From Haliotis asinina (taxonomy: Eukaryota > Mollusca > Gastropoda > Lepetellida > Haliotidae): a stretch of 64,000 nt of DNA. The notes beneath the pieces were generated by a model that had not been told where the DNA came from, searched no databases, and saw only the letters and a program-made list of their open reading frames with translations. The DNA is taken from contig NC_090283.1 in NCBI RefSeq assembly GCF_037392515.1, forward strand, positions 14,142,501 to 14,206,500, given 5' to 3'. Positions 1 through 64,000 of the stretch are shown here, in pieces (positions within the stretch are counted from its first letter, which is position 1; every line of letters begins with the position of its first letter). The position numbers and the translations under genes are program-made.

Positions 1-645
1 GTGGGTCAGTTTACTGTACATACTTACATACATGACGTAGTGGATCAGTTTACTGTACACACATACATACTTGACGTAGTGGGTCAGTCTACAGTACACA
101 CTTAGATACATGACGTAGTGGGTCAGTCTACAGTACACACTTACATACTTGACGTAGTGGGTCAGTCTACAGTACACACTTACATACTTGACGTAGTGGG
201 ATAGTCTACAGTACACACTTACATACTTGACGTAGTGGGTCAGTCTACAGTACATACTTACATACATGACGTAGTGGGTCAGTCTACAGTACACACATAC
301 ATACATGACGTAGTGGGTCAGTCTACAGTACAAACTTACATACTTGACGTAGTGGATCAGTCTACTGTACACACTTACATACATGATGTACTGGATCAGT
401 CTACAGTACACATACATACATGACGTTGTGGATCCGTCTACAGTACACACTTACATACACGACGTAGTGGATCAGTCTACAGTACACACATACATGACGT
501 AGTGGATCAGTCTACAGCACACACTTACATACACGACGTAGTGGATCAGTCTGCAGTACACACTAACATACACGACGTAGCGGATCAGTCTAAAATACAC
601 ATTTACATACATGACGTAGTGGATCAGTCTACAGTACACACTTTG
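1..645. repeat. Minisatellite, ~39 bp unit
   Basis: About 16 diverged copies of a 37-39 bp unit containing CAGTCTACAGTACACACTTA and GACGTAGTGG. The array runs off the left edge. Short ORFs across it are repeat translation, not genes. Confidence 0.93.
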
Positions 646-660
646 TACACGCATTTGTAG

Positions 661-2945
<2,285 letters not shown>

Positions 2946-3625
2946 TTAGACCAGGACTTTACTAATGAGTGGTTTCTTGGTGTCAGACATGTGGATCTCC
3001 TCCCCACTGACTACCTTCATGTTTACTGTGTAGTGACTTGTTGGACAGACACTAAACACTGGGAGAAGATCCTGCATGAACTTCACATCAACCTTCCCTA
3101 AAACAACAGACCTGCCTACGTCAATAAATCCTATTCTACCCCTCCAGACATCCAACACAACGCTATAGTTGAGGGCAGCTTGTGTGCCGGGTGTGCCAGA
3201 CATTGTGTTTCTATGACACTTCCCCTGCTTCCCTGCTAGATACAACCTGGAACAGAGACGCCCCCGGTGTGTGTCACAGCATCCTACACCCACACACCAG
3301 GAGCGGCGATGCTGAGAAAAATATAACTCAGTGTCCACCTGGCTTTTCTTCCCTACCCCCACCTCTAGAACAGGCAACCACCCTCCATCCACCACACTCA
3401 CCCTGGTGTGGGCCTCCCAGTATCTTGTTGTGGGTAGGACAGGGGTGACAGCAGAGGGGGATGGGGGAAGGGGGATGGGAGTGGAGTTACATGTGCCGTA
3501 CAATCTCCGTAGTCTGCCACTGTTCCTGTGTTGTGTGTCGGGCCGCGAATTGACCAGCTCACCGTCTGTAGTAACATGGCACATGTCTGTGTTGGCTCGA
3601 CCAGCGTCCAGTTGGAGCTTAGGAC
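2946..3625 (-). CDS. Exon 8 of CARD-TRIM: B30.2/SPRY domain
   Basis: The terminal exon opens after TTTGCAG and codes 225 residues to a TAA stop. It has the PRY-SPRY pattern: RYWEAHTRV, a GW...LEVGVG strand, a central CVGVGCCDTH block, then LDVWRGRIGFIDVG and LLPVFSVC. The preceding small exon (5946-5893) supplies GYATLHNITEDRSVKFTI and connects it in phase to the B-box exon 3.6 kb upstream. SPRY domains recognise protein ligands and set target specificity in TRIM proteins. Confidence 0.85.
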
Positions 3626-6600
3626 CTGCAAATATAGATTTGTTATTTTATTGAGTTTAGCAACTGTATTTCATGCAAGATATCATTATATTGTTTGCCT
3701 CGTTTCCCGTGACTCCAAAACAGCCACTAAATGATTGACTGCCATTTTCGTCTATCTGTAAACACAACGACACTCGTGCGCTGGATAGTAATAATAATAA
3801 TAAAGTTTTACTATCAACATGGGTATTAAAACTGTTTCTCATATATTTCTACATGCACTGGTAAACAAATAAACCACGGTGTAAATACGTCTTTCACCCA
3901 AGTGTGTTTGACCTACAAATGTAGTCTGTTGTGACGGCTGCCAGAATTAGACACTACTGATGCCTAAATATGCAAATATTGTTCAACATCATTTCACAAT
4001 AAATCCATCACAATAGATATTCTAAAGTCATGTCACATAAAATAGTAAAGATTGAGACATGTAGTACTGCTGTTTGGCGATATTTTTACTTTTATGTGTT
4101 CAACAGACAGAACGTGAACCGGTAATTTCTACGTCAGCTTCAATGACACACAGTTTCGTGACGCTGCCTGTGTGGGGCGGTTAATTGTCCGGTCTAGTCT
4201 GTTGATCGAGATACGTCTTTGTGAATGATATGGACTATAAACAATTTGATTTAATAAATACCCTAATACAATCACTCACTGTGCACAGCATAACCATCAT
4301 CAATACAATATACAGTGAAATCTGTATAATCCGACACAAATGAAAAACTGTTGGATTATACAGAGCTTGAATTCTTTCCAAATAGTACCATACATTGTAA
4401 TTGGCTTATATCACGAAATTAATGCTTAATATTTTAGTGGTATATATAAGGAGAAAACAACAAATTCTATATTCTCATGCACATGTATATCATTGAATTT
4501 ATTGATGCGAGCCACATAATTAGCACTATGGCTAGGTGAGAAATGCGAGCCAGGTAATTAACACTATGGCTTGGTGAGAGATGCGAACCAGGTAATTAGC
4601 ATTATGGCAAGGTGGGAGATGCGAACCAGGTAATTAACACTATGGCTAGGTGAGAGATGTGAGCCAGGTAATTAACACTATGGCTTGGTGAGAGCTGCTT
4701 CTCTTCTTCAGATTGTTCACAAACTCTGTCACTTCAACCGACCTTGATGGTTATGTGGTTGGCCAAGTTTTGTAAAAACGTTGTGCTTTGTGTTAACAGT
4801 CGCAGATCATCCCGAAACATGGTGTCGACAGAGCCAGTGGACAGTCTCATTCCACCATCTAGCATTCACACTGAACAGGTAGTTGTTGTGAACAAGATAC
4901 TGGCCGCCACTGATGTTGTCTATGAACCTGATTTCTACAGTTGCATTCCCCATTGTGATGAAATTATTTGACTAAAGTTTGCCACATATACTGGTAATAC
5001 CTCCTCAGTGGCAGATCAAGTTAAAGATCAAGGTAATCTCACCAACTGAGCAATTTCTTGAATCCTCAAAAAAAGAATCACTTAATACCATATGGACGCA
5101 TCTCACTTTAATACAAATAACATTTTGGAGCAGCATGGACTTAGTGCTGTCAAAACACTAACCCTAGTCTCTGCTATGTGACAGACCTGTTTTTTTACAG
5201 AATCTGTCTAAGTGAGAGGACACCCATTGACCACTCAGCTTTTAAATAACGAAGATATAGACGTTCAGTTGGCCACTGACAGGTTGTTTGGCTAATTTCG
5301 CCCAATATGGAACGGTATGTCATATTTTACAGATTGATGATGTCATTGGCACTAGAAAGTGATGTCGGAAATCAGAATGTACAGAAATGATGATAATGTG
5401 GCAGAACGCTGCCCCCCAAATTATGTTGCAACTCACAGATTGGGGGACAATTCAGTTGTCGGATTATACAAAGTCCACTGTATATAAAACAAACGTTTAA
5501 TCTTTTTCTTATACTGAAACAGTCTGTCATCGAGCCTGTCTCTCCGAACCCATCAGTCGCCTTTAACGACAAGCATAGGGCACTGAGGAGCAGCCTTGTG
5601 ACACCCAACCTGTTATTGGCCTTCATTCAGTGAGTAACCAGTCAGCGATGCACCAAAATATTTAAGTGATATTTCTGATTAGGATATAAAACATGTCACA
5701 TCGGATATATCAGGGCTTTGTTTGACTACGTTATTTATCATCATGAAAAAAACGAAAGATATTATGTCTGATGTTGGATTTAGCAAAGTGCACGAAAAGC
5801 GCCATTAATGAAGTTTGTTTTCGAGCAACGCTTGAGTCTGCATCAGAGGTCTGTATTTCACAGCAAACCCATGATTATTAGAATTTACTTACAGATGGTG
5901 AATTTGACACTGCGGTCCTCTGTTATGTTGTGCAATGTGGCATAGCCTGTAAACCAGAGTTACAACATCACAATGGCACATCTGTTTCTGAACATTGATA
6001 AGATATAAAGTAAATGCAACATGATACCCCGTCTATGGATTGTGGTTAAAAAGCCTTTACATGATGTAATTCATACCACTGGGGGTCGGGGTGATGTGGG
6101 TATGCCAAAAGTTGATGTAAGTCGCCAGTGAGTAAGTCAGTGAGTTTAGTTTTGCGCCGCACTCAGAAATATTACAGCTATATGGCAGCGGTCTGTAAAT
6201 AATCGCGTCTGGGTCAGACAATCCATGACCAGTGATCAGCAGAATGAGCATCGATCTGTGCAGTTGGGAACCGATGCAATGTGTCGACCAAGTCAGCGAG
6301 GCTGACCACCCGATCCCGTTAGTCGCCTCTTACGACAAGCATGGTCGCCTTTTATGGGAAGTCTGGGTTGCTCAAGGCCTATTCTACCCCGGACTTTCAC
6401 GGGTTGCAAGTCTTTAGAGATACTTGTTGTACTATAAACAACGGTGTGATACACAGGCTGAAATCGTCAGCTTAAATTAACTAACCACTTCAACCACAAA
6501 GCTGTAGAAAGCGCAGTTTTCCTTTCAAGATGATTTACATTTCATAGTCTTGGAACATCAAGAGTCCTTGTCTTTATTTCGTGAAAAACCCTAATATAAG

Positions 6601-9600
6601 AAGCAGACATTACATTTCGTCATGAATTTGAGGGATTTTCAGGTCTAAATATTGTTGAATATCTTGTTCTATTACGGGAATTCATATGAAATGTAAAACG
6701 TTATCGTCAGCAAATGTCTCGACTTTCTTCTGAAAAGGAGATTTCATTGGGTCGTCAAGACACAACATCAGAGAAACATTAAGAACAGCTTGATGAAGAT
6801 CAATGAGGGTACCTGTTGCTAGCTAACAGGGAAAGCATGTCACGCCTTACTGGTAGAACGAAAATACATCAGAGTGCACATACCTTTCAAGGCAATACCA
6901 CGTAGAATTGCCTCACAAGGGTTGCATGCTCCGACTATGAGCTGAAAGTTATAGATATTGCTACATAAATACACGAAAACTGTCTCTATGTAACAACATT
7001 CACTTGATATTCTTCCATGTCATGTAGTTTATATTCAGAGGATGCATATTCATGCATTACTGAAAGTGTTAGCTAGTTTATCCAGGTCAATGCCTAGGTG
7101 AGACTGGAAGTGTTCATCTAAATACCATCATGTTACAAGAACATGCACTCAATTTAATTGGTGGAATGAACCCACGATCCACGGAAAAGTCCCTTGAAGC
7201 AAGAAGTGCATACTGAAGACCTGTTATCCAGAATTTACGCAGGAATGTTGGACGTACTTTTGTGACAATGTTATACACTTCCTCTGGTGTCAGCTGTTCA
7301 CGTTCCTGTGATCTCGCCATTCTGCTATCTAGTCCTTTGAGTTCTGTTCACAGACAAAATTATTCACATTGCCTTTGATATGAAGACGTTTACAGAAGAA
7401 TACCTGAATAGAACGCAACATTAAGTCGATAGAAAACACTTACATTTTCCTTGTTACGATTTAAGCACTGGGTTATTATATACTATTATATGTAAGTCTG
7501 AAATTTGCTTTTGTTCTTTGCTATGTATTTTCCCATCATGCATCATGGTGTGGCTATGTACCTGGGATGCAGCGACGTATGGTCTGATGAAGCTGCTGAC
7601 ACCTCTTTTCATGCATCTGAAACATCAACACTTGTATCAAACAGATCACTTGTGGGGCACAATATGTGTGTGTCTACATACATGTATCTTTTCATCCACC
7701 AACCATAAACACACACACACACATACACACACGCGCGCACACACACAATCATCACCCCACACTCCCATCCCACTCTATTTGCACGCGCACAAGCATACAT
7801 GCATACATACATAAACACACACAAACGTGCACGCACACATCCTTTTAAAAATATGTTCGTAATTTTGGAGACTACATGTAGTGTGTGATGACATCATACC
7901 ATGATTGTTTCTTGTTCTGTCCTTATCACCGTCATCAGCTCTGAAATAGAATACAGACCAGGCCAATTTGAAACGCATTTAATAATTGTCTCTTTTCAGC
8001 TTATATTCAAATGAGATCAGATGAAAGTATTATAATTCTTTGCATGCTTGGAACATTGATAAAGCTGATTAGGAAGTATTCTGATTTCTGTTATGCTATT
8101 TAAAGGTCACATGCAACGTAAAACACCGCTTTGCAGATTCTGGTACCTTTCGGTATGCACTTACCGAAACAAATCATCAAAATGCCATTTCAACCTTTAA
8201 AGTTGAGAAAAACGCGATGAAAAAAAGCCCGAGAAATAGAAGTTCAAACGTTTCACTAAATTTCCCCCAGCGCTGCGGGAAAAACTTGTTTCAACAGCTG
8301 TGCTGCGCTGCGCCCACAACGCATGCGCAGTGAGTAGGTTCGCGGAGCTTGAAACAGCATGCATACCCAGAGTATGAGGTCGTGAGCAGTGTGTTATCTT
8401 GGTTGTGTATACAAACAAGTAAATGATCAACTCGCTAAGTCAAAAAACTTGTTGATTGTGGTAAGCAGTCTCTGTCACAGAGAAAGTTCAATGTCTGGTT
8501 TATTCACACCTATATGTCTGCCTGTCTGTCTGCTAAAGACAACATGTCTGCCGTACACAGCTTCAATCACTGACCACATGCAATTTGAACATAACACCTA
8601 TCGGACTCTACGACATAAAGAAAATAAATTGATATATGACTCGTGCACCCGAGTCCCGTCTCTGCCACATTATGTAATTAGGCAGGTGTGGGACACATGA
8701 CATGTTTTTTATGTCTGTGGTTTGCAAACAAACTACATTCATTTTTTTCGGATGACTGGATGTGACGGAAACTGGTGCAAACTCTTGTCAGTTTCAAGTC
8801 CTGCTTTGTACTTGGACGAATGACAGATTCCAGCCACGCAGTAGTTTACCCTCTCTACTGCGATGATTTTTTATTGGATCGGGCGCAAATTCAGAGAATA
8901 TGTATTTTCAAAACCTAACATCTCTATATACATTCTTCAAGGATAGCATATGATTTTGTTTGACAAGTATATATGAATCCATACTGTACACAAACAAGAA
9001 GTTGTTATCCATAAAGAATCTTACTTTCTTTTGACTCGCTATACTCGCTATAACTGGGTTCGGTCTCCCGAGGGCTTCGTTTCGGGGGAAGTAAGCCCAA
9101 GTACACAATATTGCACTTTTTTGAATCGCGATTGTACTCTTATAATTTTGTTTATTTGATTTTTAAAAGCAGCAATGTATATTATATCTCATGAGTAAGT
9201 GATAAATATGTTTTAATTATGTTTGATTTTTTGCTTGCATGTGACCTTTAAATGAATGAATCATAAGAACAAATTGTCAGTTCTATTAGTCAAACGCTTC
9301 ACTGATCCAATCCTCATGAGTATTATGTAAATGTAATAGAATACAGACTTGACCAATGTAAAACGTAATCCATAACTGATTGCCACTTTTCAAGTAATGT
9401 TCACAATGATTATTAAACCGGTTGAAAGTATCGTATTCCTTTGCATGTGTGGAACATTAATATAGCTGATTAACAAGCAGTGTGTTTTAAGTAAGACTGC
9501 TCAAATGGGAGGAATCACAAAAGGCAAGGTTCAGTTAGTCAAGCGAGAGACTCTGGTCCATTCCTCGTTTTGATTATGTATTTACCTTGTGAGGTAGGTT

Positions 9601-12600
9601 GATAATCTGGCATATAATATTTGGTTAGACTTGAGGCGAGGGTACCAAATGTGGCGATGAGTTCCTCCAGAGCTCTCTGGCCTTGAGAGGAAAGGATGAT
9701 TCTCGTGTCTTGTGTGTTATCTTCTGGAAGCATCCACTCCAGATTTTCATTACATTTTATCTGCAGTACATCTGTGAGAGTAATGAGTTCCTCTCGTCTT
9801 GTAGATTCAAGTGTTCTCTGGGTGTAGTCTATCGCTGATACTATTGACGTATGAACGTCATGTAAGGAGTCAAGTTTCTCTTGAACCATTTCCTTTGGGG
9901 CTTGGAGACTCATTTGAATTTCCCGCATGAGTTGTCTCTGTCGATGAAGAAACTTTGCAGCAACAACTTTACAAACTTTAGTAACACCTTGCTCCAGTCT
10001 TTCCTGTGTCGCTACCAGTCGTCTTTGGTGACCCCTGACAGTTTTCACGCTGTTACCGACATATTTCAGTTTATCTTGTTGTTTTCTCACTTGCTCCTCC
10101 AGCTGACCCTTCGCTACGTCATATGCTTGATTCAGGTCTTCCTTCTGGTGCTTGTTGTGGGCCCCATGCACACATATAAGACAGACGGCCTTCTTACACG
10201 TGTGGTCATACAGCTGCAGCTTGTTCCCAGAGTGGTCTCTACAATTAGGTTCATTCATCCACTGCTTCACTGGGACGTTCTCTGCCTGGTTGATCGTAGT
10301 TACTCTGTGATTTCGATTCCGTTTCGGCGTGTCGTGGTGTTTATGGCACTCAGAGCAGAGCTTGTCATCACATTGGTGACAGTAAACCACAGCCTTTGCA
10401 TCATGATCTTCATCGATGTAGCTGCATTTCATCTCACCATCAACGTTGACTTTATATGCAGCTTCATTGCGTCTGACATGATCTATTGTTGTCTGCTTCA
10501 CGGTGAACTGACGGCCACAGGAAGGACAGTGTAAGCACTTCCTTTTCGTCTGTGTAGCTTGGTGATCAAGGCATGGCTTGCAGGCAGAATGAAGGCATGG
10601 CTTGCAGGCAGAATGAAGGCATGACAGAAGGCGAAGCTGTCTCTCATCACAGCAGGACACGACCGAAAACTGGCACATTGTCTCAGTGGAACCTAAAACC
10701 GTGCAAATGACACGAACCGTAGTTAGACACATATACTCACACAGTTTTGTAATTCCTTTTATTGTCTGGCAGGCAGGTTTGCGTGGTGGTGTTTGGTTTC
10801 CTGCCACACTACATATATAAATGACCGATTATTGGTCTGCCTACTGTACCTGCATGTTGGACTTGCTCTGTATTGTCCACCCTGTCTGGTGACCTTGGAA
10901 CACCCACTAGAGCATCAAATGCCTCCTGTTCTTCCCTCAGTGCCTGAAACGACAGATATCGCTGCATATCATTTGGCCTTGTTTTATTATGTTGTGCATG
11001 TACTGGTTCCTTTTTTATTTCATACGTTGTCCAGATTACGACCTACAGTACATTAAATTATCATCTACCCACCTTCTCCACTTTGTCACATTTTGCATGA
11101 GACAGCTGCAACTCACGGTTTAACTTTGACAATGCTGTCTTCACTGAAACGACAAAAATGCGAAGATGTACTTGTGCTGTTGCATCATTTATTTGTGTAT
11201 CTGTCCACTGAGTTGAATGGATAATAATAATAAAAAAAAATGCGAAGATTGAGCCAGATAGCAGTTTGTCGTCTTCTAGATATTTGGGATCATCTTTTGC
11301 AAATAGCTTCTTTTCTTTACCGAAATATTACAACCTGTAATATTGGGGATATCACCACTGACACTGACAATAGGAACTATATCTAAATGGCAAATAAAAA
11401 GTATGTTTTATTATTATTAGTAGTAGTATTTACTACGTTGTATTGACGACAATAAGTAAATGATGACATCATAATAAAGATGATCTCATTATCAACATAG
11501 GAACAATTAGGCTTGACATCGACATCGATGTATATTTTTGCCAACACATTCCCAGGAAGACAAATCTATATTCACAAGCACCAAGTTAGTTTGACTGTCG
11601 TGTGGGCTATCCCCCAATTCACGTACCCTAACGATCCCCAGAAGATCAGGTTAAAAATAGATGACGTGGTGATATACCCGATATGTCGCTAATGTGTTTT
11701 TGCCAGTGGTGAAACCCAGACAAAATCGTATTTTTTCAGTACACACGTAACACCATCTGGGCGCGGGCCGTTCCTGGTGTTGCCTGGCTGCGTCCATCCT
11801 GCCCCTCTATCGCTCCCACAATTCGCGATTGTGTCTGGTCATGTCTGCGATACGTGGTTGCATTTTACGATGTGTGGGTTTCTCTACGGGATTTTGTGTG
11901 CACATGCTTCTATTGTTGCCTTCAGATGCAATACTTTGACAAGGTCAATATACATGTCAAGTACACCCAGGACAAGAGTTACCACATTTGTTTGTTAGTA
12001 ATATATATTTTGTAATAAATAAGTATCAACTTACGTGTTTCAATTTCCTCGTCCTTCTTTGCTATCTCTGATATGTGTTCATCATTTTCATTCTTCATTC
12101 TTTCCTCCAGTTCAGCATGATCAACGTTGTTTTGTTCAAGTTGTTGTTCAAGTCCTTCTATCGTCTGAAAACAAAAGTGAGGGCCTAGAAGACAAGTAAA
12201 TACCGACTCCTTGTAAACAGACCACAGGATATTTCTTCCGATTGCACGTCTTATATAACATTCAAAGTTATTGACAGCATGGTTTGTGTTCACTCCCTTT
12301 GGGAAACACTAAAGGTGTGTTATCAGTTGCCAACTATTCCCAAGACAAAGGGCATTTAGGCCTTATAAGAATACATAATTGCCATCTATCATCACAACTT
12401 ACAGATTTCAAGTCAGGTATTTCTCCATCTTTTTTAGCAAGTTCTTTCTTGTACATAGCTTCCAGTTTGCTCTTGTTAACAAAGACGAGGTCTGTGTTAC
12501 CTGAAATTTAAAACAGTTTCCTGTTAAAGAAAGTGTAGGGCCCCATATTGACAATCATTCTGTGTTCACAAGGCCGGTTTACATGAGACCACTTTGCAAA

Positions 12601-13832
12601 AAGTCCAGACCTGAAACTTGTTGGGTCTGTATGGAGCATTTCAGGACGCTGTGTGCTTCAGAGAGTTACGCTGTACAGAATCTTGCTTACAGTGAACAAG
12701 TGGTCGACTGAAACAGACAGCCTGAACGACAGAAACAGGTTCTGCTTGAGGGACGACATCTTCAGTCCGTCATTCCATTATCGTAACTTTTGGAAACAAA
12801 AGCTTTAGTCAACGAATCGGAATACTGCTTGATACAGACGTTGTGGATGTTATGCGAGGCCCGAGTCATTTGTAATCATTTTGGCGTAAAGTGAAGCGTC
12901 ACTAAACTAACAATCTACAGCCATCATTTCAGGACGGATGAAGCACTGTCCCTCGTTCCTCGACTATTGCAGGAAGACATGAAGGGCGGATGGTCGACAT
13001 CATAGTCCTGGAATGTAAAGCACCTGTATAGGCTCATCAGGGAGGGGATGTAGACATTATAATCATGCCAAGCACATCAGCAATGCCGGTCAGTAAAATA
13101 TAAGGAACAACCTGTCCCAGGAAACATGCTGATCAGCAGTAGAGAGGTACTAGTAATCGCTGGTGGGTCGAGGATCATGTTGTTGCATTTAGGATTTCAC
13201 CAGCATTCGTTTAGAAGTCAGGTGGCACGACAAAAGACGAGGGGAGATGCTGGTGGGTGACACTGAAGGTGCCCAAATCCTCAAATATATGGACGTATCA
13301 GGCAATTGTCGCCAATGTTTTTATTCAAGACAGAACAGTGGTCATTACTACAACTTTTAATTTGCAGACTGACAGACCTAAGGTATCCACTGTATGCATA
13401 TCAAATGATACATATTTGACCGTGTTTATGTGTTACTTCACTTTATATGCTCACAATTCCTTTTCCTTGCTGCTTAGATGATTAGCAATATTTGTACGTA
13501 CATCAAGAAACCCAAGGAAGGTTTGCCTACCTGCTTCATTTGATGTATTATCAAAACTTGCCTTGATGAAAGGCTGTGTGGTGTCGAGGACAGCACAGAG
13601 TGTCTTGTAACCTTCTACTCCCTTCCTTTTAGCGTTTCCAACAGCATCTCACACGACACCTATCATAGTCTGCCTGTGTGAAGATACATTTCTCAAACAA
13701 GACATTCAGCACAGGGTCGACCTGCAGGTTCTCCTTCAGAAATGTATGAGTCTTCTGATTGCCACAAGTTGCATGGAAATTCTTTCTTCCACGTGCACTA
13801 GGCTGTTGTGTTTGAGCGTTTGAATCAAACAT
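2946..13832 (-). CDS. CARD-TRIM protein (CARD, coiled coil, RING-like, B-boxes, B30.2/SPRY)
   Basis: Eight minus-strand exons join with matching phases and GT-AG sites: 13832-13531, 12500-12403, 12164-12035, 11143-11073, 10943-10850, 10692-9586, 5946-5893, 3625-2946 (TAA stop). The product is about 844 aa. Residues ~25-95 look like a CARD (FLKENLQVDPVL, then TQADYDRC). Residues ~100-200 are charged coiled coil. Residues ~235-290 are a RING-like finger, followed by B-box 1 (CHQCDDKLCSECHKHH), B-box 2 (CRDH...CLIC...HNKH) and a second coiled coil. The last exon is a B30.2/SPRY (RYWEAH; LDVWRGRIGFIDV). TRIM proteins are usually ubiquitin ligases and often antiviral; CARDs mediate death-fold signalling, so an innate-immune role is inferred. 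Odd points: one extra base near 13650 shifts the CARD frame, and the RING has C-x2-S instead of C-x2-C as its first pair. The start codon (MFDSNAQ) is the most likely of several in-frame Mets. Confidence 0.85.
4313..5480. mobile_element. pogo/Tigger-like DNA transposon remnant
   Basis: Inverted ends CAGTGAAATCTGTATAATCC (left) and GGATTATACAAAGTCCACTG (right) resemble pogo/Tigger termini, and both are flanked by TA (4311-4312 and 5481-5482), the target duplication of the Tc1/mariner group. The 1.17 kb interior has no intact transposase; a 75-codon ORF at 4744-4971 might be decayed transposase C-terminus. It lies in the last intron of the CARD-TRIM gene. Confidence 0.75.
4540..4695. repeat. 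Short tandem array, ~44 bp unit
   Basis: About four copies of a unit containing AACCAGGTAATTA, CACTATGGCT and GGTGAGAGATG, nested inside the pogo-like element. Confidence 0.8.
6122..6402 (+). repeat. Interspersed repeat family A (abalone-type), near full length
   Basis: Starts with a GTGAGT-type head and GTTTTGCGCCGCACTCAG, passes through GTCTGTAAATAATCG and CGATCCCGTTAGTCGCC and ends at CACGGGT. The same ~280 bp sequence recurs about a dozen times in the window in both orientations. No polymerase III promoter is evident, so the class (SINE or other non-autonomous element) is unsettled. A degenerate scrap of the same family may lie at 5545-5590. Confidence 0.85.
7114..7320 (-). CDS. Unrecognised 68-codon ORF
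   Basis: The ORF starts MARSQEREQLTPEEVYNIV and has a non-repetitive, charged and aromatic composition (TKVRPTFLRKFWITG). It sits in the intron between exons 6 and 7 of the CARD-TRIM gene on the same strand. I do not recognise the family. It could be an unused exon, a transposase scrap or chance. Confidence 0.25.
   Translation of the reverse strand: MARSQEREQLTPEEVYNIVTKVRPTFLRKFWITGLQYALLASRDFSVDRGFIPPIKLSACSCNMMVFR
7705..7840. repeat. CA-rich low-complexity tract
   Basis: Interrupted (CA)n with ACACGCGCGC and CATACATACATA variants. Short ORFs here are artefacts. Confidence 0.85.
7941..8079. repeat. Left copy of a diverged direct duplication
   Basis: Shares ATAGAATACAGAC, TTTGCATG and GGAACATT.ATA.AGCTGATTA in the same order and spacing with 9334-9478. 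The pair brackets the TTAA-flanked element at 8104-9247. Confidence 0.65.
8104..9247. mobile_element. TTAA-flanked DNA element with AGGTCACATGC termini (Kolobok or piggyBac type)
   Basis: Left end AGGTCACATGCAACG and right end GCTTGCATGTGACCT are inverted and each abuts TTAA (8100-8103 and 9248-9251), which fits the TTAA duplication of Kolobok or piggyBac elements. The ends do not start with the CCY typical of piggyBac, so Kolobok-like is preferred. No transposase is seen in its 1,144 bp; it is non-autonomous. Confidence 0.75.
9334..9478. repeat. Right copy of the diverged direct duplication
   Basis: Counterpart of 7941-8079; see that entry. Confidence 0.65.
9586..10692 (-). CDS. Exon 6 of CARD-TRIM: RING-like finger, two B-boxes, coiled coil
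   Basis: This long exon (368 codons plus split codons) begins after an acceptor TTTTAG and ends at a donor read as CAAG/GTAAAT. An in-frame stop lies 45 bases past the donor (9539-9541), so unspliced reading would give a shorter TRIM lacking the SPRY. The RING-like part has LSCLHSACKPCL (C-x-H-x2-C-x2-C) and CPSC, but the first pair reads CQFS. The eight residues LHSACKPC occur twice in tandem, from a 24 bp duplication at about 10571-10618. Confidence 0.9.
12505..13530. other. Intron 1 of the CARD-TRIM gene
   Basis: Lies between the CARD exon donor (GAAGCAG/GTAGGC) and the acceptor of exon 2. I saw no further exon, RNA gene or recognisable transposon. Confidence 0.5.
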
Positions 13833-14008
13833 GGTGTGTTTTGCTTTTCGCTGTTTTTGACAATGTTTCATTTCAGCCAAACTCAAAGGATACTGCGTCA
13901 GTTGTTTCACTGCATGATCCAACATGTGCGACTTAATTATATAAGCCCACAAAAACTGATTTCTGCAGGTGTACATATGGAATAAATATGTAAAAGATCA
14001 GTCCAGAC

Positions 14009-14190
14009 ATGTTCGAGTTACGCAATGTGCCACCCTTCATGTACACAGACAGTCGTATGTTGCTATGAAGTGAACCCCAGATGTAACCTGTGTGGCATAT
14101 GTAAGGTAGTGTTGCCAAAACGTAAACCGAGTTTTAAAGCTGTATTGGCAATTGCATGTATACATGTTTCTTTAACTGGGGATCCTGGAC
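14009..14190. repeat. Unexpanded copy of a local duplication
   Basis: Begins ATGTTCGAGTTACGCAATG, contains one copy of ATGTAAGGTAGTGT and ends near CATGTTTCTTTAA. A second copy starts at 14803 with the same first 19 bases but carries a tandem expansion inside. Confidence 0.75.
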
Positions 14191-14802
14191 CAAGCATATA
14201 TGTGGAGCCTATGAATAACTCTGTACAACATCTTATAGTTCATACGGTATCCTTACACACATTAAAGATTCCAGACCAAAATACTTAAGTCTAGCTTGGG
14301 CAAGTAACGAAAATACATAACAACATAATTAGTCAACCTAGTCCCACCTGGTCTATGTTCGACGTTTGCTGCAGGTCCAATCAAATTAATTCCTCCTAAG
14401 GACTAAATACTTACCTCAGAATGAGAGACGGTGTTGTCGGTCTGGCCTTCTGGTCCTCTGTACTTTAAAGGACATACCGGAGTTGTATGTACCACAATTT
14501 GCCATCACTGGTCTTTTGATAATCTTTTCTTACCTTAGAGGCAGCAAAACGATTAAACACTGATATACCGACATGTGACACGTGCACAAAAAGCACTTAT
14601 GGAAAATTCTGAGTTTGCCTCTGGACATGCTCCACCGGGTGTGTTTGTCAGACACTTTGCCTCGAGGTCTGCATATATTTCCGTGCTCACTGATTACGTT
14701 TATACATCCAGGACACACATATCTGTACCGAGGAAAACCCTGCCCCGGAGCATGGATGTGTTACACGAGTACACCACCACACAGACAGGTGTGTTTAGTT
14801 AG

Positions 14803-15215
14803 ATGTTCGAGTTACGCAATGCGTCACCCTTCATGTGCACTTACAGTCGCATGTTGCTATGTATATGTAAGGTAGTGTCTCTCAACAGTAAACCCTACAT
14901 GTAAGCTCTATGGTATATGTAAGGTAGTGTTTCTCAACAGTAAACCCTACATGTAAGCTCTATGGTACATGTAAGGTAGTGTTTCTCAACAGTAAACCCT
15001 ACATGTAAGCTCTATGGTATATGTAAGGTAGTGTCTCTCAATAGTAAACCCTACATGTAAGCTCTATGGTATATGTAAGGTAGTGTCTCTCAATAGTAAA
15101 CCCTACATGTAAGCTCTATGGTATATGTAAGGTAGTGTCTCTCAACGGTAAACTCACTTTAAACGCTGCATTGACAAATGTATGCATACACGTTTCTTTA
15201 AGTAAGGGTGCTGGA
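14803..15215. repeat. Duplicated segment with internal ~57 bp minisatellite
   Basis: The flanks match 14009-14190, but between them (about 14868-15145) sit about five copies of a unit holding ATGTAAGGTAGTGTCTCTCA, AGTAAACCCTACATGTAAGC and TCTATGGT. The expansion arose after or during the duplication. Confidence 0.85.
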
Positions 15216-15914
15216 AAACGTTTGTATGTACAACTGGTATTTCATACGACATCAGAGGGAACAATGCTATTATTTATGAAGATAATTAACGAAAATAACT
15301 GAAAAATAATTACTAAGCCGAGTCCCACTGATCTATGTTCGTCCTTTTGCTGCAGGCCCACTCAGTTAAATTTTTCCTCCAGAATGGGGGACGGTCTTTG
15401 TTGATCAGAAGTTCTTGTCCTCGAGTCCAGCCAGATTGAAATATGGTATATTAAGGTGAACTCAATGTTCAAAGTCTAAATACTTGTCACTTGACAGCGC
15501 ATTATATGTCTAGGCAATTTATCGTTTCTCAGTGCGGCCAGACATGTTTTTTTTAAACTTGCAGTTGTTACCAGTTGTATACAGGATCCAAGGTATGTCA
15601 GCGTTATCAGTATGAAATGGACTTTGCTGGTATATCACCCTGACTTTGACAACACCGAAAGCTGAATGTTTGTGTCGTCCAGTCTTCAGTGCGAAATATT
15701 GTAACAACACTGAGAGCCTTAACCCTTTTTGGTTTTACATTTACCGTGCGAGAAACTGACTCGTACAATACAGAGAGTCTAATATTTGTTAATTACAGTG
15801 TTCATGTATGGGAAACTGACTTTGAGAGCCTAATGTCTGTGGTTAGCTTTCTAAATACCCATGACTTTTGCCCTACAGAGAGCGTTTTAATTGGGTTTTG
15901 TGCAGTCTTCCTGT

Positions 15915-16315
15915 GAGAATTACTTACTTTGCCAAAACCTATAGCTTAAAGCATGTTTTCTCTAGTCTTTCTGCATGAAGACCTTAAATTTCCAAAACCT
16001 ATAGCTTAAAGCATTTTTTTTTTGTCTTGTCTTTTTATATGAAGTACTTACTTTCCCAAAACCTTTAGCCTGAAGCGTGTTTTGATTAGTCTTCCCGTAT
16101 GAAGGACTTATTTTGACAACAAATATAGTCTAAAGCTTGATTTGACTAGTCTACCTGTATGAAGGATTTACTTTGACAACATGTATAGCCTAGAGCTTGA
16201 TTTGTGTAGTCTTCATATATGCGGAAATTACTTTGACAACACCTATAGCCTAAAGCTTGCTTGGTCTAGTCTTCCTGTGTGAAGGACGTACTTTGACAAC
16301 CTAAAGTTTGTTTTG
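15915..16315. repeat. Degenerate ~60 bp tandem repeat
   Basis: Six diverged copies of a unit with CCTATAGCTTAAAGC, TAGTCTTCCTGTATGAAGGA and TTACTTTGACAAC. Confidence 0.8.
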
Positions 16316-16369
16316 TCTATGGACTTTCTTTTACTGTAATTGCAGTGATGTACGTTATCAGCCCCAGTA

Positions 16370-16770
16370 CATTGCTGAATGTATCAACCTGTTCAGGGAA
16401 CTTTGTAAGCCTGTATACCTTAGTGTACTGTATCAGCCTGTATACATTACTGTACATTTTAAGCCTCTATACATTGCAGTGCTGTACGTTATCAGCCTGT
16501 ATACATTACTGTACATTTTCAGCCTCTATACATTGCAGTGCTGTACGTTATCAGCCTGTATACATTACTGTACATTTTCAGCCTCTATACATTGCAGTGC
16601 TGTACGTTATTCACCTGTATACACTATTGTACATTTTCAGCCTCTATACATTGCAGTGCTGTACGTTATCAGCCTTTCTACATTACTGTAAGCTATCAAC
16701 CTGTATACTTCAGTGTATGTTATCGGCCAACATACTTAACTGTAAATTATCAGCCTCTATACATTACAGT
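16370..16770. repeat. Minisatellite with GTACGTTATCAGCCTGTATAC core, cluster 1
   Basis: Alternating subunits ACATTACTGTACATTTTCAG and TGCTGTACGTTATCAGC give a ~62 bp period. Related sequence recurs at 19690-20100 and 20750-20950. All-frame ORFs across it are spurious. Confidence 0.88.
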
Positions 16771-17052
16771 GCTATGTACGTTACTGTACTACCCACGTGG
16801 GCAACGTATGTGTATACTAATTCTACGTTGGCCATTTGATTGGATAACCGATGACATCTCAGTTACGTCACCTTGTGACGGAACTACGTTTCAATTCACA
16901 ACAAACACGTGAATTCATTCATTCTTTTATTTAAACGCTGTTTAATCGTGAGTAGAAATGAGACATTATATCCATCGAAAAACATAAACACGATGTTTCC
17001 ATGATGTTAGTTGAATGAAGTAACTGCAAACCAAGAAACGGGCTGCTACGAA

Positions 17053-17817
17053 CACAGGGACATGTATCGCTTAGAAACGGCGTTTGAAAGACATATAGGT
17101 GTACAGACCCTACCCTAGCACTATATGGAAAGAAAGGGATGGAACGAAGAAACCACCCCTTCCTCGATCAAAGTTACATGTCACCGCGCACAAACAGACT
17201 CGGGCCATCCGATTGGTTGGAAATCCAATATACAGTGGGACTGGCCAATCGGATGGCCCAAGTCTGTGCGCGTTGACATGTAACTTCGATCTGCTCAGTT
17301 GAATGTCAAGGTCACTTATGGCCGTCAAATGAGTAGGATTGCCGGCGATTTTGGTGAAAATGCTTGCTTATTGTCGAGAAAATGACATGTAGATGTTGCA
17401 ATAAGATTTCCGACCCGCTGAATGCCGCAGCCGATCGAATCCAGCCCAACGCTGGTGCTGTCAACGTGGCTGAAAGTAATAAACGAATTTAAAAGGTGAC
17501 TTTTCGCCGTATTGGGTGATCCATGATTTTGGCGTGAACTTGCGGAGGTAGCTGCTTTCGATGATTCGTGGCGTATAACTTTTGAAATAATGATCCGATT
17601 GTGACCATTTATAGCTCATTTTGTAGTGAAATCATTGGCCTCGATAGGCCTATATATATATAGGGCCTTAAATATATTTTACGCGTTGACATGTCACTGT
17701 GATCGAGGAGGAGGTGGTTCCTTCGTTACACCCCTTTTCTTTTATACAGTACTAGGGTAGGGTCTATACAACTATATGTCTTTCGAACGCCGTTTCTAAG
17801 CGATACAAATCCCTGTG
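17053..17817. mobile_element. hAT-like MITE with long inverted repeats
   Basis: A 765 bp element with about 150 bp terminal inverted repeats: left starts CACAGGGACATGTATCGCTT, right is the complement ending at 17817. Both sides carry the 8 bp direct repeat GCTACGAA (17045-17052 and 17818-17825), the duplication size of hAT elements. A second, inner inverted repeat (about 17180-17285) surrounds CCAATCGGATGGCC. No transposase is encoded. Confidence 0.85.
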
Positions 17818-18030
17818 GCTACGAACAGTTGTTTCTGTATGAGGTTGTTATTACAGTGTTGAGTCATGCAAAAAGTATATAACATGCAACATTCTTCCTC
17901 AACGTCTTTCTGAAACCGGTTTCGGTTTGAAACCATGCAAATAGCAAAACGACGCTATTTTGCCGGTTTAATGCATGTAGAACGTGGTTGATAAAAGTTG
18001 TCTTACCTCACATATGAATGTCGCTTTCTG

Positions 18031-18200
18031 ACTGGCTAAGCGCTCTTCTATTATTTTCAGTGTTCCCGCCTACAAGCGAGATACATTGCAATGTACCCCG
18101 CTGCCAATAGCAACTCATTCGGTTCTTCGTGGTAGTAATTCTCTATCTCGAATAACATTGACATACGTATGATGTACAGAAATTACCGATGTTTTGCGAA
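18031..18200. repeat. Dispersed direct repeat, copy 1
   Basis: Contains CTGACTGGCTAAGCGC, CTTCTATTATTTTCA, GCCAATAGCAACTCATTCG and GAAATTACCGATGTTTTGCG. Copy 2 lies at 19315-19475 in the same orientation with about 80-85% apparent identity. Origin unknown. Confidence 0.7.
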
Positions 18201-19314
18201 TGTAAATCTGTTGTAAGTAAAATCTAGCAATGACTACAATAAATACTGTACATGACAGGAAGCAGAGACCATATGATAGATTATATGGTCTCTGCAGGAA
18301 CTGAAGCAAGTGTTGCAGTGATTGCTTCTGGTGATCTTCTAACATGTGTAAAGGCTAAATGCAGATGCTGGAATTAGTTGAATGAAAAAGGTATCTTAAC
18401 GATACGCAAAATATACATCATAATAGTGAAAGGGTAATCGGAAGGATAGGACGGTTGTGTTTACTCTTGTTCAACCGACCTTCACCTCAAAGAAATTGCC
18501 TAATATGTACAGCCTGTATGACATCACTACCGATGACCGATTTCATGCAAAATGGCGGCTTCGACGGCAAGGGAACACAGGATTTTACGACTCAGGAATC
18601 GTTTGTACATAAATATGCAATGAAAGTGATCAGAATGACTCTGACTGTCTGTGTGTTGTTATGTGTCTTTTATCGTTTTTGTTGTAAATAAAAGAAGCCG
18701 CCAGACATGCTGATAACTACCGTTGTCGTTCAACGTGATCTTGTATCAGTCGTGGCGTCAGGCTGCACGGAAACTTTAACACATTGCATGGTATTTCAAT
18801 TTAGCTTGTTATTTGTTGCAGCGATACTCGTCCCCTATTGAGCCATTGCAAGCAGTGACTAGAAGGTTGGATGTCGGAAAATGTCGGAAAATGCCGGAAA
18901 ATGCTACACAGTGTAAAATCGGAACTTTTCTTTGTTTACATAAAAGTTTCAAACAAGCTCAGGACAGCGTTTGTTTTCACACCCAGTATCTTTCGTTACG
19001 TTTTATCTAGACAGTTGGTATTGGTGACACATATCATTTGTGATCTAATTCTGAAATGCATGGGGAATTCAGTGACTATGAAATATACGTGAGGTAATCG
19101 GAGTCTCAATACCGGCTTCCGCGAATCATGATTTTGTAAACACTACTGTATCCAAAATGGCGGAAAGCGCACGTTCGGGTAAGTGTATTTTCGATAACAT
19201 CCCATCTGATTCAGGATTCATCGGAAATGTTTTAAAGTGATCATGAGTGGTCACATGAAAACTTGATGTTGGTGATCACTAGTATGCTATTTTGAAATTC
19301 AATACTCCCAGTAT

Positions 19315-19475
19315 TTACCTGACTGGCTGAGCGCCCTTCTATTATTTTCAATGTTCATAGCAATATACCCCACCGCCAATAGTAACTCATTCGATACTTC
19401 GAGTTAGTTACTTTTTACCTCGAATAGCATTAAATGAAGCATGGTGGATGGAAATTACCGATGTTTTGCGAATGG
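19315..19475. repeat. Dispersed direct repeat, copy 2
   Basis: Counterpart of 18031-18200, with a short deletion in the middle. Confidence 0.7.
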
Positions 19476-19689
19476 AAATCGATGAAAGGGAGATAACACT
19501 AAGTCTGTTTTTCATGTGTCGTCCGCAAAATCTAGCGATGGCTACCAAAACATTTGATTCTCTTTCTAATAAATACATTTTGACAAAATGTTCAAATGTA
19601 GTCCCTGTCAATATTAAGAGGGGGAATTACATCGCAGCGACTTCCCGTGGTATCTGACACTCGTTTCGTATAATTCGTACCTAATGAGA

Positions 19690-20100
19690 CCTAGTATAGT
19701 ATTCTCTATGTATCAGTCTATTATACATCAGTGTACGTTATCAACCTCTTTGTACGTTCTTGTATACTTCAGTATATGGTATCAGCCTGCATACTTGAGT
19801 GAATGTTATCAGCCTCTGTTCACTACTCTGCGCTTTCAACCAATACTCCTGTGTACATTATCAGCCTCTATCCTTTGCTGTACGTTATCAGCTTGTATTC
19901 TTAAGTGAATGTTATCAGCCTCTGTACTTTATTGTACGCTATCAACCAGTACCACTCCTGTGTACATTATCAACCTGCATACTTTATCGTACGTTTTCAG
20001 TCTGTATACCTCAGTGAACGTTATCAACCTCTGTAGATTACTGTACGTTATCAGTCTGTATACTTCAGTGTGTGGTATCAGCCTGTGAGCTTAAACGAAT
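19690..20100. repeat. GTACGTTATCAGCCT minisatellite, cluster 2
   Basis: More degenerate relatives of the 16.4 kb array, with ~30 bp subunits (GTGAATGTTATCAGCCTCTG and similar). Confidence 0.8.
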
Positions 20101-20184
20101 GTTATGAGCTTCTGTTCTTGTAGATGCAAGAACAAAATATTCGATACTCGCATCAGAGTTTATTATATTCGTTTCTAGTTTATC

Positions 20185-20262
20185 CTTGAAACACGATACA
20201 TCCTTGAAACACGAGACATCCTTGAAACACGATACATCCTTGAAACACGAGGCATCCTTGTA
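20185..20262. repeat. 18 bp tandem repeat, ~4-5 copies
   Basis: Unit CATCCTTGAAACACGAGA with A/T changes. Confidence 0.85.
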
Positions 20263-20575
20263 ACGTTAACGCTGACAGACAGATGAAAACTTGAATACAT
20301 CAGGTAAGATGAAAGCTGTTTCACGACTGAGGAGCACTGATGAAATCTGTTCAGCTCTCAAAAAACTGCAATGTAAGCAAAACAAAATTCCATATTTGCA
20401 GACAGTGGGTTAGGGCAACTTTGCCGCATGGTGGTCAGGCACAGTCTGAAGTGAATGGTTTTTTTCAGACCATGTGCTTCCTTGGGGATGTCATGGGATA
20501 AACAAGTGCTAGAAACGAGGCTAATTTAAATACATTATGAATATTAGCTAAATTAGTTACAAATATTTTGACTGG

Positions 20576-20648
20576 TGCAAGTAGGGTTTGAACCTGTAAG
20601 TTTAGGATCACAAATCAACACCCTTAACCGTTACACCAACGAGTTAAG
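20576..20648 (-). tRNA. tRNA-like sequence (tRNA-derived SINE head or tRNA pseudogene)
   Basis: On the minus strand there is a box A-like TGGTGTAACGGTTAAGG, then a box B-like GGTTCAAACCC at proper tRNA spacing. A GTG triplet lies in the anticodon region, but the anticodon and acceptor stems pair poorly, so it is unlikely to be a functional tRNA. Confidence 0.4.
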
Positions 20649-20749
20649 ATGTTTGAATTTGAATATTTAGTAAGCTTGAGTTTAAGATTAAGTTTAAACT
20701 TTAAACAATGTTAGCACATGGAATTAAATGGAATATTGAAACACGCAAT

Positions 20750-20955
20750 CTTGCATTTACAATTCTTTACTGTACGCTATCAACCAGTACACTACATTAT
20801 TGTCACTACACTACATTATCAGTGTACTTACCGTACGTTGTCAGGCTGTATACATTACTGTACTTTATCAACCTGTATACCCTACTGTACGTTATCAGGG
20901 TGTATGTTTCAGTTTACGTAATCACCGTGTATACTGTACTGTATGTTAGCACTCG
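20750..20955. repeat. GTACGTTATCAGCCT minisatellite, cluster 3
   Basis: Short third cluster of the family seen at 16.4 and 19.7 kb; units include TGTACGTTGTCAGGCTGTAT and CTGTACTTTATCAACCTGTA. Confidence 0.75.
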
Positions 20956-21344
20956 AGATAACCCCCTGTGACGTGATAAAAAGTACTGACGTCATAACCG
21001 GAAATGACTTTAATTTGGGGTAAGAAGAAGACACGTCATAACCGGAAATGACAATGTATGGGAATTCTTGGAATTATTGTGAAAGAGTAATCTTAATGGC
21101 TGTTGGGAGTGTGTAAGTGGGTGTATTTGTGTAGCAGAGTTCCTCATTATTAAACAAAAATGGTATTTGTGTATGAAAATGGATGTATTTGTTTGTATTG
21201 TAATGTTTATTGACGTATTTGTTATAGTTAGTGGTATAATCTGAATTATCCATTCAAGAGCGAAACAAACATGGAAAAATAAGTTTTCTTTCTTTTTATT
21301 TGGTTGGTCCTAATAAGGACCTTGGTATAGAAACGTGTATTGGG

Positions 21345-21681
21345 TTATATGCGCCGAAATACCATCTTTATACAGGAACAGTTCAGGGGAATATCGTGTA
21401 TGTTATGTGACGGGATTGTCTGTACTTTTCCAACGATACAATTTAACGCCGCAATGAAAGCACTGTACCCGACCGTTAGTTCCGGAGTAGAAGAATCCAC
21501 TCATTGCCAGATCCATGGGAGTTTGATTCACCTGTATAGGCCATCGAATAAACGTATCCAGACGATCTCGCATGTACTTCATACGAGGTGTGGCTGGTAC
21601 ATCCAACGCGTCAGGGTCGAAATATACATTGCAGTCACAGGAATCAATGCCAGAGTCGTAGTTGGTATCCGTACTTGACAT
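21345..21681 (-). pseudogene. BIR-domain (IAP-like) gene fragment, frameshifted
   Basis: An open frame from Met at 21681 gives 92 residues including a BIR domain core: RLDTFIRWP, then MSGFFYSG, VQCFHCGVKLYRW and DNPVT. BIR domains bind one zinc through C-x2-C...H...C and occur in inhibitors of apoptosis. The frame stops right after DNPVT, but removing one base (near 21402) continues with NIHDIPLNCSC and KMVFRRI before a TAA at 21345, which restores His and Cys ligands with approximately the right spacing. It is either a pseudogene, a single exon of a larger gene, or an intact small gene with a sequencing error. The N-terminal leader (SSTDTNYDSGIDS) is acidic and Ser-rich. No RING or second BIR was found nearby. 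Confidence 0.7.
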
Positions 21682-22589
21682 CCTTTCAGCGTTGCAGTCA
21701 CACTACGAATGAAGGTTTAAGTCAAAAACGTCAATAAAACGCGTCAACGACGTTTTTAACCAATCAGCAAACAGCTAACCTGCAGCTCGGTCGTTGGAGG
21801 CGTACCCTTGGACCAGTTAATCCTTAATACTACTCAGGGATTAGCCATCTAACGGTGAATAACTCGGGCAAGTTATCTTAAATACATGATTAAAACACTC
21901 AATATTTGAAACAAACGGTGATCTGTCTCAATGTCTTATCGGTGGAAGATTAAAATAACTGCACTACGCTTCGTAAATCTAAAGCAGAGCACTTCTCAGA
22001 TTATATTTCAACATCGGGGTCCACCCGCAGTATCTTCAGCGGATTAAGACACCCGAATCACATTTAACCAAAGATCACTTAATCTTAAGTTGTTAAATTC
22101 TGTGAGCATGCAGGCCACACGGTATAAGTGTTTTGGCTAATCAGAAGAGGCCACTGTGAATGATTAAATATTTGCAAACCGATTCAATAGGCATGATAGA
22201 TCCGGACAATCTTTGTATTTACAGGGACCATTCGCAAAGAAGAGTCATCTTGGAAACTACCTGGGACAGTTATGTGGTCGGACTTCATCAGAGGGTATGT
22301 TTAATTTCTACATCTGTATTATTTGGTGTGTGTTATCACAAAAAAAACAAAAAAACAAAACAGATATATGTTCAACCTTTTATACTCCAATACCAAGAGG
22401 TTACAATAGTACCGTTCACTGTGCAGTCGTCATAAAAAACGTTTCAAGATAGTCTTCATGCTGATATGTATACATCTATGATACAAACAATACAGGCAAT
22501 AGAACGCACACGCGGTGCTGGTATAACATTGGAAACGTCTGTTAGAATACCTATACATTTCATAGGCATATAAGTTTTTGAAAGTCCTT

Positions 22590-23190
22590 AATGGCCACCT
22601 CCTCGTGGTAGGTGCTGGGCAACGCTAAGACCCGTTCAAACCCCCGTTCTTGACCCGCGGGAATATTTGGTCCTCCAACCCGTTTACCTAGGGTTGCGAC
22701 GCTGTGTCGGTGGAGGAAGGGATCCTGATGGTTGAGTTCCTGGATGAGAGATTAGGGTGTGCTAAATGTCAAACGCTTCTCAACCCGTAAAAACAACACA
22801 ACCATAAAAACCAACACATATCTGTTTTCCTTCTCTTATCTACGGCTCCAATGTCACGTAAGGCAGAGCACTGTAATCTCAATATTGAGACATACATTCC
22901 GAATTCGCTGAGGCGCTTCAAGTGCCGAAAGTTCGGTTATGGTGTAAATACGGGCACATTGTCGTGTGTGCTTCTTGTAACCACAAAACGCACACAACAG
23001 AAAATTGTGACGGCCATGTTACACAGTGCATAAACTGCGCAGGGGATCTCCAATCTTTCCCTAAAGAATGTTCCGTCTGGAAACAGCAAATGGCTATTAA
23101 TAGAATAAAGTTTACACAAAACACCAGTTTTGCAGATGCTAAAAATCGCCCAGAGTTTAGTAAATTTCAATGCTCTTGCGACAGTTAATA
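22590..23190 (+). mobile_element. LINE 5' part: leader and ORF1 with CCHC zinc knuckles
   Basis: Begins GGCCACCTCCTCGTGGTAGG, then ORF1 remains of a Jockey-like non-LTR retrotransposon. The frame at about 22922-23188 shows CASCNHKTHTTENC (a C-x2-C-x4-H-x4-C knuckle) and CINCAGDLQSFPKEC (a knuckle with His lost), followed by ECSVWKQQMAINRIKFTQN, the usual sequence after the knuckles. An earlier frame (SLRRFKCRKFGYG) marks a frameshift in the first knuckle. It ends abruptly where the Tc1-like element begins. Confidence 0.8.
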
Positions 23191-24180
23191 ACCTTAACAT
23201 TGGTGTTAAAGTCATGCCTAGACTTACTGAGGCTCAGTGCAGCAATACAATTGATCATTTGGAGGCTGGGGAACCTCAGTCTGCGATTGCAAGGCAACTG
23301 AATGTGTCACAGAGCCACAGAATACCTTAGCAAGACTTTGGCATGGCTACCAGCAGCTAGGGTCAACACGTGATCGCCCCAGATCAGGTCGACCCCGTGT
23401 GACCACGCCCGCTCAGGACAGGTTTATTCGGCTTCGACATTTGCGGAACAGTTTTACCACAGCATCCTCTTTTTGATCAGACAGTGAGGAACCGCTTACG
23501 TGAGGCTGGTATTCGTTTGAGAAGACCTTTGCGAGGGCTGTCCTTACATGTCAACATCGGCAACAACGCAGACAGTGGTGGCGCCAACATCTCCCATGGC
23601 TATTGCAAAGGTGGAGAACTGTTATCTGCAGTGATGAGTCACATTACATGCTGCGACTTCCCGACGGAAGAGGACATGCATATCGACGTCGTAACGAACG
23701 CTACGCTGCAAATTGTGTACAGGAAGTGGACAGAGTTTGTGGTGAAAGTGTCATGGTTTGGGCAGGCATTTCATACACTGGCAGGAGAGATCTCATTCAG
23801 GTCCAGGGCAATTCGACAGCTCGATGTTACCTTGATGAAATCATCAGGCCTCGTATCCTTCCTTTCATGAACCGCCAGAACGTCATTTTTCGTCATAATG
23901 CTCTGCCGCATACAGCAAGAATACCCAAGAATTTCCTTTCCCAGAACAACAGCACTTCATCCGGTCTAGTCTATGTGACGCCAATGCCAAGCAACCACTG
24001 ATGCTAATGGTAGCCACACAAGATACTGACTGCTCTGCGACCTTGACCTTGGAGCACTTGCCATTTGAGACTTACAGTTTTTTTGCAGCATTGGACCGTT
24101 AGTATTCATTCTACCATGACTTCAGAAATACCGGATTGTGATTGATTAATCAAAGTCATTCAGAGGTATATAATCACATT
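23190..24180 (+). mobile_element. Tc1-like DNA transposon, decayed transposase
   Basis: The reading frame starts MPRLTEAQCSNTIDHLEAGE with a helix-turn-helix (AIARQLNVSQS), then a GRPR-type motif (RPRSGRPRVTTPAQ) in another frame and the DDE core: ICSDESHYMLRLPDGRGHAY, ESVMVWAGISYTGR and FRHNALPHTAR. The last normally reads HDNARPH, so the second catalytic Asp is gone. At least three frame changes are needed to follow the protein. I could not fix the terminal inverted repeats, so the ends are approximate. Confidence 0.85.
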
Positions 24181-24253
24181 ATACAGATTTCTGATTTTCC
24201 GTGCGTAATTATACATGGTTTACGGTAATGCACTATTTTCGTCTGCCCACCAA

Positions 24254-25209
24254 CATGGCCGACGTAAACAAAGCAGTCTATACATTAATCGAATACGGCC
24301 ATTTTGCACTTGGAAATTTTGCATCTTCTATTGAAGACGGATTCAGTGATGATGAGCTTAACTCATTGCTGGCGCAAATCACAGAGACAGGTGATTATAT
24401 GCACAAATTAATTCACAAGTATAGAAAACAAATTGAGTTGAACAACGCCAAACGATCGTCTGCTTTCCAACGAAACATTCCACAAGCAAAAAACGATTAC
24501 GTTAATTCAGTGTAATGCCAAAACAGATCGAGTTATGGACTACTTCATAATTTTCATATTAAGTGCATAACATATTTATTTATCATCAGATTTCGTTGAC
24601 GATATGGCCACTGATCCTGACCCGGTAACGGAAAAATCGTTTCTAAATTAAATTCAGAGCTGTCATAATTCGGTAACACTACCTATAATTTCGAAAAACA
24701 GTACTGGTTGGTTTATTTTCTATATTCAATCTTTAATTTCTTTAGATTTCACGCTACAGTCAACACGAAGACTGGATGAAACTGTAGGTCGCCCTCATGA
24801 ATCCGTCCAAACCAAATCTGACTTAGGTATGAAGTTAAAAACTATGATGAATAATTAAAAGCATTATTTTCGAATGTCAGAAATGAAAGTGATAACCAAT
24901 ATATTTACAGTACAATGACTGAAATTAGCTATTGCTACGCTTAAAGATTCACATAATAATCACTCACAATAATAATCTACAGTAGATCTATAGCAATTTT
25001 GCAGCTGGTCTACATGTCAATGAACTGGTAAACATGTATCTGTTTATTGTTTTAATAGGTGTCAAAGATGACAATTCTGGACCACCCGATACAAAAACAA
25101 TCAAGACGCTTCGAAAAAGTGGACGAAGCCGAGTTAGACCAAATATACCTGGCCGAGAGGCCTAAAAACACCATAAAGACAACTCACTGGGGCGTTTCCA
25201 TTTTCAAAC
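24254..25209 (+). CDS. Crypton-type (KIAA1958/QRICH1-like) domain gene, partial, three candidate exons
   Basis: Exon 1 starts at 24254 with a strong Kozak context (AACATGG) and reads MADVNKAVYTLIEYGHFALG to about 24512. A candidate exon 2 (24746-24826) is open in one frame (TLQSTRRLDETVGRPHESV). Exon 3 (25059-25209), between TTAATAG and a GTAAGG donor, gives RRFEKVDEAELDQIYLAERP then KNTIKTTHWGVSIFK. That last pattern is the N-terminal part of the Crypton tyrosine-recombinase-derived region found in KIAA1958, ZMYM and QRICH1 proteins. The phases of exons 1-2-3 do not join perfectly with the sites I chose, and no downstream recombinase core follows before the LINE at 25.68 kb. It is probably the 5' part of a disrupted gene or element. 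Confidence 0.5.
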
Positions 25210-25679
25210 GTAAGGAAATATATTGTATAAATTAACGAAAAAAAACAAACCCAAACACCACTATTAATTTTTAGAAATTGAATTTATTTTCACTAATTTC
25301 ACCAATGATTTTCCTTTACTAATTTACTAGCTACATAACCATATTATGACACAGACAGCACATTTTTAAACATAACCCTTCGTAATGGTTTCATTTTATA
25401 TGTGAAAACTGTAGATCTACACGTCTACTACGCGTGAGGTTTTAAATAAAAAATTAGAGCTATTATAATTTCGTTATATACCTCAGATTTTCCAACACAG
25501 TATCTTTATCTCCTAATTCAGGTATTGTTCATGACTGCCCTCTGTATTACTCAACCATAAGTGTATAAATTGACAATATTTTTCAGCTACGCGCTTTTTT
25601 TTGTTGTTGTTATTGGGGGGGGTGGGGTGGGTGGGGGTGGGGGCTTTTTTGTTTGTTTTTTTCTTTCTTTTTTTTAAGC

Positions 25680-27640
25680 GGCAGAGCCCCCAAAGGTTCT
25701 GACAACAAAATTCAAATATTCAACAAATATGGATCACTCGACGCCATGGACGTATCTGAAAACGGCCGCTGTAGGACACACAGCTCTTCGTCCACCAAAA
25801 CGTGCGGGGTAGATCCCCAATTAATTCCAACAAATGATGTATTACCAGTATAATATTACACAATGTAATTGCACGGGACTAAGAACTAATTTCAGTGCTT
25901 TTCACCTCCAGGTTACATTGTCACGGGAGGATCTTCCATTCAAATCAAGCATAACATTATCCATAGCCCAGTTTCACTTACTACTAATCTGCAGGCTGTT
26001 GCAGTTCGTATTACTTTACACGTTGCGTTTACGTTATGCTCTTTATATATATCTCCGTCTTCAGCGTTTCACAAGACCGATCGTCAAACTCTGTATGACC
26101 AGATACCGAAACCATGGGAGATATAAATGGGCACAACCCACTCTGGGTTGGAGCGACTATATACCAGAGGAAGGCTACTTGTTCAGATAATGATTTATGT
26201 ATTTTTAATGATGGTTCCAGCATATATTTACTCCCTGGTACAGCAACTTATTCTGCTCTCGACTTGTCAATCACAAATTCAGAACTATTAAACGATTTTG
26301 AATTGTCAGTCCACGATGATCTGCGTGGAAACCATGGTTCATCCGGAAACCACGGTTCAACGATGAATGCAGACAAACTCGGAAGGCAAAGAAAAAAGCA
26401 GAACATTATTTCCGTCGCCATCCTATGGTGCATAATGTAAATAAATTTATAATTTTAAATGCTAAAGCGCGGCGAACCTTTAAACAGAATAAACGTAATG
26501 AATTACCTAAACCTGGACGTGATCATATGGATCCGTGCAATTATCGACCTATTTCACTAACTAGCTGTACTGGCAAAATTATGTATCCAAAATAAATTCT
26601 CGGACACCCATGTCCAAGGTATGGAACATGGTCCAGAAAAATAAATGTAAAGGTACCAAATCCAGTGTCCATTATCTTAAACATGGAGCTCATTTATTTA
26701 CCGATAAATCAGAGATAGCAAATCAACTGGGTGATCCTCTTCCTTTTCCAACTATGTGCCTAAATTCCAACAATATCAAAAACAACAAGAAAAATAATCT
26801 TTTTCTGATAATGATGAAAATGATAATGAAGTATTTTCTGGAAACTCTTTTAAATACTTTTGATGATATTTTGACATCGGGTAATTTTCTTCCCTCATGA
26901 CGTGGTCCTATAGTAGTACCAATACCTAAACCTGGACGTGATCATATGGATTCGTCCAATTATCGACCTATTTCACTAACTAGCTGTGTTTGCAAAGCCA
27001 TGGAACGCATGATAAACAATCGACTTGTTTGGTACTTGGAAACTAATAACCTGATAACAGATACCCAATGTGGTTTCCGGGAAAACAGAAGTACTGTCGA
27101 TCACCTAGTGCGCTTGGAATCATTTGTTGAAAACGCGCCAAGTAATAAACAACACGATGTGTCTATCGTTTGCCTGAATTTATGGCCAAATTAATAAATG
27201 ACAAACAATTCTAAGTCCGCGTTGATTCTACCTTGTCTGATCATTACAGTCAGGATCAGGGTATTCCACAAGGCAGTATTTTGTCTGTCACACTTCTTAG
27301 CATAGAGATCAACAGTTTATCAAAAGTTTTAAACGATTTAATAGATGGATCGTTATTTGTGTTGATTTGAATATTTGTTTTCGTGGGAAAAATATGCATA
27401 CTACTGAAAGGCAACTACAGTTGAGTTTAAACAAAATAGATAAATCGTGCCTTGAAAACGGCTTTAAATTTTCTAAATCAAAAACCATATGTAGACACTA
27501 CTGCCGTAAATACAAACCCCATGATGACGCAGCACTATTTCTAAGTGTCAGTCCAACCAAAGTTGTCAAGGATATATATATATATCATGACAGGTATCAT
27601 TCTTCAAAATGTTTTCATTTTTCTCTACCCACGTGAGCGG
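25680..27640 (+). mobile_element. Jockey-like LINE: end of ORF1 and decayed ORF2 (endonuclease and reverse transcriptase)
   Basis: ORF1's end (PPKGSDNKIQIFNKYGSLDA) is followed by ORF2. The endonuclease start survives as ITQCNCTGLRTNFS and its C-terminal half as GDINGHNPLWVGA and YSALDLSITNSELLNDFE; the catalytic His region is lost by deletion. The reverse transcriptase retains SSNYRPISLTSCVCKAMERM, TDTQCGFRENRSTVDHL and the QGIPQGS motif region, but the YVDD box is damaged. Several frame changes and an internal duplication make it inactive. It may be the continuation of the LINE at 22.6-23.2 kb. Confidence 0.85.
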
Positions 27641-27704
27641 TGGGTAGTTGCTGGTGAGCATGTGCTTCAAGCAGGTAATCTCTAGTGTGACCTTATACAC
27701 GTTA

Positions 27705-28441
27705 TTAAGAGCCATATGCGTCAGTGACGTCGTGTTCTTGATAACACAATATAGTTAGCGGGTTTTGAAAAAATATCTGCATCTCTGCTGGGTACTCCAA
27801 GGCCCACTTCGAGTATGAACTGGGTCCGGCGCAAAGCTCATGCGGCCTGTTGGCAGACAGTGGCTCATGGCTAACCCGTAGAGGTTGTTGCATCGAGGTA
27901 GAGTAGGTGTTTGGTCGGTTTGCCTTGGTCGTAGGCAGGAATGTACTTCTTGTTAGCCGCAGCAGATTCTTACAGCTTAATTTATCCCACACTTTCTGAG
28001 CGTGGTTGTAACCCTCACATACCCAAATGCGCAGGCCTCGTGCTCCTGGGTTTTGTGTGTAAAACATTTTTCTTGGGATAGGGATAGGGTGTTTTTGTAA
28101 GTGCTTCAAAGTCGGCATAGATGACATAAGGCGTGGCCGTTTGGTTTCTGTGGTTGGTGAATGTCAGTGGGCACGTCTATGTCTGTGTAGATCTGTTTTA
28201 CTGTCCACCCTATAGTCATTGTCATTTGAGCTCCAAGCCGTGACTGATATCTCGCATACATCTTATCAATCTCGTCAGCAGGCATTTTCTGATGTGTTAT
28301 TTGGAATGATATTATCACCAAGGTATTGTTTGACCTTGCCGTCCACAGCCAGCGACACCAGTCTGTGTGGCTTATCTTCCGACACCTGTTCGAGCAGCTT
28401 GTTTCACTCCATTGTATCATGTAATGTGTGGGGTAGATCAA
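27705..28441 (-). CDS. Two overlapping unrecognised ORFs (111 and 140 codons)
   Basis: The upstream ORF (28441-28106) holds PADEIDKMYARYQSRLGAQM and a DIDVPTDIHQPQKPNG stretch; the downstream one (28127-27705) starts MSSMPTLKHLQKHPIPIPRK. They overlap by 22 bases in different frames, as if one coding region had shifted frame. The composition looks protein-like, but I do not recognise the family. The setting (between a LINE and family A repeats) favours a mobile-element fragment over a host gene. Confidence 0.3.
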
Positions 28442-28494
28442 TATGCATATATACCATACAACCTTTCTTCATGTCGCACAATATTCCCCATATA

Positions 28495-28945
28495 TGGTCA
28501 GGACCAGACAATCCAGTGATAAACAGCATGAGCATAGGCCTACACAGTTGGGGTGAGTGAGTGAGTTTAGTTTTACGCCGCACTCAGCAATATTCCAGCC
28601 ATATGGTGGCAGTCTGTAAATAATCGAGTCTGGACCATACAATCCAGTGATCAACAACATGAGCATCGATCTGCGCAACTGGGAACCGATGACATGTGTC
28701 AGCCAAGTCAGTGAGTCTGACCACCCGATCCCATTAGTCGCCTCTTACGACAAGCATTGTCGCCTCTTGTCGCAAGCATAAGTTGCTGAAGGCCTATTCT
28801 ACCCTGGGACCTTCACGGGTCTCTACACAGTTGGGATACCATAACCAAATCAGCGAGTATCACCATCCAATCCTGTTAGTCTCCTCTGACAACAAGCATG
28901 GGTTGACGAAACCAGCCCTAACCCTGATCTTCACAGGTATCCGGA
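28495..28945 (+). repeat. Three family A repeats in a row (fragment, full copy, fragment)
   Basis: 28495-28552 is a middle fragment, 28553-28822 a near-full copy from GTGAGTGAGTTTAGTTTTAC to CACGGGT, and 28823-28945 a 3' fragment. All have the same orientation, suggesting insertion of one copy into another or unequal exchange. Confidence 0.8.
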
Positions 28946-30059
28946 GAGAGGTATGGTGGTGTGCTTCATGCTTACAGAGGGTGATTGTCACAACATAAAC
29001 AAAACACAGACACTAATTGTCACATAAATACATTCTATTAAGAGTCTTGTTCCCCTGGTAACATTAACATCAACAATACATCTGTTGAAATAAATACAAC
29101 ATACTAGAAACAGAGCTGCAGATGCGCTGTAACCCTTGGAATGTCGTCACAGTAACACTCACAATGTAACAAGTTGTAACCAATTCTTTCATGAATACGA
29201 CGAGATCTGTCACAAACACACAAGATTACCAAATGATCCCTACAATAAAGTTCAATATTAGCATACAAGCTCACAAAAGCTATAAAAAATGTATGACAGC
29301 TACAATAAATAAGTAATTAAATTTTCTCATCAATATAGTATTTCTCATTTTGGTTTCCATTTCCTATGGAGTCCATTTTCATCCATAAAATGGGAATTAT
29401 CTGGGATTTCATTCAAAGATGACATGTTTGAAAAGGTAAAATGTTCCTAAATCCTGAGATATTTTAACCTCAGAAGGAGCTGAATAATATTTAAAAAAAG
29501 CTCATAAAACACTGTTGCTTTTGTTATCGGTGAAATCAATGTCACCTGTACATGACAGGTATGAAAACTGACAGAGTTTGATTTTCAATTTTTGTCAACA
29601 TTGAGCAAATGATCCAAAAATTAACAAAAACTGTTCCATGTCTTTAGATAATCAAACACTATCTCATTCAGTGTGTTCTGAGGTGGTCATGAGCAAAGAA
29701 ATCCTGAAACATGAAAATTAAAGGCACACTATCACATGACACTTCTCTAAAAATCAATATTGCACTTATCTCATTAATACTATCATCCCCAAGCAAAGCC
29801 ACCCTCTTATTTATTCCAGAAAAAAATACATATTAAGATAACAATATTTTAAAATTCAAAAGTTCGAATGATCGTTGCATTAAATCAACTTTTACACCCT
29901 CAACCAATTGAACTTTACTTCAACTGACATCCCAGAAATATGCCTTAAAACGGACATGCACATCTTGAGACAATCTCAAAACATAAGCATGTTCACAAGT
30001 TTCATACAAATAATCACTGTTCATTGATATGTGAAGGTGGCAGAATGTGGAGTGATTTG

Positions 30060-30215
30060 CATTTTACACTGCTTTTAGCAATATCCCAGCAATATCATGG
30101 CAAGGGACACCGAAAATGGGCTTCACACATTGTACCCATGTGGGAATCTGAACCCAGTCCTTCAGCGTGACAAGCAAATGTTTATACCCCTGGGCTACCC
30201 CAACCTCCACAACAG
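30060..30215 (-). repeat. tRNA-derived SINE (family B)
   Basis: Minus-strand head GGGGTAGCCCAGGGGTATAA with a box B-like region, then GTACAATGTGTGAAGCCCAT and a body ending in GATATTGCTGGGATATTGCT. Same family as the copies at 34.1, 34.9, 43.2 and 43.9 kb. Confidence 0.75.
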
Positions 30216-31054
30216 AATGTGGAAACAGGTCAACCATTTCAAAACACTGTTGCACCAAAGCTAATAAGGGCAAAAATGGTTCAATAAAAATGTACAAAAA
30301 AAACAAGCAATAAGCAAAAATAAATATGTCATGGCTGAATTCTTGATGATAAATACTTAAACATATGAAAAAAACTTAAATGAGCAAAACATAAAACAAG
30401 CATTTGTTCTTTGCGCCACACCTGAGATTTTTCATATACATGCATATTGGAGGTGTTTTTGTAAACCTTGATGTACTGTACTACTGTTCTCAACAAATTT
30501 GGTTGCACCTCACCAATAAATGTTTGATTTGCAATAACCAACATCAGAAACACCTTTCTTCTGAATGATATCCAGCAGAGTATATTTATCATAAATTCAT
30601 GAAGTGGCACAGATAAAAGACAGGTGAAACCCTAAAGCAGAGGTATGATGCCAAAAGAAAAAGAGTTAAAACTGGATCAATTCTAGGATTCCTACCCTCA
30701 ATGAGCAGATACTTGCACAGCCAGGGGAGGCAACTTGAAATGTGTCTTCTTGCAGGGCCCTCCATGCCCAAAAGTGCAAAAGGGAAATGGGAGTATAAGC
30801 ACAAGCACAAAGACAAAAAGATGGAGAATACTGAAACAATGTGGAGATTCAGTTTAAGGTTATTTCCTTCACACTGTGACTCCTCACCACTAGTGTCTGG
30901 ACATATGGGAAATATAAAAACTGGAGTATTCCATAAAAGAGTAAATTGTTGGACTCAAATTATTTCTCAGCATAATCAGTCATTAACTCATACCCTATAC
31001 TTTAGTACATTCCCTGCATTTGAGGGGATTACAACCTGAGTAAAAAATGTTTGG

Positions 31055-31390
31055 GATATCAACTCCTACTTTTGTGAAACACAATGTTTAGGATATCAAC
31101 TTCTATTTTTGTCAAACACAATGTTTAGGATATCAACTTCTATTTTTGTCAAACATTATGTTTTGGATATCAACTTCTATTTTTTGTCAAACATTATGTT
31201 TTGGACATCAACTTCTATTTTTGTCAAACATTATGTTTTGGATATCAACTTCTATTTTTGTCAAACATTATGTTTTGGATATCAACTTCTATTTTTGTCA
31301 AACATTATGTTTTGGATATCAACTTCTATTTTTGTTAATCACAGTGTTTTGGAAAACAATTTCTATATTTATCAAACATGATGTTTTTGA
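31055..31390. repeat. ~37 bp minisatellite
   Basis: About nine copies of a unit with GATATCAACTTCTATTTTTG and TCAAACATTATGTTTTG. Confidence 0.92.
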
Positions 31391-33856
31391 GTTCCTCATA
31401 TGCATCATAATCAATCTCATGAAATCCTACCATCTACACCAATACATTGAATTTCTAACATCCTGAGTTAAATTTTGTTAGATATCAATGTCCTTAATTG
31501 TAAAAACAATAGTTTTGGCGTTAAATCTTACATCTTCTACAGTGGCATTGAGAGTTGTCAACTACAACTTGCAACTAAATGCAACATCAACTTATTCTTG
31601 CACCAGATTACAGACGCCATTATGACATTATGAATCCTGAACCACATCACTGAACTGAGAAATGAGGACAATATCAACTTTCTATTTTTACCTCATAAAT
31701 TCTGATAAAAACTCACAGGTTAGGTCCGATGTTTTGAGTATGATAAGCATTTCATTGAGGACTATATGTTTATTAGTTTTTATGTTAGATCGCAATTCAT
31801 CTGTCCGCTTTTGAGCCAAACGGAGTATACGTCCCAGCAATGTACAGTCAGCTAATCCAGGCCATTTAAGAATAACCCGTCCCCACTCTCTAGCTTTTAT
31901 CATTACAATCGTCAGTAATGTCAACATACTGTACGTTAACCTATTCCACTGGATTTACTTAAATACAAATCATGTATATATTCTCCTCGCGCATAATGTT
32001 GTGTAGCATTTACATAATAACAGTGTTTGCATCTACACCATCGCAGTATAGAAGTTGACTATCCATACAACGTTCCTCTTCATAACACCAGCTTCTAAAT
32101 GTCACTTAAAGAGTGAGTAACAATTACTCATATCTGAACTCTATATTTGAAAAACTGAACATAAACAGACAGTTCCTAATGCACATTATAAAGGTCTCGC
32201 CATTATGTTGGGGATACAGTATATGGGTACCTATATTTTTTTCTGTGTACCCTAAACGGTTGTCCTTTGTGTAAAGTGTACCATACTGGGGAAAATTTCA
32301 GATTTTGATGGCATTAAACATGTTACAGATACATAATTACACCATAAGAATATACTTCACACAAATAAATTATAAGCTTTACAGGATAGTTGACAATGGG
32401 AATGATCATTTGTAAATACATATTTTTTTCAAAATGTATATTGCACAAGCTGTAAAAGAGATTCAAAACAAGAATTACATCACAAGAATATCACCAACAC
32501 AAACACTGTCATTTACAGACTAGAACAACACTAAAACAGCACTAGAACAATAAAACAATACCAGTGTCGATGTACATCAAGACCCAGAAATGGCCGACTG
32601 GAATTGACAAGTTTCAGATTCGTACTAGTCTTTGTTCCAATAGCAAATAAATAAAAAACTGATTTTTCGAACATCCAATAAAAATGAGCTATTTTATTCT
32701 AAAATTTTCAACATCTATGTTATTTATCTCTAGATTCAGCTGCTGTTTGAGTGAATTCATGTTTGATGTCATATTGGCTATACATGTACTACATTTCAAC
32801 TGTACTATAATGCAAGCTATTATACTGTAAAAATCAGTAACATTTTACAAACCTTCACCTGACTTATATGCTTGATGTTGTTAAAAGTTTAAAAAGAAGG
32901 GTTAAAAGGTGCTGTGTTTAATTCTCAAACTGTGACCAGAAATCCTTAAAAGTGGCCAAAGACTTCCTTTTTCCCACATCTGACCAATCTAGAGAACCAG
33001 GGTCCTGTTCGTTAAAGCGATGGTCATGCTATGACTGTCATAAATCTATGTGACAGTTACAATCAGTTTGGCGCTAGGATAGGTACAGAATCAGGAAATC
33101 AAAAATCATGTCACCTCTCACCAGTGAAGTGAAATACATTTAATCATTTCTTTCAGACACTTATGGCATTTTTGCTGAAAGTATAGTCTCTGTTATTTAA
33201 CAATAATCAATCACTATTTACTTATGGATTATCAATGCGTATGATCAATATAGATAAAGTCAGCCCTTTTAACACTAAAAGACATTGATACAAAAATGCT
33301 CCTGGTGTACACCACATTCTGATGTGTAAATGACATAATACTATTATTCAATCACTATAAACATAACAAAGGACGAATATATATTAAATACTTTCTTAAA
33401 TACCTTCTTTACAATAAATAATTCAGCAAAAATACTGACAACACATATTCACAACCAGCCAATCACAATATCTTCAAATAAATATCACATAAACAATGGT
33501 GAGATTGTTTATCATAAACTATGCTAAAAACAAGGACAAAATTGATTGCACATTTGTTTAAAGTTAAAGCCTTTAAACAATACTGACAAGTACTTGAAAA
33601 CATGTCTAGTGATCTCCATTTGGAAAGAGACAAAGTCACTTCACAATAACTGGCAACTGCTAATTTTGAAAAGATGAAAATGTAAATCACTTTGGGATTC
33701 AAATTTTAGGTCAGATTTGTGGCATTTTTTACCCAATTCAAAATGCCTAGGAACCAATTCCAAATGGGCTTTGAAAACCAGATCTATCTGTATCCGTCGT
33801 ATTCTGTATTATGCTGGTTTGCCATTTATAATGGTTTTCTGTTTGACAGTCCGACA

Positions 33857-34005
33857 TGATGATGATGATGATGACGACGACGACGATGTTGATGATGATG
33901 TTGATGATGATGATGATGGTGGTGGTGATGATGATGGTGGTGGTGATGATGATGGTGGTGGTGATGATGGTGATGGTGATGATGATGATGATGATGGAAA
34001 AGAAT
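33857..34005. repeat. (GAT)n/(GGT)n microsatellite, copy 1
   Basis: Imperfect trinucleotide tract; apparent Asp-rich and Ser-rich ORFs are artefacts. It is followed by a 34010-34060 segment resembling the sequence after the second tract. Confidence 0.9.
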
Positions 34006-34136
34006 TATCAGAAAGTAACATTCGTGATGTTACATGAAGATACACAGCAAATCCCATGTGATGATGAGAAGAGTGAGTGAGAGAGTGGCTCGGTGGGTGG
34101 GTGGGTGAGTGAGTGAGGGAGTGAGCAAGGGGGTGA

Positions 34137-34290
34137 AAGAGTTTAGTTTTACACCACTTTTAGCAATATTCCAGCAATATCATGGCTGGGGACACCAGAA
34201 ATGGGCTTCATGCTTTGTACTGATGTGGGGAATCAAACCTGGGTCTTCGGCATAATGATCAAGCACTTTAACCACTAGGCTACCCCGCCT
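34137..34290 (-). repeat. tRNA-derived SINE (family B), best-preserved copy
   Basis: On the minus strand the head reads GGGGTAGCCTAGTGGTTAAA (box A) and CCAGGTTTGATTCCCCACAT (box B), followed by a body with GGTGTCCCCAGCCATGATAT and GCTGGAATATTGCTAAAAG. The body tail resembles that of family A. Confidence 0.85.
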
Positions 34291-34295
34291 AGTCA

Positions 34296-34301
34296 TGATG
34301 G

Positions 34302-34351
<50 letters not shown>

Positions 34352-34440
34352 ATGGTGATGATGATGATGATGGTGATGATGGTGACAGTGATGGTGGTGA
34401 CGGTGATCGTGGTGGTGGTGATGGTGGTGGTGATGATGCA
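34296..34440. repeat. (GAT)n/(GGT)n microsatellite, copy 2, next to TRAPPC14 exon 12
   Basis: Imperfect GAT/GGT tract ending about 50 bases from the TRAPPC14 stop codon, so it lies in the 3' UTR as (ATC)n. Confidence 0.9.
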
Positions 34441-34491
34441 ATTAAAGAAGTGTCGGAATGTAACATCCAAGTAACTTGATGATACATGAAG

Positions 34492-37400
34492 TCACGGTAC
34501 ATAGATCTCAAAATTTTTCTTCAGGAAATTTGCTGGATTTGTGACATCTCTTTCAATCTGCGTCAAAAGACGTGGAGGAGGAGGTCGAGGGGGAGGGACT
34601 GCTGAAGAACGCTTGATTGTTTTAAATCTGAAAAATAAAATGGAAATGTTTACTATAAATTGTATATTCATAAACTTATCCTAACTCATGCCCTATACTC
34701 CTTCTTCAATTCAACCTGCTGACTGGAAATGTATCGCAAACAAAAACCTAAAAACCTTCGTTTGACGGTTGAGGTAACTCCTGGGAAGCATGCAGCATGC
34801 TCCACTACCTGCCAGCATGACAAACTCATTACTTACAGACCACTCTATATATAGCTGGAATACTGCTGACTGGAGTGAAAAATCAACTCACACACTCAGT
34901 GCCTGGGGACTTGGGAAGTAAGAAAGGAGGTGAGTATGGTTTCAGCAGTATTTCAGCAATATCACAGAGGGGGACACCAGAAATGGGCTTCACACGTTGT
35001 ACCCATGTGGGGAATCGAATCCATGTCTTTGGCATGACGAGCGAATGTCTCAACCAAAAGTTTTCTTTCAACAATCAAGGAGCAAGCCCGCATTCACTAA
35101 AACACAAATATTTCACACTAGTGGCCATTGAACTCAACACATGCCTCTCACAACACAAACCACCTACTTGATTCTCTGAGCCTCATCTGAATCTGTTGAC
35201 AGAGTGGGTCCAAGATCTCCAAAGGAGTAGGACTTGGTGGCGAAAGTCTTTCGTCTCTCCTCTGCGGAGTGTGTTGTAGGAGTGTGGAGTGAGGAAGTGC
35301 TTCCGCTCCGGTCCCGCCATAGCTCCTCTGATGCAGCCAGCTGGTCCTCCGCAGATAGAGTGGAAGGAGTGTCAATGGAGACAGGAGTGCCGACTGAGTC
35401 CTGCTTGAGAGTGCTCTGGGAGTCTGGGAGTGCATAGCGAAGATTCACTTTCATCATCTCTCCAAACTGAAATATATTAGCATTTTCTTACTTCTTTCAA
35501 GTAACAAAGATTTTAAACTCCACATGCTATGTTAACCATTTATGTCAGTTTTTGACAGGTACCCCTTCTCACTGACCAAGTAAATAAGGCAGAAGTAGTG
35601 TAGAAATGGTGAAATCAGTTTCATCTTATATAGATCAGTACTGCATTCCAGAAACTGTCAAGTCAGGAAACTTGTCTAATGACAGAGTCCATCCAGGCCA
35701 TCCAACAACCAGGGGAGGTAACTCTAAAGGTACAACCAGCCTTCTGGTACCTATCAAGTCACAAAACCTCTCCAATAATGAAATCTATCAAGTCCATCTT
35801 CAACCAAGGGAGATAACTCTAACTAGGTACAGCCTGTCTCCTGCAAACTGACAAGTCACAAAAGCATTCTAATATTGCAGTTATTTAGTCCCTGCAAGAA
35901 GCAAGGGAGAAAGGTCTTATTAAATAGACAGGTAAAGCCTGCCTTCTAGAAACTGTCAAGTCTCAAACATCTCTGATGGTGAACTCCATCCAACAGCCAA
36001 GGGTGGTAACTCTAATTAAATAGATAGGTGCAACCAAATTTCAACAAACTTTCATGTCAGAAAACTTCTCCAGTGATACAGTCCATCAAGGGAGGTAACT
36101 CTAATTAACACTTCCAGTTAGGTAAGTACATACAGAAGGTCAACAGTGACCAAAGTTTTGTATTTCAACTATGTATGTCGTACATCTCACCTCGTAAAGT
36201 CCTGTCTTCAGCAACTGGAAGGACACACTGACTGGCATGGTACAGCCTCGTGGACAAGCCCTGGAGAGGTCAGCATAGGTCACGTACTCATTTAACACAA
36301 AACAGAGAAGTATACAATCTGTTGATCTCCAAAACCTTCTGTCAGCAACTAAATGCTAATAGCTGAATCTTAATTTGTTTGCTTACTTTTTGATGCCACA
36401 CTGTTCCATCCATATGTCAGAAGTGTGTACACAACCGAATACAGTGATCAACACCATCAGCATCAGTCTACACAAGTGGGATACGGTGACATATTTCAAC
36501 CATGTCAGTGAGTCTGACCCCACACCCATCTTTCGCCTCTAACAAGTATGGTTTCCTGGGGACAATTCTGAACAAGATCTTCGCAGGTCAATTTGTCATC
36601 TTGACATTCAGGTGAGACTTTTTAAAGTGAAGATTAGCTGATCTTCTAACTGTGCAGCTGTGTCGGCTAGTATTACAATTACAGTTGAGTCAGTTGAGTC
36701 AGACATACAATCATAAGACACTGGCAAGTCCAAGGGTTGAACAATGAATAGCATTCCTTTGATACATGGGACAATGAATAGCATTCCCTTGACTCATGGG
36801 TCAAGGTCATGAGTGAGTGAATGAGTGAGTGAGTGAGTGAGTGAGTGAGTGAGTGAGTGAGTGAGTGAGTGAGTGAGTGAGTGAGTGAGTGAGTGAGTGG
36901 AATTTTTCACCACACACAGCCATCTGTAAATAACTGAGTCTGGACAATTAAGTGATCAACAGCATGAGCATCAATCCATACAAGTAAGATATGATGTCAT
37001 GTGTAAACCAACCCAATGAGCCTGATCATCCAATCCTGTTACTTGCCTCTTACAAGCATGGGTTACCGAAGATCAGTTCCAACCAGGATCTTCATGGGTC
37101 AGGTCAGTTATTGGAAAAAAATAGCAAATGATGACTCTTGTTAATACAGTCATGCACATAAAATTTAATATTAAAAGTTCCTTGACAATAGTATGAACAC
37201 TCCACAAGCCAGGCATGTAAGACCGACTTACCCCACATAAACATCTGGGTCGTGACACACCACAGAATTCTTCAAGTCTTCCAAGTGTTTCCTCGGCAGA
37301 ACATCCTCTGCTGAGCAACGAGAAAAAACATATATGGTAGACCTTAATTCAGCATTACATTTACAGTCTTAGCACTGAGGTTGATTAGTATGATGACTCT

Positions 37401-40400
37401 GGGTATAGTTACCAACATAGGGATGCTATTTCACAAGCTGTACTTGTGGCAGTAGCCTTGAGATGTCTATGCTAAAAGAAGGAATTGTGTCCACACTGTT
37501 GCTGGTCTTCATACACCTTGAAATGAGGTGAAGAGATTTAGACTGACTCATCAAGATCCCTCAATGTGGATATAGACTAACCAACAACCCGGAATGTGGA
37601 CACAGAGAGACTCACCAACATACCAGAATGTGGAAACAGAGAGATTCACAAACATCCCTAATGTGGACATAGACTAACCAGCATCCCTGAGTGTGGACAC
37701 AGACTTACCAACATACCAGAATGTGGACACAGAGAGACTCACAAACATCCCTAATGTGGACATAGACTAACAAGCATTCCTGAGTGTGGACACAGACTTA
37801 CCAACATACCAGAAAGTGGACACAGAGAGACTCACAAACATCCCTAATGTGGACATAGACTAACAAGCATTCCTGAGTGTGGACACAGACTTACCAACAT
37901 ACCAGAAAGTGGACACAGAGAGACTCACAAACACCCTAATGTGGACATAGACTAACAAGCATCCCTGAGTGTGGACACAGACTTACCAACATACCAGAAT
38001 GTGGACACAGAGAGACTCACAAACATCCCTAATGTGGACATAGACTAACAAGCATCCCCGAGTGTGGACACAGACTTACCAACATACCAGAAAGTGAACA
38101 CAGAGAGATTCACAAACACCCTAATGTGGACATAGACTAACAAGCATCCCTGAGTGTGGACACAGACTTACCAACATACCAGAATGTGGACACAGAGAGA
38201 TTCACAAACACCCTAATGTGGACATAGACTAACAAGCATCCCTGAGTGTGGACACAGACTTACCAACATACCAGAAAGTGAACACAGAGAGATTCACAAA
38301 CACCCTAATGTGGACATAGACTAACCAGCATCCCCGAGTGTGGACACAGACTTACCAACATACCAGAAAGTGGACACAGAGAGACTCACAAACACCCTAA
38401 TGTGGACATAGACTAACAAGCATCCCTGAGTGTGGACACAGACTTACCAACATACCAGAATGTGGACACAGAGAGACTCACAAACATCCCTAATGTGGAC
38501 ATAGACTAACAAGCATCCCCGAGTGTGGACACAGACTTACCAACATACCAGAAAGTGAACACAGAGAGATTCACAAACACCCTAATGTGGACATAGACTA
38601 ACAAGCATTCCTGAGTGTGGACACAGACTTACCAACATACCAGAAAGTGGACACAGAGAGACTCACAAACACCCTAATGTGGACATAGACTAACAAGCAT
38701 CCCTGAGTGTGGACACAGACTTACCAACATACCAGAATGTGGACACAGAGAGACTCACAAACATCCCTAATGTGGACATAGACTAACAAGCATCCCCGAG
38801 TGTGGACACAGACTTACCAACATACCAGAAAGTGAACACAGAGAGATTCACAAACACCCTAATGTGGACATAGACTAACAAGCATCCCTGAGTGTGGACA
38901 CAGACTTACCAACATACCAGAATGTGGACACAGAGAGATTCACAAACACCCTAATGTGGACATAGACTAACAAGCATCCCTGAGTGTGGACACAGACTTA
39001 CCAACATACCAGAAAGTGAACACAGAGAGATTCACAAACACCCTAATGTGGACATAGACTAACCAGCATCCCCGAGTGTGGACACAGACTTACCAACATA
39101 CCAGAAAGTGGACACAGAGAGACTCACAAACACCCTAATGTGGACATAGACTAACAAGCATCCCTGAGTGTGGACACAGACTTACCAACATACCAGAATG
39201 TGGACACAGAGAGACTCACAAACATCCCTAATGTGGACATAGACTAACAAGCATCCCCGAGTGTGGACACAGACTTACCAACATACCAGAAAGTGAACAC
39301 AGAGAGATTCACAAACACCCTAATGTGGACATAGACTAACAAGCATCCCTGAGTGTGGACACAGACTTACCAACATACCAGAATGTGGACACAGAGAGAC
39401 TCATTAACATCCCTAATGTGGACATAGACTAACAAGCATCCCTAATGTGGACACAGACTTACCAACATACCAGAATGTGGACACAGAGAGACTCACTAAC
39501 ATCCCTAATGTGGACATAGACTAACCAGCATCCCCGAGTGTGGACACAGACTTACCAACATACCAGAAAGTGGACACAGAGAGATTCACAAACACCCTAA
39601 TGTGGACATAGACTAACAAGCATCCCTGAGTGTGGACACAGACTTACCAACATACCAGAATGTGGACACAGAGAGACTCATTAACATCCCTAATGTGGAC
39701 ATAGACTAACAAGCATCCCTAATGTGGACACAGACTTACCAACATACCAGAATGTGGACAAAGAGAGACTCCCTAACATACCAGAATGTGGACAAAGAGA
39801 GACTCCCCAACATACCAGAATGTGGACACAGAGAGACTCCACCAACATACCAGAATGTGGACAAAGAGAGACTCACCAACATACCAGAATGTGGACACAG
39901 AGAGACTCACCAACATCCCTGAATGTGGACAAAGAGAGACATACTGACTTACCTGAATGTGGACACAGAGACTCGCCAACATCCCTGAATGTGAGTACAA
40001 ACAGACTCACTAAAGTCTCTGAATGAGGACTGAGAGACAAACTCACCAACATCCCTGTAGGCTGACAATTGGGTCTCCACGTTCCAGTACAGCTTCATAC
40101 TTAGGAAATCCTGGAGTCTGTTGACGATGTTGTATGTCAGAGTGAAGCTGAAGCAGTCAATGGTGATGACACAGGTCACATTAAGCATGAGATATATCAA
40201 ACTGAGTATTCAGTCCTGAATATTCAGGAAATGAACTACTGGCAAACAAGGATGCAAATGTAGGCTAGTGCAGGTGCAGTGCATGATGATGTAATTGACT
40301 GCACACAGCTGCACATGCCTTGCTCATAGGACTCTCACATGGTCTGTGTAGCTTCACCCATCGCACTACATTTGATGGCAGACAACCTGGGGCCCCTCAC

Positions 40401-43400
40401 TCACAATGGCAAGTGCCAGAGGGCGGCACTCATAAATGCAAATGCAGTTCAATTGTCAGGTGAGTGTTCAACTTATCCAGTTTGCCAGTAGTGAAGATTA
40501 TAAATGTTTTAAGCACATGCAAACTGTACAGATAAGGATATGATACATCAATCACCTGATAAATTGGTCCTTTCATCCTGTACATACTTTACCCCAAAAC
40601 ACCATACTTCATAAAACATTAACAAAATAACCACATATTTAAGACCACAAATGTTGAAGATCATGAATGATCTTCATGTTTTCTGAATATGCCAGCATGG
40701 AAAAATCAAGTCTAATATTTCAGCCTACCTTTCCCCAACCTTGGGCTGGGTGTTGCCAGTTATCGACACTGTAAACGGGGCTCTTCGTATTCGCAGTTTG
40801 GGCAGGCTGGTGAGAAACGAACACACAAAGTATAGAAACATTTTCTTTATGTGACACTATGGTGCTATTTGTTGATGAAATAAAATGAATTATCTTCTGT
40901 TCTGTTTTCATCACCCAAACAGATACAAAGGAGGAGGTTGGTCAAAACAGTATCAGATGGAAATGTCAGATGTGCAAACTACAGAAAACAAAATATTGAT
41001 ATATTAAAATGGCTGTGATCTGACTTGTGCAAATGGTAGACTAACCAAATCTCTTTTTCACAGATCCAATTTAAGTACCTAGGTTGTGACCAAGTTCATT
41101 AGTTTTGCATAATAAGTGAAAAGTGCATGTTTCTAGTCTCAAGTGAAAGTCTATGAGAATGTTTGTTGTAAGTTTGCAACATCTTTAGCAGCATCTTTAG
41201 CTACATCGTCTGATACTAGCTGACACACTGATACTAGCTGACACACTGATACTAGCTGACAGACTGATACTAGCTGACAGACTGATACTAGCCGACACAC
41301 TGATACTAGCCGACAGACTGATACTAGCTGACACACTGATACTAGCTGACAGACTGATACTAGCCGACACACTGATACTAGCCGACACACTGATACTAGC
41401 CGACAGACTGATACTAACCGACACACTGATACTAGCCGACACACTGATACTAGCCGACACACTGATACTAGCTGACAGACTGATACTAGCCGACAGACTG
41501 ATACTAGCCGACAGACTGATACTAGCTGACACACTGATACTAGCCAACACACTGATACTAGCCGACAGACTGATACTAGCTGACAGACTGATACTAGCCT
41601 ACACACTGATACTAGCTGACAGACTGATACTAGCTGACACACTGATACTAGCCGACAGACTGATACTAGCCGACAGACTGATACTAGCGGACACACTGAT
41701 ACTAGCCAACACACTGATACTAACCGACAGACTGATACTAGCTGACAGACTGATACTAGCCGACACACTGATACTAGCCGACACACTGATACTAGCTGAC
41801 AGACCGATACTAGCTGACACACTGATACTAGCCGACACACTGATACTAGCTGACAGACTGATACTAGCTGAAAGACTGATACTAGCCGACTGACTGATAC
41901 TAGCTGACAGACTGATACTAGCCGACACACTGATACTAGCTGACACACTGATACTAGCTGACAGACTGATACTAGCCGACACACTGATACTAGCCGACAC
42001 ACTGATACTAGCTGACACACTGATACTAGCTGAAAGACTGATACTAGCCGACACACTGATACTAGCCGACACACTGATACTAGCCGACAGACTGATACTA
42101 ACCGACACACTGATACTAGCCGACACACTGATACTAGCCGACACACTGATACTAGCCGACAGACTGATACTAGCCGACAGACTGATACTAGCTGACACAC
42201 TGATACTAGCCGACAGACTGATACTAGCCGACAGACTGATACTAGCTGACACACTGATACTAGCCAACACACTGATACTAGCCGACAGACTGATACTAGC
42301 TGACAGACTGATACTAGCCGACACACTGATACTAGCCGACACACTGATACTAGCTGACAGACCGATACTAGCTGACACACTGATACTAGCCGACACACTG
42401 ATACTAGCTGACAGACTGATACTAGCTGAAAGACTGATACTAGCCGACTGACTGATACTAGCTGACAGACTGATACTAGCCGACACACTGATACTAGCTG
42501 ACACACTGATACTAGCTGACAGACTGATACTAGCCGACACACTGATACTAGCCGACACACTGATACTAGCTGACACACTGATACTAGCTGAAAGACTGAT
42601 ACTAGCCGACACACTGATACTAGCCGACAGACTGATACTAGCTGACAGACTGATACTAGCCGACACACTGATACTAGCTGACAGACTGATACTAGCTGAC
42701 AGACTGATACTAGCCGACACACTGATACTAGCTGACAGACTGATACTAGCTGACAGACTGATACTAACTGACAGACTGATACTTGCTGAAAGATTTTCAG
42801 ATGTTTAAGTAGAAGAAAACTCCACATGAAAACCTCTGTCAGGCTTTCAGACATATTTTGAACTAAACACAAAATTCTAAAGTCAAACTCTGTCCGTAAT
42901 AATAGATTCCATTACTAATTAATCTGCTGCTTTGGTAAAAACTGGACCTACCATACCTGTCCTCAGAAAGACAAATATCAGAACAAATATCAGAAAGACA
43001 AACATTCATCATTATTACTATTAGCCTCTGTAATGCGTCATCCTAAAACATCTGCACAGTTATATTGACATGACAAATGAAGTGACTTACTTGAACACAG
43101 TTATTATTTCGGGTTTTTCACCAATCACATCTTTGTGACTCCACTTCAGAAACCCTTTCAAGGTAAGTTCCTGAAACATAAACTGAAAGATCAATTGTGT
43201 ACTTCACTTTCAACCTTGTTATACACATCAGAAAGTGAGTTTAGCTTTACGTCCTTTTCAACAATTTTGCAGCAACATCATAGTATGAGACACCAGAAAT
43301 AGGCTTCATACATTGTAACCAATTAGGAAATCAAACCCATGCCATGTCATGCTTGGCATGACAAGCAAACGCTTTGACCAACAGGCTAAAGTCTCCCTTG

Positions 43401-44138
43401 AACCCTCTCCCACCAAAACATTCAAATGAGTTGCCATGACTGTCACCCCCTTCGTCATTGCTCATTTTATAAAAAATTGATGGCTCTGAAGAATTTTTAG
43501 GACAAGCTTCATGTGACATGAAAATTGGATATAATATTTCAATCTCATTCTACAGAGTACTTTCCGTACAAAAGATATTTCATCTGAAGTGTGACCTCCA
43601 CTTATTTGTTCCATTACCTCAGTGTCAAGGTCATCAGTTGAGAGCATATATGCAAGGTAAGCTTATCCTGACCTCCACTCACCTGCTCCATGACCTCTGC
43701 ATCGAGGTCATCAGTTGACAATGTATATGCTAGGGACAGTTTCTCCTGACTCAGCAAAGTGACGGGGAAGGAGACTGAGTCTGACGACAGTGGGGAGATC
43801 AGACCACACCCACTTTCCCGGGAAAAGGGGCTGAAATGAGAAGTGAATGAGTGTCATTCATGGCTGTTCTAAGCAATATTCCAGCAATGTGCGGAGCACC
43901 CACGACATGGGCTTCACATTCTACCCATGAGGGGACTTGAACTCGGATCTTTAGTATGACAAGCAAACACCATGACCACCTCACCTCCCTATTAAATGAG
44001 ATGATGAATCTCCCCCAACCATCGAAACAACTGTGTCTTGTTTTATTTCTTTTATTTTATAAAACAGGCAACCTTATTTTCTTAAACAATATATGTAGGT
44101 ACAGAAATGAAAATTTGTTGAAAAATATTAGCTGACAA

Positions 44139-44214
<76 letters not shown>

Positions 44215-47200
44215 TGAAGTGTTATGATGCACATATCTCCATGCAACAAAGTATGTTCAAAGCGCTAACAAACTGATCATCATTATTACCCTGGATAACC
44301 CAAGCTGCCTGTTAGGCGTCACATGACTTTTATCTCACAGGTATCCATTTTCTGCTTATTGAAAAGAGGCAATTTTTTAACAAACTCAATCGCAGGACCG
44401 ACGTCCTAGAAACTCTCAGGAGCCAAACTGCCAAACACAGCCACCCATTCAAGGACTGTCCTAGCTTGACGGTGCTTAATTTCAACAGATTTGTGACCTG
44501 AGCACTACGCACAGGACCACTCACCACATGACAATCTACGATAACAAAAGTGACTTCTAACTGAATCCAAACCTGGCAATGAGGTCGCTGATGTATCTAT
44601 GTTTACCAAGAAACCTAACTGTGAAGATTAGGTGCCTGATTAGGTTCTTGTAAGCCTAGCCCATGCTCATCACAAGATGAGACTGCCTTGGTTTTCACAT
44701 GCTGTATCCCAATTGGTTTATCAATGATCATACTGTTGATTACTGTCTTACTCGTAGCTGGTCTAAACTCAATTATTCAGAGACCAAAGCCATAGAGCTG
44801 GAATATTGCTGGGTGAGGTGTTGCTGGTTAAACATCAAACAATGAATTAGTGATGTTGACATCAGCATGTCACTGGTTCAAAATAAAACCATAGACTACA
44901 GAGTATATTATATACAATGTAAGAGATGAATACTTTTCATTATCAGTGGAGTCAGAGTCGGTGGCCTCAGGTTTATCTTCCTTCTTGTTAGGGAGGATGC
45001 TGCAGTCGTGGATAAGGAGGGATTTCCCTGTCGTGTTGTTGACTGAAACCAAAATCAGTAAACGTCCAGGTTTCCTTAAAGATAATGCCCATAACAGGAT
45101 TAACCATAGAAGGGTCTCATCCTCGATAATCTCCATTTGTACATTCCAGTAAATCTCCACTAGTACCCTGGATGCTTGTACAGCTCAGCCCACTAATTTT
45201 GTTACCTCCCTTTGCTGGCATTTTATACAATCAGGTGTCTATGCTTGAAGTTGAGCATGCCAATCACAAGGCTCCTAGTATCACTCACTTCTTCTACTTT
45301 TATCTAACCAGCTGAACTTGGCCACACAATTGTTTGTGGCGGAGTACTAGGAAGTAGAATGGGTTCTTGCATATATTTTTTTATGGTTTCAGACCTGTCT
45401 GTATGATTTTTCTCCCTAAATCTGAGCAAACCTACATGGTTTTGTTGACACTGAAGCTCAGTTGTAACAGCTCATTTCACTGGCTACTGTGAGAATGCTG
45501 AGCCAGCGAAGGGAGGTAATAAAATTGCCGTAGATGTATCCGGGGTACTCGTCGAGATTTATCTGAAGGTATACCCTGGAGATTATCAAGAAAGAGAGGT
45601 ATGTGTGTAGGCAAAAGGGCTTGAAAGTCACATACAACATGATTACATAGTTTAGGTGGGCAAAATAGGTTGAATGTCATGCAAGAGTATTACATAGTAT
45701 AAGTTGGCAAAATGGGTTGAATGCCATGCAAGAGTATTACATAGTGTAAGTTGGCAAAATAGGTTGAATGTCATGTGGGATTATTACATAGTGTTAGTTG
45801 GCAAAATGGGTTGAATGTCATGCCAGAATATTACACAGTGTAAGTAGGCAAAATGGGTTGAATGTCACGTGAAATTATTACATAGTGTAAGTAGGCAAAA
45901 TCGGATGCATGTCATATGAGATTATTACACAGTGTAAGTAGGCAAAATCGGTTGAATGTCATGCGAGATCATGACAAAATGTAAGCAGGCAAAATGGGTT
46001 GAATGTCATGCGAGATCATGACATAATGTAAGTAGGCAAAATGGGTTGAATGTCATGTGAGATTATTACATAGTGTAAGTAGGCAAAATCGGATGCATGT
46101 CATATGAGATTATTACACAGTGTAAGTAGGCAAAATCGGTTGAATGTCATGCGAGATCATGACAAAATGTAAGCAGGCAAAATGGGTTGAATGTCATGCG
46201 AGATCATGACATAATGTAAGTAGGCAAAATGGGTTGAATGTCATGTGAGATTATTACATAGTGTAAGTGGGCAAAATGGGTTGAATGTCATGTGAGATTA
46301 TTACATAGTGTAAGTGGGCAAAATGGGTTGAATGTCATATCAAAGATTCTTACACAGATCGAAGCTCATGCTCCTGATCACTGAATTGCTTGATCCAGAC
46401 TCGATTATTTACACAATGAAACCATATAGCTGGAATATTGTGGAGTATGGGTAGGAAAACAAACCAACTTAAATCCCTAGGGACTCTTGTTTAGTGAATG
46501 AAGGTAAAACTGTGACTTACCCTGTAGAAGGAGCAGCTGACTACCCCCGGCCGGAACATGCTTCATACCAAGGACTGGCGGATTGATGACTGTCAGCTCC
46601 TTGCTCACTGTAAATATAACACAGATCTGAGTGAGTGAGTGAGTGAGTGAGTGAGAGAGAAAGGGAGTGAGAGAGAAAGGGAGTGAGAGAGAAAGGGAGT
46701 GAGAGAGACAGAGTGAGAGAAAGATGGTGCTGGGAAGCCCAGCCAAGTCAGGTAATATCAGGAGCTAAACCCACAAAAGTCTCGAGCATGCCCATGGAAC
46801 ATGATCCTTGGTATCTCCAGGGTATAGTGGAGATTTATCAGAACATTTACCAGACGTATGCTTCAGACCGATAATTTCATTACCTTCCTTTCCAGTCACA
46901 GCTGCAAAGGTTTGTTCACAGTGCGGCTCAGATTTTGGGGAAATCATTCAGACAAATTGACAGGTCCAAAACTTTTAAAAAAATATACAAGAACTCCTCC
47001 TTTCACAGTACCTCTGCAACCCGTAAAAGCCCATGGTAGATAAGTTCTCAACAACCCATGCTTGCTGTAAACAGTAAAAGGCAACTCAGCAAGAGGTGAC
47101 TAACAGGATCAGGTGGTGAGGCTCGCTGACTTGGTTGACACGTCATTGGTTCCCAGTCGCACAGATCGATGTTCATGCTGTTGATCACTGGATTTTCTGG

Positions 47201-49441
47201 TCCAGACTTGATTATTTACAGACCGCTGGGTTATTTATAGCTGGAATATTGCTGAGTGCAACATAAAACTAAACTCACTACTTGTGTAGCCAAGTAGCCA
47301 TAATAAGAAAGTATGCGCAAGTTTCCAGCATAGACATCTGACTGAATAAAAGGAGTCTTGTGACTGGTACGCTCAACTTCCCTGCGTAGGTACCTACTTG
47401 GTAAAAAAGCCAGCAAAGGCAAGTAATAAAATTATCAAGCCATAGATGCATCCAGGGAATAGTGGAGATTAACCAGAATGTATACCCTGGAGTCCTGGAA
47501 ATACCAAGGATGGTGGAACCCAAACAATAACAAAATACATTTTTTTCTATGTTTTGACCATTACGGCAATCTAAATATATTGTGACAATAACCAGTGAGT
47601 ACATAAGTGTCAAATTCAACATGCAAGAGTATTGATTACTATCATGTTTGACATGGGTACACGCTATTTTGCATATTTCCCTTTGAATAATACACCAAAT
47701 TCAATCAAGAACATTCAGGAGTCAAGCGGCCAAAGACAGTCACCCATCCAAGGACTCTCCATGCCAAATGATTTGTGACCTGAGCTGCACAGCACCACAC
47801 ACCACCAGAGGTCAAGGGCCCTTCCACAAAGCAGTCTTAACACAGAGACAAACCTCACTCCCACTCAATACCACAGGCAGTGATAGCTGCAGCATACTTT
47901 AGAATTGACTCTGGATCGAAAATGATTGTGTTTTAACCAACCTGTTTTCTCCTGTACCGTTTTACTCTTCAAATTGACAAAACTGTTAAGCTGGAAGTCT
48001 TTCTTTGCTTCCTGATCTGGTGTCGGCTTTGCGGGTGATGCACACAGCCAGACTGTGACACTGAACAAAACCTTCTGGTCATTGCACGGAGTGGAGAGAT
48101 TGTTCAGGACTGTTTGTAGAGGGAGGATGAAAGTGTTGTCATTGAAGAAATATGGCTTAACAATCTGAAATAATTGGTGAAGAAACAATGATTCGCATGA
48201 TTAATACCATGATTATAATATATTAATAATAATTAATATTCCCATGTAACAAATAAGGGAACACATGAAAGTACAAAAGTTTCTTTATTCTTTTCCAGGT
48301 TTCTTCACAATGCATGTATTGCACTGTTGGTCAAATTCTGGATATAGATGAAAGAACATGTGTACTTTCAATTAATGTGTTCCCTTATGTGTTGCTATGA
48401 GTATATTTTCAAAATATATTTTCTCTTGTAAATCAAGCTACATGTGCAATATCTGCAACTATAGGATACTGTTTGCATTGTTGTTTGTTTTCCCATAAAT
48501 ATGATGGATTTATTCATTGCTTTTTTTTCTTTATCACCTATATTTCAGCTACATAGTGATCGTCTGTCAATAATTGAATCTGAACATGATAATCCAGTTA
48601 TCAACAGCACAAGCATCAATGACATGTGCCACCACGATGAACTGAAATAACAGAAAGACTTCCACTTGTATCCCCTCTTAAATCTGATTCTAGTCAAATC
48701 ATATCGACTGAATACATAGTACTCATTTGATAAGGATGACTTTTAACATATTTCTGTACTTGTATCAGGACACACTGAAAAACATGTCCAACTTCTAAAA
48801 ATGCCACTCAAAGAAAATTTCTCTCATGGTTAAAATTTAGGGGGGAAATCAGATGAACTCATGAAGTCTTACCCCTTATTGTTATTAAAACTAAATGAAG
48901 TCTGTGAAACTTAAGATGGTCGAAATTAACTAATATACTCTCTGTCACTCAGACTGACCATAAGGTAAGCAGAGAAAACTGCTTACCCTGGGTAGCGATG
49001 TCAGAAAGAAAACCAAATTTCGTAGTAATAATCATAATCATACTAAACAGGCAGAAAACGGGGCGAAATACTACTCACCAAAGAGCTGGTCGGTTGTGCC
49101 GATAGTGGCTGCCTGTTAAAAATCGCTGTGTTGTATGTGGCAGAAACTGAACATGTTACAAATGAATCATTGCCATTATTTGATTTCACAGCTGTTGTCT
49201 TTTTGTTAGGGCTGTTATTGATCTGCCCAAAACAGCAGTGGCCGGCGAGCTGTGTTATGCGTCGTTTCCACGCTTCTTTCTGATTTTCGTTGGGGCACGT
49301 GACAATTATTGCACTTTCAACTGCTTCTCCTACATATATTGCTTTCTTGTCGCACAAATCTTCCAGGGTATAGTTTTCGATATTGCCATTTTGAGGAAAA
49401 ACCAGTTGCACGTTTCTTAAATCCCCCTCCTCATCCTCCAT
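34492..49441 (-). CDS. TRAPPC14: TRAPPC14 (MAP11/C7orf43), TRAPPII complex subunit, complete
   Basis: Twelve minus-strand exons join in phase to 590 codons plus stop (the human protein is about 580 aa): 49441-49079, 48164-47942, 46607-46521, 45042-44934, 43830-43683, 43170-43091, 40806-40729, 40147-40047, 37310-37232, 36260-36191, 35466-35168, 34627-34492. Matches to the human protein as I remember it: [53 protein letters not shown] (human FTVTYTLLNNLQDFL), NSVVCHDP (human DSVVCHTP), [12 protein letters not shown] (human VAFQALRTGLFE) and a Ser-rich tail with SYSFGD. TRAPPC14 links the TRAPPII Rab-GEF to Rabin8 and preciliary traffic in vertebrates. All introns are GT-AG. It shares a divergent 3.3 kb upstream region with PCID2. 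Introns 6 and 8 hold large satellite arrays. The start Met ([12 protein letters not shown]) is the only one in that exon's frame near the 5' end. Confidence 0.94.
34940..35060 (-). repeat. tRNA-derived SINE (family B), partial
   Basis: Minus-strand copy containing ATTCGATTCCCCACATGGGT and GATATTGCTGAAATACTGCT, in TRAPPC14 intron 11. Confidence 0.7.
35620..36115. repeat. Diverged ~85-100 bp tandem repeat
   Basis: About five copies marked by GAAACTGTCAAGTCA, CTCTAATGA, CAGTCCATCCA and AGGGAGGTAACTCTAA, in TRAPPC14 intron 10. Confidence 0.7.
36400..36600 (+). repeat. Family A repeat, diverged fragment
   Basis: Contains CAGTGATCAACACCATCAGC, GTCAGTGAGTCTGACC and GATCTTCGCAGGT of the family A middle and end. 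Confidence 0.65.
36795..37095 (+). repeat. Family A repeat with expanded (GTGA)n head
   Basis: A (GAGT)n tract at 36809-36899 leads into GGAATTTTTCACCACACACA and the usual middle (GTGATCAACAGCATGAGCAT) and 3' end. Confidence 0.8.
37560..40030. repeat. 2.5 kb minisatellite in TRAPPC14 intron 8, derived from the exon 8 splice donor
   Basis: About 75 copies of a ~32 bp subunit, mostly arranged as ~93 bp three-subunit units: (a) ACTTACCAACATACCAG.., (b) ACTCACAAACATCCCTAATG.., (c) ACTAACAAGCATCCCTGAG.., each followed by TGTGGACA. The block nearest exon 8 (39722-40030) uses ACTCACCAACATCCCTGAAT, which matches the real exon 8/intron 8 junction at 40041-40056 (ACTCACCAACATCCCTG). Read on the gene's strand, subunits give ATGTTG/GTAAGT or ATGTTG/GTGAGT donor-like sites. 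Confidence 0.93.
41214..42787. repeat. 18 bp satellite, ~87 copies, in TRAPPC14 intron 6
   Basis: Unit GATACTAGCCGACACACT with C/T, C/G variants. The period is a multiple of three and lacks stops, so long ORFs (up to 573 codons of RLVSVC-type repeats) run through it; these are artefacts. Variants such as the GAAAGACT...GACTGACT pair recur 558 bp apart (31 x 18), showing a second level of duplication. Confidence 0.96.
43215..43400 (-). repeat. tRNA-derived SINE (family B)
   Basis: Minus-strand copy with TAGCCTGTTGGTCAAAGCG (box A-like), GGTTTGATTTCC (box B-like) and TGATGTTGCTGCAAAATTGT, in TRAPPC14 intron 5. Confidence 0.75.
43591..43657 (-). pseudogene. Decayed duplicate of the 3' end of TRAPPC14 exon 5
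   Basis: On the minus strand it still reads [13 protein letters not shown] against [13 protein letters not shown] in the real exon, and lies 78 bp downstream of it in intron 5. The donor has changed from CAG/GTGAGT to CAA/ATAAGT, so the duplicate cannot be spliced as the original. Confidence 0.8.
43850..43990 (-). repeat. tRNA-derived SINE (family B), partial
   Basis: Minus-strand copy with GAGGTGGTCATGGTGTTTGC, a box B-like GAGTTCAAGTCCCC and GCACATTGCTGGAATATTGC, in TRAPPC14 intron 4 close to exon 5. Confidence 0.75.
44140..44212. repeat. (AAT)n microsatellite
   Basis: About 24 perfect trinucleotide copies. Confidence 0.97.
44760..44850 (-). repeat. Family A repeat, 5'-end fragment
   Basis: Contains ATAGAGCTGGAATATTGCTG and a decayed AAAC tail in inverse orientation. 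Confidence 0.5.
45600..46345. repeat. ~47-50 bp minisatellite in TRAPPC14 intron 3
   Basis: About 15 copies of a unit with GGCAAAATGGGTTGAATGTC, ATGCGAGATCATGACA and TAGTGTAAGT. A four-unit block (with CGGATGCATGTCATATGAG) is repeated about 187 bp apart. Confidence 0.92.
46360..46465 (-). repeat. Family A repeat, partial
   Basis: Inverse copy with GAAGCTCATGCTCCTGATCA and ATAGCTGGAATATTG. Confidence 0.7.
47040..47282 (-). repeat. Family A repeat, near full length
   Basis: Inverse copy from AACCCATGCTTGCTG through GATGTTCATGCTGTTGATCA to AAAACTAAACTCACT, in TRAPPC14 intron 2. Confidence 0.85.
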
Positions 49442-49448
49442 TGTTGTG

Positions 49449-49459
49449 ACCGGAAGTGG
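49449..49459 (+). promoter_or_regulatory. ETS/GABPA-type site upstream of the TRAPPC14 start codon
   Basis: ACCGGAAGTGG matches the CCGGAAGTG consensus common at transcription starts of housekeeping genes. It is 8 bases upstream of the ATG. A possible acceptor (CTATTTCAG) ends about 29 bases upstream of the ATG, so this stretch may instead be a 5' UTR exon fed by a non-coding first exon. Confidence 0.4.
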
Positions 49460-50241
49460 AAGTCTGAAATAGAACTTTACATAAGAGAGTCATATTTGTT
49501 AACACCATGACACGTATTCGAATGTCTGTAGTCAAATGAATTTTGAAGGGCTTCAGAACTAAGCTACAAAGTCCAATAATATTGTAATTATGTAACTATG
49601 GTAGGATATTTTATGTATGACATCTTCTTTATTATATCACGATGCACCGTTTCGGTATAGATTCATATACAGTTGTCAAGAAAAGGTGACGTACTGCAAG
49701 ATGATGACGATGATAATGGTAATGATAATGACGGTGGTAATCATGCACAATGATAATGATTTTAAGGTTTTTCGAGGCCAGTAATAGGGTATGTATTAAA
49801 TATGATGGTGACTGAGTGCTGTTTGTCGCCGCACCAACAATCTTGCAAATATTCCTGGTATTTGCACAGACGGGCGATAGCTTCGACGAAAGCTTCCTCT
49901 TAATTGTTTGTTATGACTAAAAGTGTGTAGTGCATAGACACAGAAAGGATAAAGAAGGAGGAATTCGTGTATCAAAGTACATTTCATAACATCGGATGTC
50001 AAATTATTCCCAACTCCCTCCGTGTCCCCCTGACAAATACATTCACAAACTTAGTCACATTTCATGTGGTTTTGCTGTTAGTTCTTCTCGTCAGCCAGGC
50101 AGACAGAAATGTAATTAGTTGTGTAGATTCTGTACACCATTATTGATTCAGTAAAACGTGACATTCAATCATACATTGACGTACGAGACACTAAAACAGT
50201 TATATATGGAATGGTGAACTTGATACAGTACATGCTAAAAG

Positions 50242-50248
<7 letters not shown>

Positions 50249-50306
<58 letters not shown>
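50249..50306. repeat. (CA)n microsatellite
   Basis: About 29 dinucleotide copies. Confidence 0.98.
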
Positions 50307-50312
<6 letters not shown>

Positions 50313-51480
50313 TACACCCACATATTAACAGGGAAATACGTACCGAGTTGTACTAATTCCGATATATCAAAAACCACCACACCAATGATTCACAAGTCAA
50401 TACCGCTGACGTGCCACTGGGACTAGGTGGGACTCCAAGACGAACTAAACCTATATAGCAGCCCTTTCTCAAGTACACAAACAGACATATAAGTATTTAG
50501 TCATTCATCTAACTTAAGCAGACAGGAAGTGTGGTGTTTTCTTTGTGTCTAGATATCGTGTCAAGTTTTTTTCGATCTTCAGGTATATAAAGTGTGAAGT
50601 AAGAACTGAGCATAACGGATGACGTCATAAATGTCATCGATCAAAGTGTTGACATTACTGATCGACTTAATCCCCGATTGTACAAACAAGTGCAGAGGGT
50701 GGCACGGCCGCAAAAGTTAATTTTAAACTGACAGCAAGCGTGACGACCTATGGCTCTAACGCTCGCCATTAGCCTGTAAATACTATTCCGTGATTAAATA
50801 TTAGATTTATTTAGAAATATATGCCATTTATCGCTGGTTATAAGTGCACAGCAAACTCTTGTGACATTGCTTGACCCAGGATACATAGAATGGCCGATCT
50901 ATCTCAGGTATAAATGGCGCGTGTCATATATTATAAGTAAATATACCCACAAATTCACGGTAAAGTGTCTTCAGTGAAGATTTATAATGCAGAACATGTT
51001 TGACATATATTTCGTGAAGTGAAATAAAAATTTGAAGATTAGAATATGACTTAAATCTACTAAACAAAACCGCGGGTATTATGAGATGGATATGGTTTAA
51101 ACATATTTTCATTCTAAAATAATCTGGTTTGGTGATCGAGCTGAACTTTGCTTATGTCAATATCTAATCGGTACATATGTTATCAAAACAAAACACACCC
51201 AAACTGATTACACAAAACGACAAATAAATCATGCATGTGCGTTGTATGTGCTTATGAACCTTAAGCTTGCAGTTACACTGTATTAAGTGTTTACATATAT
51301 TTGTTTATAATAACTTATCAAATCGTTTAGACTTAAAAATGTTTTGGTGCAGGGACTCTATTATGCTTTTATTGACATCGTTGTTAGGTGAAGGTATTCC
51401 GCATAACACAGTTTGGAGACTATGGACGTAGAAACAGGTATTATTTCTAACAGCAGTATATAACTGAATGTAAAAAGATG

Positions 51481-51605
51481 ATAAGAATGAAGATTTTTAT
51501 TTACATCAACTTCTTTATTGTGGTGATGAAGGAGTAAGCATTAACTCCGAAACGTTGTGTTCTCATAATAAATAAGTTGATATTCATAAAAATCTTCATT
51601 CTTAT
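51481..51605 (+). ncRNA. Inverted-repeat element with hammerhead-ribozyme-like core
   Basis: Outer arms ATAAGAATGAAGATTTTTAT (51481-51500) and ATAAAAATCTTCATTCTTAT pair, as do ATCAACTT and AAGTTGAT inside them. Between lie TGATGA (51524-51529), a 5 bp hairpin GGAGT/ACTCC and GAAAC (51549-51553), in the order of a hammerhead core. The base before TGATGA is G, not the required C, and stem III is very short, so it is probably inactive. Hammerhead motifs occur in Penelope-like elements and retrozymes. Confidence 0.4.
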
Positions 51606-51778
51606 GTACTTCACTTCTAAATGCCCTTCAAGGACGTAAAAAGGTGATGAACCGCATCTCCACTGTGGTATCCACAAGCGCGGGGTCGGTGTCGCATTCA
51701 AATCACCACAGCCGAGCTCAAGTCGACAGTGCACGATCTGACAGATCCAACTGCCATAATTCAGTTCAAAATAATCTT

Positions 51779-52036
51779 TTATTCATCATCTGTCAGCAGA
51801 GATTTGGATTCACTGATTGAGCTAGCAAATAAGATACTGTGAGCTAATGAATCCCACATTTTAATTGTGTCAGGTATTATCGATTGCTCATATTGCCCTA
51901 CAATTTCTTGCTTGTAGCTTAAATTAAATTTATCACGGAATTTATATTGACTGTTTTCGGAGAAAAATTCAGGAACAAGGTCAAAGAGGTAGTCACATGC
52001 GAGATTTTTACGCATCTTATGAATATGTATTAGCAT
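51779..52036 (-). mobile_element. LINE ORF2 C-terminal fragment
   Basis: The 85-codon frame matches the region after the reverse transcriptase domain of Jockey/CR1-type LINEs: DYLFDLVPEFFSENSQYKFR, then FNLSYKQEI and IIPDTIKMWDSLAHSI. Only this 3' end is present, as expected for a 5'-truncated insertion. Confidence 0.7.
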
Positions 52037-52716
52037 AATGTCGCGCCTTGTTTATTTTAGTGGTTTAGACTTTGTTTGAATATATAACCTATGATGAGTG
52101 GCGCCACGAACTGCGCCCATGTTACACACGAAGTGACTAGATGTTGTGCGTACGTATTCGCTCAAGAATATGGGACTGACCATTCGTACAATTATTCCTG
52201 GCATGGCAACAATAGTCACATATTGGCATCACAAACGATTTGTACATGAATTTGTACAATGGATACGGAACAGTTCTTCCGAAGCGTATCAAAATTGGTT
52301 CAATGTTTGTAAAACAAGACTAAATTAAAACCAACATTTGTGGTGAAGACACGGAGAAATCGTTGTTTTGTCAACAAAAATAGTCGATTTATTCAACAAA
52401 AATAAAACAAGAACAAAATCAAAACAGAAATAGTTGGTAATTAAAATGCAATCTGAAACAAAACAAACGAAAACAGGATTTAACAACCAGAAGTTATTCT
52501 ACACTTATGATGCAAAAATGGAATACAAAGGTGATCAGTGATCGAATGAAATCAGATGGACGGAGAAATGTCTTTACTCGTTATCGATAAACACTTTACT
52601 TTAATTTCATTTGTAGTCACATGGAGAAACACACATCTTGTTCGTTTGAAGCGAGCCTCTGACGTACACTCTGTAGCTATGAGTAAGTATCATCCAAGGG
52701 AGATAATTCATACAAC

Positions 52717-55700
52717 ATGGCGCACGTTTCCTTAAATTCGTTTTTACAGTCGGTAAGATTATGTTTTAGTTGTTGACTCAGAGGACTGTTTTTGTAGTTT
52801 TGAATTTGTCAAGGCTGAACTCGTAAAGGAGCGTGACTTCCTCCAATAGTTAAGAATAGAAAAATCTCCTTAACATTTTTATTCCTATTTTCATGTGCAT
52901 TTGTCACGTGCACTAATGCCTGCGACAGAAAGCAAGCCAGTCGGGCCTAAAGAATCCATTACGCAGAATAGGGCTTTAGCACTACCTTGCATGCTGAAAT
53001 GGAAGAAACAAAACTTGCCTTGCAGTTGACAGCTTGTTAATACTCATTGTCCAAGTTTGTTTTTTTCCAGGTTGACTATGCTCTACAAAACAAAGATGGG
53101 CTATCAGCGGGGGTATGTATAATATTAGACTTTCATAAGTTAAGAAGGAACATACATACATATTGACAATTTTTAAAACCATCACAGTTCTGCTAAAGAA
53201 AAATGTAACTAATTTCTGTGCATATAAATTGTAGATAATCATGATCATAAATGATTATATAGACTGGACCTTAAGTTATGTGGCAAGGTGTAGAGTGACC
53301 GCACGGATGAGTTAACTTTTTTATCATGTGGGTAAGACATCTGATCTGGGATGATTCCAGCGTTATTCACTTCCAGAAACCACATGCCTGTTGCACATAC
53401 CTAAAGATTTATATGTCCTCTCATAACTGTGTTTGTTTTAGGCCAAAGGGGAATTGTGTACACAAGGTATTTTACTGAAAGATTTATCGTGCCTATGTAC
53501 CAGGATTTAATGGGACAGTGTGCATCCAGTATGCACAAATGTAGAGAATGGATGCCAAAAATAAATCACTGCGTCCATAGGGACGCCCAATATTATTCTC
53601 TGTACGTACTACACGTGTTACTTAACCAAGTGTTTGGTTGTTTCTGTCAGAGTTTTCGGGCGCATCATTTCATCCATCAGTCCACATGATCAATGATTCA
53701 TTCAAGGTTCTGAAAAAATGATAAAAACAATTCTCTATGCTGTATTCATAGGACCCTGATATAGTCCCCAAGGACCCAACTTATAAGTAATATACCAGTG
53801 AAGGTATGTGGTTGAAATCCTAGAGTAGGTCTTCAGCAAAACATGCTTGCTACAAAAGTCAACTATCCTTGTCGTAATAGGTTACTAATGGGATTTTGGT
53901 GGTGAGGCTCACTGACTCGGCTGACACATGTCATCAGCTCCCAATATGCAGATAGGTACTGATGCTGTTGATCACTGGATTGTTTGGTCCAGACTCAGTT
54001 ATTTACAGACCACCACCTTATAGCTGGAATATTGCTGAGTGTGATGTAAAACTGAACTCACTCACTGTTCACAGGAACTATTGTCATTTCAACATGCCCA
54101 CATTGCAAGTCCTCGGTGCCAGTTGGAACACCCAGAGTCACAAGTTCAGAGAGTCCTGGATCCCCCCTACGATGAAATGGTAGCAGCCCACATCAGGTAG
54201 GGTACTGTTATAACTGTATGCTTGTCATTGTATTGTGGTCATCACATGGTATAAAAGTATTTAAAGTATATAAGAGTAATGTATCGGGATATGCAGGCAA
54301 CAGTTCACGTGTCATGTGTATTCCATTACTGCTTGAATATCAGGTAGCATCACCACAAGCTTCATCTTTGAACTAGCTTCATCAAAACATTAACATCAGT
54401 AGTAGTCTGAAAATCAGGGACCAGATGCACAAACTCTGTTTCAACACAAACTTACAATGATCACAGAACTGTGATCACTTTGAGCAATGGACCCTGGCTT
54501 GCAAATATAGCATGCAAGTCTTCTCAAATGGACAGAAGTCATGTATTCATAACAATAAATATTATACATGAACCAGTGGAGAACAGTAATTCATAGTGAA
54601 TGAGTTTATTTTATGCCATATTGTGACGTTGTTGGAGATTTTGTTTTGTTTCAACAACTGTTTTGTGAATAATGATGCTTATCTACTCCAGATGCTGTTG
54701 GGCCGTTGCCAATCATGATTTCATTGAGGCGTATGGCTGTCAGGCTGTGGTTGTACAATATCCTTTACTCACCTGATATTTCAAGTGTTCATGCTGGCAT
54801 TTGTCTTGCCCCAGATATAGGGCTGAGTATTGCAGGGAATTTCGTATTGCGATATTTTGCAATGTGAAAGCATATATTGCGATATGTATTGCAGTATATT
54901 GCATAAAGTATTATTAAACAAAAAAATACTTATAATCAAGTTACTGCTTGATTTACAGCACAAAAAGAAAAAAGAAAATCACTATGCCTCATGAAGTTTT
55001 TATAACAACTTTTAATCACCTAATCACCCAGGTGAGGGTGCGGGTTCGAATCCCATCAGCTACTCAACCGAAAAAGTACTAGAATTTGTACTTTAGTTAG
55101 AAAATGAAATCCCAAAGATGACATATGTTGCATTTGACCATTTTCTAAACGACATTATGTAATGATGGTCTGTAAATAATCGAGTCTGTGCCAGACAATC
55201 CAGTGATAAATAGCATGCACATTGATCTGTGCAATTTGGAACCGACGACATATGTCAACCAAGTCAGGAAGCCTGACCAAATGATTCCACAAGTCGCCTC
55301 TTACAACATGGTCACCTTTTATGGCAAGCATGAGGTGCTGAAGGCCTGGTCTACCATGGACCTTCATTTGTGTATTAGAAGTGAAGATCTGGATGACTGT
55401 CAAGATTGGATGGTCAGGCTTGATAACTTGACACGTCATCGTATCCCCAATTGTGTACATGAATGCTCATGCTGTTGGTCACTTGATTGTAAAGACTTTA
55501 TACAGACTGTTGTCATACATGGAATAATAACTGACAGCAGCTTAGAACTAAACTAACCTGTGAATGTTTAAATATCCCCCAATGTAGGAAAAATGAGACC
55601 AGAAGGACAAGTGTTTGCTCCAGTTTGCTTCTCACAAACACATTTGTTCAAACCATGAACAGTAATCTAAAATGTCACATGCTGCACTGCAGATTTGCCT

Positions 55701-58700
55701 CCCTTGGATTAGTCAAACTCTTGTGATCATTGTTTCAAATCCTAGTTACTGCAAGTTCTGTTTCTAGTTGGCCATACCCAAGCTAATGGGTTTTTCTAAA
55801 CTCACTCTTTTCGAATGGTAGATAAATCTGAGTTTTAATTTTCATATGATTATTATCATGTAATAAATTATGAAGGGTAACTGTCCTTATCCACTAGCAT
55901 CTCTTAGTTTATTACTAAGATGTATGTCAGATGGTTGTTTGGCCATTACTCTATGTGAACCTATTCCAGGATTCATTATGCATATACACTGACCTTGACC
56001 TATAGCACAGCCTTCACCAAGGCCATGCAGAGTCAGAAAGAAGAGAACTGGTCCCTGCCCCTTATGTTCAGCGTGTGTCTTGATCTCCGTCGGTTCGCCA
56101 TCAGTGTGAGTACTGTACCTTTGTATTCCAGGATGGAAAATTTGCATTTTGTCTTTTAGAGAAGTTTTAATCTTTCAGCAGACAGGAATAATCTGAAAGA
56201 TATCTTGATGAAACCACAGGCAAACTGTAGCGCAAGTGGGGTTGCCCAGCGTAGAGAATATGACCAGTCTTCATAGTTCTTCAAAGGTTGGCAACACACT
56301 TCCCTCGCTTCGGTTCAAAAGGTATTTTTCGTGTCAAAATAAAATATCGCCACCATCAAAGGTACACTCACATTTCCTCACCAGGTTGTGATCTCCGATT
56401 TTCAACCCCATATTTGATAATTACTAACGTGAAATATGTTCTATTCAACATTTTAAGCGCCACTCGTGGTATTCAGTTCGTTCTTCGCCTCCATTACCCC
56501 TGCCAGCTTCCGGCTCAACGGAGTGAAGGAACAAGAATAAGCAGAAATTATAAAGATATACCACATTGCCTAAATTTATCATGATTCTGTTGGAATGTAT
56601 TTGTCTTAAGTGTCGGCGTTGTTGTTAGATCTTTTGTAACATTTATTCTACAATAAACACACTTCTGGCGCAGCGGGCGTATGAAGCATGGGAGGTAACT
56701 CTTTATGTATTCCACTCGGAATAATAACTTGTTCCTTCACTGCTTTGAACTGGAAGCTGGCAGAGGTAATGGAGGTGAAGAACGGTCTGATGTACCACGA
56801 GTGGCGCTTAAAATGTTGAATAAAACATATTTCACGTGAGTAATTGTTAAATATGGGGTTGGAAATCTGAGATCACAATCTAGTCAGGAATTTGGAGTGT
56901 ACCTTTGATGGTGGTGATATTTTATTTTGACACGAAAAATACTTTTTGAACCGAAGCGAGGGAAGTGTGTTGCCAACCTTTGCTCGCTTTGCTCGCATAT
57001 ATGAAGACTGGTCATATTCTCTACGCTGCGCAACCCCACTTGCGCTACAGTTTGCCTGTGATGAAACCTACTGGCACTACCCACTGGTGCCTGCCAATAT
57101 CACATGATGACACTTCAACAGACACCACACTCCTACTGACGTGATGCCACCCTTCCTCCGGACAAGACCTAACAACCCCGTCATCTTCACATCCACCTCA
57201 AACCCCCTTCACCTACCCCTTTCAAAACTTCTTGACTTATAACCACTCCTGGCAAGTGGCAACCTCCTTACACACAACTCCAGCAACCCTTTACATGCAC
57301 CCACTGACAAAATCTCTCCCACTGATATCTACCCCTGACAATACCATCTCCTGAAGGCCCACCCCTGACAATCCTGCTACACACAACAGTGGCAACCCGT
57401 GTCATCCCCTTCTGAAGACAACCCCGACAACACTGCTTCTTCTGACAGCTACCCCGATAATCCTCCTCCCCCCCTGGACAACCACCCTCACAACCCTGCT
57501 CCTCCCTACAACCACCCCGATAATCCTCCTCTCCCGTGAACAACCACCTGATAACACTGCTCCTCCCCACAAGCACCCTGACAACCCTACAGTCTCCTGA
57601 CAACCACCCCGATAATCCTCCTCTCCCGTGAACAACCACCTGACAACCCTGCTCCTCCCCACAAGCACCCCAACAAACCTGCTCTTCCTGACAACCATCC
57701 TGATGATGCTCCTCCCCTGGACACCCACCCTGAGAACCCTGCTCCTCGTGAAAACCACCCCGATAACTCTGCACCTTCTGACAACCACCCCGTTAACACT
57801 GCTCTTCCTTACAACCACCCTGACAATCCTGAACCTACTGACAACCACCCCGATCATTCTACTCCTCTGGACAACTACCCTGATAATCCTGCTCCCCTGG
57901 ACAACCACCCTGACAATCCTTCTCCCCTGGACAACCACCCTGACAATCCTGCTCCCCTGGACAACCACCCTGACAACCCAGCCCCTCCTGGCAAGCACCC
58001 TGACAGTGTGTATGACTGTTGCAGGCTGATGTCCAGGCGGTGATGAAGAGTCGAGGGAAGCCTGGGGAGAGGATGGAGAAAGCAGCTGAGCTACTTATGG
58101 GCTGCTTCCGTGTCTGTGCCAGTGACAAGTGAGTCACTTTTCTTTGAAAGGCATTTAGAAGTTATATAGATTAAGGAAACTAAGTTCTATGGATAGTCAA
58201 CTTCTCTATTGCAATGGGTGTGACGTTTCAGTGTCATCACTTGCTTGATAGTGGTGTTAGTACCTACACAGAAATGTTGCTCCCTTTGCAGTAAAGAAGC
58301 AGACTATCCATAGAACTTGGTTTTCCCTCAAGTATGTCACTTGTCTGTATCTAGAGGAAACTGTGTCACTTTGTAGATATATGGCTGTATTTAGTGTTGT
58401 TCATTCTGTCCTTTTAATCAGTGGCAGACACATCCAGTAAGTTACACTGTAACAGCAGTTCACTCAAGATATTTCAACTGACTGATGGCAGTTGTTGAAT
58501 CTTCAAACCAGTTACCAATTATCAGAAGTGTATACACACACAAAGCAACTTGATGTCAGTCGAGAATTATTCAGTGCTAGAAAACGAGGACATACATACT
58601 TTTATCATAGTCTGAGCTCTCGGACTCAGCCTTCTGACTGTTTGATCATTGGCTTCTGATTGCAAGGTGATTGTCTTCTGACTTATAATTGTCTCCTGAC

Positions 58701-61700
58701 TCTTTGATCATAATCATCTAAATGCTTGGTCAATTGTAAACCAAAAGTCAGTGTAATCTGTAATCTGATTGGTTGAAAAACATGATCAAATGGTATTAGA
58801 TGTCCAGAAACTGCAAGACTATTAACTGCGTATTGACACATTGAAACCTCGCAAACAATTGTTTTGTTGTGTCATTAACAGTGGTAACGTCATTCAAATC
58901 ATATTGTGACATAAAGTTAGAATGACATCACAAATGAGCTGCTCCAGATGTTGCCATGGGAACCAGCTGAAACGGCCTGCGGATGACACTTCACTGCTGT
59001 ACCCGTACTCGATGTAAACGAGTGCAGACAGTAAAACCCTTTGGTTTACTTTTGTGTCTACAATGTTGATAAACATCATGTGTTGGCCGATTTCCGGGTG
59101 TTATTGAGTATTTGAAGCACAGGAATATTTCATTTGAAACCTCCGGCTGATGCTGTTGGTTCCAAAATGCATTCCTGTACTTCAAATACTCAATAACATC
59201 CGAAAATTGGCCAACACATGATGGTTATGTCCTAATGGTCTTCTGAGCGTTTCATAATATTCTTCTTGGTGCTTGGTGAATGTCTTCTGATTGCCTTATG
59301 ATTGGTCTTTGTCTTTTGAGTCCTTGATGATTTTTTTGTCTGAGTGTTACGTTTATGAAGGTTTTCTATTATTGCTGTGCAAATTTATGTTAATCCAGTC
59401 GAGCTGCAGTGGAAGACTCGAAGAAATGGGGAATGTTGAATCTTGTCAACCAGCTATTCAAAATATACTTCAAGGTAGGCTTTCGTGAGTGAGTGAGTGA
59501 GTGAGTGAGTGAGTGAGTGAAGTTTTACATCGCACTTGGCAATTCTGCAGCTACATGGCAGTGATATGTGAATAATGAACTCTGGACCAGACAATCCAGT
59601 GATCGACATCTTGAGCATTGATATACACAGATGGTATGTGTCAACCACGTCAGCAATATCTGACCACCGGATGCTGTTAGTTGTATGATTAGAGAACACA
59701 TGCATATAACCCTTTGATCATCTATTGTAAGGTGTACTTTTTCAACTATTTGTCACTTCTACTATTTGTCACTTTTACTCCAGATCAACAAGCTTCACTT
59801 GTGTAAACCTCTAATTCGGGCCATTGACAGTCTGGTCATCAAGGATCGGTTCAGTCTCTCCCAGCTCATCACATACAGGTAGGTCTTTCTGTCTTTCTCT
59901 CCCAGTTCATGACATACAGGTACAGCTGTCTGTCATTCTCACCCAGCTCATCACATACAGGTTGACATGTCTGTCTCTCCCAGCCCATCACATACAGGTA
60001 CAGCTGTCTGTCTTTCTCTCCCATTTCATCATGTAAAGGTAGATCTTTCTGTCTCTCCAAGGACATCACATACAGGTACAGCTGTCTGTCTGTCTCTCCT
60101 GGTTAATCACATACAGGTAGATCTGTCTGTCTGTCCTGATTAGTCACATACAGGTATATCTGTCTGTCTGTTCCAGGACATCACATACAGGTAGATCTTT
60201 CTGACTCTCCCAGAACATCACATACAGGTATATCTGTCTGTCGCTCCCATTTCACCACATAAAGGTAGATCTCTCTGTCTGTCTCTTCTGGGTAATCACA
60301 TACAGGCAGATCTGTCTGTCTGTCTCTTCTGGTTAAACACATACAGGTATATCTGTCTGCCTCTCCAGGTTCATCACATACAGGTAGGTCTGTCTCTCCC
60401 AGCTCATCACATGCAGGTAGATCTCTCTATCTGTATTTCCCAGCTCATCACATACAGGTAGATCTCTCTGTCTGTCTCTCCCAGCTCATCACATGACGAT
60501 ATATCTCTCTGTCTGTATTTCCCAGCTCATCTAGAGCCAACTAGAATGCCTGGGATTTCAAGGATCTCAAAACTAGTATCACTAGATGCATGCATTGAAG
60601 GTGCAAGGTCTCTTTCTGGCAGATGGATCAGATTGTATGTTCTTTGTATTCCTTGATGTACATTACAAAGGACTTGCTTCTGCTGACAGGTACTATGTGG
60701 GGAGGAAGGCGATGTTCGACAGCGACTACAAGGCAGGTATGTGTTGATGTGTACACACTCCATCATTCTCTGCCCACAGAGTTGACTCCTGTCATTTCTT
60801 CCTATGTAACTTGTGTTCTAATATGCCCATATTACCCATTTCTCATAAAAGCCCCAAAGGCCAAAAATGTTAACTTGAATTATCTCCCTTCTTTCTGTTG
60901 CCTCTGATCACATGTTACATTGACTTAGCTCCATTATGGCATGGAGTTAGTTGATCAACGTGCAATGGATAGATTGGGTATTTCATGTTTAACTGAAAAT
61001 CAGAAACCAGTGCAATATAGAGTGTAGGATTCAAAGGACAAGATGTATTTCTTTATGTGACACTTAAGACATTTAAAGGCAAATGACATTCAAAGAATTG
61101 ATTTAAAGGCAAGTTTGTTGGTTGTCAACAAGGAGGGTGGAGACGCCATTGATCCTGTCTAAATGAAACGTTTGCACATCATCATTGGTGAATGAGCCGT
61201 TTTGAAACAGCGTCGCTGATTGCACAACTTAATCTGATTGCATTCAATCATGACTCCAGAACGTGTGCACAATGAAAGGGCCATATTTGAACAGAGGTTA
61301 CATAGGAAGATATGACAGGTGTAACCTTTGTGGGACACTTGACTAGATGTAGCAGCATGTGGGAGTTCAGGTAGAGAAGGTCCCTGTGTTCAGTTCTCAA
61401 GAAGATCTGGATCTGTGGGGAAGTCCAGAAGTTTGTATTTTTTATGAGACCCCTGAGTATTACCCGTGCTTGTATTCCTCATCTGTCTGTTGAAAAAACA
61501 TCCTTAATCCACTCTTTACAATGTTATAAATCCGTTCCTGACACTGTCGATAATCCATGCTTAGCACCGTTGATATTCTCACAACACTGTTGATAATCCT
61601 CTCTTAATAATTGATAATCCTCTCTTAACACTGTTGATAATCCTCTCTTAACATTGTTCATAATCTCTATTAACACTGTTGATAGTCCACTCTTAACAAT

Positions 61701-63419
61701 GTTGATAATCCATGTTTAACACTGTTAATAATCCTCTCTTACCACTGTTAATAATCCACTGTCAACACTGCTGATAATCCACTTTCTGTACTTCTACTAT
61801 TTGTGTTTTGTGTTGGCTTCAGCGGAGGAATATCTCACATTTGCATTTGAGAGGTGTCATCGGCAGTGCAAGAAAAACAAACGTCTCATCCTCATCTACC
61901 TCATCCCGGTCAAGATGCTGCTAGTGAGTGTTACCCATGAACATCTGGGTTAGATTAGGTTAAGGAAAGACCACGAGTTACAGGATCTGGTGTTCACACA
62001 CACCAACTCAAACCCTGACCCTGACCCTGACCCTGACCCTGACCCTGACCCTGACCCTGACCCTGTGGTAATTTGGATACGAAGATAAGTGGCTGTGACC
62101 CTGATGCTGGTCACATGTCATCATATGCCATAGATTGATGCTCATGCTGTTGATCACTGTATTGTCTGGTCCAGGTTTGATAATTTACAGATTGCTGCCA
62201 TATGAGTTTAACATTGGTGAGTGTGGCTTAAACACACAAAAGTCTGTTTGACTCTCCAAGAGTACATGTCCCTGCAGTGATGGAAGACAATCACCCAATC
62301 TGTTACGTCTGTTACTAACTTTCATATACTTTGTTCATGTTTATGAATTCATATTTATTGGACCTTGTCTTCTATCTCTTCAGGGACAGATGCCAACGTT
62401 CAGTGTTCTACACAAGTACAACCTCAAGCAGTTTGCTGATGTTGCACGGGCGGTGAGGTAAGGGAGATAATGCATTCACAAAGTCATGAGTTGGCAGGGA
62501 CCAGCAATTCCTCCCTCTCCACAAAACCATTTCCCAGAGGAGCATTTCTATCTAAACCTTGGACCTCAGGTGTGATTTCTGTGCACACCTCCTGATCCAA
62601 AATCCTATGCCCTTATTCTTGAAAAGTTCATAGCCCTAAGAATGCTTAACTTTGACCGCAACCAGTGTGTTAAGAATGGGCTTAAGAAGTCTGTGAGGCT
62701 GTGAACACTGTCATCCCTGCTTAAACACTGCTATGATGCTCTAACACTGTCATCCCTTCTTAAACACTGCTATGATGCTCTAACACTGTCGTTCCTTCTT
62801 AAACACTGCCATGATGCTCTAAGACTGTCATCCCTACATAAACACTGCCATGATTCTCAAGCACTTTCATCTTTGTTTCCAACACTGACATTTTTAGTTC
62901 TTTCATCCCTGTCTCTAACACCGTAATCCTTGTCTGTAACCTGTTTATTTAAAACACTGTTTCTGACTCTATCATGACTATCTCAGACACTTCCCTCTGT
63001 GTTTCCCAGTTCAGGCAACCTACTGCAGCTGAACACAGCTCTCCTGAAACATGAAGCGTTCTTCATCAAGTGTGGTATCTACCTGATCCTGGAGAAACTG
63101 AAGATCATCACTTACAGGAACCTATTCAAGAAAGTGTAAGTCAGACATGAAGCATCCAATCATATAGCCACGTTGTTAAAGTGTTGGTCAATGTCACGCC
63201 AAGGAGCCGTGGACATTTCCCTATGTGGGTAGATTGTGTGTCTGGTATCTCCTGTTGGAATACTGCTGGAATATTGGTTGTTGACATTCACAACATTCAC
63301 CTCCTCTGTCACATCACCATGGTGATGCATGCATCTGTGTTTGTTACAGATATTTGATTCATCAGAAGAACCATCTCCTGCCCCTCGAAGACTTCACAAT
63401 GGCCCTGAGACTCATGGAT
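52717..63419 (+). CDS. PCID2: PCID2, PCI-domain subunit of the TREX-2 mRNA export complex (3' end outside the window)
   Basis: Thirteen exons join in phase for 352 codons: 52717-52752, 53071-53112, 54075-54196, 54692-54757, 56009-56105, 58025-58128, 59399-59474, 59784-59878, 60690-60736, 61823-61923, 62384-62457, 63010-63135, 63350-63419. The protein starts [12 protein letters not shown] (human MAHITINQYLQQ) and includes [77 protein letters not shown] and [20 protein letters not shown]. Human PCID2 is 399 aa, so about 45 residues are missing at the right edge. PCID2 (yeast Thp1) pairs with GANP/Sac3 and DSS1 at the nuclear pore to export mRNA. All introns are GT-AG except intron 4, which is AT-AC. 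Introns 5, 8, 9 and 11 hold minisatellites. Confidence 0.97.
53800..54064 (-). repeat. Family A repeat abutting the PCID2 exon 3 acceptor
   Basis: Inverse copy running through GATGCTGTTGATCACTGGAT and AGCTGGAATATTGCTGAGTG to AAAACTGAACTCACTCACTG. Its end lies about 10 bases before the exon 3 splice site (TTCACAG/GAACTATTG), so it supplies much of the 3' splice-site region of intron 2. Confidence 0.85.
55165..55372 (+). repeat. Family A repeat, partial
   Basis: From GTCTGTAAATAATCGAGTCT to GGACCTTCAT, inside the AT-AC intron. Confidence 0.8.
55395..55555 (-). repeat. Family A repeat, inverse partial copy
   Basis: Contains TGAATGCTCATGCTGTTGGT and AACTAAACTAAC in inverse orientation, facing the copy at 55165-55372. 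Confidence 0.7.
56215..57059. mobile_element. Foldback DNA element in PCID2 intron 5
   Basis: Inverted arms of about 320 bp (56215 to ~56536 and ~56731 to 57059) flank a ~195 bp centre. The left starts CACAGGCAAACTGTAGCGC and the right ends GCGCTACAGTTTGCCTGT. GATGAAAC occurs on both sides (56207-56214 and 57060-57067), an 8 bp target duplication as in hAT elements. No coding capacity. Confidence 0.88.
57400..57995. repeat. ~28-30 bp C/A-rich minisatellite in PCID2 intron 5
   Basis: About 20 copies of a unit such as GACAACCACCCTGACAATCC followed by TGCTCCCCTG, ending about 30 bases before the exon 6 acceptor. ORFs in both directions are repeat artefacts. Confidence 0.92.
58176..58325. repeat. 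150 bp inverted-repeat element
   Basis: Arms with AAGTTCTATGGATAGTC and GACTATCCATAGAACTT. On the minus strand the interior holds TGATGA-CACT-GAAACGTC, a collapsed version of the hammerhead-like core at 51.5 kb. A fragment of the same family is at about 32040-32090. Confidence 0.7.
59077..59222. mobile_element. Short foldback MITE in PCID2 intron 6
   Basis: Arms of about 53 bp: CATCATGTGTTGGCC...GAGTATTTGAAG at the left and CTTCAAATACTC...GGCCAACACATGATG at the right, with a ~40 bp centre. No clear target duplication. Confidence 0.8.
59485..59690 (+). repeat. Family A repeat with (GTGA)n head, partial
   Basis: (GTGA)n at 59487-59520, then AGTTTTACATCGCACTTGGC and CAGACAATCCAGTGATCGAC, starting 12 bases after the PCID2 exon 7 donor. 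Confidence 0.85.
59846..60535. repeat. Minisatellite in PCID2 intron 8, derived from the exon 8 splice donor
   Basis: About 16 copies of a ~38-42 bp unit: TCTCTCCCAGCTCATCACAT, ACAGGTAGATCT, GTCTGTCTG. The first unit is the true end of exon 8 (SLSQLITYR) plus its donor at 59879. Most later units retain CATACAG/GTAGAT or CATACAG/GTATAT. Confidence 0.95.
61495..61790. repeat. ~27 bp minisatellite in PCID2 intron 9
   Basis: About ten copies of a unit such as CACTGTTGATAATCCTCTCT followed by TAA, ending shortly before the exon 10 acceptor region. Confidence 0.9.
62008..62064. repeat. (CCCTGA)n hexamer tract in PCID2 intron 10
   Basis: About nine perfect copies of CCCTGA; one base different from the telomeric CCCTAA. 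Confidence 0.95.
62090..62235 (-). repeat. Family A repeat, partial
   Basis: Inverse copy with GATGCTCATGCTGTTGATCA and TGTCTGGTCCAGGTTTGATA. Confidence 0.8.
62690..62960. repeat. ~39 bp minisatellite in PCID2 intron 11
   Basis: Copies of TTAAACACTGCTATGATGCT, CTAACACTGTCATCCCT, becoming degenerate to the right. Confidence 0.85.
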
Positions 63420-63879
63420 GTAAGTTCAAAACATATTCACCTATTCTAGTGTTACGGTTAAGAATTTTCCGTGACAAACTATGTAAGAAACCCCCTGTTA
63501 ACCAGCAAAACAGTAGATCAGGCGTTGACGGATAAAACGTTGGCATTGTAACTAGCCTTACATTTTCAGTCGTTTCCTAAAAGTACGAACACTTACTGCC
63601 ATCGCCAAAACTGTAGAATGCCCTCAAAACAATGTCTCCCGGAAGTAAACAAACAGGAAGTCAAGGGCAGATAATTCCTGTACAAGCCTGCTGCCAAAAT
63701 CCTAAGAATGCAGATCATCTATTATACGAAATGTGACCCATCATAATTATTTTTCAAAACACTAAACGTTGTGACCCAATAATAATTATTACTGAATTAA
63801 TAACAAAATATACAGAAAATACACACTCGTAACACTAGTAATATCATTATGCAGTCACCTCTACTTACTTGTATGTAAA

Positions 63880-64000
63880 TACCAGTGAAGGTTCAGGTTA
63901 GAAGTGATCTTTAGCAAGGCATGTTTGCCATGAGAAGCACTGACAGGATCTGGTGGTCAGGTCATATGTCACTGTATCCCATTTACGAAGATCGATGCTC
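63880..64000 (-). repeat. Family A repeat cut by the right edge
   Basis: Inverse copy with AGCAAGGCATGTTTGCCATG and GAAGATCGATGCTC at the window end. Confidence 0.8.

Follow-up and report, generated by a model that had tools for sequence, protein, structure and literature searches.

A minisatellite in intron 8 of a Haliotis asinina TRAPPC14-like gene that probably grew from a duplicated 5' splice site

A TRAPPC14-like gene on the minus strand of Haliotis asinina DNA carries a long tandem array that begins at the 3' end of exon 8 and continues into the following intron. The question raised by this locus is whether the array was born from the 5' splice site of exon 8, and what its many donor-like copies mean for splicing. 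We analysed it in a stretch of 64 kb, here called the window, which also contains the PCID2 gene on the plus strand. Exon 8 of the TRAPPC14-like gene (40047-40147, minus strand, 101 nt) ends with AGGGATGTTG/GTGAGT; the plus strand reads ACTCACCAACATCCCTG at 40041-40057, which on the gene strand is CAGGGATGTTG/GTGAGT. The border at 40047 is very likely the true exon end, since 11 modelled exons form a single open frame and a partial join, with exons 2-4 left out, matched the Pfam family TRAPP14_C (28.1 bits at a cut-off of 28, E 2.5e-6). Against solved structures, the partial join gave two chance-level matches only (E 0.31 and E 0.51). Intron 8 was placed at 37311-40046 (minus strand, 2736 nt) and exon 9 at 37232-37310 (minus strand). 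Exon 9 has a CAGCAG acceptor of the NAGNAG type (37305-37316), where either choice preserves the frame and leads to VAEDV or VEDV. The modelled donor of exon 4 at 44934 (minus strand), AAA/GTATTC, is very weak with 0.93 bits, and this border may be wrong.

The array was delimited with Tandem Repeats Finder and wrap-around alignment. It covers 37545-40057 on the minus strand, matching the array of about 2.5 kb described in the initial annotation, and its edge lies 11 nt inside exon 8. When the array was aligned to the junction, 81 units with a mean length of 31.2 nt were obtained, including the unit in the exon. The units near exon 8 are simple monomers. In the interior, sets of three units form a higher-order repeat of about 92 bp, and longer periods of 277 and 369 also occur there. 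The presumed founder unit is the junction segment itself (40035-40068, minus strand), comprising 22 nt of exon and 12 nt of intron.

The likeness between junctions and introns was measured by aligning donor segments (-40 to +20) and acceptor segments (-20 to +40) to the remainder of the intron that they border. In total, 20 introns of the TRAPPC14-like gene and PCID2 were analysed, and 200 dinucleotide shuffles of each intron served as controls. The exon 8 donor reached a score of 38 with a match from -22 to +12 (28/34 identical), and the best of its shuffles reached 34. In 3000 further shuffles, this score was reached once. The match is in register: the last 22 bases of exon 8 agree at 18 positions with an intronic 22-mer that precedes a GTRAGT. 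None of 2097 exonic 22-mers attained 18, and the best of 21 other exon ends attained 10. When the other 21 donors were compared with intron 8, the highest score was 28. The array of intron 8 therefore resembles the 3' junction of exon 8 far beyond chance, and the correspondence of junction and repeat subunit proposed in the initial annotation is borne out by the alignment.

Exon 8 was not the only junction that behaved in this way. Copies that contain exon sequence, reach the junction and score at least 38, above 200 of 200 shuffles, were found for 3 of the 20 donors. The PCID2 exon 7 donor scored 66 (best shuffle 35), with 42/48 bases identical from -28 to +20, and the TRAPPC14 exon 5 donor scored 55 (best shuffle 26), with 41/50 identical from -36 to +14. 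No exon-containing copy exceeded all shuffles at any of the 20 acceptors in both genes. Two further candidates were set aside. The TRAPPC14 exon 10 donor scored 26 against a best shuffle of 25, but its match, located 235 nt away, ends 3 nt before the junction, so that it was not counted. At the acceptor of PCID2 exon 7, a duplicated stretch from -20 to -4 (27 against 22) is purely intronic with no exon part.

PCID2 exon 7, the seventh modelled exon (59784-59878, plus strand), ends with CTCATCACATACAG/GTAGGT. When 168 joined residues of the gene were compared with PCI domain-containing protein 2 (8r7j_B), which we take to be the human protein, an E value of 8.9e-84 was obtained, making the identity of the gene secure. 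A second minisatellite (59854-60531, plus strand), apparently derived from the junction, spans the end of exon 7; its 41-bp unit consists of exon end, donor and intron start. The exon segment copied into it codes for 10 residues that align without a gap to PCI domain-containing protein 2. Given this gapless conservation, the exon is most simply taken to be older than the array, and copying from exon to array is well supported in PCID2. The third case is a 77-bp tandem duplication with two copies (43592-43750, minus strand), which includes the end and donor of TRAPPC14-like exon 5 (43683-43830, minus strand). In its second copy the GT is changed to AT. This duplication looks like the earliest stage of such an array.

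We then asked whether the two large arrays occur elsewhere in the 1.14-Gb assembly. The search covered one piece of each, scored only the best candidates and skipped very common words. With the intron 8 array (401 bp used) 10 matches were obtained, with the PCID2 array (381 bp used) 3, and every one fell at the array's own locus. A dispersed or inserted repeat as the source is thus unsupported, and within the reach of this search neither large array was copied from an element dispersed in the genome.

The donor strength of the copies was scored with a simple 5' splice-site matrix, which gave 8.65 for the real exon 8 donor. By this matrix, 27 GT sites in intron 8 score at least as high as the real donor (23 TTG/GTAAGT, 3 TTG/GTGAGT and 1 CAG/GTAAGT; 9.9 per kb), and only 7 such sites were found in about 19.3 kb of 19 other introns. 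The 'dozens' of subunits close to or better than the real donor in the initial annotation are thus about two dozen. The strongest is CAG/GTAAGT (39947-39955, minus strand) with a score of 12.61, a perfect consensus 94 nt downstream of the real donor (+94). The sequence CACATTCAG/GTAAGT at 39952 (minus strand), within one diverged array unit, looks like a site of recursive splicing, with an exon of zero length. Among the 53 GT sites of the PCID2 array, a single one attains the score of the real donor. A score of at least 4 is reached by 15 of its sites, of which 13 lack the G at +5. Intron 7 of PCID2 has 9 AG sites that are acceptor-like and score no lower than the median of the real acceptors (11.1 per kb, compared to 1.27 per kb in 18 other introns). 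Many units of this array combine an acceptor-like CTCTCCCAG with a donor-like CAG/GTA, and so form a train of exon-like units of 14 nt.

The initial annotation had also proposed that the gene could make exon 8 variants with longer 3' ends, or that redundancy might protect the site. Read-through from exon 8 into the intron passes 32 codons before it meets an in-frame stop at intron base 96. The 21 candidate donors nearest to the exon lie within 700 nt, and among them the frame stays open only at +36 and +48, both of which are weak sites. Use of the +94 site would shift the frame and lead to a stop further on, and with the remaining 18 candidates the early stop would be kept in the message. These frame outcomes nearly exclude longer exon 8 proteins, and decoy use would be unproductive.

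Minisatellites built from a splice junction are a known but rarely reported kind, named 'mirages' in amphioxus, and the H. asinina arrays belong to that kind. At all three cases in the window, the unit contains exon and intron sequence across an authentic boundary, and the array sits at an authentic junction of a coding gene, with an overlap of 11 nt at exon 8, 25 nt at PCID2 exon 7 and 68 nt at TRAPPC14 exon 5. Splice signals are repeated as donors in intron 8 and as acceptor-like sites in PCID2 intron 7. Amphioxus mirages are described for Adh3, the globin genes BflGb6 and BflGb9, TnC and PGBD5 (PMC3087553, PMC3902484), the idea having been applied to PGBD5 in the second (PMC3902484). According to the first, those in Adh3 and the globin genes carry AG/GT signals in many of their repeats and are unstable in length; they evolve in concert within a cluster, the boundary units escape homogenisation, and RT-PCR suggests regular splicing, which is said to be undisturbed (PMC3087553). 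In their unit across the exon-intron boundary and in the repeated splice signals they are like the arrays described here. They differ in belonging to another phylum, whereas the H. asinina array has a trimeric interior, about 80 units and 27 sites that equal or exceed the real donor in the simple matrix. Moreover, the amphioxus cases involve both 5' and 3' boundaries, but those of the H. asinina window only donors.

A human counterpart is the 31-bp VNTR of CBS, c.1444_1467+7(16_21), which by its notation has 24 exon and 7 intron bases and 16-21 repeats at a donor (PMC2630376), comparable to the 22 + 12 of the exon 8 unit. It is known to be polymorphic, whereas the length of the exon 8 array comes from one assembly. 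In intron gain by tandem duplication, a duplication over an intron-exon boundary likewise adds splice signals, but a new intron results there, whereas the copies in the window are contained in an intron that already existed. No molluscan mirage was found in the literature searched, Haliotis intron minisatellites included, a coverage that has most subscription papers outside it. One abalone report describes a minisatellite in intron 3 of a TSSK1-like gene. Neither this report nor one on earthworm metallothionein led to a further parallel. The present cases extend splice-junction-seeded minisatellites beyond human and amphioxus, with three within 64 kb.

We consider it probable that the intron 8 array is a minisatellite of the mirage type, born from duplication of the exon 8 donor, and that its decoy donors are by-products. 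A tandem duplication would have inserted into the intron a copy made up of the last ~22 bases of exon 8, the 5' splice site and ~12 bases of intron, as the homology suggests. Repeated slippage or unequal exchange could then have raised the number of units to about 80, with homogenisation turning the interior into the 92-bp trimer. A duplication across a donor keeps a donor on the exon side; if the spliceosome still uses that one, the mRNA would be the same and the copies would be intronic. The gene should tolerate such a duplication because the exon-side donor is untouched, and splice donors may in this way be permissive birthplaces of minisatellites. Separate events of the same type presumably occurred at PCID2 exon 7 and TRAPPC14 exon 5, where the copies would have mostly lost their donor strength. 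The decoys would cost at most some unproductive mRNA, since nearly any use of them leads to a premature stop. This suggests a route by which a minisatellite can be born without harm to its gene. Several results count against the mirage account: neither array has a significant gradient of similarity, exon-spanning arrays are no more frequent than a simple model of random placement predicts, and the pattern is absent at 60 testable donors elsewhere in the genome. The +94 site counts against a by-product, since for a perfect-consensus donor beyond a weaker real one harmlessness is hard to assert.

The proposal of the initial annotation that the array grew from its own 5' splice site accordingly divides into two parts. 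The junction likeness and the matches confined to its own locus stand; the direction from exon to array, in TRAPPC14, is inferred. Units farther from the exon were not significantly less similar to the junction, either in the intron 8 array (rho -0.12, p 0.28) or in the PCID2 array (rho -0.30, p 0.23), and because neither array has a significant gradient, the polarity of the TRAPPC14 founder is argued by analogy to PCID2.

A different reading gives the decoys a function. The train of donors would bind U1 or capture splicing and so generate unproductive TRAPPC14 mRNA, with the array length tuning the output. It is favoured by the 27 sites that score no lower than the real donor, among them the perfect consensus at +94, by the premature stops that would follow from their use, and by the CBS VNTR, which the title of Lievers 2001 reportedly links with reduced CBS activity. 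In a more specific form, copy number and donor strength would set the loss of mRNA to poison splicing, chiefly at +94, making the array a length-variable rheostat of TRAPPC14. The loss of donors in the companion cases, where nearly all GT sites of the PCID2 array fall short of the real score and the exon 5 copy has no GT, looks like decay rather than maintenance, and homogenisation alone accounts for the 23 identical TTG/GTAAGT. Moreover, amphioxus mirages are reported without disturbance of splicing (PMC3087553, PMC3902484). We regard a functional train as unlikely and its rheostat form as decidedly doubtful. The intron offers a natural test of how the spliceosome chooses one donor when about two dozen copies of the same or greater strength lie in that intron.

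The opposite direction would be that the array arose within the intron or was inserted, then spread into the exon edge and converted the end of exon 8 to repeat. Consistent with this, no significant gradient of similarity leads away from the exon, and the end of exon 8 seems little conserved, because the alignment with the human protein does not extend to it. Against it, PCID2 has the same architecture with a conserved exon, and within the reach of the genome search the pieces of the arrays matched nowhere else. An origin in the intron is on this evidence rather improbable, and birth from the exon 8 donor is preferred.

Very unlikely is a recent gain of intron 8 itself by tandem duplication of an exonic segment: short words are alike at both edges, with CAGAGGATGTT at the start of exon 9 and CAGGGATGTTG at the end of exon 8, but the start of exon 9 has no excess similarity to intron 8 (score 15, z -1.5). 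A chance likeness of a GT-rich repeat to the donor consensus is hardly credible given the shuffles, the 22-mers in register and the gap between the own donor and the next, even though the exon-only likeness of exon 8 is weaker when register is disregarded (score 24 with z 3.2, where the best of 100 shuffles gave 25).

How common such arrays are was estimated with a genome survey based on exon matches of DEAD, Cpn60_TCP1 and Myosin_head. From 221 listed matches (44 + 52 + 125), 80 loci were used (30 + 30 + 20, with DNA and 1.5-kb flanks), in which 60 donors (41 + 19) and 56 acceptors (42 + 14) were testable, the others having no site that passed the score filter. A positive had to lie above 100 of 100 shuffles and score at least 34. 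None of the 60 donors and none of the 56 acceptors was positive, and the same procedure applied to the window recovered all three cases. The myosin loci are not independent, since 14 of the 20 lie in one cluster on contig C5, and the comparison of 3/20 in the window with 0/60 is post hoc, because the window was picked for one of the three. Since the survey elsewhere gave no positives, mirages are not everywhere in the H. asinina genome, and those of the window may form a local cluster. Tandem arrays make up 16.5% of the bases of the window and 4.2% of those of the first 60 survey loci, where the loci, unlike the window, are centred on exons.

Below the floor of 34 yet above the shuffles were the donors of L031 (score 32, match +4 to +20, intron only) and L028 (27, -39 to -23, exon only). 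In a pass with minus-strand loci unreversed, L006 showed an intronic copy of the intron end without exon (score 47, best shuffle 29), L009 a TGAG run, L031 an ATC run, and L061 and L027 weaker matches; among these five, no exon-spanning tandem was found. At a DEAD-family exon (L005:2114-2369), an array with a 75-bp period begins about 10 nt past the likely donor, with no clear copy of the exon.

The placement of the arrays was compared with a simple model of random placement. The two genes contain 17 non-redundant arrays, and 8 of these are no more than 50 nt away from an exon, where 4.08 were expected (p 0.027). Three span exon ends, with 2.07 expected (p 0.34), and for donor-spanning arrays 3 compare with 1.01 expected (p 0.069), neither of them significant. 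The enrichment of arrays at exon ends is weak.

Several further arrays were observed in the window. Four stop 4-39 nt upstream of an exon start and do not enter the exon (57421-58005, 59741-59779 and 61505-61783 on the plus strand, 46628-46724 on the minus strand). In intron 6 of TRAPPC14, an 18-bp array of about 87 copies (41210-42783) contains long open frames of 586 and 401 aa on the minus and 230 aa on the plus strand; it is not derived from the junction, as it starts 307 nt past the donor. Intron 3 of PCID2, as modelled (54758-56008, plus strand), preserves the reading frame when taken as AT-AC (ACA/ATATCCTTT ... GCAC/AGCC) and, by its consensus, presumably resembles a U12-type intron.
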